DNA of 64,000 nt. Origin: Lysobacterales bacterium (lineage in GTDB: Bacteria; Pseudomonadota; Gammaproteobacteria; Xanthomonadales; SZUA-5). How positions within the stretch are numbered: the stretch's first letter is position 1; every line of letters begins with the position of its first letter. Made by a program: the position numbers and the translations under genes. Below the pieces are notes generated by a model that made no database searches, had not been told where the DNA came from, and was given only the letters and a program-made list of their open reading frames with translations. Positions 1-64,000 of this stretch are shown here, piece by piece. Where the stretch lies: positions 1 through 64,000 of the forward strand of contig JALHMG010000002.1 in NCBI GenBank assembly GCA_022844135.1, in the 5' to 3' direction.

Positions 1-253
1 GCCGGGTCAACCATTCCGCCCGGTGCGGCGGCGCAGCCGCCGCCCGTTCGAGCGGGCGCGCCGCATGCGGCGCAAGCTTGCCCGCTCTCACCCTCCTCCC
101 GCCTCGATTCCGGCGCAAATCCCTTCGCGATCTTCCGCGTTCCCTCATGAAATATCCGGGCTAGCGAAACAGCGTGACAGCGCGAACCAGGCGAGTTTCG
201 CGCCAGTGGGATTTGTCTGGCATCTTCGACCATGTCGCAGTTGGACTTACAGC
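1..253. other. Left-edge region with clustered hairpins; no convincing gene
   Basis: No recognisable gene is seen. Bases 25-85 hold successive inverted repeats: GCGGCGGC/GCCGCCGC (25-32/36-43), CGCCCG/CGGGCG (41-46/53-58) and a 16-bp perfect palindrome GCGCCGCATGCGGCGC (58-73), with an outer pair GCGGGC/GCCCGC (52-57/80-85) that competes with them. On the minus strand an open frame runs from an ATG at 232 off the left edge (about 77 codons). Its Arg/Gly/Ala-rich composition looks like chance coding in GC-rich DNA or a mobile-element remnant. The permease or MlaD gene expected after an mlaF-type gene is not recognisable here. Confidence 0.35.
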
Positions 254-1063
254 TCAGCGATCCTCATCGCTGCCCGTCAGGCGCGCCAGATACTCATCGA
301 CGTTGACCTCGACGTGCCGCGGTCGGCGATTCAGAAGGTCCTGAATGCGCTGATTCGGATTGCTCTTGACCTCGTCCACCGTGCCGGTCAGCAGCACTTT
401 GCCTTGATCGAGCACGGTAATCTTGTCGGCGATCTTGAAGGCGCTGTCCAGTTCGTGGGTGACGACCACGATCGTCATGCGCATCGCATCGCGAAGTTTG
501 AGGATCAGCTCATCGAGTTCGGCCGAAACCACCGGATCGAGACCGGCCGATGGCTCATCGAAAAACAGCAACTGTGGATCCATTACGATCGCCCGCGCCA
601 GCGCCGCGCGTTTGATCATGCCGCCCGACAACTGGCTGGGCATCAAATCCTGAAAACCGCCCAGGTTGACGACCTCAAGCTTCAGCCGCGACATGATCCG
701 AATGGTGTTCTCGTCGAGTTTGAAGTGCTCACGTAGCGGCAGCGCCACGTTCTCGCCTACGCTCATCGAGGTGAACAACGCGCCACCCTGAAAGCTCACG
801 CCCATCTCGCGCTTGAACTGCAGCAGATCCAGCGCCGAGAGCCGCGCAAGATCGCGGCCCAACACGCGAATACTGCCCGAGGCCGGCGTCAGAAGGCCCA
901 GCAAATGCCGCAGCAGAGTCGACTTGCCGGACCCGGACCCACCCATAATCACGCGAATCTCGCCGGGTTCGACGACAAAATCCACTTGATCCAGGATGCG
1001 CCGCTTACCGAAGTAAGTGACGAGCTTCTCGACTTCGATGACAGGGGCGCGGGGATCGATCAT
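254..1063 (-). CDS. MlaF-type phospholipid/organic-solvent ABC transporter ATPase
   Basis: A 269-residue ABC ATPase, full length for the MlaF/Ttg2A family that powers the MlaE permease in retrograde phospholipid transport between outer and inner membrane. Visible motifs are Walker A GGSGSGKST (residues 41-49), Q-loop FQGGALF, signature LSGGM, Walker B LLFFDEP with the following SAGLDP D-loop, and the switch histidine in VVTHEL. LSGGM and GGSGSGKST are typical of the MlaF branch. The gene begins 11 bp after the M14 peptidase stop and may share its transcript. No mlaE, mlaD or mlaC homologue is adjacent, so its permease partner must lie beyond the window or elsewhere. Family call firm; exact substrate inferred. 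Confidence 0.85.
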   Translation of the reverse strand: MIDPRAPVIEVEKLVTYFGKRRILDQVDFVVEPGEIRVIMGGSGSGKSTLLRHLLGLLTPASGSIRVLGRDLARLSALDLLQFKREMGVSFQGGALFTSMSVGENVALPLREHFKLDENTIRIMSRLKLEVVNLGGFQDLMPSQLSGGMIKRAALARAIVMDPQLLFFDEPSAGLDPVVSAELDELILKLRDAMRMTIVVVTHELDSAFKIADKITVLDQGKVLLTGTVDEVKSNPNQRIQDLLNRRPRHVEVNVDEYLARLTGSDEDR

Positions 1064-1074
1064 GGTCGGCGATA

Positions 1075-2847
1075 TTACGGGCTCAAGCGCCCCAATTGCT
1101 CGGCGCGCAGTCGCGCGACAGGGTAGCGCAGATGCCGCTCGTCATAGTGCGGCAGGCGGCGGTAGAAGAAACGAAGTCTTGCCGCCGCGTCGGCCGCGAA
1201 CTCCGTCCGTTGAAGCTCGGCCTCGAACGCCGCCTTCAGCATTGGATCGGCAGCCATCATCTCCCGCGCCATGCGCTCCATGACGCGCGGCTCGACGTAC
1301 TCGGTTTGCGTCATGAAACCATCGCCGTAGCCCATACGCACCAGAGAATCGGGGCCAGCTGGTTCCAGCAAATGCGCGATGATCGGATTGCGCGGCTGGT
1401 CGAGGGGGACCAGCACGCTGCCCACCGGAAAGCTCAGCGACTCGCGCACCGGCGTCAGATTCAACGACGCGACGCGCACGCGGCCCTCGAAGGGCTGCGG
1501 TGCGTAGGTCACGTCCGAGAAGCGATAGGTGTCGGCCTCCTCCAGTGTGATCGCTTCCTGGATGCGCACGAAACGTACGCCATGCGTTTGCAGGGCCTTG
1601 ATCGCGGCGGTCCACGACGCTGGGATGAGGTAGCCATGCGGCAGCGCGACGGTCGTCTCGGGTTCCAACGTCTGCTTGAGCGGCACTTGAATGCGTTCTG
1701 GTTTAGCGCTGTAGCGCGTCCACAGCGCGCCGGACACTTCGCTCGGCACCCGCTCGTACTGGAACCCAAGAAATTCTGTGCTGTCGACTTTGTCGCCGAG
1801 CTTGAAGCGCAGGGTGTAGGGCTTGCCGGCCAACGCGGCCGCCACCGCGTCGGCGCCCTGATTGACCGTCTTCAGCGCCGCCGGATCGGCTGCGACGTGC
1901 GCGACCAGCGCAGCGATGTAGTCCTCGTTGACCTCGGTGCGCGTCTTGAAGTCTTTCAACATGTGCGTTTCGAGCAGCAGCGTCGGCCGATTCGCGGCGG
2001 CGCCGAAGCCGCTGGAAAAGCGTGGCGTGGACGCGCCCCAGGCGATGCCGCGGCGCGGATCGTCGAAAACCAATTGATCGAAATACGGCGCCAAAAGCCA
2101 GCCCTTGTTTTTCAGCGCTTCGGGAATGGCGGTATCGAACGCCGCCTTCTGCCACTGCCGGGCACCCTCGTGCACCGACGCGTGGCGTTCGTACGCGTAG
2201 GTCAGGTGATACTGATAGTCCGCGCCGTTAGTGTTGTGCATGTCGACCAGAAGATCCGGGTTCCATGCTTGCCAGTGCGCTTGCCAAGCGCGCATTTCCG
2301 GCGACTCGACCTTGAGGAAGTCGCGATTCAAGTTGTAGTTCTGTGCCGTCGAACGCCAGCCGGTTTCGTCAGGACCATTCTGATTGATGCGATGCGGACC
2401 GACGTTCTCATGTCCATCGACGCTGAAAATCGGCAATAACACCAGTACCACTTCAGCGCGCTCTGAGGCTTGCTGATCCTCGATCAGCCAATCGCGCGCC
2501 AGCGCCATCAGCGCGTCTTTGCCTTCGTTCTCGCCGGGATGGATGCAGGCCTGGATCAGCAGCACAGGTTTGCCGCTCGCGTGCGCGGCGGGCGGCGTGA
2601 ACTCGCCGCCGCTGGCGATCACGACATTGAACAGAGCGCGCCCTTCCGGCGACACACCGAATTCGTTGATGGCGATTTGCGTCGGCGCTGCCGCCTTCAG
2701 GCGCTCGAAATAGGCACGTGTTTCCGCGTAACTCGGCGTGCGCGTGAACCTTGACGCCTCAGCGGGCGTGCGCCAGTCTGCGGCGAACGACGGACGCGAC
2801 AACAGCAAGGCCGGAAGGACCGCGAGCAAAACCAGGAGCGCGCGCAT
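1075..2847 (-). CDS. Secreted M14 family zinc carboxypeptidase
   Basis: This 590-residue protein starts with a clear signal peptide (charged MR, hydrophobic LLVLLAVLPALLL, cleavage near SFAADW), so it is exported. Zinc-site motifs of the M14 carboxypeptidase fold are visible: HPGENEGKDA (HxxE ligands, about residue 102), NYNLNRDF with the substrate-binding Asn-Arg, VDMHNTNG (third zinc ligand His) and a late LLLETHML region that can supply the general-base Glu. It is longer than classical carboxypeptidase A; the C-terminal ~250 residues form an extension seen in bacterial M14-like proteins. It lies upstream of the MlaF-type gene on the same strand. Likely role is hydrolysis of peptides outside the cytoplasm; specificity cannot be read from sequence. 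Confidence 0.85.
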   Translation of the reverse strand: MRALLVLLAVLPALLLSRPSFAADWRTPAEASRFTRTPSYAETRAYFERLKAAAPTQIAINEFGVSPEGRALFNVVIASGGEFTPPAAHASGKPVLLIQACIHPGENEGKDALMALARDWLIEDQQASERAEVVLVLLPIFSVDGHENVGPHRINQNGPDETGWRSTAQNYNLNRDFLKVESPEMRAWQAHWQAWNPDLLVDMHNTNGADYQYHLTYAYERHASVHEGARQWQKAAFDTAIPEALKNKGWLLAPYFDQLVFDDPRRGIAWGASTPRFSSGFGAAANRPTLLLETHMLKDFKTRTEVNEDYIAALVAHVAADPAALKTVNQGADAVAAALAGKPYTLRFKLGDKVDSTEFLGFQYERVPSEVSGALWTRYSAKPERIQVPLKQTLEPETTVALPHGYLIPASWTAAIKALQTHGVRFVRIQEAITLEEADTYRFSDVTYAPQPFEGRVRVASLNLTPVRESLSFPVGSVLVPLDQPRNPIIAHLLEPAGPDSLVRMGYGDGFMTQTEYVEPRVMERMAREMMAADPMLKAAFEAELQRTEFAADAAARLRFFYRRLPHYDERHLRYPVARLRAEQLGRLSP

Positions 2848-2911
2848 GAGTCATCCGTTGGGTAGGGAGAGCGCGCAGCATGGCGAAGCCTGCCGCCTCG
2901 ATCAATCGTCG

Positions 2912-3526
2912 CTACGCCGAAAGGCGGCTGGCGATTGCGCGCAGTCGAAACACGCAGGTTAACGCACTGCCCAACACGATCACCGCGAGCGCCGTCGCCA
3001 GGGCAATATTGGAACTCAGGTAAGCCAGCTCGATCGCTCCCGCGAGCAAGCCCAGCGTCATCACTGCCATCCGATGCGGCTTGGCTTGCGGCCCACGAAA
3101 ATCCTGTGCCTGACCCAGGGTACCGCCGAGCACGCGAATGTAGGCTGTCAGCGCCGCGAGCAATGCCGCCAGCCAGCCGGCCCAGGCGAGGCCCGCCGCA
3201 TAGCCCAAGGCGACCAGGAACAGGCTATCGGCAACGCGGTCGGGCACTTCGTTGTAGAGCGCGCCAGTGGGCGTGCCCTTTCCGCCTTCAACCGCGACCA
3301 TCCCGTCGATCAGATTGCACAGCAGCCGCAGTTGCACGCACATTGCGCACAGAACGAAGGTCGCCGGCGACGGCGACCAGACAATCGCAAAGGCACCCAT
3401 CAGAGCGAACAGCATGCTGAATACCGAGATCTGATTCGGTGTAATCGGTGTCGCCGCGATGGCGCGCGCGATGGTCGACGCCCAGGCAGTGCTGCGCGAT
3501 TTCAGCGGGCGGCGGGCGTCGGTCAT
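2912..3526 (-). CDS. CDP-alcohol phosphatidyltransferase family protein (divergent motif)
   Basis: A 204-residue multi-spanning membrane protein of the CDP-alcohol phosphatidyltransferase fold, which transfers a phosphatidyl group from CDP-diacylglycerol to an alcohol. The family signature is D-x2-DG-x2-AR-x8-G-x3-D-x3-D. Here the aligned stretch is N-LI-DG-MV-AV-x8-G-ALY-N-EVP-D, so two Asp positions are Asn and the Arg is Val. The rest of the spacing is exact. The gene sits divergently, 91 bp from a PlsC-like acyltransferase and near cdsA, which supplies CDP-diacylglycerol, supporting a phospholipid role. The altered aspartates may mean a changed metal site or a distinct subfamily; the product lipid cannot be predicted. 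Confidence 0.78.
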   Translation of the reverse strand: MTDARRPLKSRSTAWASTIARAIAATPITPNQISVFSMLFALMGAFAIVWSPSPATFVLCAMCVQLRLLCNLIDGMVAVEGGKGTPTGALYNEVPDRVADSLFLVALGYAAGLAWAGWLAALLAALTAYIRVLGGTLGQAQDFRGPQAKPHRMAVMTLGLLAGAIELAYLSSNIALATALAVIVLGSALTCVFRLRAIASRLSA

Positions 3527-3617
3527 AGCTTCGGGGTCAGTCGCGCTGCCGCCATGCTAGCGCTGTTGGCGCCGGAGAGTCGGGAGCGGGGATAAGGGGC
3601 GCGGTACCTCGTAACAA

Positions 3618-4289
3618 ATGCGAATCTCTGCGATAAAGGCAAGCTCGATTCTGACGACGGACGTGATGTTCGATTCTCTTGCTCGCTGGCTGATGCTGAG
3701 CGCCGCGCGCTGGCTCACTGGCGTGCGCGCGATCTGGCCGGATAGCGGCGTGCCGACCGGGCCGTGCGTGTTCTTCGGCAACCACGTGAGCCACGGCGAC
3801 TTCGCGTTGATCTGGTCGGTGCTGCCGCCGCACCTGCGCGAGCGCACCCGGCCCGTTGCGGGCGCCGACTACTGGGAGAAGGACGCGTTGCGGCGCTACG
3901 TTGGTCGGCAGGTGGTGCGCGGTGTGCTGATAGAGCGCGACAAGGCCAAACGCACGCTCGATCCGATCGAGCAGATGAGCGCGGTGCTCGGCGCAGGCGA
4001 CTCGCTGATCCTGTTTCCTGAAGGCACCCGCAATCTGACCGACGCGCCTTTGCTGCCGCTGAAAAGCGGGTTGTTTCACCTGGGCCGGCGTCACCCGAAC
4101 ATACCGCTGATACCAGTGTGGATCGACAACTTACACCGGGTGTTGCCCAAGGGCGAGTTGCTGCCGGTACCGCTGCTGTGCACGGCGCGATTTGGCGAGC
4201 CGATCGCGGTCGGAGATGACGACAAAGACGTCTTTCTGCAGCGGGCGGCGGCAGCGATGTTGGGGCTGAGGCCTTGCAGCGTGCGCTGA
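3618..4289 (+). CDS. PlsC-like 1-acylglycerol-3-phosphate acyltransferase family protein
   Basis: A 223-residue acyltransferase of the PlsC/LPLAT family. Motif I is NHVSHGD (H-x4-D catalytic pair, about residue 55), motif III is FPEGTRN (about residue 135), and IPLIPVWI resembles motif IV. These enzymes acylate lysophosphatidic acid or related lysophospholipids at the inner membrane. An in-frame ATG at 3666 is an alternative start that would remove 16 residues. The gene points toward cdsA, which uses the phosphatidic acid that PlsC enzymes make. Essential PlsC itself may be another gene; this could be a remodelling acyltransferase. Confidence 0.82.
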   Translation: MRISAIKASSILTTDVMFDSLARWLMLSAARWLTGVRAIWPDSGVPTGPCVFFGNHVSHGDFALIWSVLPPHLRERTRPVAGADYWEKDALRRYVGRQVVRGVLIERDKAKRTLDPIEQMSAVLGAGDSLILFPEGTRNLTDAPLLPLKSGLFHLGRRHPNIPLIPVWIDNLHRVLPKGELLPVPLLCTARFGEPIAVGDDDKDVFLQRAAAAMLGLRPCSVR

Positions 4290-4294
4290 ACCTT

Positions 4295-4439
4295 TAGCAG
4301 GCTGTTGAGAAACAGCCTGCTAGCGCGAACCATGGATGGTTCGCACATTGATCAAGCACGGCGTTTGATCAATGGAGAGCGAGTCCGGACATGCGCCGGA
4401 CTCGCGACTTGAGAAACGCACAGGAAGTGCGTTTCTCAA
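4295..4439 (+). repeat. Five-hairpin intergenic repeat element, copy A
   Basis: Five inverted repeats follow each other almost without gap, all perfectly paired: H1 4295-4306/4311-4322 (12 bp, GAGA tetraloop), H2 4325-4333/4336-4344 (GCGAACCAT), H3 4346-4355/4365-4374 (CATTGATCAA), H4 4379-4388/4396-4405 (GCGAGTCCGG), H5 4409-4421/4427-4439 (TTGAGAAACGCAC). H1 starts 5 bp after the acyltransferase stop codon. Related copies lie at 28810-28956 and 38661-38804. No T-run follows H1, so it is not a standard intrinsic terminator. Function unknown; 3'-end RNA structure or a mobile palindromic element are both possible. Confidence 0.85.
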
Positions 4440-4514
4440 CATCGTGTTAGATGCACTCGCATATGTCCGCGATGGAACAGCATCATTTCTTGAGAGGCAT
4501 TTCGATGAATCAGA

Positions 4515-4724
4515 AGCGAGGGCACGAGAGCACGAGGGCGCGAGGGCACGTGCTTGGTTGGGAGAACTCAGTGCTTTGGTCGACAGAGCCATCGACCTCG
4601 CTCGGTTGTCGCTGGCCTGCGCAGTTGTTTCCGCACTCAACAGTCGAAAGTCTGCGCTGTCATGCGTGCGATGGCCTTCAACGAAGCACGTGCCCTCGTG
4701 CCCTGGTGCCCTCGTGCCCTCGCT
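4515..4724. repeat. 210-bp element bounded by 41-bp imperfect inverted repeats of GAGGGCACG type
   Basis: The left arm (4515-4555) and the reverse complement of the right arm (4684-4724) match at 38 of 41 bases. Each arm is itself a degenerate tandem repeat of a 9-base unit close to GAGGGCACG. The 128 bp between the arms hold no convincing gene. Together with the five-hairpin repeat this explains the 517-bp gap between the acyltransferase gene and cdsA. The structure looks like a small non-autonomous palindromic element; no transposase or target-site duplication was identified by eye. Confidence 0.7.
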
Positions 4725-4806
4725 TTTCCGAACAGCCAGACCGACATCTGCAAGCGAGCGCTAGTGCCTGCATCGAAGTGAGGGAGCGCGCCCCACGGAG
4801 TTTCGC

Positions 4807-5738
4807 ATGACTGAGACCTGGCGCTTGTTTGCGGGCATTTTCGGCGTTCTGATCATCGCCACCGCGATTGCTCAAACACTGCGTTGGCGGGTTGCGAAGT
4901 GGCAGCCGCACAGCGTGATCGACAACCTCACGGCACGCATCAACGCCTGGTGGGCGATGGTGCTGCTGATTGCGCTTGCGTTCTTCTTCGGCAAGGGCGG
5001 CGTCATCGTGCTGTTCGCGCTGTTGTCGTTCCTGGCGCTGCGCGAGTTCGTCACCTTGAGCTACACACGGCGCTCCGATCACCTGGCGTTGGCGATGTGC
5101 TTTTACGTTGCGCTGCCGGTGCAATACGCCTTCGTGTGGATCGAGTGGTATGGGATGTATTCGATCTTCATCCCGGTCTACGGTTTTTTGTTTCTACCAA
5201 TCATCGCCGCCTTGCGCAGCGATACGACGCATTTCCTGGTGCGCATCGCAGAAGTGCAGTGGGCGCTGATGCTGAGTGTGTTCTGCCTGTCGCACGTGCC
5301 GGCGCTGGTGACCTTGAATATTCCTGGTTTCGAAGGCCGGCACTTGTTCCTGATCGCCTTCCTGGTCATCGTGGTGCAATCGAGCGATGTGCTGCAGTAC
5401 GTCTGGGGCAAACTTTTTGGCAAGCGCAAAGTGGCGCCAGAATTGAGCCCGTCGAAGACCTGGGAAGGCCTGATCGGAGGCGTCGCCAGCGCCACTGCAT
5501 TGGGCGCCGGGTTGTATTGGTTGACGCCGTTCTCGCCCCTCGAAGCTGCCGGCATTGCCCTGGCGATCAATGTGATGGGCTTTCTGGGTGGATTGGTGAT
5601 GAGCGCGATCAAACGCGATCTCGGCGTCAAGGACTGGGGACATCTGATTCCAGGCCACGGCGGTGTGCTCGACAGGCTCGATTCGGTGCTGTTCTCGGCG
5701 CCGGTGTTCTTCCACATCGTGCGCTATGGCTACACACC

Positions 5739-5742
<4 letters not shown>
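4807..5742 (+). CDS. cdsA: Phosphatidate cytidylyltransferase
   Basis: CdsA converts phosphatidic acid and CTP into CDP-diacylglycerol, the precursor of all major phospholipids, in the inner membrane. The 311-residue protein has about eight hydrophobic segments and near its C-terminus the full family signature: S-A-I-K-R, then V-K-D-W-G, then P-G-H-G-G-V-L-D-R-L-D. The upstream SPSKTWEG motif is also typical. The start ATG at 4807 begins MTETWRLF. The stop overlaps the radA GTG start (GTGA, 5739-5742). With the nearby acyltransferase and CDP-alcohol phosphatidyltransferase it forms a phospholipid gene neighbourhood, split by two repeat elements. Confidence 0.93.
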
Positions 5743-7106
<1,364 letters not shown>

Positions 7107-7177
7107 AGCGCTGGCAATCGACACCGCCTTTCGGTCAAAATCGCACGCTCGTCGTCATAAAGTGCCCCAGACCGCCC

Positions 7178-9253
7178 ATGGGTAAAGCCGCTGACAAAGT
7201 TCTGCGCGTCCTTCTGATTGAGGATTCGGTGGAGGACGCCGAACAGGTAATCAGCATTCTGCGAAATGCGGGCATAGCGGTGCGCCCCAACCGCGTCGAA
7301 GACGGCGATCAGCTGAAGGCCGCGCTCGACGCTGGCGCCACGGATCTGGTGATGCTGAGCCCGAAGGCGAAGAAGATCGGCCTGTCGGAGACCGCAGCGA
7401 TTATTTCGCGCAGCGGCAAGGACTTGTGCCTGCTGCAACTGGCCGATGCGATCACCCAGGACCTGGTGTTGCGCTCGCTCAAGGAGGGCGCGCGCGACGT
7501 CGCGCTGCGCACGGTGCCGGAGCATTTGAAGACCATTGCGCTGCGCGAGTTCGAGAATCTGACGGCGCGGCGCAACTTGCGCAAGATCGAAGCGGCGTGG
7601 CGCGAGAGCGAGCGCCGCGCGCACTCGCTGCTCGACAGCTCGCGCGATCCGATCGCTTATGTGCATGAAGGCATGCACGTGTACGCCAATCGCGCTTACC
7701 TCGAAATGTTCAATTTCGAGGAGTTCGACGAAATCGAAGGGTTGGCAATCCTCGATTTGATCTCGCCCAAAGACGCCGCGACGTTCCGAAATGTGCTGAA
7801 AACCTTGAGCAAGGGCGAGAAGCCGCCGGAGCGCTTGAATGTACAGGCGCAACGGGCCGATGGATCGACCTTCGATGCGGTGATGGAAATGGCCGAGGCC
7901 AGCATCGAGGGTGAGCCGGCGACGCAGATCATTTTCCGCCAGCAGACCGTGAGCGCCGAGCTGGCTGAGCAGCTGGACGCGCTCAAACGTCAGGATCTGG
8001 TCACCGGGCTTTACAACCGTCAGCATTTCCTGACCGAGTTGGATCGCGCCGTCGCCGCAGCGCTGGGCGGCAAGGTCGATCAAGCACTGCTGTACATCGA
8101 AATCGACAACTATCGAAAAGTGCTCGATCAGATCGGCGTCGGCGGAGCGGACTTGCTGCTTGGCGATGTAGCGACAATGCTGAAGTCGCTGGCGGGCGAG
8201 CACGATGTTCTGGCGCGTTTTGCCGATCACTCGTTTACGGTGGTGTCGGTCGGCCGCACGCACGAGGCTGCGGCGCAATGGGCAGAGCAGATTCGCAAGC
8301 GTTTCGAAGAGCGGATCTTCGACGTCGGACAACGCTCGGTGAGCCTGAACGCCAGTATCGGCGTGTGTTTATTCAGCGAAAAAATCACCGGCGCCGCGAT
8401 GGTCCTGGAGAAGTCCAACGAAGCCTGTCGCAACGCGCAAAAGGACGGCGGCAATCGCATTGTCACCTTCGATCCAGCGGCGCAGGACAAGGCCGACGCT
8501 GCCAAGGATCGCGAGTGGGCCGAGCGCATCAAGACCGCCCTCGAGAAGGACAAGTTCATCTTGTTCTACCAACCTATCGTCTCGTTGCAGGGCGCCGAGG
8601 GCGAGTTTTATGAGGTGCTGCTGCGTCTGGATGGGCCGTCGGGCGAGATCTTGCCGGGTCAGTTCTTGCCGCCGGCCGAGCGCTTCGGCTTTCTGCCGCA
8701 GATCGACCGCTGGGTTATCGACCACGTCATTCGCGTGCTGCAGGAGCGCATCAAACAAGGCCGCAACACCACCTTTTTCGTCAAACTCACGCCGCCTGCC
8801 ATCGAAGATGGCACCTTGCTGCCGTGGCTGGCGCAGCAGCTCAAAAACGCGCGCGTGCCGGGCGACAAGCTGGTGTTCGAAATGCCGGAAAGCAAGGTTG
8901 TGACGCACTTGAAGCAGGCGAAGTTCTTCCAGAAGGGGCTGGAGCAACTGCGCTGCGGCTTTGCTCTTGAGCAATTCGGCAGCGGCCTGAATTCCTTCCA
9001 GCTGCTCAAACACGTCAGCGCCAATTACGTCAAACTCGATCGTACCTATATGAATGAGCTGGCGAAAAGCCAGGAGAACCAGCAGCGCGTGCGCGATATG
9101 TGCGAGCAGGCGCGCGGCTTGGGGCGTATGACCGTGGCCGAATTCGTCGAGGACGCGGCCAGTATGTCGATTCTGTTCCAGGTAGGCGTCAACTTCGTGC
9201 AAGGCAATTTCTTGCAGGAGCCGCAGAAGACGATGTCCTACGATTTCGGGTAG
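7178..9253 (+). CDS. fimX: FimX-like degenerate GGDEF/EAL c-di-GMP receptor (type IV pili)
   Basis: A 691-residue protein with a response-regulator-like domain (about 9-125), PAS domain (about 145-265), GGDEF domain (about 270-425) and EAL domain (about 445-685). The GGDEF active site reads ADHSF instead of GGDEF, and the EAL motif reads EVL in YEVLLRL, so neither diguanylate cyclase nor phosphodiesterase activity is expected. This domain order, the length and the EVL motif match FimX of Pseudomonas and Xanthomonas, which binds c-di-GMP through its EAL domain and promotes type IV pilus assembly and twitching, in Xanthomonas with a PilZ partner. No pil gene is adjacent. The gene follows radA by 71 bp. 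Confidence 0.85.
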   Translation: MGKAADKVLRVLLIEDSVEDAEQVISILRNAGIAVRPNRVEDGDQLKAALDAGATDLVMLSPKAKKIGLSETAAIISRSGKDLCLLQLADAITQDLVLRSLKEGARDVALRTVPEHLKTIALREFENLTARRNLRKIEAAWRESERRAHSLLDSSRDPIAYVHEGMHVYANRAYLEMFNFEEFDEIEGLAILDLISPKDAATFRNVLKTLSKGEKPPERLNVQAQRADGSTFDAVMEMAEASIEGEPATQIIFRQQTVSAELAEQLDALKRQDLVTGLYNRQHFLTELDRAVAAALGGKVDQALLYIEIDNYRKVLDQIGVGGADLLLGDVATMLKSLAGEHDVLARFADHSFTVVSVGRTHEAAAQWAEQIRKRFEERIFDVGQRSVSLNASIGVCLFSEKITGAAMVLEKSNEACRNAQKDGGNRIVTFDPAAQDKADAAKDREWAERIKTALEKDKFILFYQPIVSLQGAEGEFYEVLLRLDGPSGEILPGQFLPPAERFGFLPQIDRWVIDHVIRVLQERIKQGRNTTFFVKLTPPAIEDGTLLPWLAQQLKNARVPGDKLVFEMPESKVVTHLKQAKFFQKGLEQLRCGFALEQFGSGLNSFQLLKHVSANYVKLDRTYMNELAKSQENQQRVRDMCEQARGLGRMTVAEFVEDAASMSILFQVGVNFVQGNFLQEPQKTMSYDFG

Positions 9254-9306
9254 TTTTGGCGAGGCCTCCAGCTGATCCAGGGAAGCATCTCTTGTTCACA
9301 CGAAGA

Positions 9307-9384
9307 CACGAAGACACGAAGTCAGGAAGGAGGACCGGACAGTCCGCCTCGCGACTTACCACTTCATGACTTCATGTCTTCGTG
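9307..9384. repeat. Inverted repeat of ACGAAGAC tandem units
   Basis: Arms at 9307-9329 and 9362-9384 are inverted repeats matching at 21 of 23 bases. The left arm is part of a short tandem repeat of a 9-base unit close to CACGAAGAC that begins near 9298. The design resembles the larger element at 4515-4724 but with a different unit sequence. It fills the gap between fimX and the OmpA-family gene and could act as a bidirectional hairpin. No T-run follows. Confidence 0.7.
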
Positions 9385-9460
9385 TCGGATGCTTTGGTTT
9401 TTTTGGAGGCGGGCGTTTGCGGTGGTACGGGTTTCAGGGGCTCAATTCGGGGAGACATCG

Positions 9461-10519
9461 ATGAAAACAAGCAAGTTGCTGGTGGGCGCGATGGCGCTCG
9501 CGTTGTACGGTCAATCGGGCCTTGCGCAGGACGCCGATTTCGACGATCGCTGGTACATCGCACCGCGCGCTGGCGTGGTGTTCGCCGACAACAAACGCGA
9601 GGCCGACAACTCCATGCTGCTCGGCATCGGCATCGGCCGTTTCTTCCATCCGCGCTTCGCGATCGACCTTGAGCTGCAGCACAACAATGCTGATCTCGAC
9701 ATCCCGCCTGGTAAGTGGGAAAACCTGGGGCTCGGGTTGGCCGGTCGCATGTATTTCAGCGACAGCGGCAACTGGCGCCCGTACGCCATGGCCGGGATCA
9801 GTTCCCTGCGCCACGACCGCGACCGCTCCGACAGCGGCAGCGACTGGGCGTTCCAGGCCGGATTGGGGCTGCACAGCAATTTCAACGAGCGCGTCAACTT
9901 CCGCGCCGAAGTGGGCTATCGCTACGATTCGGACGACGAGTCGATACCGACCCGCGACGACTACAGCGACTACATCGCCAGCCTCGGTGTCACCATCGCC
10001 TTGGGCGATCGCAGCCAACCACCGGCGCCGGTGGAAGCTGCAGATCCGCCGCCCCAACCGATGCCGGAGAAGACCTGCGCCGATATGGACGACGATGGCG
10101 ATGGCATCAACAACTGCGACGACAAATGCCCCGGCACCGCTTCGGGCGTGATGGTGGGCGCCGATGGTTGCGCTGTGCCGGTGGGCATCGATCTGCGCGG
10201 GGTGAACTTCGACTTCGACAAGTGCACGCTGCGCACCGACGCCGTGTCGATCCTCGATGAGGCGGTCAAGGTGCTGGGCGCCAATCCGATCCGCGTCGAA
10301 GTGGCCGGCCACACCGACGCGGTCGGCACTGATGCATATAACCAGCGCCTGAGCGAATGCCGCGCCAAAGTCGTCGCAGATTATCTGACCGGCAATGGCG
10401 TGGCCGGCGATCGCATCACCGGCGTCAACGGTTACGGCGAGTCGCGTCCGATCGACACCAACGACACTGCCGAGGGCCGGGCGCGCAATCGGCGTACCGA
10501 GTTGAACGTGCAGCAGTAA
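9461..10519 (+). CDS. OmpA-family outer-membrane protein
   Basis: A 352-residue porin-like protein. Residues 1-22 form a signal peptide ending GLAQD. The next ~170 residues show alternating beta-strand patterns of an OmpA-type eight-strand barrel. A short calcium-binding TSP3-like linker follows (DMDDDGDGINNCDDKCP), then a C-terminal OmpA peptidoglycan-binding domain with NFDFDK, GHTDAVGTDAYN and RARNRRTEL. The start ATG at 9461 is preceded by GGGGAGA and begins the signal peptide; the longer upstream frame lies in the repeat region. Such proteins tether the outer membrane to peptidoglycan. An intrinsic terminator follows 27 bp after the stop. Confidence 0.92.
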   Translation: MKTSKLLVGAMALALYGQSGLAQDADFDDRWYIAPRAGVVFADNKREADNSMLLGIGIGRFFHPRFAIDLELQHNNADLDIPPGKWENLGLGLAGRMYFSDSGNWRPYAMAGISSLRHDRDRSDSGSDWAFQAGLGLHSNFNERVNFRAEVGYRYDSDDESIPTRDDYSDYIASLGVTIALGDRSQPPAPVEAADPPPQPMPEKTCADMDDDGDGINNCDDKCPGTASGVMVGADGCAVPVGIDLRGVNFDFDKCTLRTDAVSILDEAVKVLGANPIRVEVAGHTDAVGTDAYNQRLSECRAKVVADYLTGNGVAGDRITGVNGYGESRPIDTNDTAEGRARNRRTELNVQQ

Positions 10520-10545
10520 GCGATCGATCGCAACTGGCGTGAACG

Positions 10546-10575
10546 AAAAAGGGCGCCATCATGGCGCCCTTTTTG
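10546..10575. terminator. Bidirectional intrinsic terminator after ompA-family gene
   Basis: A perfect hairpin GGGCGCCAT/ATGGCGCCC is flanked by AAAAA on the left and TTTTT on the right, so it can end transcription in both directions. It serves the OmpA-family gene on the plus strand and the convergent sigma-54 activator gene on the minus strand. Confidence 0.9.
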
Positions 10576-10654
10576 TAGCTGGTATTTGTCGGCGTGAATC
10601 GATAGGGGCTCCTGCCCCTCGCCTGCCCCTATCAATTCGCGCCGTCTCGATACG

Positions 10655-12001
10655 TCACTCTCTCCGCACATCCACGCCGTACTTCTCCATGCGCCGGTAC
10701 AGCGCCTGGCGCGACAGCCCCAGCGCGGCGGCGGCTTCGGCGACCACGCCACCGGCTTTGCGCAATGCGTGCTCAATATCGTCGCGCGAAGGTTCGCGCA
10801 ATTGTGTCTCGACACTGTGACTGATGGCGATCGCCGGCAGACCCAGGTCTTCCACTTCGATGCGACCACCCTGCGCCAGCAACGTAGCGCGCGCGATCGC
10901 ATTTTTCAGCTCGCGCACATTGCCGGGCCAGGCATGCGCGAGTAGCGCGCGCCGCGCGGCATCGGTGAATACGAACGCGTTGCCGGCGAAGTGTTCGGCC
11001 AGCGGCAACACATCGTCGCGGCGCTCGGCCAGCGCCGGAAGACGCACTTCGATGACGTTGAGTCGGTAGTACAAATCCTCGCGGAATTCGCCGCGCCGGA
11101 TCATTGCCAACAAGTCGGCGTTGGTCGCCGACAACACGCGCACTTTGACCTCGCGCGTGCGGTTGGAACCCAAGCGCTCGAAGCGTCCGGTTTCCAGAAA
11201 GCGCAGCAGTTTCATCTGCCCGGCGAGCGGCAAGTTGCCGATCTCGTCGAGAAACAGCGTGCCTTGATGCGCCATCTCAAAACGACCTTCGCGTGCCTTG
11301 GTGGCGCCGGTATAGGCGCCGGCTTCGGCGCCGAACAACTCGGCTTCCAACAATTCCCCAGGCAGCGCGCCGCAGTTCACTGCCACGAAAGGGCCATCTT
11401 TGACGCGCGAGTTGGCGTGCACGATTTCGGCGATGCGCTCTTTACCTGCCCCGTTAGGGCCAGTAATCAAGATCGACACATCGGCCTTGGCGACCTGACA
11501 GGCCAACCGCAGCGCGCGCTCGGTGTTCGCCGACGCGTAGACCATGCCGCACAGATTGAATTCTTGCGCCAGCGCCGAGCGGGTAGATCGCTCGCGCGCC
11601 TCCAGGGCCGTTGCGCGCATGCTCGTTTCCGCCAATTCAAGCAGATTGCGCACCGTCGTCAGCATGCGCGCGTCGTCCCAGGGCTTGCTCAAATAATCGG
11701 CCGCGCCAGCCTTCACCAGTTCAACCGCTTGATCGAGGTGCGTCCAGGCGGTGAGCAAAATCACCGGCAAGTCCGGTTTCAGATCGCGAATGCGCTTGAA
11801 CAGCGCGATGCCTTCTTCGCCGGAGGTCGTATCGGCGCTGAAGTTCATGTCCTGGATCACCAGAGAAACCGATTGGCGCACCAGAATGGCCAGTCCGTCC
11901 TCGGGAGAGCTGGCAGCCAGGGTCTTGAAACCCTCCAGCCCCAGCAGCAGATCGAGGGCCGTAGCAATGGCGGGGTTGTCGTCGATGATCAGGATGGTCA
12001 T
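10655..12001 (-). CDS. Sigma-54-dependent response regulator (NtrC family), orphan
   Basis: A 448-residue activator: N-terminal receiver domain (about 1-120, phospho-acceptor Asp in VIQDMNF, Lys in LSKPW), central AAA+ domain (about 145-370) and a C-terminal Fis-type helix-turn-helix (VAEAAAALGLSRQALYRR). Walker A reads GPNGAGKE, and the sigma-54 contact loop reads GAYTGA where most relatives have GAFTGA; Tyr here still supports sigma-54 interaction in studied proteins. The start is the ATG at 12001 because the receiver domain begins MTILIIDD; the frame is open 20 codons further upstream. No sensor kinase gene is adjacent, so the signal is unknown. Divergent from the glutathione transferase gene. 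Confidence 0.88.
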   Translation of the reverse strand: MTILIIDDNPAIATALDLLLGLEGFKTLAASSPEDGLAILVRQSVSLVIQDMNFSADTTSGEEGIALFKRIRDLKPDLPVILLTAWTHLDQAVELVKAGAADYLSKPWDDARMLTTVRNLLELAETSMRATALEARERSTRSALAQEFNLCGMVYASANTERALRLACQVAKADVSILITGPNGAGKERIAEIVHANSRVKDGPFVAVNCGALPGELLEAELFGAEAGAYTGATKAREGRFEMAHQGTLFLDEIGNLPLAGQMKLLRFLETGRFERLGSNRTREVKVRVLSATNADLLAMIRRGEFREDLYYRLNVIEVRLPALAERRDDVLPLAEHFAGNAFVFTDAARRALLAHAWPGNVRELKNAIARATLLAQGGRIEVEDLGLPAIAISHSVETQLREPSRDDIEHALRKAGGVVAEAAAALGLSRQALYRRMEKYGVDVRRE

Positions 12002-12255
12002 AGGTACGCTCGCCGGTTGGCCGCGTATTCTATCGAGGCTCCACCTTAGTCCGACGAGCATTGTTTGCTGCGTTCAGCAGCGTAGTTGCCGCATCCCCGC
12101 GCTACGCGCGCCATTTGACTCAAGGGAACTTCAAAAGAATCTGCCGCTTTGTAGCCAATTTGACTCAGACAAACCCGAGGGCGGCCGTCAAACGTGAATC
12201 GCCTTGGTTCCGTGCGACCTGCCCCGATCATGACCAACTCAACCAAAGGAACCGC

Positions 12256-12864
12256 ATGAAACTCTATTTCTCTCCGGGCGCCTGTTCGCTCTCGCCGCAC
12301 ATTCTTGCCCATGAACTGAGTCTGCCGCTCGATATCGAGCGCGTCGATCTGGGCAAAAAAGTCACCGCCAGCGGCGCCGATTTCCTGGCGATCAATCCCA
12401 AAGGCTATGTGCCGACGCTGGTGCTCGATGATGGCACCGTGATGTGCGAGGCCGCGGCGTTGTCGCAGTACCTGGGCGATCGCAAGCCAGAGGCCGGTCT
12501 GATTCCGCCTCACGGCAGTATCGAGCGCTACCGGGTCATCGAACGCCTGACGTTTATTTCCAGCGAGGTGCACAAGGGCATGGGCACTCTGTTCGGCAAG
12601 TGGTCCGATGAGACGCGCGCCGCGATGGAAGCGAAGTTGGCAACGCGCCTGGATTGGCTGAACGCCGATCTGACCAAGGCCGACTACCTTGAGGGCAATC
12701 GTTTCGGCGTTGCCGATGCCTACTTGTTCACCGTGCTCGGCTGGGCGCGTCTGGTGAAGGTCGATTTGGATCGCTGGCCGGCGCTGGTCGCGTATCGCGA
12801 GCGTATTGCCGCACGGCCGGCGGTACATTCGGCGATGGTGGCGGAGGGTTTGCTCAAGGCCTGA
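12256..12864 (+). CDS. Glutathione S-transferase (GstA-like, beta class)
   Basis: A 202-residue cytosolic glutathione transferase. The N-terminal thioredoxin fold opens MKLYFSPGACSLSPH, with the Cys (residue 10) typical of beta-class bacterial enzymes, followed by NPKGYVPTL and the gamma-Glu-binding CEAAALSQYL. The all-helical C-terminal domain contains FGVADAYLFTVL. The start at 12256 has AAAGGA 5 bp upstream. The enzyme conjugates glutathione to electrophiles or reduces mixed disulfides. It stands alone and converges on the BNR-repeat gene. Confidence 0.9.
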   Translation: MKLYFSPGACSLSPHILAHELSLPLDIERVDLGKKVTASGADFLAINPKGYVPTLVLDDGTVMCEAAALSQYLGDRKPEAGLIPPHGSIERYRVIERLTFISSEVHKGMGTLFGKWSDETRAAMEAKLATRLDWLNADLTKADYLEGNRFGVADAYLFTVLGWARLVKVDLDRWPALVAYRERIAARPAVHSAMVAEGLLKA

Positions 12865-12920
12865 AGCCCTGCGATGTGGCGCGCGTCCGGCAGACACCCG
12901 GCGCGCGCCCGCAGGATCCG

Positions 12921-15890
12921 TTACTCGAACCCGTTGGCGAAGACATCGTCCTCCAGTTGCGCCGGGCCACCGACCATCAGGATGTTGTTCGGTGTTGCGC
13001 GATAGACCCCAAACTGGCCGGCATTGAGACTGAGGCGCCAGGTATCGGCATCCAGGCGGGCGACGCGTGGGCGCAAATCGTACCAGCCGAAGCTGGCATC
13101 GACACCCGGAATCGTCGGACCATAATTGCGCCAAGTCCAATCGGCATCGTTGAAGCTGGCGCCGTGAAAGGTCACGTCGATCGTCGCCTGCGCGCAATTG
13201 GGCAGCTCGAAGCGCACCAGACCTTTCGGGTAAGACATCAATTCGCTGCGCGGATCGATGGGCAACAGCGCCGGCTGCACCAACACGCTGTTATTGATCT
13301 GCGTGCAGCCGCCCGAAACGATGTCGATGGTAAACGCAACATTGTTGCCGGCGCCCTCAGGGACCAAACCGGCGCTCGCGGGGACGCCGAACACCACACC
13401 GGCATTGGAGGCCACCCGAGATTGGGAAGCATCGGGAGCGCCATCGCCGTTGCCGTCGCCTGTGGTCGGTCCGGGCGATTGCTGCTCGATCGGCGTCGGT
13501 GCGCCGTCGCCATCCGGATCGGGCGGCTCGGTGAATTCCCACACGCCGGCCACGGTGCCCGCAAACAGCCGAAACGGATCGCCCGGTCCGCGGGCGGGAA
13601 TGGCCAACGCCAGCGCCGCATCGGCAGCCAGCCCGATGCTGTAGCTGTTCCAGGTCAGTCCGCCATCGGTGCTGCGATACACGCCGCCGGGGTTTGCGCC
13701 GGTGCCGCCGGCGCCGGCGAATACCGTATTGCCGGAGGCGTCGTTCGGGTCGATCAGCAGCGCGCGAACGTCGGCGCCAGCGATTCCGGCATCGGCCCGG
13801 ATCCAACTCGCGCCGGCGTCGTCGCTGCGGTACACGCGGCCGCTGGGGACTGGGCCGAGGAAGTTATTGGTCGAGGCGTACAGGCGATTGGAATTGGATG
13901 GGGCAATCGCAATCGCGAGCACATCCCAATGCGAAGAGCCGGGGCCACCTGTGCGCGGCATACCGTTGCTGCTGTGCGACCAGGTGGCACCGCCATTGGT
14001 TGACTTGAACAGGCCATTGGTCACAGTGGGCTCGATCGGCGAGCTCAGATCTCGCCCCAGAAACGTGCCCGCGTAAAGCACTTGTGGATTATTCGGGTCG
14101 ACGATGATTGGAACCACGCCGGCAATGAAGCTGCAGCTGGTGCCTGCGCCTGGATCGTCATCCTGGCCTATCGGAATGCCGCTGTCGGCCGCGGTCCAGC
14201 TCGCGCCGGCGTTGGTCGACTTGTAAATGCGCGCGGAGTTGACCGTGTTCGGACATAGATCTGGGCCGCTCGAAACGATCTGCCCGCTGCCGCCGATATA
14301 AATGGTCTTCAGCGTGCTCGCCGTCGTTGGCGGAACCACAGCCGGACAAGCGCCAGTCGGCGGCGGACTGTCGCAACTGCGCGGATCGAGCGCGATGCCG
14401 CGTACCGTGCCCATGAAGGGTCGCGTGACCGAGCCGAAGTTCAGCAGCGCGATGCCGTTGTCGATCGTGGCCCAGTTGTTGCCGCTATCGATGCTCTTGT
14501 AAACGCCGCCATCGATCGCCGTCGCGTTGGGGATCGCTGCCGCCCGCCCGCTGGCGTAGACATGGAAGTTCTCTGCCGTCCCAGGGTTGGCATCCACGGT
14601 GGTCGGATCGATCGCGATCGCGCGGATCTGCTCGGCGTTCAGGCCGGCATCGCTGTTGGCCCACGTGAGCCCGCTGTCTTGCGATCGATACATCGGAACC
14701 GAAGTGTTGAATGCATCTCCAAGGCCCGCGAGCAGCACATTGGCATCGCGCGGATGTGCGCCGAGCCCGCGAATGTTGGTCGATTCGAAGCCGTTGTTTC
14801 GCGGCAACCACAGGCCGCCGTTGTTGGCGGTACGCAGCAATCCGCCGCTATCGGTACCGACGAGGACCTGGGGAGCGGTTGGATAGCTGCCGTGCAGCGC
14901 GATGGAGCTGGCCTGGGCTGGATCGGTGCCATTGACCGTGTAGTTGTTCGCCGCCGCGGTGAAGCTCACCCACACCGGCGGGACCGCGGTCACATCATCG
15001 CTGCGCACCAGCGTATTGCCGCAAACAGCCCAGACGCCGACGGGATTGCTTGGAAACACCTGGATGCGAGACAGCGAGCACCCGGAGGGCCGGCTAATTT
15101 CGGTCCAAGTGGCGCCGCCATTTGCCGAAGTCAGCAGCGCATTGCCGGCCAGATACAGCCGCTGCGCATCGCTGGGCGCCAGCGCAAGGTGGGAGATGAA
15201 GGCCATCAGCGGCTGGACGACCGGCGTTGGGTCAAGATCCGGCAAGGCCCCGGCGGCGCTCCAGCTCGCGCCGCCATTGGTGCTCTTGCGCACCATGCTG
15301 AGGCCATAGGTGGCTTCGTTGTAATTGCGCTCGGCGGCATAAACATCGCCATTGGCGGCGATCGCCACGTGCGCCATCGGGCCAGATGCAAAACTGCCGG
15401 CGGCCGACGTTGTCCAACTCGATCCGCTATTGGTCGACACATAGCTGACGCTGCCGTTGAGCACCGCAACGCGCGATCCGTCGCCCGGCCCGACAGCGAT
15501 CGAAAAGACGCCGCTGCCGGGCGTCCACGGCGAGGGTAATGGGAACCAGCTTAGACCGAAATCGGCGCTGCGATACATCACGCGGGCGCCACCCGTGAGT
15601 ACGAATGCCACATTACTGCCGCTGGTCGCCGTCGCCAGACTGAACAGACCAACGCTGGCCGGCAGCCCCGCCTCGGCTCGCGTCCAGGTGCCGCCCGCGT
15701 TTGTGCTGCGAAACAGGCCACCGCGACCCAGCGCGAGGTACAAGCTATTGGGCGACTGCGGCGAGATCGCCACCGACGTCACCGAGCCGCCATGCGGTCC
15801 GGTCGTGGTCCAGACTCCAACGCCAGCCTGTACGGCGCCGCCACCGCCGAGCGCAGCGGCGGCGATCACCGTCATCCAATTCTTGTTCAT
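12921..15890 (-). CDS. Secreted BNR/Asp-box repeat protein with choice-of-anchor-like C-terminus and FANGFE tail
   Basis: A 989-residue exported protein with signal peptide (MNKNWMTVIAAAALGGGGAVQAG). About twelve Asp-box-like motifs S-x-[DN]-x-G-x-x-W are spread over residues 60-770 (RSTNAGGTW, RSADFGLSW, KSTNGGASW, RSQDSGLTW and others), indicating one or more beta-propellers of the sialidase/VPS10 type. A DPDGDGAPT linker leads to a domain ending near WRNYGPT that resembles the choice-of-anchor U family. The last residues are EDDVFANGFE. No catalytic sialidase triad is obvious. Likely a cell-surface or secreted protein; function unknown. The gene is monocistronic, and about 220 bp upstream (15891-16107) show no gene. 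Confidence 0.82.
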   Translation of the reverse strand: MNKNWMTVIAAAALGGGGAVQAGVGVWTTTGPHGGSVTSVAISPQSPNSLYLALGRGGLFRSTNAGGTWTRAEAGLPASVGLFSLATATSGSNVAFVLTGGARVMYRSADFGLSWFPLPSPWTPGSGVFSIAVGPGDGSRVAVLNGSVSYVSTNSGSSWTTSAAGSFASGPMAHVAIAANGDVYAAERNYNEATYGLSMVRKSTNGGASWSAAGALPDLDPTPVVQPLMAFISHLALAPSDAQRLYLAGNALLTSANGGATWTEISRPSGCSLSRIQVFPSNPVGVWAVCGNTLVRSDDVTAVPPVWVSFTAAANNYTVNGTDPAQASSIALHGSYPTAPQVLVGTDSGGLLRTANNGGLWLPRNNGFESTNIRGLGAHPRDANVLLAGLGDAFNTSVPMYRSQDSGLTWANSDAGLNAEQIRAIAIDPTTVDANPGTAENFHVYASGRAAAIPNATAIDGGVYKSIDSGNNWATIDNGIALLNFGSVTRPFMGTVRGIALDPRSCDSPPPTGACPAVVPPTTASTLKTIYIGGSGQIVSSGPDLCPNTVNSARIYKSTNAGASWTAADSGIPIGQDDDPGAGTSCSFIAGVVPIIVDPNNPQVLYAGTFLGRDLSSPIEPTVTNGLFKSTNGGATWSHSSNGMPRTGGPGSSHWDVLAIAIAPSNSNRLYASTNNFLGPVPSGRVYRSDDAGASWIRADAGIAGADVRALLIDPNDASGNTVFAGAGGTGANPGGVYRSTDGGLTWNSYSIGLAADAALALAIPARGPGDPFRLFAGTVAGVWEFTEPPDPDGDGAPTPIEQQSPGPTTGDGNGDGAPDASQSRVASNAGVVFGVPASAGLVPEGAGNNVAFTIDIVSGGCTQINNSVLVQPALLPIDPRSELMSYPKGLVRFELPNCAQATIDVTFHGASFNDADWTWRNYGPTIPGVDASFGWYDLRPRVARLDADTWRLSLNAGQFGVYRATPNNILMVGGPAQLEDDVFANGFE

Positions 15891-16107
15891 GCTGCAAAGA
15901 CCTGATTTGATCGAAGTAAAGCGAACGTCAGTGGGACCCGACAGGCAATTTCGAACCCACTGCGCATCGCTGGCGACGAGCCAGCGCGAATACTATCTGC
16001 CATGCGCCCTGCCCGAGGATCGCTTGACCGCCCACGCAAGCGATGCTCGACCGGAACTGTGCGCTGCGCCGCAGCAAGCTGCGCATCGGTGGCGACGACA
16101 TCAGGTT

Positions 16108-16295
16108 TCAGCGTTCAGCGCCACACCGCGAACGCCCGCCGCAATTGGAGCACGCGCTCCCGGCATTGAGAGCATGCTGGTAGGCGCGGCCAGCGCGCGC
16201 TCGCAACCAGCGCCGTTTCCAGCTTCGCGGTAATAGTACCCAACCGCTGTAGACGAAAGCCGCGAGCACGATCAGCGCAACCAGCAAAGCTTCAA

Positions 16296-16299
<4 letters not shown>
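16108..16299 (-). CDS. Small Cys-rich membrane protein of the feo operon
   Basis: A 63-residue protein with one N-terminal transmembrane helix (IEALLVALIVLAAFVYSGWVLL), a basic stretch and a Cys-rich C-terminus (SACSNCGGRSRC). Its ATG overlaps the feoB stop as ATGA, indicating translational coupling. Small Cys-containing membrane proteins at this position are known as FeoB-associated Cys-rich proteins (DUF6587-type). The cysteines could bind iron or a cluster and assist FeoB, but that is inference. The start is internal to a longer open frame and chosen from the overlap and helix. Confidence 0.75.
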
Positions 16300-18157
<1,858 letters not shown>

Positions 18158-18161
<4 letters not shown>

Positions 18162-18418
18162 AGCGGTTGCACCAGAATGTGTTCCGCCTCATGGCTCCGC
18201 AGCGCAAATTGGGTGCCGCCCACACGCACCGCCAGTGGATCAACGCCACCCGGACCCACCGCTCGGACTTCGACCACCTCTCCCGGCACGAAGCCCACTT
18301 CCAGCAGGCGTTTGACCATTTGCTCACCGTGACCATGAGCAGTGTCGCCCGGCACGGTAACGGCGAAGATCCGCGCGCGAGCCGGCGGGCGCAACGAGGC
18401 GAGGGGGATGGCAGACAA
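18158..18418 (-). CDS. feoA: Ferrous iron transport protein A
   Basis: An 86-residue SH3-fold protein of the FeoA family, the small cytoplasmic partner of FeoB. Conserved features are the hydrophobic strand followed by RLLEVGFVPGEVVEV, the GGTQFALRSHEAEHILV end and overall length (E. coli FeoA has 75 residues). It is the first gene of feoA-feoB-small protein and overlaps feoB by four bases. A candidate Fur operator lies 54-72 bp upstream of the start, predicting repression under iron sufficiency. Confidence 0.92.
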
Positions 18419-18471
18419 GTGTGAGCATGGTGTGAGCAGTGGGAATTCAATGGTAACCGACTCACGACTCG

Positions 18472-18490
18472 AATGCGAATCAGTCGCATC
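18472..18490. promoter_or_regulatory. Candidate Fur box upstream of feoA
   Basis: The 19-base site AATGCGAATCAGTCGCATC has an inverted repeat ATGCGA-N5-TCGCAT. It matches 15 of 19 positions of the Fur-type sequence AATGAGAATCATTCTCATT common in gammaproteobacteria. Its place just upstream of feoA makes iron-dependent repression likely. It is also about 200 bp upstream of the divergent acetoacetyl-CoA synthetase gene. Confidence 0.6.
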
Positions 18491-18689
18491 CAGAGTGGCC
18501 TGTCCACACGTCGCATGTCGTTGTGCCTCGGGTCTGGTGTATTAAGCAACCAGAGGGACGTCGTAAACCCCATGGCCACGGATGGCCAGCCCGCAGCTCG
18601 AACACGCAAGTGATTGATGTGCGGGAGTTTCGTCGCTACTCGACGCTCAAAACCTTGCGCCCGCCAACCAATCAGCAACCGATGACGCC

Positions 18690-20642
<1,953 letters not shown>

Positions 20643-20664
20643 CGGGATAAACGCGACGCTATCG

Positions 20665-21339
20665 TCAGGGTGATCTCGCGGTGTCTTCAATTAGCGATAA
20701 CTGTTGCGGATTGACGCGCCTAGTCGAGCTGTTCGCATAGGTTGACCAGTTCGCCTCGTAGGATTGGGACTGATTGCCCCAGGCCGTCCAACCCGGTCGA
20801 GTTCCGCGTGCGAAGAGCTCAAGAAACGGTCCGTAGCTGCATTGTTCGATCAGGTCATAGACTTCATCAGGCTTGCGCGAATGTTCGCGCTTCTGCGTCG
20901 ATACGATGTTCACTTGTGATCGGCCCGCCTCGCGAGTACGCACGTTCTTGCCGCGCACGCCGAACAGCAATAGCTCAGTGACGTTCCGAAAATAGAACCC
21001 CACACCACGTCCGTCCGGGCCACCGTCTTTGCGGACCTTTTGCCAAACGATGTTCGACTTGTAGTTGAATCCCCATGCCTCCATGACTTTGAGCCCGTCA
21101 GGCAACAGCGCATTGGGCACCCAAAGGTACAAATGGCAGCGATCCGCAGCCGCGTTCTGAATTGGTAGTTGGCAGATCTCGTCAAGTTCCATGGTGGGGT
21201 AGCGGTTGAGCCGTTTGTGCTCTGGCGCCATCTTCCCGGTGCGATTGGTAAACTGCCATGGCGGATCGGCGAGTATTGTCCCAAACGATCCAGATACCGA
21301 CTTGTTGAAGTTGGTTGCGGCACTTCCCATGTCACTCAT
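20665..21339 (-). CDS. MT-A70 family adenine DNA methyltransferase of an R-M pair
   Basis: A 224-residue MT-A70 family protein. The catalytic motif is ADPPWQF near residue 25, the SAM-dependent N6-adenine methyltransferase DPPW. Further MT-A70 features are CHLYLWVPNALLPDGL and the WQKVRKDGGPDGRG region. The ATG at 21339 overlaps the end of the upstream endonuclease gene; an alternative ATG at 21330 follows the stop. Base composition is visibly poorer in GC than neighbouring genes. It probably methylates the site cut by the BglII-like partner and protects host DNA. Recognition sequence not readable from this sequence alone. Confidence 0.8.
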   Translation of the reverse strand: MSDMGSAATNFNKSVSGSFGTILADPPWQFTNRTGKMAPEHKRLNRYPTMELDEICQLPIQNAAADRCHLYLWVPNALLPDGLKVMEAWGFNYKSNIVWQKVRKDGGPDGRGVGFYFRNVTELLLFGVRGKNVRTREAGRSQVNIVSTQKREHSRKPDEVYDLIEQCSYGPFLELFARGTRPGWTAWGNQSQSYEANWSTYANSSTRRVNPQQLSLIEDTARSP

Positions 21340-21922
21340 TCTCCAAGTACAACCGCTTGCCAATCCCAAACACCAGTAGAGGACATCCACCACCACCACC
21401 GCCCTGGATCTTTGGTGCCAGCTTTCCCATGTGCGTAGTCGATTCGCCGAACGATTTCTCTCTACCGAGGTCGCGAAAAACGTCCTTCAGCTCGTCGGAC
21501 CGAGTCACAATTACGCCAACGCTTATTGTCCGCAAATCGAAGAGGAGCCGAAAGTTGTTCAAGTCGCGATCAAAAAACGGCTCTTTGTTGTTCCATTCGA
21601 TCTCCAGCGCAACTCGATTCTTGTAGCAATCGATCTTGTGCGTCGGTGAATCGACAACCACACCGTCGACAATTAGTTGTGTCTTGAACTGCTTCTCAAT
21701 CCAACCGCGTTTGTAAAGCGCGGCATCTATGCTCTTGGAGATCTCCGACTTGCTGCCACCCGCGGCAGCGACCGCCGATCGACGCAAACGAAAGCCATCC
21801 AAAACTTCGATGATGTCATTCCATTCTGCTGGAAAATCGGTCTTCAGAATCGCACAGGCGTGCTTCCACTCTTTGACTTCATAAAGATCGAGGATCGATT
21901 TCGGAAGAAGCTTCAAGTTCAT
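21332..21922 (-). CDS. BglII/BstYI-like type II restriction endonuclease
   Basis: A 196-residue protein resembling the BglII/BstYI endonuclease family. The core is E-I-E-W-N-N-K-E-P-F-F-D-R-D-L (about residues 112-126), which fits the family's PD-(D/E)XK-like active-site region with acidic residues followed by the FDRD-x-x-NFR segment. IDCYKNRVALEIEW supplies a preceding Asp. The gene overlaps the MT-A70 methyltransferase start by eight bases, a compact R-then-M arrangement. GC content is lower than the flanks, pointing to horizontal transfer. BglII and BstYI cut AGATCT and RGATCY; the site here may be related but is inferred. Confidence 0.75.
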   Translation of the reverse strand: MNLKLLPKSILDLYEVKEWKHACAILKTDFPAEWNDIIEVLDGFRLRRSAVAAAGGSKSEISKSIDAALYKRGWIEKQFKTQLIVDGVVVDSPTHKIDCYKNRVALEIEWNNKEPFFDRDLNNFRLLFDLRTISVGVIVTRSDELKDVFRDLGREKSFGESTTHMGKLAPKIQGGGGGGCPLLVFGIGKRLYLENE

Positions 21923-21978
21923 TCGGGAGGTTCCAGAACAAGTCGCAGCCTAGCCGAATCTCGACGAAAGCGCCAAGC

Positions 21979-22581
21979 TCAACGCGTCAGCGTGTACAGC
22001 TCGACGCGTTCCTCGTCGGCATCAAGGATCATGCGCATGCGGCCATCTTTGAGCGTTTCCAGAAGGCCCACGGTGTCAGCCTCCACATCCTCGCCATCGG
22101 CGTACTCGTAGGTGGCGCTGTAGCTGCGATAGGGATCGTCGTTGACCGAGGAGCCGCCGAGCAAGACGTAACTGCCATTGTCGGCCGGCCACAGTTGGCC
22201 GTTGCGTCGCTGCGAGCCGGTGGTTTTGCGAAAGCTCAAGGTGCCGTCTTCGGTGAGCAAGATCTCGCACTTGAAGGGCGGATAGGCGAATACGCCGCTC
22301 GGATCGATCTGCGTCGACGCGCAGCGCCATTGGCCGACGATCGCGTCGACGCCTTTGGTCACGCTGGGCGCTTCCAGGAGCGCCTTGACCTTCGGCACCT
22401 CGTCGCGCCCATACGCCGTGGCCTCGATGCGCGCCAGCATGGCTTTGGCGCGCGGCAATGCCTGATCGATCATCGGCTCGTTATAGTCGTGCGCGACTGC
22501 GCGCCAGCCGTCGTCCGGCGCCGCCGCGACCGCAGACGCAACCCATCCGATCAAACTCGCTGCACACCACATCGTTCGCAT
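21979..22581 (-). CDS. Exported DUF4893-like protein of unknown function
   Basis: A 200-residue protein with a signal peptide (MRTMWCAASLIGWVASAVAAAPDDGW). The middle holds VGQWRCASTQIDPSG and YPPFKCEI, a pattern recalling DUF4893 proteins, where a W-R-C strand and a later F-x-C may form a disulfide outside the cytoplasm. The remainder looks like a lipocalin-like beta protein with GSYVLLGGSSV and RMRMILD. No enzyme motif is visible. It is divergent from dnaE with 131 bp between starts. The family assignment is tentative. Confidence 0.6.
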   Translation of the reverse strand: MRTMWCAASLIGWVASAVAAAPDDGWRAVAHDYNEPMIDQALPRAKAMLARIEATAYGRDEVPKVKALLEAPSVTKGVDAIVGQWRCASTQIDPSGVFAYPPFKCEILLTEDGTLSFRKTTGSQRRNGQLWPADNGSYVLLGGSSVNDDPYRSYSATYEYADGEDVEADTVGLLETLKDGRMRMILDADEERVELYTLTR

Positions 22582-22712
22582 ATTCTGAGCCTCGTTGACG
22601 TGTTCGCAGCTTAGAGAACGGCACGATGCGCAGCAACCCGCAATCGGCGACCCGCAGTCGAAGGCGTTGCTGCTAGTCTCTTTTGCCCGCCGTTCGATCG
22701 CCTGCTGCGCCT

Positions 22713-25700
22713 GTGACCACGCCGTTCGTCCACCTGCGCCTGCATACCGAGTACTCGATGAGCGACTCGACGCTGCGCATCGAGAACCTGGTGCCGAGCG
22801 CGGCAGCGGCGCGGATACCGGCGCTGGCGATCACCGATGACGTTAACGTTTTTGCGCTGCTGAAGTTCTCGCAAGCGTGCGAAAAAGCCGGCGTGCAGCC
22901 GATCGCCGGCAGCGATGTCTGGGTGCAGGACAGCGGCGATCCGTTTCGGCTGTCGTTGCTGGTGTCGAATCGTGCTGGTTACAAGAACCTCTGCCAACTG
23001 CTGTCGCGCGGCTACTCGCTGGGCCGGCAATTGGATCGCGTGGTGCTCAAGCGCGAGTGGTTCGATGGTCACACCAGTGGCCTGATCGCGCTCTCGGGCG
23101 GTGTCGAGGGCGAGTTGGCGCAGCTTTGCGCCAGCGGTCAGCACGACACGGCAGCGCTGAAGCTCAAGCGCTGGATGCGCCTTTTCCCCGACGCGTTTTA
23201 TGTGGATCTGTCGCGCTGCCGTCGCGGCGACGAAAACCAGATCACTTCGATCTTGGCGCGCATGGCGAGCGAGGCCGGATGCCCGGCAGTGGCAACCAAC
23301 GATGTGCGCTTTTTGAAGCGCGAGGATTTCCATGCGCACGAGGCTCGAGTGGCGATCGCCCAAGGCTGGACCTTGAGCGATGCGCGCCGGCCCAAGCGCT
23401 ATAGCCCCGAGCAGTATCTGAAGAGCCCGGCGGAAATGGCGGTGTTGTTCGCCGACATGCCCGAGGCGCTCAGCAACACCGTGGATCTGGCGCGGCGCTG
23501 CACATTCTCGCTACAGACCGGCACCTATTACCTGCCCGAGGTGCCGACGCGCGAAGGCGAAACGGCTGCTGAGCGCCTGCTGCGCGAATCCAAAGAAGGC
23601 CTGGAGAAACGCCTCGTCAAATTGCGCGCGGCAAAAGCGCTGGCAGTGGACGAGGCCAGGTATCACGAACGCCTGGAACGCGAAGCGGGCGTCATCGCCA
23701 AAATGGGTTTCCCAGGGTACTTCCTGATCGTCGCCGACTTCATCGGCTGGGCGAAACAGCACGGCATCCCCGTGGGCCCCGGACGCGGCTCGGGCGCCGG
23801 ATCGCTGGTGGCGTATGCGCTCGGGATTACGGACCTGGATCCGCTGCGCTATGAACTCCTGTTCGAGCGCTTTTTGAATCCAGAGCGAGTGTCGATGCCG
23901 GACTTCGACATCGACTTCTGCATGGAGCGGCGCGATGAGGTGATCCGCTACGTGCGCGGCGCGTATGGCGCCGACAAAGTCGCGCAAATCATCACCTACG
24001 GCACGATGGCGGCGAAGGCCTGTGTGCGCGATGCCGGGCGCGTGCTCGGTCTGCCGTTCCCGGCGGTGGATTCGATCGCCAAGTTGATTCCGATGCGCCC
24101 GCTCGACATCACGCTCGAGGACGCGCTCGGCATATCGGAAAAATCCAAGAAAGAGCCCGAGCGCATCTCCCCGGATTTGAAGGCGCGCTTTGCCAACGAG
24201 GACGACGAAGCGCGACCGGTGCTGGATCTCGCGCTGGAGCTGGAGGGCCTGGTTCGCAATGCCGGCAAACACGCCGGCGGCCTCGTAATCGCGCCCACCG
24301 CGTTGACCGATTTCACCGCGCTGTATGTGGAAGCCAAGGCCGATGCAGCCAACGATCTGCCAGTCACGCAGTTCGACAAAGACGACGTCGAGGCGATCGG
24401 CCTCGTGAAGTTCGACTTCCTGGGTCTGCGTACGTTGACGATCCTGACCTGGGCGATGACCGCAATCAACAAGCGGCGGCAAGTCGAAGGGCTTGCGCCG
24501 CTCGATATCGACTGGCTGCCGCTCGGCGACCGGCCTACCTATGAGCTGTTTTCGCGCGGCGATACGGTGGCGGTGTTCCAGTTCGAATCCGGGGGCATGC
24601 AGCGCTTGCTAAAAGACGCGAAACCCGATCGCTTCGAAGACCTGATCGCGCTGGTGTCGCTGTATCGACCGGGCCCGATGGAGCTGATTCCGAGTTTTTG
24701 CGCGCGCAAACATGGGCGCGAGGAGATTGTCTATCCGGACCCGCGCGTCGAGCCGATCCTGAAAGAGACCTACGGCATCATGGTCTATCAGGAGCAGGTC
24801 ATGCAGATGGCGCAGATCGTCGGCGCCTACTCGCTTGGCGGCGCCGATTTGCTGCGCCGCGCGATGGGCAAAAAGAAACCCGAGGAGATGGTCAAACATC
24901 GCGGCATTTTCCGCGGTGGCGCCGCGAAGAACGGTGTCGACGAGGCAAAAGCGGACGCGATCTTCGACTTGATGGAAAAGTTCGCCGGCTACGGTTTCAA
25001 CAAATCGCACGCCGCCGCATATGCGCTCGTCGCGTACCAGACCGCGTACTTGAAGGCGCACTATCCGGCAGAGTTCCTGGCCGCAACCTTGTCCTCGGAT
25101 ATGGATCGCACCGAGGCGGTAGTCGAGTTTCTGGCCGATGCGAGAGCGCGCGGCGTCAAGGTGCTCACGCCGTGCGTGAATCACTCGGTGTTCTACTTCC
25201 ACGCCAGCGGCAAGACCATTCGTTATGGTCTCGGTGCCATCAAAGGCGTCGGCGTGCCGGCCAGCGAAGCGATCGTGCGCGAACGCGAGCGCGGCGGGGC
25301 TTTTCGCAACCTCCACGATTTCTGCGCGCGCGTCGACATGAGCAAGCTCAATCGGCGCGTGCTCGAGGCACTTATCGCGGCCGGGGCGATGGATGCCCTG
25401 GGCCCTCATCGCGGCGCGCTACTCGCCGGTCTCCCGGCCGCGCTCAAAGCTGCCGAGCAGCGCACGCGCGATGGCGCTGCCGGGCAGGTGGATTTGTTCG
25501 GCATCGGGAGCGCAGTACCATCCGCACCGATCGAGCTGCCCGACGCACCGCTGCAGCCGATGCTGACGCTGCTCGAAGGCGAGCGGCAAACGCTGGGCTG
25601 GTATGTGTCCGGCCATCCGCTGGACGTCATTGCGCCGTGGTTGCCGGAGATCACCAGCGGCTCGCTGATGGACGTTGCCGCGCGTGCGCCGAAGGAACGC

Positions 25701-26225
25701 AAAGGACGCTTCGGCGAAGTCACCGCCACCGTGGCCGGCATGGTGGGCCCGATGCGCCGCAAGGGCGACAGCGCGTTCGTGCAGTTGCAAGACGCCTCCG
25801 GAAAACTGGAGACGCGTTTCTCCGGCGAGGCCTATGCCGAGTACGGCGGGCTTATCGATTCGGCCGACATCCTGGTGCTCGAAGGCCAGATCGCGTGGGA
25901 CGAATTCTTGAACGCGCCGATCCTGCGCGTGCGCCGCGCGCAGAGCCTGACCGATGCCACGGCCAGCGCGGCGCGTTCGCTGCGCGTGCGCCTCATAGAT
26001 CCCGCGCCGAACATCGTCGAGCGCATCAAGACCGTGCTGCGCAGCAGCCGCGGCGGCACGCGCGTGCGCATCGATCTGCAGCGCGGCAACAGCGAAATGA
26101 GCTTCGACTTGGGCGACGACTGGCGCGTGCGCGCGACACCGGCGCTATTGGAAGCGCTGCGCGCGCTGCCGTGCGCGGCCGAAATCCAGTTCTCGAGGCA
26201 GATGGCGGAAAGCCTGGCGGCTTAG
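22713..26225 (+). CDS. dnaE: DNA polymerase III subunit alpha
   Basis: The replicative polymerase catalytic subunit, 1170 residues from a GTG at 22713 (the frame is open to a TTG at 22683). The N-terminal PHP domain begins TTPFVHLRLHTEYSMSD. Palm-domain catalytic aspartates are in PDFDIDFCMERRDEV and VTQFDKDDVEAIGLVKFD. The thumb, fingers, helix-hairpin-helix and OB-fold regions follow (FNKSHAAAYALVAYQTAYLK; TATVAGMVGPMRRKG). A start at 22713 places PHP at the N-terminus as in E. coli DnaE (1160 residues). It converges on phhA across a palindrome array that may serve as terminator. Confidence 0.95.
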   Translation: MTTPFVHLRLHTEYSMSDSTLRIENLVPSAAAARIPALAITDDVNVFALLKFSQACEKAGVQPIAGSDVWVQDSGDPFRLSLLVSNRAGYKNLCQLLSRGYSLGRQLDRVVLKREWFDGHTSGLIALSGGVEGELAQLCASGQHDTAALKLKRWMRLFPDAFYVDLSRCRRGDENQITSILARMASEAGCPAVATNDVRFLKREDFHAHEARVAIAQGWTLSDARRPKRYSPEQYLKSPAEMAVLFADMPEALSNTVDLARRCTFSLQTGTYYLPEVPTREGETAAERLLRESKEGLEKRLVKLRAAKALAVDEARYHERLEREAGVIAKMGFPGYFLIVADFIGWAKQHGIPVGPGRGSGAGSLVAYALGITDLDPLRYELLFERFLNPERVSMPDFDIDFCMERRDEVIRYVRGAYGADKVAQIITYGTMAAKACVRDAGRVLGLPFPAVDSIAKLIPMRPLDITLEDALGISEKSKKEPERISPDLKARFANEDDEARPVLDLALELEGLVRNAGKHAGGLVIAPTALTDFTALYVEAKADAANDLPVTQFDKDDVEAIGLVKFDFLGLRTLTILTWAMTAINKRRQVEGLAPLDIDWLPLGDRPTYELFSRGDTVAVFQFESGGMQRLLKDAKPDRFEDLIALVSLYRPGPMELIPSFCARKHGREEIVYPDPRVEPILKETYGIMVYQEQVMQMAQIVGAYSLGGADLLRRAMGKKKPEEMVKHRGIFRGGAAKNGVDEAKADAIFDLMEKFAGYGFNKSHAAAYALVAYQTAYLKAHYPAEFLAATLSSDMDRTEAVVEFLADARARGVKVLTPCVNHSVFYFHASGKTIRYGLGAIKGVGVPASEAIVRERERGGAFRNLHDFCARVDMSKLNRRVLEALIAAGAMDALGPHRGALLAGLPAALKAAEQRTRDGAAGQVDLFGIGSAVPSAPIELPDAPLQPMLTLLEGERQTLGWYVSGHPLDVIAPWLPEITSGSLMDVAARAPKERKGRFGEVTATVAGMVGPMRRKGDSAFVQLQDASGKLETRFSGEAYAEYGGLIDSADILVLEGQIAWDEFLNAPILRVRRAQSLTDATASAARSLRVRLIDPAPNIVERIKTVLRSSRGGTRVRIDLQRGNSEMSFDLGDDWRVRATPALLEALRALPCAAEIQFSRQMAESLAA

Positions 26226-26236
26226 GTCCGACGCCC

Positions 26237-26456
26237 TGGTACGCGGACCCATGGTCCGCAGCTTTGGTACGCGGACCCATGGTCCGCAGCTTTGGTACGC
26301 GGACCCATGGTCCGCAGCTTTGCTCTTGCTACTCGACGATCGACTCGCACCTCACCAACCGCCACGAGCGGACCATGGGTCCGCGTACCAAAAAGCGTCG
26401 ACTCGCACCTCGCCAACCGCCACGTGCGGGCCATGGGTCCGCGTACCAAAAAGCGT
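26237..26456. repeat. Nested palindrome array: three 28-bp direct repeats facing two 58-bp inverted units
   Basis: Three identical 28-bp tandem copies lie at 26237-26264, 26265-26292 and 26293-26320. Each holds the hairpin GCGGACC-CAT-GGTCCGC. Two 58-bp direct repeats follow at 26341-26398 and 26399-26456, and each carries the same core plus GTACC in opposite orientation with only a few differences. The entire array is therefore an inverted repeat of repeats between the convergent genes dnaE and phhA. There are no unique spacers, so it is not CRISPR. A related sequence occurs at 60120-60163. Confidence 0.85.
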
Positions 26457-26480
26457 CGCCGTCCGCTATCAGCTTTCCAT

Positions 26481-26516
26481 CCAACAACCAACAACCAACA
26501 ACCACGAACCAAAAAA
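26481..26516. repeat. AACC-AAC simple repeat next to phhA
   Basis: A low-complexity run of CAACAAC-type units (CCAACAACCAACAACCAAC and on) ends exactly at the phhA stop codon on its 3' side. Read on the minus strand it is a GGTTGTTGGTT tract. A very similar tract lies at 53855-53900 directly before the SDR start codon, there with opposite placement relative to the gene. Confidence 0.55.
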
Positions 26517-27407
26517 CTACACATCCCCATCCACCGGCCAGCCCTCACCGCTGCCGCTCTGAAACACGCGATCGCCGTCCAGCACATCGCCCGCCGGAAA
26601 CGCCTCAGCGCCCTTCAGCTCATAGTAGATCGGCCCAAAATCCGGATCGACGGTGGCGCGGAACAGCTGCTCGAAGCTGTCGATCACGAAGTAGGTCTTC
26701 TGGAAGGTATCGATGCGGTAGCGCGTGCGCATCACGCGTTTGAGATCGAAGCCGATGCGATTGGGTGCAGTGCTTTCCAGGCTATACAAACTCTCGCTCT
26801 TGCTCGACACAATCCCAGAGCCATAGATGCGCAAACCCTGCGCAGTGTTGAGCAAGCCGAACTCAACGGTGTACCAGTAAAGCCGCGTCAGTTCGGTCAA
26901 CGGTTCGTTGCCGTAGCGCGCCGCCTTGAGTCCGCCTTCGCCGTAGGCCTGCATGTAATCGGCAAAAATCGGCAGCATCAGCAGGGGCACATGGCCGAAC
27001 AAGTCGTGAAACAAATCCGGCTCGCTGATGTAGTCGATTTGCTCCGGTTTGCGGATCCACCAGGTCACCGGAAAACGCCGGTTCGCCAGGTGGGTGAAAA
27101 AATCCAGCTCCGGCAGCAAACCTTCCACAGCGATCAACGTCCATCCGGTTTTGGCGCGCAAGATTTCGTTGAGCTCGCTGAACTTGGGAATGCTGTGCGG
27201 ACTCATCCCAAGCTCGCTCAGCCCCGCGAAAAACTCGTCGCAGGCGCGGCCGGGCAACAGCGCCATCTGGCGCTCGAAAAGCGTTGCCCAGGTGCGGTGT
27301 TCCTCGGCGCTGTAACTGGCCCACGGCTGATCGACCACAGCCGTGGTGTACACCGGCACATACCCCTTGTCGGTCATCTGATGTTCGACGCGGCGCGGCT
27401 GATCCAT
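26517..27407 (-). CDS. phhA: Phenylalanine 4-monooxygenase
   Basis: A 296-residue pterin-dependent, non-heme iron hydroxylase converting phenylalanine to tyrosine. The iron ligands are visible: two His in DLFHDLFGH (about residues 139-147) and Glu in YWYTVEFGL. The AELNEIL-like pterin region FSELNEIL and FPVTWWIR are typical of bacterial PhhA. The start ATG at 27407 is preceded by AGGAGGG; the open frame extends upstream without support. No pterin-4a-carbinolamine dehydratase (phhB) or regulator phhR is adjacent. Length and motifs match the family closely. Confidence 0.93.
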   Translation of the reverse strand: MDQPRRVEHQMTDKGYVPVYTTAVVDQPWASYSAEEHRTWATLFERQMALLPGRACDEFFAGLSELGMSPHSIPKFSELNEILRAKTGWTLIAVEGLLPELDFFTHLANRRFPVTWWIRKPEQIDYISEPDLFHDLFGHVPLLMLPIFADYMQAYGEGGLKAARYGNEPLTELTRLYWYTVEFGLLNTAQGLRIYGSGIVSSKSESLYSLESTAPNRIGFDLKRVMRTRYRIDTFQKTYFVIDSFEQLFRATVDPDFGPIYYELKGAEAFPAGDVLDGDRVFQSGSGEGWPVDGDV

Positions 27408-27556
27408 GACAAGCCCTCCTCGGCTTCGATATCGCAAGAATACGCCGGGATAGCAAGTTTTCTGCCGGTCCGTTGATCGTCTTGAGCGTGCGCGACGACG
27501 AGACCGAAAAGTGAACTTTCGGTGCGCCGTTGCTCGGCCAGTCTCAACGACTCCCA

Positions 27557-28456
27557 TCACATCAGCACGTTCGCCAACACAAACTGGATGGCGCGATACG
27601 GGTACACGTTGATTTGCATCAACGCCACGAGCCATACCAGCGCAACGAAAACCGCCTCCCACCAGCGCAGAACGTAGATCCGCCAGAACGCCAGCGACAA
27701 GTAAACGCCCGCGACCGCAGGGATCCCAAGCCCGATCGCCGTCTGCGCGTAACGCTTGACAAGCTCAACATGCAAAGCCAGACCGATGGCGATCATCAGC
27801 AGCATCATGAACGCCATCATGTGCAAGCTGACGACGAAGTGTTCGGCATAGTAGCGTCGTTGGCGAAACAGGATCAGAGCCATCGCCGCCGCCAGCAGCG
27901 GCACGTGCAAAATGATGAGCAGTTTGCTGATGTTCGATGAGCTTCGCTCATAGCGTTCGGCGTAGCTGCGGACCGTAAGCGCCGGGTCATCGGCTCGCAT
28001 TTGCGCGATACGCCGTTCAACCCAGGGCGTGGTCCAGGGGCTGTGCGCCTGGCCGCTGTAATCGGCGATGCGCGCTTTCTCCTCCAGCGGCAAAGTGTCC
28101 GCTCTGGGGTGAGCGCGAACCGCTAAGTCGCCACCGACTTGATCCACAAACGATAAATCGAAATCGGTGAGCGGCGGCGCCAGAAAGAACAACAGATTGA
28201 CCAGCAGAAACAGCGTGATCGGCGGCATGAAGGACTGTCGACGCCCGGCAAGATACTCGGCCGACAACACCCCAGGTTGTAATGTCAGCGCCCGCATGCT
28301 GCGCCAGAAGCGACTGTCGAGACTGGTGAGCGCTTCGAAGAACTGGCTCATCAGGTGCCCGAGGCGACGATCGGCGTCGACGAACCGCTTCTGCCCGCAG
28401 GCGTGACAGTACGGCCCGATCAGCTCCGCGCTGCATTGTCGGCACGTTTCCCTCAT
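27557..28456 (-). CDS. DUF3667 domain membrane protein with N-terminal zinc ribbon
   Basis: A 299-residue protein. The N-terminus carries two CxxC pairs (CRQC ... CHAC, residues 5-20) forming a zinc ribbon, followed by the DUF3667 segment: LTSLDSRFWRSMRAL, QPGVLSAEYLAGRRQSFMPP, and a first transmembrane helix. The second half has four further hydrophobic helices. Function of the family is unknown; the ribbon faces the cytoplasm by inference. It lies 149 bp upstream of phhA on the same strand. Confidence 0.8.
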   Translation of the reverse strand: MRETCRQCSAELIGPYCHACGQKRFVDADRRLGHLMSQFFEALTSLDSRFWRSMRALTLQPGVLSAEYLAGRRQSFMPPITLFLLVNLLFFLAPPLTDFDLSFVDQVGGDLAVRAHPRADTLPLEEKARIADYSGQAHSPWTTPWVERRIAQMRADDPALTVRSYAERYERSSSNISKLLIILHVPLLAAAMALILFRQRRYYAEHFVVSLHMMAFMMLLMIAIGLALHVELVKRYAQTAIGLGIPAVAGVYLSLAFWRIYVLRWWEAVFVALVWLVALMQINVYPYRAIQFVLANVLM

Positions 28457-28675
28457 CTGCCTAAACGCCAGCCAAATCCAGGCACACTCTCGACCTTAGC
28501 AATCTTTAATGCATGGCACCGATAGTGGCCAGTTTCCGGATCGAAAGCAAATTAAAATCAGCATCTTAGGGGTTAACGACTGCAGAGTTTAGGCGCGATT
28601 CTTAGCCCTTTCTGAACTGAACGAGTGACATCCGGCATCTGCCCGGGAACTTCCGATGGTGGCAACCTATCTATG

Positions 28676-28808
28676 GGTCGGGTCGCAACAACTCGACCCG
28701 GTTCACTCCTCCCCTAAAGTGAACCCCAGGGGCGGCGGGTAATCCCCAACCCGACGTCCCAAACCCCCGGCCCCGAGCGTCTCCCCAACGCTCGGGGCCA
28801 ACTTTTTT
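28676..28808 (+). ncRNA. Candidate small RNA with C-rich hairpin loops (sX13-like)
   Basis: A ~133-base stretch folds into four hairpins ending in a strong intrinsic terminator. Stems/loops: CGGGTCG/CGACCCG (28679-28685/28694-28700); GTTCACT/AGTGAAC with loop CCTCCCCTAA (28701-28724); CGGGT/ACCCG with loop AATCCCCA (28736-28753); terminator 28769-28799 with loop TCTCCCCAA, then TTTTTT. Three loops display the same TCCCC core, complementary to Shine-Dalgarno GGGGA/GGAGG sequences. The Xanthomonas sRNA sX13 is known for such C-rich loops. Only the plus strand has the T-run. The 5' end is approximate; no clear promoter was recognised. Confidence 0.65.
28769..28808 (+). terminator. Intrinsic terminator of the candidate sRNA
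   Basis: An 11-bp perfect stem GGCCCCGAGCG/CGCTCGGGGCC closes a nine-base loop and is followed by AAC and six Ts (28803-28808). No protein-coding gene on the plus strand ends nearby, which itself argues for a short non-coding transcript upstream. Confidence 0.88.
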
Positions 28809-28809
28809 G

Positions 28810-28956
28810 GCAGCTTGTCGAGAAGCAAACTGCGGCGCGAACCACGGATGGTTCGGCATGGACTGAACAGAGCGATCGATCCATCGCGAGCGAGTCCGGA
28901 CAAGCACCGGCCTCACGACTTGGGGAACGCAAAGGAAGTGCGTTGCTCAACAAACT
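28810..28956 (+). repeat. Five-hairpin intergenic repeat element, copy B (degenerate)
   Basis: The order of modules equals copy A: GCAG...CTGC (28810-28833), CGAACCA/TGGTTCG (28838-28844/28849-28855), a weakened third hairpin ATGGA/TCCAT, GAGTCCGG facing CCGGCCTC, and TTGGGGAACGCA facing TGCGTTGCTCAA. Stems carry one or two mismatches, so this copy is decayed. It begins two bases after the sRNA terminator T-run and ends 14 bp before the next coding start. Confidence 0.75.
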
Positions 28957-28969
28957 GTCAGGGCGCCCG

Positions 28970-30583
28970 ATGATGGAACAAGAGCAATCGCGCTGGCTTC
29001 CGGTAGGTACCGCTCTCGCAATAGCGCTTGGCGTTGTTGCGACCTCAACCGCTCCCGAACTGACCAAGCTGCTGGCGATGGCGCTCGCCAGTGCCGCCTT
29101 GCTCCTGATCGTTCGCTTGCCGCTGCATCCGGCCGCCGTCCTCGTTGTGGCACCGATGGCGCTGAGCTCCGTTTTCGCGCTGGAACCTGCTGCCGCCTGG
29201 TTAGGGTCGATCGAGCGTGCGGAGGGTTTACTGGCGGCATTGGCGATGGCGACGTTCCTGGTTCTTGGAGCCGCGCAAAGCGGCGCGGCGCGACAACGTC
29301 TGTACGGCGGGTTGATCGGCCTCGGCGCAGCGGCGTCGCTTTACGCGTTGCTGCAGCGCGCGGGCATCGATCCGATCGAATGGCAACACGCGACGCGGCC
29401 GGCGGCGACGTTTTCCAATGCGCTCGGACTGGCCGGTTTTCTGACGATGACCCTGGCGCTGACGGCGTTGATGTGGGTACGGCAACGTCGGTGCTGGTGG
29501 TTGGGCGCGATGGCGGTGCAGTTGGCCGGACTTCTGGCCACTGGCACGCGTGGCGCCTGGCTGGCCGCTGCGGCAGCCGCAACGCTGACGCTGGTGTGGG
29601 TCAATGCGCCGCGACGCTGGCGAAACGCCGCTCTCCTTGGCGTTGTCTCTCTGGGCGTTCTGGCAGCGACGCTGCGCCTTGAGTCGCTGCACGATCGCCT
29701 GGAATTGTGGCAGCGCGCGGCGCAGGCAGTGACGGGCGATCAGGCGCTGGTCGATCTCCAAAGCGAGGGCGACCGCCACCACGCCTGGCGCTCGCTGGTT
29801 GGTTTCGGCCCCGATCAGGTCAGCGCGCCGCTGCAACAGGTCGCGAACATCGCGCCGCGCGATGCCGCGCAGGATTTGCGCGCCGATCGCGCGCATCAAT
29901 GGTTGCTGGATCGCTGGCTGGCGACGGGCGCGTTTGGATTCCTGGCGGCGATGCTGCTCGTCGCATGGGTGGTTGTTGCACTTCTCAGGCACGCGCGGCA
30001 CAGCGACCACGCGGAGTCACTGGCCCTCGGCGCCGCGCTCGGCGCCTATGCGTTTCACCTGCAGCTCGCGTTCGCCACGATGCCGGATCGCGCTCTGGCA
30101 TTCCTGCTCATCGGTTGCGCGCTGGGCACCGCTGCCGTCCCTCGTTCGGTCTCGATCGCGCGCGGCTGCGGCGTGGTCTTGACGCTGCTCGTCGCCGCTT
30201 CGCTGCTGCCGGCATGGCGCGAGTCGCTGGCGCCGCGTTGGGCCGCGCAACGCGCTTTCGACGCCGGCCAGGCGGCCTATCTTCGCGCGCTGAGCGAGTC
30301 CGAGTCGGCCGCCGCCTTGCGCGAAAGTCAAGACCACTTCGAACACGCTATTGCACTATCGCGCTACGACATCGATGCGGCGCTCGCCGCTGCCAGCGCT
30401 GCTGTCGAACTGGCGCTCGCGGATGGCGATCGAGCTGCGCTGGAGCGGGCGATCGATCTCGAGCGGGCGGTGACACGCATTCGCCCCGGCGAGCGTCGAT
30501 TGCGCGCTTTGCGCGATCGCATCTGGCAAGCGCGGCAAGCGTCCGTCAGCGACCGACGATCCGCGCGTGCCGCTGATACGTGA
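28970..30583 (+). CDS. Polytopic O-antigen ligase/polymerase-like membrane protein
   Basis: A 537-residue protein with roughly ten transmembrane helices in its first ~390 residues and a soluble C-terminal helical part (about 400-537) with TPR-like character (AQRAFDAGQAAYLRAL, QDHFEHAIALSRYDIDAALA). The topology and the loop with GFGPDQ fit the Wzy/O-antigen ligase superfamily, but no unique signature is decisive. An upstream in-frame ATG at 28943 lies inside the five-hairpin repeat, so the ATG at 28970 (or 28973) is preferred. Its 3' end overlaps the convergent ndh gene by 38 bp. Confidence 0.65.
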   Translation: MMEQEQSRWLPVGTALAIALGVVATSTAPELTKLLAMALASAALLLIVRLPLHPAAVLVVAPMALSSVFALEPAAAWLGSIERAEGLLAALAMATFLVLGAAQSGAARQRLYGGLIGLGAAASLYALLQRAGIDPIEWQHATRPAATFSNALGLAGFLTMTLALTALMWVRQRRCWWLGAMAVQLAGLLATGTRGAWLAAAAAATLTLVWVNAPRRWRNAALLGVVSLGVLAATLRLESLHDRLELWQRAAQAVTGDQALVDLQSEGDRHHAWRSLVGFGPDQVSAPLQQVANIAPRDAAQDLRADRAHQWLLDRWLATGAFGFLAAMLLVAWVVVALLRHARHSDHAESLALGAALGAYAFHLQLAFATMPDRALAFLLIGCALGTAAVPRSVSIARGCGVVLTLLVAASLLPAWRESLAPRWAAQRAFDAGQAAYLRALSESESAAALRESQDHFEHAIALSRYDIDAALAAASAAVELALADGDRAALERAIDLERAVTRIRPGERRLRALRDRIWQARQASVSDRRSARAADT

Positions 30584-31772
30584 AGTAGCTCGACGCCCAG
30601 TTGACCAGCACCACCAACCGGTTGCGAAAACCGATCAGGAAGAACACGTGTGCGGCGAGCCATAGCCACCAGGCCAGAACGCCGCGCAATTTGAAGCCGG
30701 CGAGATCGGCCACGGCGGCCATGCGGCCGATCGTGGCGAAGCTGCCGTAGTCGCGATAGCGAAACGCCAATCCCGCCTCGCCGCGAATCCGGCGACGAAT
30801 CGTCGCCGCCGCGTGGTTGCCCATTTGCTTGGCGGCCGGTGCAACGCCGGGCACTTGCAATCCGTGGTGAGCGAGGGTCGCCAGATCGCCGATGACAAAA
30901 ATCTCCGGGTGGCCCGGCAGCGACAGGTCGCGCATCACCGGGACGCGCCCAGCGCGATCGGTGTTGTCGGTGAGCTGTCTGCCGAGCGGACTGGCGGCCA
31001 CTCCCGCGGCCCACCATACGGTGCGGCATGCCAGCGTTTCGCCGGCCAGCGTGATCGATTCGGCGTCGATGGCTTGCACTGGCGCGTTCAGGCGCACGGT
31101 GACGCCGAGCTTGCGCAAGGCCTTGAGCGCACTCGCCGAGAGCCCCGGGTCCATCGCCGACAGCACTTTGGGCCCGGCCTCGATCAGCAGTACCTCGGCG
31201 CGAGTGGGATCGATGTTTCGGAATTCGCGTTTGAGCGTGTGCCGCGCGATTTCGGCGAGCGTGCCGGCAAGTTCCACACCGGTCGGTCCGCCGCCGACCA
31301 CCGCGAAGCGCAGCCACGCCTTGGCCGCCGCCGGATCGGTTTCGCGCTCAGCTGCCTCGAAGGCTTTGAGCATCGCCGCGCGCATGCCGAGCGCATCCTC
31401 CAGCGTCTTCAAGCCCGGCGCGTGCGGCGCCCATTCGTCGTGGCCGAAATATGCGTGCGTGGCGCCGCTGGCCACAATCAGATAATCGTATTCGAGCGTG
31501 CCGTTTTTCATCTCCAGGCGTCGCTGCTCCTTATCGATGACCGTCACCTCATCGAGCCGCACGGTGACGTTTTTCTGGCGCCGCAAGATGTGTCGCAAAG
31601 GAGCAGCGATATCGGCTGGCGACAGGCCCGCAGTGGCCACCTGATACAGCAGCGGCTGAAAAAGATGATGATTGGTGCGATCGATCAGTGTGATGCGGAC
31701 ACGCTCGCGCGCCAATGCGCGCGTCGCCCACAATCCGCCGAATCCACCGCCGATGATGACCACGTGTTTCAT
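30546..31772 (-). CDS. ndh: Type II NADH dehydrogenase (NDH-2)
   Basis: A 408-residue FAD-dependent oxidoreductase that passes electrons from NADH to quinone without proton pumping. The N-terminal FAD motif is VIIGGGFGGLWATRAL (residues 4-19). The NADH-binding motif is AVVGGGPTGVELAGTLAE (about 160). QPLLYQVATAGLSP is the quinone-site region typical of NDH-2, and the C-terminal ~40 residues are hydrophobic/aromatic, fitting peripheral membrane attachment. The 3' end overlaps the plus-strand membrane-protein gene by 38 bp in convergent orientation. Confidence 0.9.
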   Translation of the reverse strand: MKHVVIIGGGFGGLWATRALARERVRITLIDRTNHHLFQPLLYQVATAGLSPADIAAPLRHILRRQKNVTVRLDEVTVIDKEQRRLEMKNGTLEYDYLIVASGATHAYFGHDEWAPHAPGLKTLEDALGMRAAMLKAFEAAERETDPAAAKAWLRFAVVGGGPTGVELAGTLAEIARHTLKREFRNIDPTRAEVLLIEAGPKVLSAMDPGLSASALKALRKLGVTVRLNAPVQAIDAESITLAGETLACRTVWWAAGVAASPLGRQLTDNTDRAGRVPVMRDLSLPGHPEIFVIGDLATLAHHGLQVPGVAPAAKQMGNHAAATIRRRIRGEAGLAFRYRDYGSFATIGRMAAVADLAGFKLRGVLAWWLWLAAHVFFLIGFRNRLVVLVNWASSYFTYQRHARIVGR

Positions 31773-31906
31773 ATGCGCGCCGCGCCGTAGAGGGATGTGG
31801 CAACGATAGGCGGTCTTCGCCGAGGCGTGACTCTTCCGCCGATCGGCTTGTCGCCTGCGCGTCAGACGATGTTACAGTTACGTTGTCATTGCGACAGCGG
31901 TCATGT

Positions 31907-32164
31907 ATGCGCACTGTGTATTGGGCTGAGAATGTCATTGATGCGCAACTGGTCAAGGACGCATTGGACGCGGCGGAAATCCCTGCGTTCGTTGTCGGCG
32001 CCGCGCTCACGGGCGCCATGGGCGAGCTGCCGGTGATGGGTTTGATCGAAATCAAGGTGCCCGATAGCGCTGAACCTGCGGCGCGGGTTGTGGTCCAACG
32101 CATCGATGCATGGCTGAAGGATGAGCGCCAGGAGGGATTCGATGGTGAAGTGCTTCCAGCCTAA
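31907..32164 (+). CDS. DUF2007 domain protein
   Basis: An 85-residue protein starting MRTVYWAENVIDAQLVKDAL, typical of DUF2007 (putative signal-transducing, GlnB-like ferredoxin fold). The conserved pattern is a beta strand, a helix covering LVKDALDAAEIPAFV, the glycine-rich GAALTGAMGELP loop and a terminal V-x-V-P strand. The start at 31907 was chosen over an ATG at 31883 since the domain begins there. It overlaps the downstream lipoprotein gene by 23 bp. Molecular role unknown. Confidence 0.78.
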   Translation: MRTVYWAENVIDAQLVKDALDAAEIPAFVVGAALTGAMGELPVMGLIEIKVPDSAEPAARVVVQRIDAWLKDERQEGFDGEVLPA

Positions 32165-32597
32165 ATACTGGCTGCTTACGGGCTTGATCGCGATCGCCGG
32201 CTGCGAGCGCGAGGCTGCACCGCCGCCGCCCCCGCAGCCGAGCATCGAGATGCCCGCCGCGCCAACCGAACAGCCGGCAGCAGCCTCGCCCGTCGAGCCG
32301 CCAGCACCCGCTTCGCCACTACCGCCATCGCCGGACGGCTATGCTGCCGAAATCCCAGACGACCAACGCCGCGAGCTGGAACTGGCTGCGCGCAAGAGCC
32401 AGGCTCAGGAGAAGTTGACCGACGCCACGCAAGCGGCGAACCGTAAGTTCGAGCAAGAGATGAAGAACTGCATGCAGGTGCCGTCCGATCAGGCCGAGGA
32501 CTGCCGCACCGGCGCACAAACCAATCATGAAGCGGCGCTTGCCGCCGCGCGAGCTGATCACGATGCCGCAATTCTCGACGCTGCTGCGGCGTGGTAA
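32142..32597 (+). CDS. Proline-rich lipoprotein, hypothetical
   Basis: A 151-residue lipoprotein: the signal sequence MVKCFQPKYWLLTGLIAIAGC ends in lipobox IAGC. After the modified Cys comes a proline/alanine-rich linker (about residues 25-70) and a C-terminal charged helix (DDQRRELELAARKSQAQEKL) with two cysteines (NCMQ, DCRTG) that may pair. The start has AGGAGG 6-7 bp upstream and lies within the end of the DUF2007 gene. No family was recognised; an envelope role is inferred. Confidence 0.72.
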   Translation: MVKCFQPKYWLLTGLIAIAGCEREAAPPPPPQPSIEMPAAPTEQPAAASPVEPPAPASPLPPSPDGYAAEIPDDQRRELELAARKSQAQEKLTDATQAANRKFEQEMKNCMQVPSDQAEDCRTGAQTNHEAALAAARADHDAAILDAAAAW

Positions 32598-32601
32598 GCC
32601 T

Positions 32602-33441
32602 ATGCCCGATCCCAAACCGATCTTTCCATACGGACATTTCTACTCGCCGATCGTCGATCCAGCGAATCTGAGCGGCAACGATGCCTTGTTTGCGCCACGG
32701 CAAACGCTGGCTGGCATCGATTTTCGGCCCGAACTGCATACCCAGATCCTGCGCGAGTGGTTTCCAAAGTTCTTGCCCGACTACGACTATCCGGACGAGG
32801 GCGACATTCACGAGCCGACCTCGTATTTCCACAACAACGATCAGTTCAGCTGGCTCGACGCGCGCGCGCTGTACGTGATGCTGCGTCAGCTGCAGCCGCG
32901 AAGCATCATCGAAGTCGGATCAGGATTTTCCTCGCTGCTGATCGCCGATGTGGTGCGGCGCTACTTGTCGGATTCGCGTTTCACTTGCATCGAGCCGTAT
33001 CCGCGCGCTTTCCTGCGTCGCGGCATTCCTGGCGTGACCGAGCTGAAAATCGCCAAAGCCGAGCACGTGCCCGCGACAACCTTTGAGCAACTCGTCGCTG
33101 GCGATGTACTGTTCATCGACAGCTCGCACGTTTGCAAAACCGGCAGCGATGTCAACTTCCTGTTTTTCGATGTGCTCCCACGCCTGGCATCCGGCGTCGT
33201 CATCCACGTGCACGATATCTTCCTGCCGCTCGAGTATCCCAGGGCCTGGGTGATCGACGAGAACCGAAGCTGGAACGAGCAGTATCTGCTGCAAGCGTTG
33301 CTGATGTTTTCGACGCGCTTTGAGGTGCTGTTCGGCTGCGCTTATGCGGCCACTTTTCTCGGCCACGATGTCGTCGCAGCACTGAATCGGCCGGACGGCC
33401 ACGGGATGGGTGGCGGCAGTTTTTGGCTGCGCGTTCGCTGA
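32602..33441 (+). CDS. Class I SAM-dependent methyltransferase-like protein
   Basis: A 279-residue protein with a Rossmann-type methyltransferase core: motif I IIEVGSGFSSLLIADVV (about residue 108), acidic strand CIEPYP, and the DVLFIDSSHVCKTGSDVNF segment with a D-x-SH pattern found in Methyltransf_24 proteins. The N-terminal ~90 residues precede the fold and include the aromatic FPYGHFYSP. Substrates of these enzymes are often sugars or cell-surface glycans, but none can be named here. The start at 32602 follows the lipoprotein stop by four bases; an upstream in-frame ATG at 32527 is less likely. Confidence 0.75.
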   Translation: MPDPKPIFPYGHFYSPIVDPANLSGNDALFAPRQTLAGIDFRPELHTQILREWFPKFLPDYDYPDEGDIHEPTSYFHNNDQFSWLDARALYVMLRQLQPRSIIEVGSGFSSLLIADVVRRYLSDSRFTCIEPYPRAFLRRGIPGVTELKIAKAEHVPATTFEQLVAGDVLFIDSSHVCKTGSDVNFLFFDVLPRLASGVVIHVHDIFLPLEYPRAWVIDENRSWNEQYLLQALLMFSTRFEVLFGCAYAATFLGHDVVAALNRPDGHGMGGGSFWLRVR

Positions 33442-33505
33442 ACAATGTCGATCGAAGCAGTCTTGACGACACCAGGAGCGCCACGGATACTCCCGCCTCT
33501 CGCGA

Positions 33506-33582
33506 GCGCCCGTAGCTCAGTTGGATAGAGTACCTGGCTACGAACCAGGTGGTCGGAGGTTCGAATCCTTCCGGGCGCGCCA
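33506..33582 (+). tRNA. tRNA-Arg(ACG)
   Basis: A 77-base cloverleaf: acceptor GCGCCCG/CGGGCGC, D-arm GCTC...GAGT, anticodon loop CTACGAA between CCTGG/CCAGG, T-loop GTTCGAATC and encoded CCA. The ACG anticodon (deaminated to ICG) reads CGN arginine codons. First of six tRNA genes upstream of tig. Confidence 0.96.
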
Positions 33583-33853
33583 TTTGGTAGTGTGGGATTT
33601 CTCCAATAAGCTGATCGACTTTCTGCGCCTTTCGCCCCGAATACGTCGTTGCTCGTCGTCGCCATAGTCTTACTATGACTCCTACTCGCGCCTAGTCTCG
33701 GGTCGAAAAGCATCGGAACTGCGATGACTTATTGGTGAAGCACCACTCCACCGACGCCCGGCTTCGCTCGGGCGTTGTGCGTTGTGGGGTTCGCCAAGGA
33801 TGGCGATGAGTAATGGACGATGAGCGTAAGCGAATCGTCGGATGCGTGGAATT

Positions 33854-33930
33854 CGGGGTATAGCGCAGTCTGGTAGCGCGTCAGCCTTGGGCGCTGAAAG
33901 TCGGGGGTTCGAATCCCTCTGCCCCGACCA
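33854..33930 (+). tRNA. tRNA-Pro(TGG)
   Basis: A 77-base cloverleaf with acceptor CGGGGTA, anticodon stem TCAGC/GCTGA and loop CTTGGGC giving anticodon TGG, T-loop GTTCGAATC and encoded CCA. The 271 bp before it (33583-33853) contain only two small palindromes (CATAGT/ACTATG near 33662 and a CGCCCG/CGGGCG hairpin near 33758) and no gene. Confidence 0.96.
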
Positions 33931-33962
33931 TGCATTAGAATTGGTGCGCGGTGGTTTGCCGC

Positions 33963-34039
33963 GTGCCCGTAGCTCAACCGGATAGAGCACCGGCCTTCTA
34001 AGCCGGGGGTTGCAGGTTCGATTCCTGTCGGGCGCGCCA
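33963..34039 (+). tRNA. tRNA-Arg(TCT)
   Basis: A 77-base cloverleaf: acceptor GTGCCCG/CGGGCGC with one T-G wobble, anticodon stem CCGGC/GCCGG, loop CTTCTAA giving TCT for AGA/AGG codons, T-loop GTTCGATTC, encoded CCA. Confidence 0.96.
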
Positions 34040-34252
34040 TGTTTCAAACGCCTTTTTTGGGCGCGATGATCGATGGCCGGACGTAGGGGTAACTCGGTTG
34101 GTGTCGATCGAGCGGCGGTTCGGTGAACGACGGTAGGTTTTTCAGTCCCTTGAGTGAAGGGACGCCGCGCGCAAAGCGCACGGCAGAGTTGTGGAGAAAC
34201 GCGCTTTGTCGGTAAACGATGTTGCGCGCCGATCGCAACCACAGTTTCGCTG

Positions 34253-34328
34253 GTGGATATAGCTCAGTCGGTAGAGCACTGGATTGTGATTCCAGGTGTC
34301 ACGGGTTCGATCCCCGTTATCCGCCCCA
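34253..34328 (+). tRNA. tRNA-His(GTG)
   Basis: A 76-base cloverleaf: acceptor GTGGATA/TATCCGC, anticodon stem CTGGA/TCCAG, loop TTGTGAT giving GTG, T-loop GTTCGATCC, encoded CCA. A genomic G at 34252 can serve as the His-specific G-1 opposite C73. The preceding ~210 bp hold a GTCCCTT/AAGGGAC hairpin near 34145 and no gene. Confidence 0.96.
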
Positions 34329-34370
34329 AAATTTTGGACGTCGATCAATCGTCGACGTTCGTGCGGTTTT

Positions 34371-34445
34371 GGGCTGTTAGCTCAATGGTAGAGCAGCTGA
34401 CTCTTAATCAGTAGGTTCGGGGTTCGAGTCCCTGACAGCCCACCA
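34371..34445 (+). tRNA. tRNA-Lys(CTT)
   Basis: A 75-base cloverleaf: acceptor GGGCTGT/ACAGCCC, anticodon stem GCTGA/TCAGT, loop CTCTTAA giving CTT for AAG, T-loop GTTCGAGTC, encoded CCA. Confidence 0.95.
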
Positions 34446-34515
34446 AATCGGTTGTTGGTCGTCGTAAGGTTGCTGGCGCAAGCCGCAGCCAAGAGCCCGC
34501 CGCCGTTCAACGCCC

Positions 34516-34600
34516 GCGAGAGTGGCGAAACTGGTAGACGCGCTGGACTTAGAATCCAGTGGGGCAACCCGTGAGAGTTCGAGTCTCTCCTTTCGCACCA
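34516..34600 (+). tRNA. tRNA-Leu(TAG)
   Basis: An 85-base class II tRNA: acceptor GCGAGAG/CTTTCGC, anticodon stem CTGGA/TCCAG, loop CTTAGAA giving TAG, a long variable arm (GGGGCAACCC region), T-loop GTTCGAGTC and encoded CCA. It lies 53 bp before tig. Confidence 0.95.
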
Positions 34601-34653
34601 TATCGTTCGCGCCCCGTAGGGCGCCGAACTCGTTCCAGCTTCGGAGGCAGTAC

Positions 34654-35967
34654 ATGCAGGTTTCAGTTGAAAAGATCGACGACTTCGGCCGCCGCTTGAA
34701 AGTAGTGCTGCCGCGCGAGCGTTACACCGACGGTATCCATGCGCGCATCCGCGAATTGTCGAAGACCGTGCGCCTGCAGGGCTTCCGCCAGGGCAAGGTC
34801 CCGCCGATGATCATCGAGCAGCGTTTCGGTCAGCAGCTGCGCGATGAAGTGATGCAGGAACTGGTGCGCGAGAGTTTGTCTCAGGCTTTCACCCAGGAAA
34901 AGCTGCGCCCCGCACTGTCGCCGCGCATTTCGCCTCCGAGCAACGAGGGTGAGTTCAGTTACGAAGCGACCTTCGAAGTGTTGCCGGAATTCGACGCGAT
35001 CGACGTGTCCGATTTGGTCGTCGAACGTGAGGTCGCCGATGTCGCCGAGGCGGACATCGATCGCATGATCGACACCCTGCGTCGTCAGCGCCTGACATTC
35101 AAGCCTGCCGAACGCGCTGCCCAGGCCGGCGACTACGTTGCGTTCGAGTTCGTCATCGAAGGCGATGACGTGCGCATTCCGGCCGACGGCAAGGAACGCG
35201 GATTGACCGCGATTGGTCAAAAGGCCGTGCTCCCGGAAATCGAAGACGCGCTGGTCGGCCTGTCGGCAGGCGAGTCTAAAACCGTGAGCGCCACCTTCCC
35301 GGAGAGCTACCGCGATGAGCGCCTTGCGAACAAGACCGCGTCGATCACGGTCACTGTGACCCGGGTCAACGAGGGCGTGATGCCCGAGGTCGACGACGCT
35401 TTCGCTGCCAGCTTCAACGTGGGCGGTGGTGTCGAGGCTTTCCGTCGCGAAGTTCGTGGCAATCTGGAGCGCGAGCTGAAACAGACCTTATCGATGCGCC
35501 TGCGCACCGCAGTGGTCGAGAAGCTGCTGGCGAAGTTTGAAAGCACCAAGGTGCCGGAGTCGCTGGTAACCGAAGAGGCGCATGCGATCCAACGCCAGGC
35601 GATTGCCGAGAACACCGAACGCGCGCGCCGGCTGAATCAGCCGGTTCCACCAGAGCCGGCGGTCGAAAGCCTGCGAGAGATTGCACGCAAGCGCGTTCGC
35701 GCCGGTTTGCTGCTCAACGAAATTGCCGCACAGCAGGGCCTGCGTCTCGACGAAAACCGCGTGCGCGCAGCGCTCGCCGCAATCGCGTCGACCTATGAAG
35801 ATCCGAACGAGGTCGTGCAGATGTATCAGCAGGATCAGCGCCTGATGCAGAGCCTGCGATCGCGCGTGATGGACGAGCAAGTTGCCGAATGGATCGCCGA
35901 TCACGCGCAAACCACGCGCATCGAGCGCTCGTTCCAAGAGTTGCTTCAGCCCGGCGCTGCTGGCTGA
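34654..35967 (+). CDS. tig: Trigger factor (ribosome-associated chaperone and peptidyl-prolyl isomerase)
   Basis: A 437-residue trigger factor that binds the ribosome exit tunnel and folds nascent chains. The N-terminal ribosome-binding domain holds GFRQGKVPP (the GFRxGKxP signature, about residue 43). The central FKBP-like domain contains AGDYVAFEFVIEGD and AGESKTVSATFPESY. The C-terminal helical domain extends to the end. Start ATG at 34654 with GGAGGC upstream; the frame continues into tRNA-Leu but coding begins here. clpP-clpX-lon, its usual partners, are not downstream. Confidence 0.95.
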   Translation: MQVSVEKIDDFGRRLKVVLPRERYTDGIHARIRELSKTVRLQGFRQGKVPPMIIEQRFGQQLRDEVMQELVRESLSQAFTQEKLRPALSPRISPPSNEGEFSYEATFEVLPEFDAIDVSDLVVEREVADVAEADIDRMIDTLRRQRLTFKPAERAAQAGDYVAFEFVIEGDDVRIPADGKERGLTAIGQKAVLPEIEDALVGLSAGESKTVSATFPESYRDERLANKTASITVTVTRVNEGVMPEVDDAFAASFNVGGGVEAFRREVRGNLERELKQTLSMRLRTAVVEKLLAKFESTKVPESLVTEEAHAIQRQAIAENTERARRLNQPVPPEPAVESLREIARKRVRAGLLLNEIAAQQGLRLDENRVRAALAAIASTYEDPNEVVQMYQQDQRLMQSLRSRVMDEQVAEWIADHAQTTRIERSFQELLQPGAAG

Positions 35968-35981
35968 CCTCGCTGCCTCGG

Positions 35982-36006
35982 CGCGCCTTCGCTGAGGGCG
36001 CGTCTT
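35982..36006 (+). terminator. Weak possible terminator after tig
   Basis: CGCGCC/GGCGCG (35982-35987/35997-36002) closes a nine-base loop and is followed by TCTT. The stem is short and the T-run poor, so the call is tentative. It lies 15 bp past the tig stop. Confidence 0.3.
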
Positions 36007-36078
36007 GCAGGCTTCTAGTGCGACATGATTGTCTGGGCGCAGCGAGCTTCAGCGCTTAGCCATCCACAGCGCATCGTT

Positions 36079-36414
36079 TCAGACCGAGTCGCGCACGAAT
36101 GCCAGATAAGCCGCCGAGCCATCGACCGGCATCGTCAGCACCTCGGGTACGTCATAAGGGTGCAGCGCCACGAGGCGAGCCTGCACTTCGTGCAGGCGAT
36201 CGGCACACGTCTTGATCAGCAAAATCGTCTCAGCCGCAGTTTCAATAGCGCCTTGCCAGCGATACGTCGATTGCACGCCATCGATGCGTTGCACGCACGC
36301 AGCAAAGCGCTCTTCTACCAGCGCGCGGGCAATTCGGTCGGCAACCTCGCAGGGACACGTTGTCAGCATCTGGACGACTTGCCGCTCGCGATCAGGCACT
36401 TGCTCTTCAGTCAT
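36079..36414 (-). CDS. cutA: CutA divalent-cation tolerance protein
   Basis: A 111-residue trimeric PII-like protein of the CutA1 family. Conserved family segments are TTCPCEVADRIARALVEERFAACV, the YRWQGAIE strand and LIKT, ending PYDVPEVLTMPVDG...YLAFV. The role is debated: copper or divalent-cation tolerance was described in E. coli. Its ATG overlaps the stop of the upstream amidohydrolase gene as ATGA, so they are co-translated. Confidence 0.92.
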   Translation of the reverse strand: MTEEQVPDRERQVVQMLTTCPCEVADRIARALVEERFAACVQRIDGVQSTYRWQGAIETAAETILLIKTCADRLHEVQARLVALHPYDVPEVLTMPVDGSAAYLAFVRDSV

Positions 36415-37664
36415 GGATACGCCTTGCCTGCCTGATACACAGCAAGCGGCCTCTCGGTGGCTGTGATGTCGCGTTGCACGGCGTTGTCCAGAACGACGAT
36501 ATCGGCAATGAAGCCGACCTTGATTTGCCCCAGTTCCGCGCCCATGCCAAGCACCTGCGCGGCGTTGAACGTGGCGCTCTGCAAGGCCTCATAGCCGCTC
36601 ATGCCGGCATCCACCATGAGCTTGAATTCTTTTGCATTCATGCCATGCGGCGAGACGCCTGTGTCGGTACCGAAAGCGATCCTCACTCCTGCGGCGTGGG
36701 CTTTCCTGAAGGTGCCCTGCATCACCGGGCCGATGGTCTTGGCCTTGATGGCAACCATCGGTGGATAGTAACCAGGCTCCTCAGCTTTGCTGGCGACCCA
36801 CCAGCCTGCCATCAAGGTGGGTACGTACCAGGTGCCGTGTTGTTTCATCAACGGAAACAGCTCCTCATCCATGAAGCTGCCATGCTCGATCGTCGTGACG
36901 CCGGCTTGGATAGCGCGGCGCATTCCCTCTTTTCCGTGCGCATGCGCGGCTACGGCCATGCCGTAATCCTTGGCGGCGAGGACGATGGCGTTGGCTTCTT
37001 CCTGGGTGAACTGCGGATTCAAGCCGTTCTTGGCATAGCTGAGCACGCCGCCAGTGGCGGTGATCTTGATCAGATCGGCGCCCTGCTTATAGCGGTAACG
37101 CACCGCAGCAGCGGCGTCTTCGGGTCCGTTGATCACGCCATCGGCCGGCCCCGGCGTGCCCTGCAGATCGAGCCTGCGGCCGTTGGTCGGGTCCGCGTGG
37201 CCACCGGTGGTGGCAATCGACTTGCCAGAGGTGATGATGCGCGGACCAACGGCGATGCCCTGTTCGATGGCGCGCTTGAGGGCGATCGATGCGCCATCGG
37301 TGTCGCCCAAATCGCGGATTGTGGTGAACCCGGCTGCGAGCGTTTTGCGTGCGTTCGCAGCCGCACGTAACGCGTAGTCGCCCGGATTCATGCGGAAACC
37401 TTCGCTGTACGAATTTGGTCCCGACGCCTCGTTACTGATATGCGTGTGCAAATCGATGAAGCCTGGCACGCAGGCTGCCTTGCTGTGATCGATGCCATCG
37501 CGCGCCGCGCCGGGCGTCACTGCGGTGATCTTGCCGTTCTCCACCTCGATACGGTGCGCGCCCAGCCAGCGCGCGTTTTCGGCGTCGAATACAGATCCGC
37601 AATTGAGCGTGAGCGCCGATGCGGCAGTTGGCAGCATCGCGAAAACCAGAGCAAGTCGGCGCAT
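36411..37664 (-). CDS. Secreted amidohydrolase (imidazolonepropionase/prolidase-like)
   Basis: A 417-residue metal-dependent amidohydrolase with a signal peptide (MRRLALVFAMLPTAASALTLNC). Metal ligands of the TIM-barrel are visible: HTH in GFIDLHTHIS (about residue 73), later His in AAHAHGKEG and TIEHGSF, and the catalytic Asp in AFGTDTG. The C-terminal beta segment GKIKVG-like QIKVGFIADIVVLD is typical. Relatives include Xaa-Pro dipeptidases and imidazolonepropionases; being exported, it probably acts on small peptides or amides in the periplasm. It overlaps cutA by four bases. Confidence 0.85.
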   Translation of the reverse strand: MRRLALVFAMLPTAASALTLNCGSVFDAENARWLGAHRIEVENGKITAVTPGAARDGIDHSKAACVPGFIDLHTHISNEASGPNSYSEGFRMNPGDYALRAAANARKTLAAGFTTIRDLGDTDGASIALKRAIEQGIAVGPRIITSGKSIATTGGHADPTNGRRLDLQGTPGPADGVINGPEDAAAAVRYRYKQGADLIKITATGGVLSYAKNGLNPQFTQEEANAIVLAAKDYGMAVAAHAHGKEGMRRAIQAGVTTIEHGSFMDEELFPLMKQHGTWYVPTLMAGWWVASKAEEPGYYPPMVAIKAKTIGPVMQGTFRKAHAAGVRIAFGTDTGVSPHGMNAKEFKLMVDAGMSGYEALQSATFNAAQVLGMGAELGQIKVGFIADIVVLDNAVQRDITATERPLAVYQAGKAYP

Positions 37665-37752
37665 GGCGGACCTCGAAGCGGCGGAAGCGCGACGATAGCG
37701 CGACGCGCGCGCTCCGATTGCAACGGAATTGCGAATCTCTACGATGCGCCGC

Positions 37753-38538
37753 TCAGGACTCGAAAAAGATATCTCTGTAGGCGACGTAAATGCTGATCAA
37801 GAACATCGGACCGAGCACCAGCCACCCCAGCATCATCGGGATGGTCGCGACGATCGCCAGCAGCAGCATCACGATGCCGAACAGCAAGAACGGCACGATG
37901 TTGCGCAGGCACGCCTCGAAGCTTTTACGTACCGCCTCAACGATCGGCATCGAATGCAGTGCGATCAGGGTGGAGGCAAACCACGACGCCATGCTGAGTG
38001 GGACAATCAACGCCATCGTGATCAACACTGCGAGCATGAGTCGCAGGGCGATATCCGTTGCCATGTTCGGATCGACTTCGCCGCCGAACATCGCCTTGAG
38101 GAATGAAAATCCCAGCACCGGCACAAAAACCGCGATCATGATCAGCATCGTCGCTGCAAAGGTCACCAGACCGAGCAGCGCCAGGCCCGGCAAACGTTGG
38201 AACAGCAGATCGAGCGATGTTTGTTCATTGGCCCGTCCGGTCAACCGCTGCGACTCCAGCATCAGCGCCGCGAACCCGCCGTAGATCGGATAAACGATAC
38301 TTCCGAGCAGCGGACCCAGGATGGGCACGAATTGCACCGCGAAACTGATGACCATAAAGATGATCATCAGCAGAATCCATAATCCCGGTGCGCGCTTGAA
38401 AAGCTCGAAGGATTTGGCGATCCAGGTCGTACCATGATCGGCAGGCAATGCACGCGGCGCATCGAGAATCGTACCAGCGCCGATGGCAACCGGGTCGGCG
38501 ACGCTGGTCTGCGGTGCAGCGTAAGGATTCTCGTTCAT
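37753..38538 (-). CDS. BPSS1780-like multi-pass membrane protein
   Basis: A 261-residue protein opening MNENPYAAPQTSV, a polar N-terminus common in this family, then SFELFKRAPGLWILLMIIF and about six membrane helices. The IYGGFAALMLESQRLTG segment fits the BPSS1780 family of uncharacterised inner-membrane proteins. The start at 38538 is chosen because the upstream frame is unsupported. Function unknown. Copy C of the five-hairpin repeat lies 122 bp upstream. Confidence 0.72.
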   Translation of the reverse strand: MNENPYAAPQTSVADPVAIGAGTILDAPRALPADHGTTWIAKSFELFKRAPGLWILLMIIFMVISFAVQFVPILGPLLGSIVYPIYGGFAALMLESQRLTGRANEQTSLDLLFQRLPGLALLGLVTFAATMLIMIAVFVPVLGFSFLKAMFGGEVDPNMATDIALRLMLAVLITMALIVPLSMASWFASTLIALHSMPIVEAVRKSFEACLRNIVPFLLFGIVMLLLAIVATIPMMLGWLVLGPMFLISIYVAYRDIFFES

Positions 38539-38660
38539 GGCGGGCGCTCGGTGGTGGGCCGTCGAACAATAGCAGCGAGTGAACCACCGGAGGTCCCACG
38601 GCCTGGGGATGGCCCCCATGGCCTTGGTGGCGACGGCAAACCGACGCCACCTGGCACGGT

Positions 38661-38804
38661 CTTGAGAAACGCACATACTGTGCGTGTCTCAAGTCGCGAG
38701 TCCGGCGCACGCCCGGTCTCGCTCTCCATGGATCAAGCGCTGTGCTTGATCCATGCGCGAACCATCGCTGGTTCGCGCCAGCAGGCTGTTTCGCCACAGC
38801 CTGC
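38661..38804 (-). repeat. Five-hairpin intergenic repeat element, copy C (minus orientation)
   Basis: On the plus strand the modules appear in order H5-H4-H3-H2-H1: H5 38661-38675/38679-38693 (14 of 15 paired), H4 GCGAGTCCGG facing CCGGTCTCGC (one mismatch), H3 CATGGATCAAGC/GCTTGATCCATG (12 bp perfect), H2 GCGCGAACCA/TGGTTCGCGC (perfect), H1 GCAGGCTGT/ACAGCCTGC (perfect, 38781-38804). The element therefore points along the minus strand, and its H1 starts 26 bp after the stop of the secreted hydrolase gene. Confidence 0.85.
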
Positions 38805-38830
38805 CAGGCGCATTCCTGTTTGGCGTGAGG

Positions 38831-39769
38831 TCAAAAGGCGACCACGTAGCTGGCGGCAACGCCGGCCGCGCCGATGTCGCTACGCGGATCGTTTTCGAGC
38901 CATGGCGTGAGGCCCGGGCTCTTCAGGATGTAGGCACCGCTGCGACGCGTCGTGAAATTGCTGTCGTCCTTGTAACCACCGTGGAAGTAGGCCGGATTGC
39001 GGTATTGGAAGCACAGATTGGCCTTCAACCAACAGGCGCTGTCGTATTTGATGAAGCCATCGCCGTCGGTGAACATATAGCGCGACGTGTAGCTGTACCA
39101 ACGTGCGCTGCCGACGCGGGTATAGGCCGTCGAGTTCAACGTGTTGATGAAGTCCGAACCGACGCGCGCCTGCACGCCCTGGATGGTGCCACTCAAGGAG
39201 CCGGCTGGCGTGCCATAGAACGGCGTGCCGTAGCTGTGCACCGTCATGATCTGCATCTGAGCCAGCGTCGGGAAATCTGGATCGCCGAGCGACGATTTTG
39301 CGACGGCCTGGCGCACGATCAGTCCACCCAGCGAGTCGGTGATGACATGGATCGGCCGTCCTGAATCGCGAAATTCCCTGGCGGCGGCCCACGCGAAGCG
39401 ATAGGCGACGTGGGTCATGCTGGTGTCGTAGGTCAGCAACTGGATATTGGCCGGACCGCCCTGTCGCGATACGCCGGCGTCGCCCGCGAAGTTCTTGGTG
39501 TAGACCGTGCTGGCCAGATTGCGGTCGCAGTTCTTGTTGTCGCTGTAATAGCCGATGGTCTGAACGCGGCCGGTGTGACCAAAGGCGCGCAGCGCATTAC
39601 GTTGGTTCGCCCAGTTGGCGGTGCAATCCCAAGCATCTCCCTGGCCGCTGCTGTTGGCTTTGTCGTTATAGCCGTGCAGCAAGAACACGCTGTCGGTTCT
39701 GGCGGCTTGGGACGGCGCTGCAAATGCCAGCATCGCGGCGGCGGCGGCTGTGATGAGACTCTTGTACAT
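38831..39769 (-). CDS. Secreted alpha/beta hydrolase (lipase-like) with TDSLGG nucleophile elbow
   Basis: A 312-residue exported protein (signal MYKSLITAAAAAMLAFAAPSQAA). FLLHGYNDKA is the oxyanion-side HG motif after strand 3, and VITDSLGGLIVRQA is the nucleophile elbow, reading T-D-S-L-G where most lipases have G-x-S-x-G. A cluster of Cys (DCTANW, KNCDRN, ACWLKANLCF) suggests disulfides outside the cell. Start at 39769 with GGGAG upstream. Probably a lipase or esterase; substrate unknown. The 273 bp between it and the divergent def gene hold a TTTTGCA/TGCAAAA palindrome (39822-39839). Confidence 0.75.
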   Translation of the reverse strand: MYKSLITAAAAAMLAFAAPSQAARTDSVFLLHGYNDKANSSGQGDAWDCTANWANQRNALRAFGHTGRVQTIGYYSDNKNCDRNLASTVYTKNFAGDAGVSRQGGPANIQLLTYDTSMTHVAYRFAWAAAREFRDSGRPIHVITDSLGGLIVRQAVAKSSLGDPDFPTLAQMQIMTVHSYGTPFYGTPAGSLSGTIQGVQARVGSDFINTLNSTAYTRVGSARWYSYTSRYMFTDGDGFIKYDSACWLKANLCFQYRNPAYFHGGYKDDSNFTTRRSGAYILKSPGLTPWLENDPRSDIGAAGVAASYVVAF

Positions 39770-40042
39770 TGTGAACTCCCGTGATTGGTGATTGGGTGAG
39801 CGAACAATGCGCAACCACGGCTTTTGCAGTCTTGCAAAAATTTGTGCTCTCGTTACAGAAATTTGGAGTTCGCTGTCTCTGAGCCCTGGCGGCAACCGGA
39901 CAGCCACTCGTTCGGCGTGCATTTATTCACACTTCTCGCGTGCTTCGCTGAACTACGACCGGAGCGAACACGCGTCACCCTTTTACTTTTCCCCCGAGAC
40001 CGTACTACCTTACACGCCATAGGACTCCTGAGTTTGACGAAT

Positions 40043-40546
40043 ATGGCCCTGCTGACCATCCTCGAATTCCCCGATGACCGCCTGCGCACGGTGGCGAAGC
40101 CGATTGCGAGCTTCGATGCCGCACTGCAAAAGCGGATCGACGATATGTTCGAAACGATGTACGCGGCGCCGGGCATCGGCTTGGCGGCGACGCAAGTCGA
40201 CGACCATCGGCAGCTGATCGTCATGGACGTCAGCGAAGGAAAGAACGAGCCGCTGGTCGTGATCAACCCGAAAATCGTCGAGCGCGAGGGTGCGCAAACC
40301 TATCAAGAGGGCTGCTTGTCAGTGCCGGGGATATTTGCCGATGTCGATCGCGCCGATCGCATCGTAGTTGAATGCATGGACCGCCACGGCCAGCCGCAGA
40401 AGATCGAAGCCACTGGCCTGTTGGCGGTATGTATCCAGCACGAGATGGATCATCTCGCCGGCAAGGTGTTCGTCGATTACTTGTCGCCGCTGAAACGGCA
40501 GATGGTGCAGCGCAAGCTCGATAAGCGCCGTCGGCAGGCGGCGTAA
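40043..40546 (+). CDS. def: Peptide deformylase
   Basis: A 167-residue metalloenzyme removing the formyl group from nascent N-termini. All three motifs are intact: GIGLAATQV (residues 45-53), EGCLSVPG (metal-ligand Cys) and HEMDHL (two His ligands and catalytic Glu). The start [14 protein letters not shown] matches the family; an upstream open frame is not needed. The stop is two bases before fmt, so def-fmt-rsmB form an operon as in many proteobacteria. Confidence 0.96.
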
Positions 40547-40548
40547 AG

Positions 40549-41469
40549 ATGCGGGTAGTTTTTGCCGGTACGCCGGCGTTTTCGGTGCCTGCGCTGGAGG
40601 CCGTGCTCGACACCTGCGAATGCGTGGCGGTGTATTCGCAGCCAGATCGTCCCGCCGGCCGCGGTCGGCAGCTGACGGCAAGCCCCGTCAAGCAGCGCGC
40701 GCTGGAAGCCGGCATCGCGGTAGAGCAGCCGGAATCGCTCAAACCCGCAGATGTCCAAGATAAGCTGGCCGCTTATCGCGCCGAGCTGATGGTCGTTGTT
40801 GCCTATGGATTGATCCTGCCCAAAGCGGTGCTGGCAATGCCAACCCGCGGCGCGTGGAACCTGCACGCAAGTTTGCTGCCGCGCTGGCGCGGCGCGGCGC
40901 CGATCCAGCGCGCGATTCTCGCTGGCGACGCGGAAACCGGTGTGGACTTGATGCAGATGGAGGCCGGCCTCGATACCGGACCGGTGTTACGTGAGGTGCG
41001 CACGCCGATCGCCGCGGATGACACTTCGGGAAGTTTGCACGATCGCCTCGCGCAACTCGGCGCGGCGCTCCTGAAGCAGGCCCTGATCGATGTGCAGCGC
41101 GGCGTGGAGATGTCGCCCCGCATCCAGCCTGCCCATGGAATCGAGTACGCGCACAAGATCGACAAAGCCGAGGCGCTGATCGATTGGACGCAGAGCGCGC
41201 AAGCGATCGACCGCAAGGTTCGCGCCTTCAATCCATGGCCCATCGCAGAAGCCGTGATCGATGGCGAGCGCGTGCGCATTCATGCGGCAGAGCCGGTGGA
41301 TGCGAGCGGCACACCGGGCGCAGTGGTGCGGCATTCGCGAAGCCGATTAGCGATCGCGTGTGGCTCAGGTGCCCTGGCGATCCTGAAACTGCAGCGCGCT
41401 GGCGGGCGCGTGATCGATGCGGCCGACTTTGCCAACGCCCGTGGGTCGCGCCCTGGCTCAACGCCGTGA
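40549..41469 (+). CDS. fmt: Methionyl-tRNA formyltransferase
   Basis: A 306-residue enzyme formylating initiator Met-tRNA with 10-formyl-THF. Visible are the N-terminal VVFAGTPAFSVPALEAV, the catalytic signature NLHASLLPRWRGAAPIQRAI (Asn, His) and LDTGPVL. The C-terminal OB-like tRNA-binding domain contains AFNPWPIAEAVIDGERVRI. Begins two bases after def, making the pair translationally linked. Confidence 0.96.
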   Translation: MRVVFAGTPAFSVPALEAVLDTCECVAVYSQPDRPAGRGRQLTASPVKQRALEAGIAVEQPESLKPADVQDKLAAYRAELMVVVAYGLILPKAVLAMPTRGAWNLHASLLPRWRGAAPIQRAILAGDAETGVDLMQMEAGLDTGPVLREVRTPIAADDTSGSLHDRLAQLGAALLKQALIDVQRGVEMSPRIQPAHGIEYAHKIDKAEALIDWTQSAQAIDRKVRAFNPWPIAEAVIDGERVRIHAAEPVDASGTPGAVVRHSRSRLAIACGSGALAILKLQRAGGRVIDAADFANARGSRPGSTP

Positions 41470-41502
41470 GCTGCTCCCGTAAAGCACGACCGACAAGCGG
41501 GC

Positions 41503-42762
41503 ATGCTGCGCACTGAACTGGCGCGCGCACTCAAGCGCGTATTCGACGGCGCTAACCTCGACGTGGCGCTAACCGCGTTCACGCCCGAGGATCGGCCCTT
41601 CGCACAGGCCCTGTTGTATGCAGCGTGCCGCAATCACTACTCGAATGCGGCGCTGATCGCGTTGTTATGCGAGCGTCGACCGAAACCGCTGATCGGGGCG
41701 CTACTACAGGTAGCGCTCTCCGAAATCAGATTCTTGTCGACGCCGCCGCATGCCGCCGTGCATGAGAGCGTGGCTGCCGCGCGTTCGATTCAGGCGAGTT
41801 CGGCGGGATTCGTCAATGCGCTGCTGCGGCGCTTTCAACGCGAGCGCGGCGCGCTTGAGGCGCGCGCTCTGGAAGAGATCGAGGCGCGCTATGAGCACCC
41901 GTCGTGGTTGCTCGACACATTGCGCAAGGACTGGCCGGGGCGAATCGACGCCATCTGTGCCGCAGCCAATTTTGCCCCACCCATGTGGCTGCGCGTCGAC
42001 GCGCGGGGCGCGGGTCGCGACGCCTATCGTCGTCGGCTCGCAGCGATCGACATCGAATGCAGTGCGCCTGTTGCACCGCCACATGCGCTCAGACTGGCTG
42101 CGCCAGTGGCGATCGATCGATTACCAGATTTTGCCCTTGGCGCGGTGTCGGTGCAGGATGCTGCGGCGCAGCGCATCGTTGGCGCGCTTGATGCGCGCGC
42201 TGGTCATCGAGTGCTGGATGCGTGTGCCGCACCGGGCGGCAAGTCTGCGGCGCTGGCAGAAGCGGTTCCGGGCATCGAGTTGATTGCAGTGGATCGCGAC
42301 GCAGCGCGCGTGCAGCGTTTGCGCGACACCTTCGGGCGCTGTCGAATCGACGCCGAAATCTTGATCGCCGATTCGGTGTCGCATCACTATGGTGCGGACT
42401 TCGACCGTATCGTGATCGACGCACCCTGCACCGGCACCGGCGTCATTCGTCGTCATCCGGATATCAAGTTGCTGCGGCGATCCAGCGATGTGGCCGCGCT
42501 CGTCGCCGAGCAGCGGCGGCTGCTCGACGGTTTATGGCTCAGGCTCAAGCCTGGCGGGCGACTGGTGTATGCAACCTGTTCCATCCTGCGCGCCGAAAAC
42601 AGCGAGCAGATCGCCGCATTCCTTGCGCGGACGCCACAGGCGCGACTACTGCCGATGCTGGACGCGACCTGGGGCCACGATACCGGTGCCGGATTTCAGA
42701 ACCTGCCGGGCGAAGGCGATGAGGACGGCTTTTTCTACGCGATTCTCGAGCGCACGGCGTAG
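41503..42762 (+). CDS. rsmB: 16S rRNA m5C967 methyltransferase RsmB
   Basis: A 419-residue RsmB/Fmu protein. The N-terminal ~130 residues form the NusB-like RNA-binding domain (ALLYAACRN, EIRFLSTPPHAAVHESVA). The methyltransferase domain shows SAM motif VLDACAAPGGKSAAL, catalytic cysteines in DAPCTGTGVIRRHPDIK and VYATCSILRAENSEQ. It methylates C967 of 16S rRNA. It follows fmt after 33 bp. Confidence 0.94.
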   Translation: MLRTELARALKRVFDGANLDVALTAFTPEDRPFAQALLYAACRNHYSNAALIALLCERRPKPLIGALLQVALSEIRFLSTPPHAAVHESVAAARSIQASSAGFVNALLRRFQRERGALEARALEEIEARYEHPSWLLDTLRKDWPGRIDAICAAANFAPPMWLRVDARGAGRDAYRRRLAAIDIECSAPVAPPHALRLAAPVAIDRLPDFALGAVSVQDAAAQRIVGALDARAGHRVLDACAAPGGKSAALAEAVPGIELIAVDRDAARVQRLRDTFGRCRIDAEILIADSVSHHYGADFDRIVIDAPCTGTGVIRRHPDIKLLRRSSDVAALVAEQRRLLDGLWLRLKPGGRLVYATCSILRAENSEQIAAFLARTPQARLLPMLDATWGHDTGAGFQNLPGEGDEDGFFYAILERTA

Positions 42763-42840
42763 GCCAGATGGTACCGGCAGGCAGCGCCGCCGCGGGCAGC
42801 GCGCGACGCCCAAGGCTTCCGAATCGCCGACGCTGCCTGA

Positions 42841-43827
42841 TCAAGGATTTGGGTCAGGGCGTCGCCGCGATTTTGGCTTACGCGCGGGTGCGCTTGCCTT
42901 GGTCGGCTTTGTCGCTTTCGCCGGCTTCGCCGCTTTGGACGTCGGCATTACGCGGCGCGCTGATTTGACCGGCGCTTCGCTGGCCGCCTTCAGCTTTGGC
43001 TTGGATTTCTTGCCGGCTTTCGTGGGCGCGGTTGCATCAACCTCGCTTTGGTCGCCCTTCGGCACCAGCTTGCCGAAGTCCGGCAAACTCGGCAGCAGTC
43101 CCGAGACGCGACCGACCCAGGCCTTGGCCGACTCCTGCACCTGATCGATTGCAGTACGCGCGGCACTGGTGGCCCATTCGACCAGCGTGCCTTCGTCGAT
43201 GTTCGTCACTTGTTTCATCAGCTTCGGCCATTCCTCAAGCTCGGCATCGCGGAACTTCGCGACGGCCTGCGCGCGCATGCCGACTGCATAGGTGAGCGCG
43301 ATGTTCTTTGTGGCCGCGGTTGCGATATTGGTGATCGGCAACGCGCGCTTCAATACGAAGCCGCCGATCACCGCGCCTGCGTATCGCTTGAGCAATTTGG
43401 CGACGATACTCGATGCGTGCGTGGCCCCGACATTGGTGGCGGCGATGGCGAGAATCGAGAATCGCTCGCCTGCCTCGCCGAGTTCCACGTCGTAAACGGC
43501 AAAGGTCTCCAGCACCAGTTCGGCTTGTAAAGCCACGACTGTGGAGGTATCGATCACTGGACCCAGGAACATGCCAGCAATCTTGCCGGCGCCCGGCAGC
43601 AGTTCCATGGTCGCCGACAGCGCGCCGATAGCGCCGGCTTGCAGACATTTGCTTTGCACCAGCAGGCGATGCAATTCCTCCGGCTCGGCATCGGGCATGC
43701 GCTTCTTCAGCGCCGCAACCCGCGCCTTCACGGCGGCACGATCGGCCTTGCGCAGGCTCTTCCACAGCGCTTGAGCGGCATCCGGCAACATCGTTGCGTC
43801 CTTCTTGCGGGGAATGTAGGCCATCAT
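42841..43827 (-). CDS. Hypothetical protein with EcsC-like core and histone-H1-like basic tail
   Basis: A 328-residue protein. Residues ~15-230 are helical with hydrophobic glycine-rich stretches (MELLPGAGKIAGMFLGPVID, AGAVIGGFVLKRALP), perhaps EcsC-related. The last ~75 residues are rich in Lys, Ala and Pro (KSKPKLKAAS, KAAKPAKATKPTKAS, RKPKSRRR), resembling histone H1 and the AlgP/Hc1-type tails that bind DNA or RNA. The start at 43827 (MMAYIPRKK) is chosen since the longer frame overlaps the upstream lipoprotein gene by 110 bp. Function not recognised. Confidence 0.6.
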   Translation of the reverse strand: MMAYIPRKKDATMLPDAAQALWKSLRKADRAAVKARVAALKKRMPDAEPEELHRLLVQSKCLQAGAIGALSATMELLPGAGKIAGMFLGPVIDTSTVVALQAELVLETFAVYDVELGEAGERFSILAIAATNVGATHASSIVAKLLKRYAGAVIGGFVLKRALPITNIATAATKNIALTYAVGMRAQAVAKFRDAELEEWPKLMKQVTNIDEGTLVEWATSAARTAIDQVQESAKAWVGRVSGLLPSLPDFGKLVPKGDQSEVDATAPTKAGKKSKPKLKAASEAPVKSARRVMPTSKAAKPAKATKPTKASAPARKPKSRRRPDPNP

Positions 43828-43879
43828 CGGTTGAACGAGCGGCCGGAGCAATGGGCGAACCGCGCCGGTTTTGCCAGGC

Positions 43880-44332
43880 TTACCGACAGTCCGGGACCGG
43901 TCTATCGGCGCTGAGTAACCGATTGTTCTGGCTGAGCACGATGCGACAGCCGCCACTGCGACCATCGATATCCACTTTGTACTTGCCATCGATGACCGGC
44001 GCGAACTTGAGATCGCCGCTGCAGGTTACGCGGGTGCCGTTATCGGCCCGCAGCTCTGCGCGCAGTTGTACCGGGTCGCGCGCCTCGATCGGCAGATTCC
44101 ACACCGTGGGCGAGGAGACGATCAGATCGCTTTCGCCTCGCACCAGCGCGATGCTGGGCGTCGCCGAGCAGGGTCGCGACGGATCGACCCAATACAAGGC
44201 GCCGCTCCAAGCTGCATCGTCGTCGCGCGCGACGAACGACACCAGCGCTTCGGGTCGTCCATCCGGCGCTTCGTAGCGGTGGACCATGGCGCAGCCGGCC
44301 AAAGTCGTCGCAAGCAATAGCGCACGAATCAT
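43880..44332 (-). CDS. Hypothetical lipoprotein
   Basis: A 150-residue protein with a lipoprotein signal MIRALLLATTLAGC; lipobox TLAGC. The mature part has a beta-rich look with three further Cys (PCSAT, VTCSG, GGCRI) that could form a disulfide. No family was recognised. Its ATG overlaps the stop of the M61-like peptidase gene (ATGA), so both envelope proteins are coupled. Confidence 0.7.
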   Translation of the reverse strand: MIRALLLATTLAGCAMVHRYEAPDGRPEALVSFVARDDDAAWSGALYWVDPSRPCSATPSIALVRGESDLIVSSPTVWNLPIEARDPVQLRAELRADNGTRVTCSGDLKFAPVIDGKYKVDIDGRSGGCRIVLSQNNRLLSADRPVPDCR

Positions 44333-45528
44333 GGTTTAAGCAGCGGCGTCTTCAGCGAGGTGAGCGGCCCGCCCGCGACCTTCTCGCAAGCATCGATGAA
44401 CTCCTGGGTACTGACCTTTCGTTCGCGCATCAAACGTCGGGTGACATCATCGAGGTTCTTCGCCTCGTTGGTCTTGCGGCGAATTTCCTGATCGATGGCA
44501 TAGACCAACGTCGCCGCGCGCGCCGTGATTTCGCCACTGGACCGATCAACACGCAGTGTTTTGATGTTCTTGCCCCAGTCTTTGAGCCAGTCGATGGTGC
44601 GCTGATGGCGCTCATCGGTCATGCCCCCCGAGCGATACAACAGCTCGACGGCGTAGAACTCCGCGAGGCCTTCGGCGAGCCAGTCGTCGTTTTCCTTCTG
44701 CCCGGTGATTCGCGTGACGACGTGCGTCAACTCGTGCAACAAGGTGCTGGTGTTGTTCTCGCTGACCATGGGTCGGTCCAGATGCAGATACAACGAGCGC
44801 GGCGCCGACAAGCCACCGCGCCACATCGGATCGGGCGCGCTGACAATGAAGATCTTCTCCGGCATGACGCCAAAGGCATCCTTCATTGCCGGCAAGGTGA
44901 AATTCAAGAACGCCAACATATCCATGCGGCGCATGCCCTCGTCTTTGGGCGCACCCAGACTGATCTCAGTTCCGCCAATCACTTCGCGCCGAGTGCCGAT
45001 GTTGCCGACCAACATCCAACCGACCGGCCGATCAAACTTCCGTGCAGGTTCTTCAACACGGAATGTGCCGTCATCGGCCATCAAATACGGCGTGTCCAGA
45101 TGCCATCCTTTTGGCAAATCGAAGCGCAAGCGCGCTCGCGAGGTGGCGCCTTTGGTTGCCGTGACCTTGGCGCTGGGAAAAACCCGATCGCCGCGAAATA
45201 TCGCCCAGTCGTCTGCGTGCAGGCTGCGGTACGCGCCGTTGTCGCGTTGCTCGCTGATTTTGACCCGCCAACTGATCCGCCCGCCCTTGGATGGCGGCGT
45301 CCACACCATCCGTCCCGCCGCTCTGGTCAGCGTGCCGTTGGCCTGGACCTCGGAATACGCCGGCGGGAACGCAAAGCTCACGCGCTTGAGCTGCTCGCTG
45401 CCCTGCCCCAATGTCAGCGCACCTTGCGCGGTCTTGGACTTGCCATCGAAGCGCAAGCTCCAAGTCAGATCGTAAGGATCGGCGTTGGCAACGCTGGCGA
45501 ACAACAGGGCGACGAAAAGGATGCGCAT
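44329..45528 (-). CDS. Secreted M61-like (glycyl aminopeptidase-type) metallopeptidase
   Basis: A 399-residue exported protein (signal MRILFVALLFASVANAD). The zinc motif HELTH (HExxH) lies in TSTLLHELTHVVTRITG, with the third ligand Glu 24 residues on in DWLAEGLAEFYAVELL, the gluzincin layout of M1/M61 peptidases. The N-terminal beta domain fits M61 architecture, but the PDZ domain of full-length M61 proteins is absent and the protein is shorter. It follows the exb genes after a terminator hairpin, so it probably has its own promoter. Confidence 0.8.
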   Translation of the reverse strand: MRILFVALLFASVANADPYDLTWSLRFDGKSKTAQGALTLGQGSEQLKRVSFAFPPAYSEVQANGTLTRAAGRMVWTPPSKGGRISWRVKISEQRDNGAYRSLHADDWAIFRGDRVFPSAKVTATKGATSRARLRFDLPKGWHLDTPYLMADDGTFRVEEPARKFDRPVGWMLVGNIGTRREVIGGTEISLGAPKDEGMRRMDMLAFLNFTLPAMKDAFGVMPEKIFIVSAPDPMWRGGLSAPRSLYLHLDRPMVSENNTSTLLHELTHVVTRITGQKENDDWLAEGLAEFYAVELLYRSGGMTDERHQRTIDWLKDWGKNIKTLRVDRSSGEITARAATLVYAIDQEIRRKTNEAKNLDDVTRRLMRERKVSTQEFIDACEKVAGGPLTSLKTPLLKP

Positions 45529-45586
45529 AACGATAGGGCGGAATCGAACACACGAGGATTCTCGCATGGGGGCTCCGGCGTTCGCC

Positions 45587-45619
45587 AAAACGCACAACGC
45601 CCGCTTTCGCGGGCGTTGT
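45587..45619 (-). terminator. Terminator hairpin after the exb operon
   Basis: An 11-bp perfect stem ACAACGCCCGC/GCGGGCGTTGT (45594-45604/45609-45619) with a GAAA loop on the minus strand is followed, after GCG, by four Ts. It lies 24 bp past the second exbD stop and separates the Ton operon from the M61-like gene. Confidence 0.75.
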
Positions 45620-45642
45620 GTTTGCAGACGGTGCAACAATCC

Positions 45643-46116
45643 TCAGCCGGCAGGCGGGGGCGCCACTGCTCCACCGCCGGGCGTCGCCAAGTTGTCGAAT
45701 CCGATACGTTCGACGCGGGAGCGCTTGGCGGCTGCCAGGATGTCGGCAATCGCCGAATACGGAATGGTTTCGTCCGCTTCGAGCTTGTATTCAGGTTGAT
45801 CGTCCTTCACCTTCTTTCCGACTTCGCGGAATTCGGCGAACAACACCTCTTTGCTGATCGGATCATTGTTGATGCGGATCTCGACGGCGCCGCCCAGATC
45901 GCGCAATTCAAGCCGCTTCTGTTCGATCTTGCTCTTGTCCGCCGGATCGGTGGACTGTTGCGGCAAATTGATGCGCACTTTGTGCGCAAGCAAAGGCGCG
46001 GTGATCATGAAGATGATCAACAGCACCAACATCACATCAACCAGCGGCGTGGTGTTGATATCCACCATCGGCGAACCACCGCCGCCACCACTGCTCGGAC
46101 CTGCACTCATGCCCAT
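45643..46116 (-). CDS. exbD: ExbD-family biopolymer transport protein (second copy)
   Basis: A 157-residue ExbD. After a glycine-rich N-terminus (SSGGGGGSP) comes the invariant VDINTTPLVDVMLVLLIIFM with the membrane Asp used in proton-driven rotation of the ExbB-ExbD motor. The periplasmic domain contains ELRDLGGAVEIRIN and YSAIADILAAAKRS, and ends in a Gly/Ala/Pro-rich tail. Last gene of the TPR-tonB-exbB-exbD-exbD operon. Two ExbD paralogues are known in Xanthomonas, where the second is dispensable for iron uptake but needed in other contexts. Confidence 0.93.
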   Translation of the reverse strand: MGMSAGPSSGGGGGSPMVDINTTPLVDVMLVLLIIFMITAPLLAHKVRINLPQQSTDPADKSKIEQKRLELRDLGGAVEIRINNDPISKEVLFAEFREVGKKVKDDQPEYKLEADETIPYSAIADILAAAKRSRVERIGFDNLATPGGGAVAPPPAG

Positions 46117-46133
46117 ATCAAATCTCCGAAAGA

Positions 46134-46565
46134 TTACTCGCCAGGGGCGGTAACGAAGCCGATCTTGCTGACGCCCTTACGCTTGGCCAGATCGAGCGCC
46201 GCGCGAACATGCTTGTACTGGACGGAACGATCTCCGCGGATCTTGATCTCAGGCTGGGGCTTTTTCACTGCCTCCAACGCGAGGCGCGCTTCGAGGCCCT
46301 CGATGCTGATCGGATCATCGCCCCAGTAATACTGCACCATGCCAGCACCCTTGTCCTGGATGTTCAAGGTGACCGCTTTCTCTTCCACCGAGTCCGGCTC
46401 GTTCGGCGCTTCGGGCACCGAGATCGGGACTTTGTTCTGCATCAATGGCGCGGTGATCATGAAGATGATGAGCAGCACCAACATCACGTCAACCAGCGGC
46501 GTGGTGTTGATATCGGTCATCGGATTGGCGTTTTGCTGGCCGCCACCGCCGGTACTCATGCCCAT
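46134..46565 (-). CDS. exbD: ExbD-family biopolymer transport protein (first copy)
   Basis: A 143-residue ExbD with the same MTDINTTPLVDVMLVLLIIFM membrane segment. The periplasmic part is VLNI-like VTLNIQDKGAGMVQYYWGDD and RSVQYKHVRAALDLAKRKGVSKIGFV. The start ATG follows AGGAGA. It lies 11 bp after exbB and 17 bp before the second exbD. The two copies share the membrane helix but differ clearly in the periplasmic domain. Confidence 0.94.
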   Translation of the reverse strand: MGMSTGGGGQQNANPMTDINTTPLVDVMLVLLIIFMITAPLMQNKVPISVPEAPNEPDSVEEKAVTLNIQDKGAGMVQYYWGDDPISIEGLEARLALEAVKKPQPEIKIRGDRSVQYKHVRAALDLAKRKGVSKIGFVTAPGE

Positions 46566-46576
46566 GGAATTCTCCT

Positions 46577-47482
46577 TTAGCCGGTGCTCGGCACGTGTTG
46601 ACGCGTGCCGAATCGCTGACCGCGCCCGGCGCGGTTGCCGGTGGCGAAATAGTCGAGCAGGTCATGCGCGAAAGCGGCGTAACGTGCGTTCAACGCCTTG
46701 TTGCTGCGAACGAAGTAGTTGTACGCAAGCACCGATGGGATGGCAACGCCCAGGCCAATGCAGGTCATGATCAGCGCCTCGCCAACGGGCGCGGCGACCA
46801 CATCGAGCGTTGCCTCACCTTGCATACCGATATTGATCAGAGCGTGATAAATGCCCCATACGGTCCCGAACAAACCCACGAACGGCGCCGTCGATCCCAC
46901 GGAGGCGAGCAAGGTCAAGCCCGATTCGAAGCGCGCCGCTTCGCGCTGCACGGCGCTGCGAATTGCGCGATCGATGAACTCATGACGGCTTAAGGCTTCG
47001 GCCATGCGACCGCCGAGGGCATCAGAATGATGCTCGGCGGCGAAAGCGGCATCCAGCGCGATCTTGCTGAAGGGCTCGAACTCCGGCTCTTCCCTGAGGC
47101 GAGCTACCGCATCGCGCGGTGAGGCCGCATCCCAGAAGTCGTTGATCAGTTTCTGCCCGCGGATCAACACAGCGGCCAGTTTCAGGCCGTTGTAGAGGAT
47201 GTAGTACCACACCAGAATCGACATGACCGCCATGACGATGAAGGCAAACAGGCCGACCACATCGGCGTTTTGCACCAAATGCGCGAAACCCATCTTGGTG
47301 AGGGCCAGCGAATCGGTGTTGCCCATCATCACGTCGAGCCGGTCCATGCCTGGCGGCAACTGCGAGGACACGTCAAGACTCGCCGGATCGACCGGCGGCG
47401 CAGCTGGCGCAAGGCCAGTGGGGTCGACTGGCGTTACAGCCGGATCGACACTGGGTGCAGCGGGAGGCGCTTGATCTTGCAT
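46577..47482 (-). CDS. exbB: ExbB/TolQ/MotA-family proton channel protein with Pro-rich N-terminal extension
   Basis: A 301-residue ExbB. The three-helix core is complete: first helix VVGLFAFIVMAVMSILVWYYIL, the conserved GLTLLASVGSTAPFVGLFGTVWGIYHAL and the third helix PVGEALIMTCIGLGVAIPSVLAYNYF. Ahead of it is an unusual ~60-residue extension rich in Pro/Ala with repeated VDP triplets. A TTG at 47497 overlapping the tonB stop is an alternative start; the ATG at 47482 is preferred. It forms the inner-membrane motor energising TonB. Confidence 0.93.
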   Translation of the reverse strand: MQDQAPPAAPSVDPAVTPVDPTGLAPAAPPVDPASLDVSSQLPPGMDRLDVMMGNTDSLALTKMGFAHLVQNADVVGLFAFIVMAVMSILVWYYILYNGLKLAAVLIRGQKLINDFWDAASPRDAVARLREEPEFEPFSKIALDAAFAAEHHSDALGGRMAEALSRHEFIDRAIRSAVQREAARFESGLTLLASVGSTAPFVGLFGTVWGIYHALINIGMQGEATLDVVAAPVGEALIMTCIGLGVAIPSVLAYNYFVRSNKALNARYAAFAHDLLDYFATGNRAGRGQRFGTRQHVPSTG

Positions 47483-47493
47483 AAAGGTCTCGG

Positions 47494-48168
47494 TCAATCA
47501 GCCAATGTGAATCGAACTGGCACCAACGCCCAGCCGGCAAATGCCGCACCGTCGCGAACGCCCGCGTTGAAACGCCAGTTGCGAGCCGCCTGCATCGCGG
47601 AGCGGTCGAACTCGCGCTGCCCGGAGGACTTCTCGACCTCGATTTTTTCTGGCCGGCCATCGGCCGACACCAGAATTCGCAAGATCACTTCGCCTTGGAT
47701 ACCGCGTCGCAGCATTGCGGGCGGGTAGCGCGGCGGACGTGCTCGCATCATCGACATATCGACAGACGGCGCGACTTCACGCGGCCCATCGCTCGGCGGG
47801 GCCGGTGGCGCCGGCGGCTGCACGGCAATACCTTCGGGATTATCGGTGATCACGTCGGCCACCTGCTCAGGTGGCTCGGGCGGTGGCTCGGGCTTGGGCT
47901 CCTCGCGCTTGATCTCCACCAGCTTGATGATCTTTGGTGGCTCCGGCGGCGGCGGCGGTGGGGGCGGCGGCGGCGGCGGTGGTGGTGGTGGTGGCTCAAG
48001 AAACACGACTTCGATCGTGTTTTCCTGGGGCTTGACCAGCCCTACGGGCGCCTTGGCCGGTAGCAGCAGCAGCCCTACCATGATCGAATGGAAGGTCAAC
48101 GTCACTGCGATCGCAGCGATGCGTTTGAAGCTCAAACCCTGGCGGGTCTGGTGGTCGTTATCTGCCAT
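47494..48168 (-). CDS. tonB: Energy transducer TonB
   Basis: A 224-residue TonB. One N-terminal membrane helix (IAAIAVTLTFHSIMVGLLLLPA) with a His suitable for ExbB contact is followed by an extended proline segment (16 consecutive Pro, then alternating PEPP and charged KREEPKPEPP) spanning the periplasm. The C-terminal TonB domain has YPPAMLRRGIQGEVILRILVSADGRPE and WRFNAGVRDG. It carries energy to TonB-dependent receptors in the outer membrane. Second gene of the operon. Confidence 0.94.
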   Translation of the reverse strand: MADNDHQTRQGLSFKRIAAIAVTLTFHSIMVGLLLLPAKAPVGLVKPQENTIEVVFLEPPPPPPPPPPPPPPPPPEPPKIIKLVEIKREEPKPEPPPEPPEQVADVITDNPEGIAVQPPAPPAPPSDGPREVAPSVDMSMMRARPPRYPPAMLRRGIQGEVILRILVSADGRPEKIEVEKSSGQREFDRSAMQAARNWRFNAGVRDGAAFAGWALVPVRFTLAD

Positions 48169-48336
48169 GAGTGATCACTTTGGATTGCCGTGATATCTGA
48201 CCTCGCACTGCTTGCCCTGGGGCATTGTTGCAGCAGTGCGAGCCTCTCCCGCGAAGATCGATGAAGCTACACCAAACGCGCGACGGCTCACAAGTTAATG
48301 CCAGTGAAGAAAGTACCGTCGCGCATCGGCGAGCGC

Positions 48337-49581
48337 TCAAAGTCCCAACGACTTGAGCGCCTGTTCAGAGTTCTTTTGCGATTCCGGAAAGCCTTTGGCC
48401 TTTTTGAACGCCGCAATCGCCGCCGCCTCATTGCCGCTATCGAGTTCGGCGATTCCAAGCTGGTAGTAGGCGTTGCCGAGCTGCTTGAGATTGCCTTTCT
48501 GGATCGCCGTGGTCAGCGCAACTCGCGCCTCTTGCGGCTTTTCTTCGTCCAACAGCACTTGCCCGACGTACAGATCCGCCGTGCCGTCGTCGGTGGTCAG
48601 CGCGGCGCCTTCACGAAAGAACACCAGCGCGTTGGTCAGATCTTCGCCGTCGTAGTAGGCCTCGCCGATTTGCATCATGCGATCCTTGGTCTTCTTGACC
48701 ACGCCCTTTTCGACACCCTCGCGCATCGCGCCCGCAGCGTCTTTGGGACGCTCGACGTCGCGATAAGCCACATACAGATTCACGTACAAGTTCTCTTGCG
48801 CGATCTTGCCCTGCGAGCGCAAGCCTTCAAGCAGCGTCACGGCATCTTGAGGTTTGTCGGCATCGAGTAGCAGCGCCGACAAGAAGTTGACGAACTCCAC
48901 GTCGTCGGGAGCTTTGGCGAGCACATCGCGGCCGAAGGCAATTGCGTCGTCGGTACGTTCCAGCGACAGCAGGCTGTTGGCCTTCATCTGCGCCCAGGCG
49001 CGCTCGGGCGCATCCCCGGTCGCGTAAGCCTTGTCGATAAAGATCAGCGTGTTCTCGAAATCGTCCTGGTCGAAATAGTTCTTGGCCTGCAACGCCCAAT
49101 TCTTGCCGGTGACCGGATCGGCGTCCTTCGTCCAGTCATCGAACGACGCGATCGACTCCGCAAACTGCTCGTTCATGTGATACAGCTCGGCGAGCGTGAG
49201 CTTGAGCTGGAAATGCTCGGAGTTCGGCAGCGCATCGGTGGCGATGGCGGCTTTGAATGACTCGATAGCTTCCGGCAGCTCATCCTGGTTGTAATGGATG
49301 AAGCCGCGCAGCTGCGCGATCTTCGCCTTCTCGTAAGGGCTGGTTTTACCGCCAGCCAGTTTGTCCAGGGCCTCGATGGCGCCAGCGTAGTCTTCCGCCT
49401 CGTATTGGTCGGCGATCTTGCCGTAAGCCTTGACGAACTTCTGGCTCGACTCGGGCTTCTTGTCCTCACGCCCGCTCTTGCTGACGCTGGCCTCTTCCTT
49501 CTTCGAGCGTGCATCGACGCTCGGCACCGCGAGCGTCAGCGCCGCGCCCAACATCAATGCCGACAACCACACCTTGATCAT
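48337..49581 (-). CDS. Exported TPR-repeat protein of the Ton operon
   Basis: A 414-residue protein with a signal peptide (MIKVWLSALMLGAALTLAVPSVDA), a Lys/Glu/Ser-rich spacer (RSKKEEASVSKSGREDKK), and about nine tetratricopeptide repeats across the rest (e.g. AEDYAGAIEALDKLAGG, QDELPEAIESFKAAI, GNEAAAIAAFKKA). The start ATG at 49581 has GGAGGCG. It is the first gene of the Ton operon, with a 168-bp gap to tonB. TPR genes at this position are common in Xanthomonadales; the protein probably acts as a periplasmic scaffold for the Ton machinery, but this is inference. Confidence 0.85.
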   Translation of the reverse strand: MIKVWLSALMLGAALTLAVPSVDARSKKEEASVSKSGREDKKPESSQKFVKAYGKIADQYEAEDYAGAIEALDKLAGGKTSPYEKAKIAQLRGFIHYNQDELPEAIESFKAAIATDALPNSEHFQLKLTLAELYHMNEQFAESIASFDDWTKDADPVTGKNWALQAKNYFDQDDFENTLIFIDKAYATGDAPERAWAQMKANSLLSLERTDDAIAFGRDVLAKAPDDVEFVNFLSALLLDADKPQDAVTLLEGLRSQGKIAQENLYVNLYVAYRDVERPKDAAGAMREGVEKGVVKKTKDRMMQIGEAYYDGEDLTNALVFFREGAALTTDDGTADLYVGQVLLDEEKPQEARVALTTAIQKGNLKQLGNAYYQLGIAELDSGNEAAAIAAFKKAKGFPESQKNSEQALKSLGL

Positions 49582-49670
49582 GTTCGCCTCCTCGTCCAAA
49601 CGATCTTAATGCTGCAACGCCTTGGACCCGCGCAGAGGGTGAAACGCTCCGCTCAGGCTTAAGCTTGAGT

Positions 49671-50105
49671 TTACTTATTCTTGCCGCGCTCGAGCGGCAA
49701 CTGATCCTGAAGCCATGACGCTAACCCACCCTTGAGGCAGCTGACGTCTGCATAACCGGCCTTGCGTAGCTTTTCGGCCACTTCGCCGCACTGCAGGCCG
49801 CTCTGGCAATACAACAGAATGCCCGACTGCTTGTACTTCAACAGGTCCTTGGCGTCCGGATCCACTTGCGACGGCGTCAGATGACGGGCGCCGCGGATAT
49901 GCCCTTTATCGTAGTCGGCGGTGGGACGTAAATCGACGAGCAGCGACTGGCCCGAATTGATCCTGCGCGTGAACTCGAACGTCGACAAATCGCGAGCGCC
50001 GGATTTCGCCTGGCGCAGTTCGTACACCACCCACGCCACGAGCAAGCCGATAAACAGCGTCCATAGGATCGGATGATTCCCGACAAACTCGAAAAACCGG
50101 TCCAT
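49671..50105 (-). CDS. Membrane-anchored rhodanese-like protein
   Basis: A 144-residue single-domain rhodanese with an N-terminal membrane helix (HPILWTLFIGLLVAWVVYEL). The domain contains LVDLRPTADYDKGHIRGARHL (CH2A motif) and the active-site loop LLYCQSGLQ with catalytic Cys. It resembles YibN of E. coli. Such enzymes transfer sulfane sulfur; the catalytic domain probably faces the cytoplasm. It stands alone on its strand. Confidence 0.88.
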   Translation of the reverse strand: MDRFFEFVGNHPILWTLFIGLLVAWVVYELRQAKSGARDLSTFEFTRRINSGQSLLVDLRPTADYDKGHIRGARHLTPSQVDPDAKDLLKYKQSGILLYCQSGLQCGEVAEKLRKAGYADVSCLKGGLASWLQDQLPLERGKNK

Positions 50106-50193
50106 GCGGTTGCCGCTCGGCGAAAGGGGCGCGGATTATGCACGTAGACGCCGTCAATGGGATGCCGTCGACGGCGCAAGCCATTGGCGCTTG

Positions 50194-50403
50194 TCAGGCA
50201 TCCAGGTCCGGAATCAGCTTGCTCTCGAGAGCGGCGATCATGTCTTTGAGCCGGAGCTTGCGCTTCTTCATGCGCTTGAGCGCGAGCTCGTCGACGCTGT
50301 GCTGGCCGCCAAGGCGCTGGATCATTTCGTCCAGGTCGCGGTGCTCGACACGAAGCTCGACGAGCTTCTGAGCAATGCAGGCCGGGTCTGGAAGCATCAG
50401 CAT
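50194..50403 (-). CDS. YdcH family (DUF465) small protein
   Basis: A 69-residue, highly charged coiled-coil-like protein of the YdcH/DUF465 family: HRDLDEMIQRL, VDELALKRMKKRKLRLKDMI. The family is widespread in proteobacteria with no settled function. It is divergent from ttcA, 122 bp apart. Confidence 0.85.
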   Translation of the reverse strand: MLMLPDPACIAQKLVELRVEHRDLDEMIQRLGGQHSVDELALKRMKKRKLRLKDMIAALESKLIPDLDA

Positions 50404-50525
50404 AGGCCGCGAAGCGAAAAGCAGGGGAGCGCTATCTTAACTCGCGTTGGAACCGGCCATGACGTCTTCCGTCCGGCGCGCGTAGACTCGCGCGCCTTCG
50501 TCTGGTCAATCGCAGAGCCGATCCT

Positions 50526-51389
50526 ATGTCCGCCTCGATGAGCGTCAATCAGCAAAAGTTGGTCAAGCGCCTGCGTCGTTATGTTGGCCAGGCGATCGCC
50601 GACTACAACATGATCGAGGACGGCGATCGCATCATGGTTTGCCTGTCCGGCGGGAAAGACTCCTACGCGATGCTGGATGTGTTGATGGCGCTGCAGAAGA
50701 AAGCGCCAGTGCGTTTCGAGCTCAGAGCCGTGCACCTCGACCAAAAGCAGCCCGACTATCCGCCGGACGTTTTGCCCAAGTACCTGGCAAGCACCGGCGT
50801 GTCGTTTGAGATCCTCGAGCAGGACACTTACAGCGTCGTCAAGCGCGTGGTGCCTGAAGGCAAGACCATGTGTGGCCTTTGTTCGCGCTTGCGGCGCGGA
50901 GCGTTGTATCGCTATGCGGAGGATCATGGCTTCACCAAGATCGCGCTCGGCCACCACCGCGACGATATCGTCGAGACCTTGTTCCTCAACATGTTTCATG
51001 GCACCAAGATTTCCGCGATGCCACCGAAGCTGCTGAGCGACGACGGCAAGCATGTGGTGATCCGCCCGCTGGCCTATGTGCCCGAGGACGACTTGATCGA
51101 CTATGCAAACTTGCGCGGATTCCCGATCATTCCGTGTAATCTTTGTGGTTCGCAGGAAAACGCGCAGCGCAAGATCATCAAATCGATGTTGCACGCCTGG
51201 GAGCGCGAGCACCCCGGTCGCATCGAGAACATTTTCCGAAGCATCACCAATGTGCGCCCATCGCAACTGGCCGATCGCGCGCTCTTCGATTTCCAGAACT
51301 TAGGCTCGCAAGGCCGCGCTGGCGCTGATGCGCATGCGTGGCTGGCGGGCGAATCGCCATCTTTTCCTGAGGTTGTCCATGTGGTTTAA
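50526..51389 (+). CDS. ttcA: tRNA 2-thiocytidine biosynthesis protein TtcA
   Basis: A 287-residue iron-sulfur enzyme thiolating cytidine 32 of certain tRNAs. The PP-loop is [11 protein letters not shown] (about residue 40). Two Cys pairs that hold the Fe-S cluster are present: [14 protein letters not shown] and [12 protein letters not shown]. Length and motifs match TtcA closely. Its 3' end overlaps rdgC by 11 bp. Confidence 0.95.
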
Positions 51390-52275
51390 GAACGCGTCGC
51401 TGCTGCGATTGCCCGCCGACTTTTCGCTACCCACCGAACCTGACGAAGCGCTGGCCGCGCAAGCGCTGCGCAGCCCAGGACCGCTGGAGCTGGAAACCCG
51501 CGGATTCATCTCACCCTTCGGCGATGGCGGCGCACTGTCGCACAGTAGCGGTGGCGCGGTGCTGTTGCATCTGGGCACCGAGGCTCGACTGTTGCCCTCG
51601 TCGGTGGTGCGCGATGCGCTGGACGACAAGTTCGCCGCGCACGAAGCCAAGACCGGGCGCAAGCCGGGCAAGCGCCTGCGCGCGGAAATGCGCGACGCCG
51701 TGCTTGGCGAGCTGCTGCCGCGCGCCTTCATCCAGCGCTCGCGCACGCCCGGATATTTCGATCCAGTGTCGAAGCTGTTGATCGTCGATAGCAGCAGCGA
51801 CAAGGCGTGCGAAACTTTCGCCAGCGTGTTGCGCGAAGCGCTCGGCAGTTTCCCATCGCGCCCGCTCGCCACCGAGGCTTCGCTGCCATTGCTGATGACC
51901 GAATGGCTGATCGCCGGTCAGCCGCCGGAGGGCTTTGCCCTCGGAGACGAATGCGAACTCAAGGATCCATCCGACAACACCTCACAGATCAAATGCAAGC
52001 GGCACGATCTGGGCGCCGATGAAGTGCGTGAGCATGCGCGCGTAGGCAAGCAGGTGAGCCAGTTGAGCCTGGTGTTCGACGATCGGTTGAGCTTTGTGCT
52101 CGATGCGAAAATGAAACTGCGCAAGCTGAAGTTCCTGGACATCGTGGCCGATCAATTGGACGCACAGGACGGCGCCGATCAAGCCACCGTGCTCGACGCC
52201 GAATTCACGCTCATGAGCTTGGAATTACGCCGTTTGTTGGAGCGGCTGGACGCGATTTTGAGGTTCGTCGATTGA
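51379..52275 (+). CDS. rdgC: Recombination-associated protein RdgC
   Basis: A 298-residue ring-shaped DNA-binding protein that modulates RecA. The N-terminus [12 protein letters not shown] is a family hallmark; further matches are [27 protein letters not shown] and ITDMK-like [22 protein letters not shown]. The start is the ATG at 51379, overlapping ttcA by 11 bp. The stop overlaps the next gene start by four bases (TTGA). Confidence 0.95.
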
Positions 52276-53057
52276 CCGCAAAACTGAAGATTCCGCGCAT
52301 TGAGGTCGTTGCGGAGTTTCCTGATGCAATCCACGGATGGCCGCTGATCATCGAGCGCGCGGCGAACGCTCGCATGAAGCTCGCGCTCGGCAGCGGCGAG
52401 GTGCTTTTCGTATGGCCCGAACGCACCTCGCTCGCTCGCGCTCAAGCGTTCTTCAATGAACACCGCGCCTGGCTCGATCGCACCGTACGATCGCACCGAC
52501 GCGTATTCGATCGCGCCGAGGCCGATTTGAAGCTCGACCCGCATTGGCCGGGACGATTACCTTGGTTCGGAAAACTCCTGCCCGTGCACTTCAGCGACGG
52601 TCCGGCGCGGCTCACCGTCCACAGCGACCATCTGGATTGCCGCGTGCCGCTGCATCGCAGTCAACCAGTGCGCGCCGTTCAGCGCTTACTGATCGCGAGC
52701 CTGACCGACGCGCTGACCGCGCGCGCCAGGCAATGGCTGGCCGATTTCGAACCGCGCGTTGGCAGGCGCTGCCAGGACCTCCGAATCAGACCGATGAAAA
52801 GCCTGTGGGGCAGCCTATCGCCGCAGGGCGCCGTTACATTGAACCTGGCCTTGGCGTTCCCCGACGAGCACATTGCCGAATACGTATTGGCGCACGAGAT
52901 GGCGCATTTCATCGAACACGGGCATGGCCCGCGCTTCTGGACCGCCGTCTCGGCCCTGTATCCCGACTACGAAGAGGCGCGCCGCGTTCTGGCCCGCGAG
53001 CATCGTTACCTGCAAGCGCTCCTCGTGCGGCTGACGCGGCCGTGGGTCGGCAGTTGA
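52272..53057 (+). CDS. YgjP-like (DUF45) M48-type metallopeptidase
   Basis: A 261-residue protein of the YgjP/DUF45 (SprT-like) family. The zinc site is VLAHEMAHFIEHGHGPRFW, i.e. HExxH plus a third His six residues later. The preceding MKSLWGSLSPQGAVTLN matches the family motif with R-x-x-WGS-like spacing. It starts at a TTG overlapping the rdgC stop. Family members are thought to act on or near DNA/protein complexes, but the function is poorly known. Confidence 0.85.
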   Translation: MTAKLKIPRIEVVAEFPDAIHGWPLIIERAANARMKLALGSGEVLFVWPERTSLARAQAFFNEHRAWLDRTVRSHRRVFDRAEADLKLDPHWPGRLPWFGKLLPVHFSDGPARLTVHSDHLDCRVPLHRSQPVRAVQRLLIASLTDALTARARQWLADFEPRVGRRCQDLRIRPMKSLWGSLSPQGAVTLNLALAFPDEHIAEYVLAHEMAHFIEHGHGPRFWTAVSALYPDYEEARRVLAREHRYLQALLVRLTRPWVGS

Positions 53058-53070
53058 ATACACGAGATCC

Positions 53071-53853
53071 TTAAAGCGACATCGTGCGACCGCCGTCGAC
53101 GGGCAGGTTGATGCCAGTAATGTAGGACGCCGCGGGCGAGCACAGGAACGCAACGGCATCCGCAACCTCCGACGCGTCGGCGAATCGCCGCATCGGCACG
53201 TGCGCAAGCATGGCGGTGGCCACCGCATCGGCATCAAGGTTGTCCTTCACCTTGCTGGCAATCAGTCCGTCCAGGCGCGCGGTGCGCGTGTATCCGGGCA
53301 ACACGTTGTTAACAGTAATGCCGGCGGCGGCAACTTCGCCGGCCAGCGTCTTCGCCCAGGACGCTACCGCGCCGCGAACGGTGTTGGACACGCCCAGGCC
53401 CGGTATCGGTTCTTTCACCGACGTTGAAATGATGTTGACGATGCGTCCGAAGCCGGCCGCGCGCATCGCCGGAAGGGTTAATTCGGCGAGCAGGCGATTG
53501 ACCAGCAGATGTTGGCCGAAAGTGGCAAGAAACTGCTCCTCGGTTGCGTCGGCGATGGCACCGGGCGGCGGGCCGCCAGTGTTGTTGATCAGGATCTGCG
53601 CCGGATGTTGGGAGAGGTGCTCGGCGACGCGCGTGCGCAAGCCATTGCGGTCATCGTTGCTGACCAGCAGACCGTGGTGGGGACCGCCGCCTGAAACGTC
53701 GAGAACATCGAGCGTTTCGCGCATCCGCCCGTGATCGCGACCGAGAATCGTCACCGCCGCGCCCTGACTGGCGAGCGCCAAGGCGCTCGCGCGCCCGATG
53801 CCTTGCGTGGCGCCACCGACGAGCGCATGTTTGCCGCTGAGGTTGAGGTTCAT
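53071..53853 (-). CDS. SDR family protein lacking the canonical Tyr/Lys catalytic pair
   Basis: A 260-residue Rossmann protein of the classical SDR type. NAD(P) motif GGATQGIGRA (residues 13-22), the INNTGGPPPGA segment where NNAG is usual, catalytic-region Ser in IISTSVKEP, and terminal AVAFLCSPAASYITGINLPVDGG. At the YxxxK position it reads SNTVR, so the catalytic Tyr and Lys are replaced by Ser and Arg. A subfamily with SNxxR and NTGGPPPG is known to occur annotated as oxoacyl-ACP reductases. Its leader is an A/C-rich repeat with no Shine-Dalgarno. Activity uncertain. Confidence 0.85.
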   Translation of the reverse strand: MNLNLSGKHALVGGATQGIGRASALALASQGAAVTILGRDHGRMRETLDVLDVSGGGPHHGLLVSNDDRNGLRTRVAEHLSQHPAQILINNTGGPPPGAIADATEEQFLATFGQHLLVNRLLAELTLPAMRAAGFGRIVNIISTSVKEPIPGLGVSNTVRGAVASWAKTLAGEVAAAGITVNNVLPGYTRTARLDGLIASKVKDNLDADAVATAMLAHVPMRRFADASEVADAVAFLCSPAASYITGINLPVDGGRTMSL

Positions 53854-53854
53854 T

Positions 53855-53900
53855 GTGGGTTCTTGGTTGTGGGTTTTCGGTTGTTGGTTCTGTTTGTTGG
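53855..53900 (-). repeat. A/C-rich CAACAA leader of the SDR gene
   Basis: Read on the minus strand, a tract built of CCAACAA and AACCCACAA units runs to within a base of the SDR ATG. It shows no purine-rich ribosome-binding site. The same kind of repeat is found at 26481-26516 beside phhA. Confidence 0.5.
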
Positions 53901-53922
53901 CGAGCGGTGGATTCTCTTCAAC

Positions 53923-55302
53923 CTACACCACGCGCCCACCCGCCATTCGCACCACGCGATCGCAGAGCGCGGCGCTGACGGCGGCGCTGTGGCTGATCAG
54001 CAATAGCGAAAGCTCGCGTTCCTCCGCCAGCTGATCGATCAACGCAACGATACGCGCCTCGTTCGCTGCGTCGAGAGCGCTGGTGGCTTCATCGCAAATC
54101 AACACCTCCGGTTCAGTGGCCAACGCGCGCGCCAACGCCAGTCGCTGGCGTTGGCCGCCGGACAGCTGGCTTGGATAGCGCTGCGCCATGTCAACCTCGA
54201 GCCCAACCGCCATTAACCAGGACGTTGCGTCGCGGCTCGATCGATATGCACAACCGCGCGCTTCATCGAGCAGCGCATCGATACGTTGCACCGGATTCAG
54301 ACTGCGATAGGGATCCTGAAAAACCATTTGCACGCGCGGCCGCAACCGCCGCAAAGCGCGTGCCGGCAGTTCGTGTATCGCCAGCCCGAACCAACGCACA
54401 TCGCCCGCCACGATCGGCTTGAGACCCAGCAACGCCATCGCCAATGTCGATTTGCCGCTACCCGATTCGCCATGCACGCCGACCCGCTCGCCGCGGTGAA
54501 CATTGAAGTCGACCCGCTCAAGTACGGCGGCCTCCTGCCGCCACCAACGCTTTCGATGAACGACGCTCAGTCGCCTGCTTTCGATTGCGACCTCCTCTCG
54601 CTGTAACGCGCGCGGCCGGCGAATCGGCAGTGAGGTGGGTGCGCCCGCGTCGAGTCGCAACGTTCGATCACAGCGGTCAGCGGCAGTTGCGTCGTGCGTA
54701 ATGAGCAGCAGCGCCATCCCGCGACGGCGAACCTCCGCAAACAACAGGTCGAGTGTTTCGCCGGCCAACGTGGCGTCGAGCGCACTGGTCGGCTCATCGG
54801 CGATCAACACCGTCGGCTCTGGCAGCAGAGTCAGGGCGAGCAGCGCGCGCTGCCGTTGCCCGCCGCTCAGCTCATGCGGGTAACGTTGCAATAGCGAGCG
54901 ATCGAGGCGTACGGCTGCCAGCGCGGCGCCGATCGCCTCGTATCGTGCCGCTCGCGACAACGCCGGGCGATGCACGATCGAACACTCGTGAAGTTGGGTG
55001 GCCAGACGTTTGAGCGGGTGCAGGTTGCTGGCGGCATCCTGAAACACGTAGGCCAGTTGCGCGCCCCGCCAGCGCCGAAAGTCCGCCTCGCTGTCCAGCT
55101 TTGCGCCACGCCATGCGACGGTCCCTTGCGCATCGAGCCCGGGCGGCAGCAGGCCGAGCAAGGCCCGCGCCGTCAGCGATTTGCCGCTACCGGAAGCGCC
55201 GACCAGCGCCAGCGTCTCGCCCTGCGCAAGTTCGAAGCTGACCGGTCCCGCCAGACGACGTGCGCCGCTGCGCACCGATAACTCGTCGACGTACAAGCTC
55301 AT
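53923..55302 (-). CDS. Fused double ATP-binding subunit of a peptide/nickel-type ABC importer (YejF-like)
   Basis: A 459-residue protein with two ABC ATPase domains in tandem. Walker A motifs are GASGSGKS (about residue 35) and GESGSGKST (about residue 280); signatures LSGGQRQRAL and LSGGQRQRLALARAL; Walker B LIADEPTSALD and LICDEATSALD. Fused ATPases of this kind (DppDF or YejF type) drive peptide import. The ATG at 55302 overlaps the permease stop as ATGA. The minus-strand frame remains open far upstream, but that part is the shadow of the permease gene. In the second signature region all residues needed for ATP hydrolysis are visible. Confidence 0.88.
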   Translation of the reverse strand: MSLYVDELSVRSGARRLAGPVSFELAQGETLALVGASGSGKSLTARALLGLLPPGLDAQGTVAWRGAKLDSEADFRRWRGAQLAYVFQDAASNLHPLKRLATQLHECSIVHRPALSRAARYEAIGAALAAVRLDRSLLQRYPHELSGGQRQRALLALTLLPEPTVLIADEPTSALDATLAGETLDLLFAEVRRRGMALLLITHDATAADRCDRTLRLDAGAPTSLPIRRPRALQREEVAIESRRLSVVHRKRWWRQEAAVLERVDFNVHRGERVGVHGESGSGKSTLAMALLGLKPIVAGDVRWFGLAIHELPARALRRLRPRVQMVFQDPYRSLNPVQRIDALLDEARGCAYRSSRDATSWLMAVGLEVDMAQRYPSQLSGGQRQRLALARALATEPEVLICDEATSALDAANEARIVALIDQLAEERELSLLLISHSAAVSAALCDRVVRMAGGRVV

Positions 55303-56114
55303 GCCTCGTCTCCGCGCGCCGCTCGGCGCGCATCGCGCAAACGATCGCCGATCAAGCCAAAGCAAAGCAGCACGGTGCCCATCGCCAGCGCCGGCACCAC
55401 GAGCATCCATGGCGCATAGGCCATATCCTGCACGCCTTCGGCCAAAAGGCTGCCCAGACTGCCGATGCGTTCGCTCGGGGAAAGTCCGAGAAAGGCCAGA
55501 AACGACTCGACCAAGATTGCCTGCGGCACGATGACGCTGATGCCCGTCAGCAGCGCTGGACGCAAGTTCGGCACGACGTGGCGAGTCAGAATGTACGGGC
55601 TGTTGTGGCCTTGCAATTGCGCTGCCAGCACGAACTCCTGGCTCGCCACACGCCTCGCTTCCACTCGCATCGTGCGCGCTACATCGAGCGCCCCGAAGGC
55701 GCCAACGAGCAACATCAGCACCCACAGGCTCGGCTCGAAGAACGCCAGCAACAGGATCGCGATCAGCAGCAGCGGCAGCGCCAACAGCACATCGACCGCG
55801 CGCATCAGCAGCTCATCGACAAACCCGCCGAGATAGCCAGCGGCCGCGCCGACCAGCAGGCCGATGATGGCCGCCAAAGCGCCAGCGCAAAGTCCGATCG
55901 CGATCGACATCGCGGTGGCCAGCACAACGCGGGCCAGCAAGTCGCGGCCGATGGCGTCGGTTCCCAATGGGTGCGTCCAGTTGGACAGCGGCGCAAGCAG
56001 GGCGCGATCCCAATACGGCTGATCGGGCGAGTGAGGCCAGAGCAGCCAACACAACCCGGCCGCTGCGACGAGCAGGAGCAAAACCAGCGCGGGCGTTCGG
56101 ATCGAGGCAGGCAT
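55299..56114 (-). CDS. ABC importer permease, DppC/OppC type
   Basis: A 271-residue permease with about six helices and the C-type signature: THPLGTDAIGRDLLARVV at the N-terminal side and the EAA loop EFVLAAQLQGHNSPYILTRHVVPNL. The start ATG at 56114 precedes a first helix TPALVLLLLVAAAGLCWLL. The usual B-type permease and substrate-binding protein are absent: the other side is the divergent rpoE region. Missing partners may be elsewhere or lost. Substrates of the family are peptides or nickel. Confidence 0.82.
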   Translation of the reverse strand: MPASIRTPALVLLLLVAAAGLCWLLWPHSPDQPYWDRALLAPLSNWTHPLGTDAIGRDLLARVVLATAMSIAIGLCAGALAAIIGLLVGAAAGYLGGFVDELLMRAVDVLLALPLLLIAILLLAFFEPSLWVLMLLVGAFGALDVARTMRVEARRVASQEFVLAAQLQGHNSPYILTRHVVPNLRPALLTGISVIVPQAILVESFLAFLGLSPSERIGSLGSLLAEGVQDMAYAPWMLVVPALAMGTVLLCFGLIGDRLRDARRAARGDEA

Positions 56115-56286
56115 GACGCTACGATACGCATGCGAGGTCGACAAAGTCGCCAGGGAACTTCCGGCCATTCGCGCCAGTCAATGCCGTCGTATACACCGGA
56201 CACCGGGACATTCGATGGGGATCGTGACAGCATTGCGGATCATTCCGCGGACGCCCGAGGCGCCGCTACAACGGGTAGGAGGCGCG

Positions 56287-56862
56287 GTGGAGGAGGCGGC
56301 AATCGATGCGGCGTTGGTCGAGCGTGTGCAGGCGGGCGAGAGACTCGCTTTCGATCTGCTCGTGCGCAAGTACCAGCATCGCATCGTCGCCCTGATTCAG
56401 CGCTTTGTGCCGGATTGGCATGAAGCGCAGGACGTGGCGCAAGAGGCCTTCATCAAGGCGTATCGCGCATTGCCGAACTTTCGTGGCGATAGCGCGTTCT
56501 ACACCTGGATGTACAAGATCGCGGTGAATACGGCAAAGAATTTTCTCGTTTCCCAATCGCGGCGCCCGCCCACGGACGATGTGCTGACCGAAGACGCCGA
56601 ACGCGTCGAGGGCCCGCGCATGAGCGAGGCGGCAACGCCTGACAACGAGTACCTTCGCCAGGAAGTGGAGCGCACGGTGCTTGCGGCGGTCGAGGAACTG
56701 CCAGAAGACATCCGCCAGGCGCTCACTTTGCGCGAGATCGACGGCTTAAGTTACGAAGAGATTTCTGAAGTCATGAACTGCCCGATCGGTACCGTGCGTT
56801 CGCGGATATTTCGTGGACGAGACGCGGTCGACAAGCGGCTGCGGCCATTGCTTCAAGGTTGA
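56287..56862 (+). CDS. rpoE: ECF sigma factor RpoE
   Basis: A 191-residue sigma-E type factor controlling envelope stress genes. Region 2 reads AFDLLVRKYQHRIVALIQRF, DVAQEAFIKAYRALPNFRGDSAFYTWMYKIAVN; region 4 reads LPEDIRQALTLREIDGLSYEEISEVMNCPIGTVRSRIFR. The GTG at 56287 is chosen because AGGAGG lies five bases upstream and the length equals E. coli RpoE (191). An ATG at 56215 would add 24 residues without a good RBS. Followed by rseA and rseB. Confidence 0.93.
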   Translation: MEEAAIDAALVERVQAGERLAFDLLVRKYQHRIVALIQRFVPDWHEAQDVAQEAFIKAYRALPNFRGDSAFYTWMYKIAVNTAKNFLVSQSRRPPTDDVLTEDAERVEGPRMSEAATPDNEYLRQEVERTVLAAVEELPEDIRQALTLREIDGLSYEEISEVMNCPIGTVRSRIFRGRDAVDKRLRPLLQG

Positions 56863-56880
56863 TTGAGACCCTTCAATTCG

Positions 56881-57504
56881 ATGAACAATCGCGTACTACC
56901 CATGAACGATCACATCCAAGAACAACTCTCCGCATTGATGGACGGCGAGCTTTCGCGGGACGAGCGCGCATTCTTGCTGCGCCGGCTGGAGCACGATGGC
57001 GAACTGCGCGCCGCATGGACTCGCATGCATCTGATGCGCGATGTGCTGAGCCGCAAGCAAAGCTCGGCGCCGAACGATCTCGCCGATCGGGTGATGCGCG
57101 CGCTGGACGCTGAGCGCCTGGATGCGCCGGCCAAGAAGCGATCCGGCCTTTGGCGGCCGATGGTCGGCGCGGCGCTGGCTGCGTCGGTGGCGCTGATGGC
57201 GGTGCTGTCGGTGCGCGTGGATACGCCGACGCAAGCTCCGGAGTTGGCGCTTCAGCCCGCTGCACGCGGCGCCTTACCCGAAGGCATTCCAGGCCCGATG
57301 CTGCCCGATCCGAGCGCGTTTTCGGGCGGCGTGCAGCCGGTGTCGGCCAGCTCTTCGGTGCTGCTGCGTCCGGCGCCTCAATTGACGCCAAACGATGTGT
57401 TGCTGTTGCGTCACGGGCAGTTATCGAACTCTGCGTGGACCGTGGGTGGCGAGCATGTTTATCAGGTGCCGCTGCAAAACGCGGCTTACGAGCCGGCGCC
57501 TTGA
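56881..57504 (+). CDS. rseA: Anti-sigma factor RseA-like
   Basis: A 207-residue single-pass membrane anti-sigma factor. The N-terminal cytoplasmic domain QEQLSALMDGELSRDERAFLLRRLEHD is the RseA sigma-binding signature. One helix MVGAALAASVALMAVLSV (about residues 92-109) crosses the membrane, and the periplasmic part binds RseB. It lies 18 bp after rpoE; an alternative start is the ATG at 56902. Its stop overlaps the rseB start as TTGA. Confidence 0.85.
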   Translation: MNNRVLPMNDHIQEQLSALMDGELSRDERAFLLRRLEHDGELRAAWTRMHLMRDVLSRKQSSAPNDLADRVMRALDAERLDAPAKKRSGLWRPMVGAALAASVALMAVLSVRVDTPTQAPELALQPAARGALPEGIPGPMLPDPSAFSGGVQPVSASSSVLLRPAPQLTPNDVLLLRHGQLSNSAWTVGGEHVYQVPLQNAAYEPAP

Positions 57505-58349
57505 GGACTTACGCTGCCCTGGTATTGGCTGGCCTCAGCGCGAGCGCCGTCGCCAGCGATTGGAGCGAGTGGCTGACGCGTGCCGAGCGCGCGCAGTCCG
57601 CACTGAATTTCGACGGCGTATTGATTGTCGATGCTGGCGATGAGCTGCGCGCCTACGACATCCGGCAGCGCGTCACGCAAAGTGGGATAGAGCAAAGCGT
57701 AACGGCGCTGAATGGCTCTGATCGGCGTCTGGTGCGCGGCCCGCAGGGCGTGTCGGTGCTGATGGGACAGGGCGATCAGCGCCTTGCCGTTGCCCCACTG
57801 GGTTTTTCTGCGAGCTTGTTGGAACCCTTATCGCAAGCCTATGCCGTTTCGATTGGGCCCAGAGACCGGATGGCGGGCCGCGACGCGCAGCGCCTGGACT
57901 TTGAGCCGCGGCAGGACGATCGCTTCGCGCTTCGCCTGTGGCTGGACGCTGAAACGGCTTTGCCATTACGCAGCGATCAGATCGGTGCGGACGGCGAGCG
58001 CCTGGAGCGGCGCCTGCTGGCGAAAATCAACGTCCTCGGTTTCGGCCGCGGCAGCAGCGTTCCATCATCGCCGGCGATAACGCCGCTAAAGAACGGCTTC
58101 GTCGCCATCGCGTCGGGCTTACCAGTGCAAGGCATGGGTAATGCGCGGCAATGGCTGCTGACCGATGGCGTCGCCTATGTGTCGGTGTTTACGATGCCCA
58201 ACCCGAGCGGCATCAGCGCCTGGCGCAACGGGGCGCTCGCGCAGCAATTCGTCGCCACGCCCGCCGGAACCATCGTCGTACTTGGTAATGCGCCGGACGG
58301 AACACTCCGCACGCTGGCCGAGGCGGTCGCGCAAAGCAGCGGCCAATAG
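57501..58349 (+). CDS. rseB: Sigma-E regulatory protein RseB/MucB
   Basis: A 282-residue periplasmic protein starting at a TTG overlapping the rseA stop; the signal sequence reads RTYAALVLAGLSASAVASDW. The N-terminal MucB/RseB domain (SALNFDGVLIVDAGDELRAY) resembles lipoprotein-binding LolA folds; the C-terminal domain contains DGVAYVSVFTMP. RseB binds RseA and senses mislocalised lipopolysaccharide or lipoproteins. No mucD/degP gene follows within this operon. Confidence 0.9.
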   Translation: MRTYAALVLAGLSASAVASDWSEWLTRAERAQSALNFDGVLIVDAGDELRAYDIRQRVTQSGIEQSVTALNGSDRRLVRGPQGVSVLMGQGDQRLAVAPLGFSASLLEPLSQAYAVSIGPRDRMAGRDAQRLDFEPRQDDRFALRLWLDAETALPLRSDQIGADGERLERRLLAKINVLGFGRGSSVPSSPAITPLKNGFVAIASGLPVQGMGNARQWLLTDGVAYVSVFTMPNPSGISAWRNGALAQQFVATPAGTIVVLGNAPDGTLRTLAEAVAQSSGQ

Positions 58350-58465
58350 GGTCAGTGGTTCGGCGGCGGCGTGCAACTGCGGCGGGCGCGAACAGTCGCT
58401 CGCGTCCCAGATACGCTCGCATGCGGCGCCATTAGTTGTGCCTGTTCAGTCGCCGAGCGAGACGC

Positions 58466-58930
58466 TCACTCGCGCAGGGCCTTGCGAATCACGTCGCCCT
58501 CATATCCGCGCGCCTGCAGGAATCGCGCGCGGCGAGCGTATTCCCTGGCCTCTGCCGGTGGCTCGTTGCCGAACTTGCGATGTAGCAGCTCGCGAGCACG
58601 CTGCAACCAATCGACGTCCGGATCGATCATCACTTCCGCTTTGCTCAAGTTCGCCGCGCCAAGCGCCGCGCGAATACGCTGCGGTCCGTGGCCGCGCCGC
58701 AAGCCAGCGTCGACGTGCGCCTGCGCCGCGCGCTTCTCGCTCTGATAGCCATCGCTGGCCAGTTCCGCCAGCGCATGATCGATCTCTTCGCTGGCGTAAC
58801 CGCGCTGGCGCAACTTCTGGCGCAGTTCGGCGAGCGAATGCTCGCGCCTGGCGAGTAGCCCGAGCGCCACGTCCTTGGCCGGACGCGGCACCTTGTCATT
58901 CCCTGGCTGGCGGCTATTCGTCGTCGCCAC
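58466..58930 (-). CDS. recX: Regulatory protein RecX
   Basis: A 154-residue all-helical RecX that limits RecA filament activity. Repeated three-helix modules are visible: [24 protein letters not shown] and [16 protein letters not shown]. It overlaps the recA stop by 17 bp, the usual recA-recX arrangement. Confidence 0.93.
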
Positions 58931-59939
58931 CGCTGGCCACCGCCGGCAGTTTCACATCCAGCAGCTTCTCGCGAATCCGCGTTTCGATTTCCTGCGCCAT
59001 CTCTTTGCGCTCTTTGAGAAACAGCCGCACGTTATCCTTGCCCTGGCCGATGCGCTCGCCTTTGTAGCTGTACCACGCGCCGGATTTCTCGATCAGGTTG
59101 TGCGCCACACCCATCTCGATCACTTCGCCCTCGCGCGAGATGCCCTCGCCGTAGAGGATCTCGAAGTCCGCCTGCCGGAAGGGCGGCGCCATCTTGTTCT
59201 TGACCACCTTCACACGCGTTTCCGAGCCCACCACCTCATCGCCGCGCTTAACGCTTCCGACGCGACGGATATCCAGGCGAATCGACGCGTAGAACTTGAG
59301 CGCATTACCGCCCGTGGTGGTTTCCGGGCTGCCGAACATCACGCCGATCTTCATGCGGATCTGGTTGATGAAGATCACCATGCAATTGCTGCGTTTGATA
59401 TTGCCGGTGAGTTTGCGCAGCGCCTGACTCATCAGCCGCGCTTGCAGCCCGACGTGCGAATCGCCCATCTCGCCCTCGATTTCGGCCTTGGGCACCAGCG
59501 CCGCCACCGAGTCGACCACAACCACATCCACCGCGCCGGAACGCACCAGCATGTCGGTGATTTCCAGCGCTTGCTCACCGGTATCGGGTTGCGAGACCAG
59601 CAAATCATCCACATTCACGCCAAGCTTTTCCGCGTATGTTGGATCGAGCGCGTGCTCGGCATCGACAAACGCCGCCGTGCCACCCATGCGCTGCGCCGAG
59701 GCGATCACCTGCAGCGTCAGCGTGGTTTTGCCGGAGGATTCCGGGCCATAGATCTCAATCACGCGACCACGCGGCAAACCGCCGATTCCGAGGGCAACAT
59801 CCAGGCCCAAAGAGCCGGTGGAGATCGCCTCAACCGCATCCGAGGTGCGATCGCCCATGCGCATCACGGTGCCCTTACCGAATTGCTTTTCGATCTGCGA
59901 CAGTGCAGCCGACAGCGCACGGCGCTTGTTGTCGTCCAT
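58914..59939 (-). CDS. recA: Recombinase RecA
   Basis: A 341-residue RecA. Walker [10 protein letters not shown] (about residue 66), the MAW-like homologous motifs, Walker [16 protein letters not shown]-binding loop L2 with [26 protein letters not shown]. Start ATG at 59939 with AAAGGA upstream. RecX follows with overlap. Palindromic sites at 59991-60007 and 60065-60082 in its upstream region are candidate operators; a classical LexA consensus was not found by eye. Confidence 0.97.
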
Positions 59940-59990
59940 GGCGATTCCTTTAGCTTGAGTGGTTGAAGAGCCGCGTTATTCGCCGGCCCG

Positions 59991-60007
59991 TTCTCATATC
60001 GTGAGAA
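59991..60007. promoter_or_regulatory. Palindrome TTCTCA-N5-TGAGAA upstream of recA
   Basis: A perfect 6+5+6 inverted repeat 52 bp upstream of the recA start. Its place fits an operator or a hairpin in the recA leader. It does not match the CTGT-N8-ACAG or TTAGTA-type LexA boxes. Confidence 0.4.
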
Positions 60008-60064
60008 TGAGGACACTATGCCATAGCGCCTCATGATCGGTTGTCAGAAAAACATGCTTTGTAG

Positions 60065-60082
60065 TGTAGGAAATTTCTTACA
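60065..60082. promoter_or_regulatory. 18-bp near-palindrome TGTAGGAAATTTCTTACA upstream of recA
   Basis: Eight of nine base pairs are symmetric, and the site is AT-rich unlike its surroundings. It lies about 125 bp upstream of recA in the 303-bp gap before the DUF262/DUF1524 gene. It could be a LexA-like or other repressor site; assignment is tentative. Confidence 0.35.
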
Positions 60083-60119
60083 TCACCTCAGCGCAGGACC
60101 GACTCAGGCACGCTGGCCT

Positions 60120-60163
60120 ATGGTCCGCATTCGCGGTCGTGCCTGCTGCGAGATGCGGACCAT
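60120..60163. repeat. Inverted repeat ATGGTCCGCAT related to the dnaE-phhA array
   Basis: Arms ATGGTCCGCAT (60120-60130) and ATGCGGACCAT (60153-60163) pair perfectly across 22 bases. The GGTCCGC/GCGGACC core equals that in the array at 26237-26456. It sits 80 bp past the stop of the DUF262/DUF1524 gene. Confidence 0.65.
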
Positions 60164-60242
60164 CAGTCCGCGATCCGAGAAGAACCGTAGCGGTCGTTGC
60201 TCGGCAAGCCAGGAAAGCGCATACCTCAGTCTGAGGGGCCTC

Positions 60243-61961
60243 TTATCCTCCGCTGCCCGAGAAGTCCGATTTCCAGATCGCTTTGGCTTTTTTGGCCATC
60301 TGCGCTTGCCTTGCCTCGATAGCGGCGATAGTCCAGTCGTGCGGCGCGTGCTCATGCAGAGCCCGTGTCAAGGGATAGGCACTCTGCGCATACAACCCGA
60401 GCTTATCCTCGAAGCGGCGATTCCCAGCGTCACGATTGAGGCGCTTCTCCAGCAAGATCAAGTTACCGAGCCGATAGGCATATTGTTCCTGGCGATCGGT
60501 CGGAACGCTGGCGTCCCATTCTGCGCCTGGGTTCTCCGGCAAGATGTGCTCGATGCTGCCGGGATCAGTATTCCAGTCGATGTTCGTGCCCGCCGCCGCA
60601 TTGCTTAAGTTGCAAAGGATGTAGCGCGTCAACTTCGCCGACTGGCCGCTGGTCTCCACCGACAGCTCTGCGAAGTCGCGTTCGAATTTGTCGTCCGACG
60701 GCAACAATTCACGCAAGGCCGCGTGCACTTCGGACGAACGCGTGATGACCCCGGCCAGAATGCTCTTGGCGATCTGGTGATAGAGCGGCTCAAGATCATT
60801 TGGATTGAGCCCTCCAACGACGATGTAGCGAAAGGAGAACACCGATATCAATCGCAACAGTTTGACGAATTGCTCCGTCGGCCACTGCCAGCCCGCAAAC
60901 AACACCGGAATGTGTTGTCGAACACGAAACAGGATCAACTCGCGCACCGACGGAAGCGCTTCAGGGCGGTCCTTCCAGTAGCCGTGATCGGCGTCGCCTG
61001 CCGCGGCAAAGAGTTCCGCGCGTGCTTCCAACTGGTCGATCAGTGCAAAGACCTGCTCACCACTCTTTACCCGCTCACGGACGAGCTTAAACAACCTCTG
61101 CTGGCGAATCTTCGGGATTTCGCAAAGCAGGTGGTAACGCAAGAACTCCGGAAACCGATCTTGGCGCACGGTGGTCACCAAGCGCTGCCAGCGACGCCCG
61201 AGCACGATTTGATCCTGCTTTCCGCGCACCCGCGCGAACAGGTAGTTCTTCAATAGATCCGTCGCCGACAGCTCCAATCCGCGCGCATTCAGCGTCTCGA
61301 ATACGGTGTAAGCGTTGAGATCGTCCTCGACCGTGATCAGGATAAAGATCAGTTGCCGCGCGACCGCCTCGTTCAAGAGCCTGGCAAGCTTCTCGCCCGA
61401 ATCCGCGAAGGGCTTAGTGTCGGCGATTCGCGCCTTGAAGTACGAAAAGCATTGCCACAAGGCGCGGTTCGATACCGGCAAGCCGCGCGGGTTCAACGGG
61501 GCACGCAACTGAACGAGATAGTCCTGGTAAAACGCGTCGTCGGTGGCATTGAGAAACAGCTTGCTCGACTCGGACAGGTTGGCCGGGTCTTTCTCGCCGA
61601 TGAAACGCGCGCGCAACTGATGCATGCGCTCGGTGTTCGCCTCTGTCTCTATTCCGCGCGCCGCCAAATCCCGCAAATGCCAAAGGACCGCCAGCGCCAG
61701 CAAGCTCAGGGTGGCAATGCGTTGCTGGCCGTCGATGATCAAGAACTCGCGATCCGACTGGCCCTCCACGACCAGCGCGCCCATGTAATGCCGGTCATTG
61801 GGGTGCGTAATCAGGTCGTTGATATCGCCCCACAAATCGTCCCACTGCTCCTCGCCCCACGAGTAATCTCGCTGGTAAGCGGGCACCCGATAAGTCTTGC
61901 CGTTTCCGATCAGCTCCAGGTAGCTCCGGGTTTCGGTCTTCAGCAGGTTAGCCTTGGCCAT
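60243..61961 (-). CDS. GmrSD-like DUF262/DUF1524 protein (type IV restriction candidate)
   Basis: A 572-residue protein. The N-terminal DUF262 domain has VPAYQRDYSWGEEQWDDLW and the nucleotide-binding-like LIIDGQQRIATL (about residue 77). The C-terminal DUF1524 domain has SIEHILPENPGAEWD (His-Ile-Leu-Pro of the HNH-like site) and YRLGNLILLEKRLN. This fused layout matches GmrSD-family proteins, some of which cut glucosylated hydroxymethylcytosine DNA of phages, while others have unknown targets. The start ATG at 61961 is preceded by GAAGAG. A stand-alone gene near recA. Confidence 0.85.
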   Translation of the reverse strand: MAKANLLKTETRSYLELIGNGKTYRVPAYQRDYSWGEEQWDDLWGDINDLITHPNDRHYMGALVVEGQSDREFLIIDGQQRIATLSLLALAVLWHLRDLAARGIETEANTERMHQLRARFIGEKDPANLSESSKLFLNATDDAFYQDYLVQLRAPLNPRGLPVSNRALWQCFSYFKARIADTKPFADSGEKLARLLNEAVARQLIFILITVEDDLNAYTVFETLNARGLELSATDLLKNYLFARVRGKQDQIVLGRRWQRLVTTVRQDRFPEFLRYHLLCEIPKIRQQRLFKLVRERVKSGEQVFALIDQLEARAELFAAAGDADHGYWKDRPEALPSVRELILFRVRQHIPVLFAGWQWPTEQFVKLLRLISVFSFRYIVVGGLNPNDLEPLYHQIAKSILAGVITRSSEVHAALRELLPSDDKFERDFAELSVETSGQSAKLTRYILCNLSNAAAGTNIDWNTDPGSIEHILPENPGAEWDASVPTDRQEQYAYRLGNLILLEKRLNRDAGNRRFEDKLGLYAQSAYPLTRALHEHAPHDWTIAAIEARQAQMAKKAKAIWKSDFSGSGG

Positions 61962-62002
61962 GGTTCGCTCTTCGGGAATCCGGCGCCGATGATCGCACCC
62001 TA

Positions 62003-62515
62003 TCAAAACGCCTCATGCGGCGCGGTGAGGATGCTCTTCAGACCCGCCAACGCCGCAGCAACCGTCTGCCGCCGCACGGCCTCGCGATCGCCGTCCAAAT
62101 GCACCATCTCCGTCACTGGTGGATGGTGGCCGCGACCCCATGCGAGCCATACCGTACCGACTGGCTTCCCCGGCGTACCGCCTGAAGGTCCAGCGATTCC
62201 TGTGATCGCCACCGCAATATTCGCCCGACTGCGCGACAGCGCCCCGCGCACCATCTCCACCACCGTCTCCCGACTCACCGCACCGTGCTCCTCCAGCGTC
62301 ACGCGCGAAACGCCGAGCATCGATTCCTTCGCCTCATAGCTATACGCCACAAAACTGCAATCGAACCAATCCGAACAGCCGTTGATTTCCGTGATCGTCT
62401 TCGACAACCAACCGCCAGTACAAGACTCCGCCGCCGCCAACTTCATCCGTCGCGCGAGAAGCAGCTGGCCGACGTCGGTAGCGGCTTGGTGGAGAGAGGG
62501 GTCGGTAGAGGGCAT
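62003..62515 (-). CDS. pncC: Nicotinamide-nucleotide amidase (CinA C-terminal family)
   Basis: A 170-residue PncC/CinA C-domain enzyme that recycles nicotinamide mononucleotide to nicotinic acid mononucleotide. The motifs KLAAAESCTGGWLSKTITEINGCSDWF, GVSRVTLEEHGAVS and AITGIAGPSGGTPGKPVGTVW are the family signature. The ATG at 62515 is preferred; a GTG ten codons upstream is possible. CinA-recA linkage is common in bacteria, here with the DUF262 gene in between. Confidence 0.93.
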   Translation of the reverse strand: MPSTDPSLHQAATDVGQLLLARRMKLAAAESCTGGWLSKTITEINGCSDWFDCSFVAYSYEAKESMLGVSRVTLEEHGAVSRETVVEMVRGALSRSRANIAVAITGIAGPSGGTPGKPVGTVWLAWGRGHHPPVTEMVHLDGDREAVRRQTVAAALAGLKSILTAPHEAF

Positions 62516-62604
62516 GGGAAGATTCTGAGAGCCTACAGTCGCCACAGTTTCACATATTTCGTCTCAGCATCGGACCAATCCGAACCTCGCCGCCGTTGTG
62601 CACA

Positions 62605-64000
62605 CTATTTTGGTGGCGGAACGCTAACCTGAGCGATGTGGACGAGCGATGCCCAGTAGTGTGGGTGGGAGAAGTACCGGGAGTTCGCTAGTTTGAGCTG
62701 CGCCAGGCGCAATGCCTCGGCGCTGGTTTCCGGCCGTTTGGGATCGAGTTGCGTGTAGAACTCGGGAACCCAGACATTCGTCGCTGCGTCGCTGACCGGC
62801 CACAACGCTGCGACGACATTCTTGCCGCCGCTAAATGCCACGGCTGATGCGAAGCTTAGATTGCCTTCCTGGGTGACGTCGAAACTAGTCGCCAAGCTGC
62901 AGGCATTGAGCACGACCAGCGGTGAAGTGACGCGTGGCAGGTCCATCCAGCTCAAGAAACCAGAATCGGCCTTTGCGCTCGATAGCCAAAGACCGGCAAA
63001 TCCAAGCCTGGTCGGATCGGCCGCACCATGCGCTGCAACGTGGACAATTTGAGGTTTTTTCAGCGCGGAAAGCACATCGTCGCGATCGACGTCGTGTTGG
63101 AAACCGACGTTGAGTCTTGAGCCATCGAGCGCCGACCGAATAAGGTTGGGTTCGTTGTCGGCCACAAGCAATGGGGCGAGCGCGGCAGCGGGGCGAGCGG
63201 CAACCAGCACGTTCAACTCGCCAAGTTCGTGCTCCTCGCCTTGCGCCTGCTGCCAAAAGCCGGGAACAATGGAAACAGTTGTCGACGTTAGCAGTCGCTC
63301 GCCGCTACTTGGCCAATGAAGTGCGGCCCATGGAATCGACTCCGACAACCCATCTGCAGCGACATAAAGATGCTTGGGCGCGTCCGCGGTCGGCACCGAT
63401 GTAAACACCAGCGCCCCGAACTCCGCAGCTAGCCGATTTGCCGTGTTCATGTCGCTTACGGTCGCGAGCGCCGCCATGAGTTTGCTCAGGTCCGCGCGCA
63501 GCGAGATACGACCGGGCAGCCGTTGCACGAAACTTCGGTCGCGCGAGATCCAAAGCAGATAGCTGCTGGTGTCGCCTTGAAAGATGCGCAGCAACCAGGT
63601 GTCGGTGGGCATCTCGGCGCGCAGAGCGTCCAGAGTCAGTCCAGCGGCTCTCGTTTCAACGGCGGCGCCGGTCGACAAGGCGCGCAGCAATTCGTGATCC
63701 GAGCGCACGTGCGGGGCCGACGGATCGGGTCCCAGAATGCTTCGACCAACCCACTCGGACAACGCAGGCGCGTTCGCCACCGTCGTTGCATATCCGCGAA
63801 GAAAATCCGTGGCCTGCCACCAACGCCAGAGATCTTCCACCGTCGGCGCCGGCAACTGGTCGACGTAAGCGTGCTCGAGTTGCCTGATCTGGCGTCGCAA
63901 CGACTGACCCAGTGCGAGACTCCCTTGCCCCGCTTGCCGCTGCAAAAAGGTCCCGGCATCCAACAATCGCGCCTGCCCTTCGGCGACTCGTCCAAGTGCG
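62605..64000 (-). CDS. CHAT-domain (caspase-like) protein, truncated by the window edge
   Basis: The frame is open from 62605 to the right edge, so the gene begins outside the window; at least 465 residues are seen. The C-terminal half is a CHAT domain: catalytic His in IVHVAAHGAADPTRLG and catalytic Cys in LVVLNACSLATSFD, with FASAVAFSGGKNVVAALWPV and a late EALRLAQLKL helix. The N-terminal part is helical and may carry TPR-like repeats further upstream. CHAT peptidases occur in signalling and in phage-defence systems. The partner genes are not visible here. Confidence 0.85.
   Translation of the reverse strand, partial: ALGRVAEGQARLLDAGTFLQRQAGQGSLALGQSLRRQIRQLEHAYVDQLPAPTVEDLWRWWQATDFLRGYATTVANAPALSEWVGRSILGPDPSAPHVRSDHELLRALSTGAAVETRAAGLTLDALRAEMPTDTWLLRIFQGDTSSYLLWISRDRSFVQRLPGRISLRADLSKLMAALATVSDMNTANRLAAEFGALVFTSVPTADAPKHLYVAADGLSESIPWAALHWPSSGERLLTSTTVSIVPGFWQQAQGEEHELGELNVLVAARPAAALAPLLVADNEPNLIRSALDGSRLNVGFQHDVDRDDVLSALKKPQIVHVAAHGAADPTRLGFAGLWLSSAKADSGFLSWMDLPRVTSPLVVLNACSLATSFDVTQEGNLSFASAVAFSGGKNVVAALWPVSDAATNVWVPEFYTQLDPKRPETSAEALRLAQLKLANSRYFSHPHYWASLVHIAQVSVPPPK

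Follow-up and report, generated by a model that had tools for sequence, protein, structure and literature searches.

A mobile row of five hairpins in Lysobacterales and other Pseudomonadota with loops resembling CsrA/RsmA sites

What kind of sequence consists of five hairpins in a row, and why would bacteria keep it between two genes? This question is raised by a short intergenic region in the window, i.e. the whole stretch of 64,000 nucleotides from a Lysobacterales bacterium that was analysed here.

The five-hairpin row and its setting

The region lies between the gene of a PlsC-like acyltransferase (3618-4289, plus strand), whose stop codon precedes the element by a few bases, and that of a CdsA-like cytidylyltransferase (4807-5742, plus strand). 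A repeat search of the window recovered five perfect inverted repeats in tandem at positions 4295-4439, with stems of 12, 9, 10, 10 and 13 bp and spacers of 1-4 nt, at the same positions and with the same stems as in the original prediction. In the RNA and DNA foldings that had been suggested as a check, this row lies far beyond chance expectation: the minimum free energy as RNA is -89.7 kcal/mol compared to -43.1 ± 3.9 kcal/mol for dinucleotide shuffles (z = -12.1, reached by 0 of 200 shuffles), and folding of the DNA strand results in a z-value of -14.2.

We designate the hairpins A to E; all are given on the plus strand. Hairpin A (4295-4322) has 12 bp and a GAGA loop. Hairpin B (4325-4344) has 9 bp when regarded as a palindrome, and as RNA it is predicted to form a 7-bp stem with the hexaloop AUGGAU (4332-4337) above the closing pair C4331-G4338, which by its sequence is of the ANGGAN type typical of CsrA/RsmA sites. 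Hairpin C (4346-4374) has 10 bp, or 12 when folded, and a consensus loop GYAA that is shorter in the window copy. The GC-rich hairpin D (4379-4405) combines 10 bp with a 7-nt loop and exhibits compensatory changes in its outer pairs. Hairpin E (4409-4439) has 13 bp with an A-rich and a T-rich arm, and its loop AGGAA (4422-4426) is part of a CAGGAAG that resembles the CsrB repeats.

Further downstream, in the intergenic stretch 4505-4735, there are facing GAGGGCACGAG and CTCGTGCCCTC runs about 150 bp apart, which resemble another small inverted-repeat element.

Copies, ends and relatives of the IS5 family

The original prediction had counted three copies in the window. The covariance model detected these and a degenerate fourth: besides the first copy (match at 4324-4449, plus strand), there is a more diverged one at 38652-38806 on the minus strand (match at 38652-38777), the cassette part of a third at 28836-28960 on the plus strand (76 bits) and the degenerate one at 18570-18678. 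The genome as a whole (G000, 5.34 Mb in 75 contigs) contains at least 40 dispersed matches with 84-98% identity. The absence of further copies, which had been named as an outcome speaking against a genuine element, is therefore clearly not what was found.

When the copies were aligned together with their flanks, the similarity started at CAGGCTGTTGAGAAAC and stopped at GTTTCTCAACATCGTG. These limits shift the originally given boundaries slightly, since the element proper comprises the 149 bp from 4298 to 4446 (plus strand) between two identical TTAG sequences at 4294-4297 and 4447-4450. Its terminal inverted repeats (TIRs) have 16 bp, 14 of which match (4298-4313 within hairpin A and 4431-4446), and a search of the genome with the end-sequence pattern yielded 110 sites, compared to 12 for the reversed control. 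Outside the copy ends we found YTAG, CTAA, ATAG or CTAT. The 4-bp flanks were identical in 40 of 70 copies from several genomes, compared to a mean of 16.4 and a maximum of 25 in 2000 shuffling trials. These identical 4-bp flanks of the form YTAR are target duplications, which makes the element a 149-bp MITE of the DDE type.

In another genome of the same genus (G001), three orthologous sites lack the element, and at the one that corresponds to the window locus the plsC orthologue is followed by the same four-base spacing and then by a single TTAG. The window site is the only one of the three with a recognisable single TTAG, and the right flanks are too diverged to be aligned. These observations fit a lineage-specific insertion at the plsC locus. 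Queries of plasmid and phage records with the window copy gave no match.

A degenerate transposase next to one TIR in the own genome (locus L085) served as query for related insertion sequences. In G031, we found a complete IS about 1.29 kb long (L188) with perfect TIRs CAGGCTGTTGAGAA inside a TTAA duplication, and in G001 an IS (L187) with an intact transposase of 364 amino acids, which carries the same ends. Both transposases belong to the IS5 family (NF033581 of NCBIfam; 261 and 244 bits at a cut-off of 140). Autonomous IS with the ends of the MITE are thus present in relatives, and the own genome shows a degenerate copy only. Two other DDE_Tnp_1 loci of this genome (L183 and L185) were considered as parent IS and rejected, as they are without TIR. 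The IS in L187 occupies the CTAG beside hairpin B, i.e. the usual place of hairpin A, and its other CTAG borders on a second MITE. The ends of this second MITE are TGTGGTGTCCCAAAAATAACT; it likewise occupies CTAG sites and is often a direct neighbour of the five-hairpin element in the own genome and in G001 (L071, L075, L187, L020, L010). The degenerate IS5 transposase at L085 has an in-frame fusion partner (2239-2385, minus strand), in which we recognised by eye a fragment resembling the N-terminus of integron-type integrases (LLRQVRDAIHVRHYSLRNETAIG).

The suggestion of a small mobile element is therefore well supported by TIRs, target duplications and IS5-family relatives with the same ends, and judged by these features the five-hairpin element is almost certainly a MITE of the IS5 type. 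It shares with known IS5-family MITEs the TIRs, the 4-bp YTAR duplication, the lack of a gene, the high copy number and the presence of an IS with matching ends in relatives. An IS5-family DDE transposase would move it in trans by recognising ends of the CAGGCTGTTGAGAAAC type and would duplicate the 4-bp YTAR target upon insertion.

REP/BIME sequences are likewise multicopy intergenic palindromes, but they are moved by RAYT (Y1) enzymes, and although four Y1 transposase matches exist in the own genome, neither a copy nor a TIR nor a D hairpin was found within about 1.5 kb of these four genes. The element also begins with YTAR-CAGG.TGTTGA and has five hairpins, instead of a single hairpin on a GTAG-type foot, and what accompanies it are YTAR duplications and matching IS5 ends rather than any link to RAYT. 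The original exclusion of REP/BIME held in all tests made here, and mobilization by a RAYT enzyme, already disfavoured, can be regarded as extremely improbable.

Conservation of the element interior

Relatives were gathered across named genomes with hairpin D as bait. All matches came from members of the Lysobacterales or from metagenome-assembled genomes named Gammaproteobacteria or Proteobacteria, and the genera include Rhodanobacter, Dyella, Fulvimonas, Rehaibacterium, Mizugakiibacter, Pseudomarimonas and Aquimonas. The order of the hairpins is the same in most of these relatives. In 34 diverse B-C-D-E sequences (alignment A2), 22 of the 34 pairs are changed on both sides; 94.5% of the paired cells remain paired, compared to 80.0% after shuffling and 32-43% after sliding, and there are 174 double-changed cells compared to 53 after shuffling. 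Since hairpin D was the bait of that scan, its invariance is in part a result of selection by the method; in Rhodanobacter spathiphylli and outside the order it varies with compensation. A loss of pairing in related genomes had been named as a second outcome against the element, and clearly the opposite was found.

The covariance model R1, which covers hairpins B-C-D-E and whose E-values are rough, detected this cassette in 73 of 299 genomes of the order (37 of 85 genera), in 28 of 274 genomes of the class and in 39 of 398 genomes of a phylum sample, where the matches outside the class belong mostly to one family. Unlike in other IS5-family MITEs, the interior looks like an RNA whose conservation extends over genera and families and past the class, and the ends are interchangeable: sequences read from the model matches are laid out with all five hairpins, and the terminal ones vary, as in GGATGCTCTGAA..TTCAGAGCATCC with YTAR flanks. 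Judging from the covariation, selection at the RNA level on the element interior is likely, which would make it a rare case of a MITE where the interior and not the ends alone is under selection.

The element also occurs in parts. In the own genome there are a solo hairpin A (L078), a solo hairpin E, perfectly palindromic with a CTAG at each end (L074), and A-B-C forms (L072, L075), and at a locus of G011 (L037, 1320-1960) one A-like hairpin is followed by a tandem array of five 130-bp B-C-D-E units. Together with the CTAG between A and B and the IS at the position of A in L187, such forms could be taken to mean that palindromic mini-elements inserted serially into each other's CTAG and left a functionless string of hairpins. 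Such a by-product, which we consider very unlikely, is already disfavoured by stems that covary and by hairpins whose arrangement and spacing stay fixed throughout the order, the class and beyond.

The hairpins might alternatively be required at the DNA level, as single-stranded hairpins or cruciforms needed by the transposase for excision or insertion. Here, the strand-specific test is of special interest, as selection on RNA tolerates G-U but not A-C. In the class set, the ratio of G-U to A-C is 63:7 for hairpin C (29:4 if counted once per genome and position), 12:3 for hairpin B and 12:17 for hairpin E. The values for R. spathiphylli are 34:1 for C, 6:0 for A, 5:3 for D and 4:5 for E, and the A-C cells of its hairpin B are nearly all found at the position that flanks the hexaloop. 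Hairpins A and B of the first copy set had little or no bias. Selection on a sense RNA is thus supported by hairpin C and weakly by B, and is not supported by E. Hairpin E overlaps the TIR, and a constraint at the DNA level may exist there; its lack of a G-U bias, the terminal repeats contained in A and E, and the existence of A and E as solo elements that have CTAG- or CCAG-type ends would all agree with a need for the hairpins in transposition. Such a need does not account for the strong one-strand bias in C, nor for B, C and D, which keep their loops and stems regardless of which ends the element uses. We therefore regard it as improbable, and the cruciform DNA of the original prediction received no positive support.

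Loops, stop codons and a possible link to CsrA

If selection acts on an RNA, the loops deserve a closer look. Among 136 model matches from 36 genomes of the class, the B loop holds GGA in 122 of 131 parsed copies and the E loop in 124 of 133, whereby it has to be considered that R1 was built mostly from GGA-containing sequences and favours matches that bear GGA. The majority form per genome contains GGA in 33 of 36 genomes for B and in 34 of 36 for E. Hairpin B carries CANGGANG in 110 of 136 matches and the full ACARGGAUGU in nine. In another 40 copies, 37 of them from genomes beyond the class, CANGGAN occurs in B in 33 and GGA in E in 38, and GGA loops are also found in the copies that were gathered without a model, with hairpin D alone as bait. 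A strict GNRA loop is present in hairpin C in 84 of 130 matches. There are exceptions: roughly between a quarter and a third of the copies of R. spathiphylli depart from GGA in B, and the copies of G454 are without it. At one locus of G454 (L338), high-GC tandem copies have a GATAAG-like B loop.

Known CsrA sites have GGA in a hairpin loop, with the hexaloop ANGGAN, the SELEX consensus RUACARGGAUGU and the CsrB repeats CAGGA(U/A/C)G (PMC7652899), and the consensus for RsmA of Xanthomonas is ACARGGAUG (PMC3937308). Each copy of the element offers two loop GGA motifs, an ANGGAN hexaloop closed by C-G in B and CAGGA(A/C/U) in E, both in agreement with this published consensus. The stems are more stable than those of most SELEX ligands (compared to PMC7652899). 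GGA alone is not decisive, since RsmA still binds the RNA RsmU when its four GGAs are replaced (PMC7694677). The presence of CsrA is uninformative as a discriminating test because 235 of 274 genomes of the class possess it; among the element-bearing ones it is missing in G307, G391 and G421, each with weak element matches only. From motif and structure, CsrA binding is the best available reason for the conserved loops, to which we give slightly less than an even chance.

The 3' ends of genes are the second aspect. Because the YTAR target contains the stop codons TAA and TAG, the MITE readily lands there, and this also explains why 34 ends of the 70 YTAR-type copies coincide with in-frame stop codons. 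Of these, 17 are in sense and 17 in antisense; no orientation preference at stop codons is apparent in these 70 copies, so that sense transcription is not selected in the YTAR type. The picture differs for a variant with the ends CTGA-GAGGTTGTGA in R. spathiphylli, where 24 of 26 copies start in sense orientation on the in-frame TGA of the upstream open reading frame, compared to 23% expected (P about 7e-14) under a null that relies on a crude gene finder and lets insertions fall randomly on YTGA sites that are non-coding or stops. The reading frames that end at these copies have coding-like GC3 in 25 of 26 cases, and in ten other genomes 23 of 27 TGA-type copies are placed in sense in the same way. 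Targeting and selection both fit this placement and cannot be separated by these data, and the variant raises a concrete question of target choice. In R. spathiphylli B39 (L194-L223), we noticed about 40 copies on in-frame TGA stops in sense orientation, with a differing end type.

The structured 3'-UTR RNA of the original prediction is thus a candidate supported by covariation, loop conservation and the sense placement of the TGA-type variants at stop codons. One could also assume a mobile bidirectional terminator or insulator, which survives by landing harmlessly on stop codons and by supplying a 3' end, with hairpins that act as terminator and RNase barrier and have no role for CsrA. In many genomes, hairpin E has a GC core between an A-rich and a T-rich arm, which would suit such a function, as would the placement at stop codons, in both orientations for the YTAR type and in sense for the TGA type. 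However, the T-tract after hairpin E is short in the own genome, and neither the GGA kept in the B and E loops while the stems vary nor the GNRA-type loops in C are explained in this way, so that we consider this alternative unlikely.

Our best reading is a MITE that carries a 3'-end RNA binding CsrA, and we see the chances for and against it as evenly balanced. The cargo of the MITE would be a conserved structured RNA that is transcribed as 3'-UTR wherever a copy sits at the 3' end of a gene. Hairpin B with its ANGGAN hexaloop and hairpin E with its CAGGA(A/C/U)G loop would represent two candidate CsrA/RsmA sites, held apart by C and D as a spacer, and E is terminator-like as well. The likely outcome would be that CsrA-bound copies tune the stability of their host mRNAs and jointly titrate CsrA. 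We infer such transcription and binding, as well as any benefit to the element or the host, from these features.

CsrA activity depends on the number of GGA hairpins that a cell transcribes. If the reading is true, a transposon that multiplies GGA hairpins would rewire a global regulator via copy number and landing site. It would also help to explain how CsrA is tuned in orders without recognised CsrB/RsmZ sponges; in Xanthomonas, homologues of rsmB had not been identified (PMC3937308).

Comparison with known systems reveals partial similarities. The sponge RNAs CsrB/RsmB and RsmX/Y/Z also present a row of hairpins with loop GGA matching the CsrA consensus, whereas the five-hairpin element is multicopy and mobile, has two loop GGAs per copy and gave no match in Rfam 15, even at E-values up to 1. 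RsmU (sRX061) of Xanthomonas campestris is an RsmA-binding 3'-UTR RNA from the same order but a single locus (PMC7694677), and is set beside the element by its description. QMITE1 and QMITE2 of Coxiella burnetii are MITEs that reach about 50 copies in a genome and are a source of small RNAs; in contrast to our element, QMITE1 has 300-400 bp, and the QMITEs are described in one species, with no link to CsrA in the text searched (PMC5896051). A search of the open-access literature revealed no description of such an element, so that, as far as this literature and Rfam 15 reach, the family may be previously undescribed. In its widest form, our reading would be that of an undescribed family of transposable elements across Pseudomonadota with a CsrA/RsmA-binding 3'-end RNA as cargo, selfish and plugged into or feeding on the global post-transcriptional regulator of its host, with precise, sense-oriented insertion at stop codons in some lineages. 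We put this forward tentatively, as something rather less probable than not, on the basis of the genomic comparisons described here.

A further variant was noticed in R. spathiphylli (L209, L213 and L222), where hairpin B is split by an inserted stretch (GCGAGGGCATGG...GCAACGCAGGAGC).
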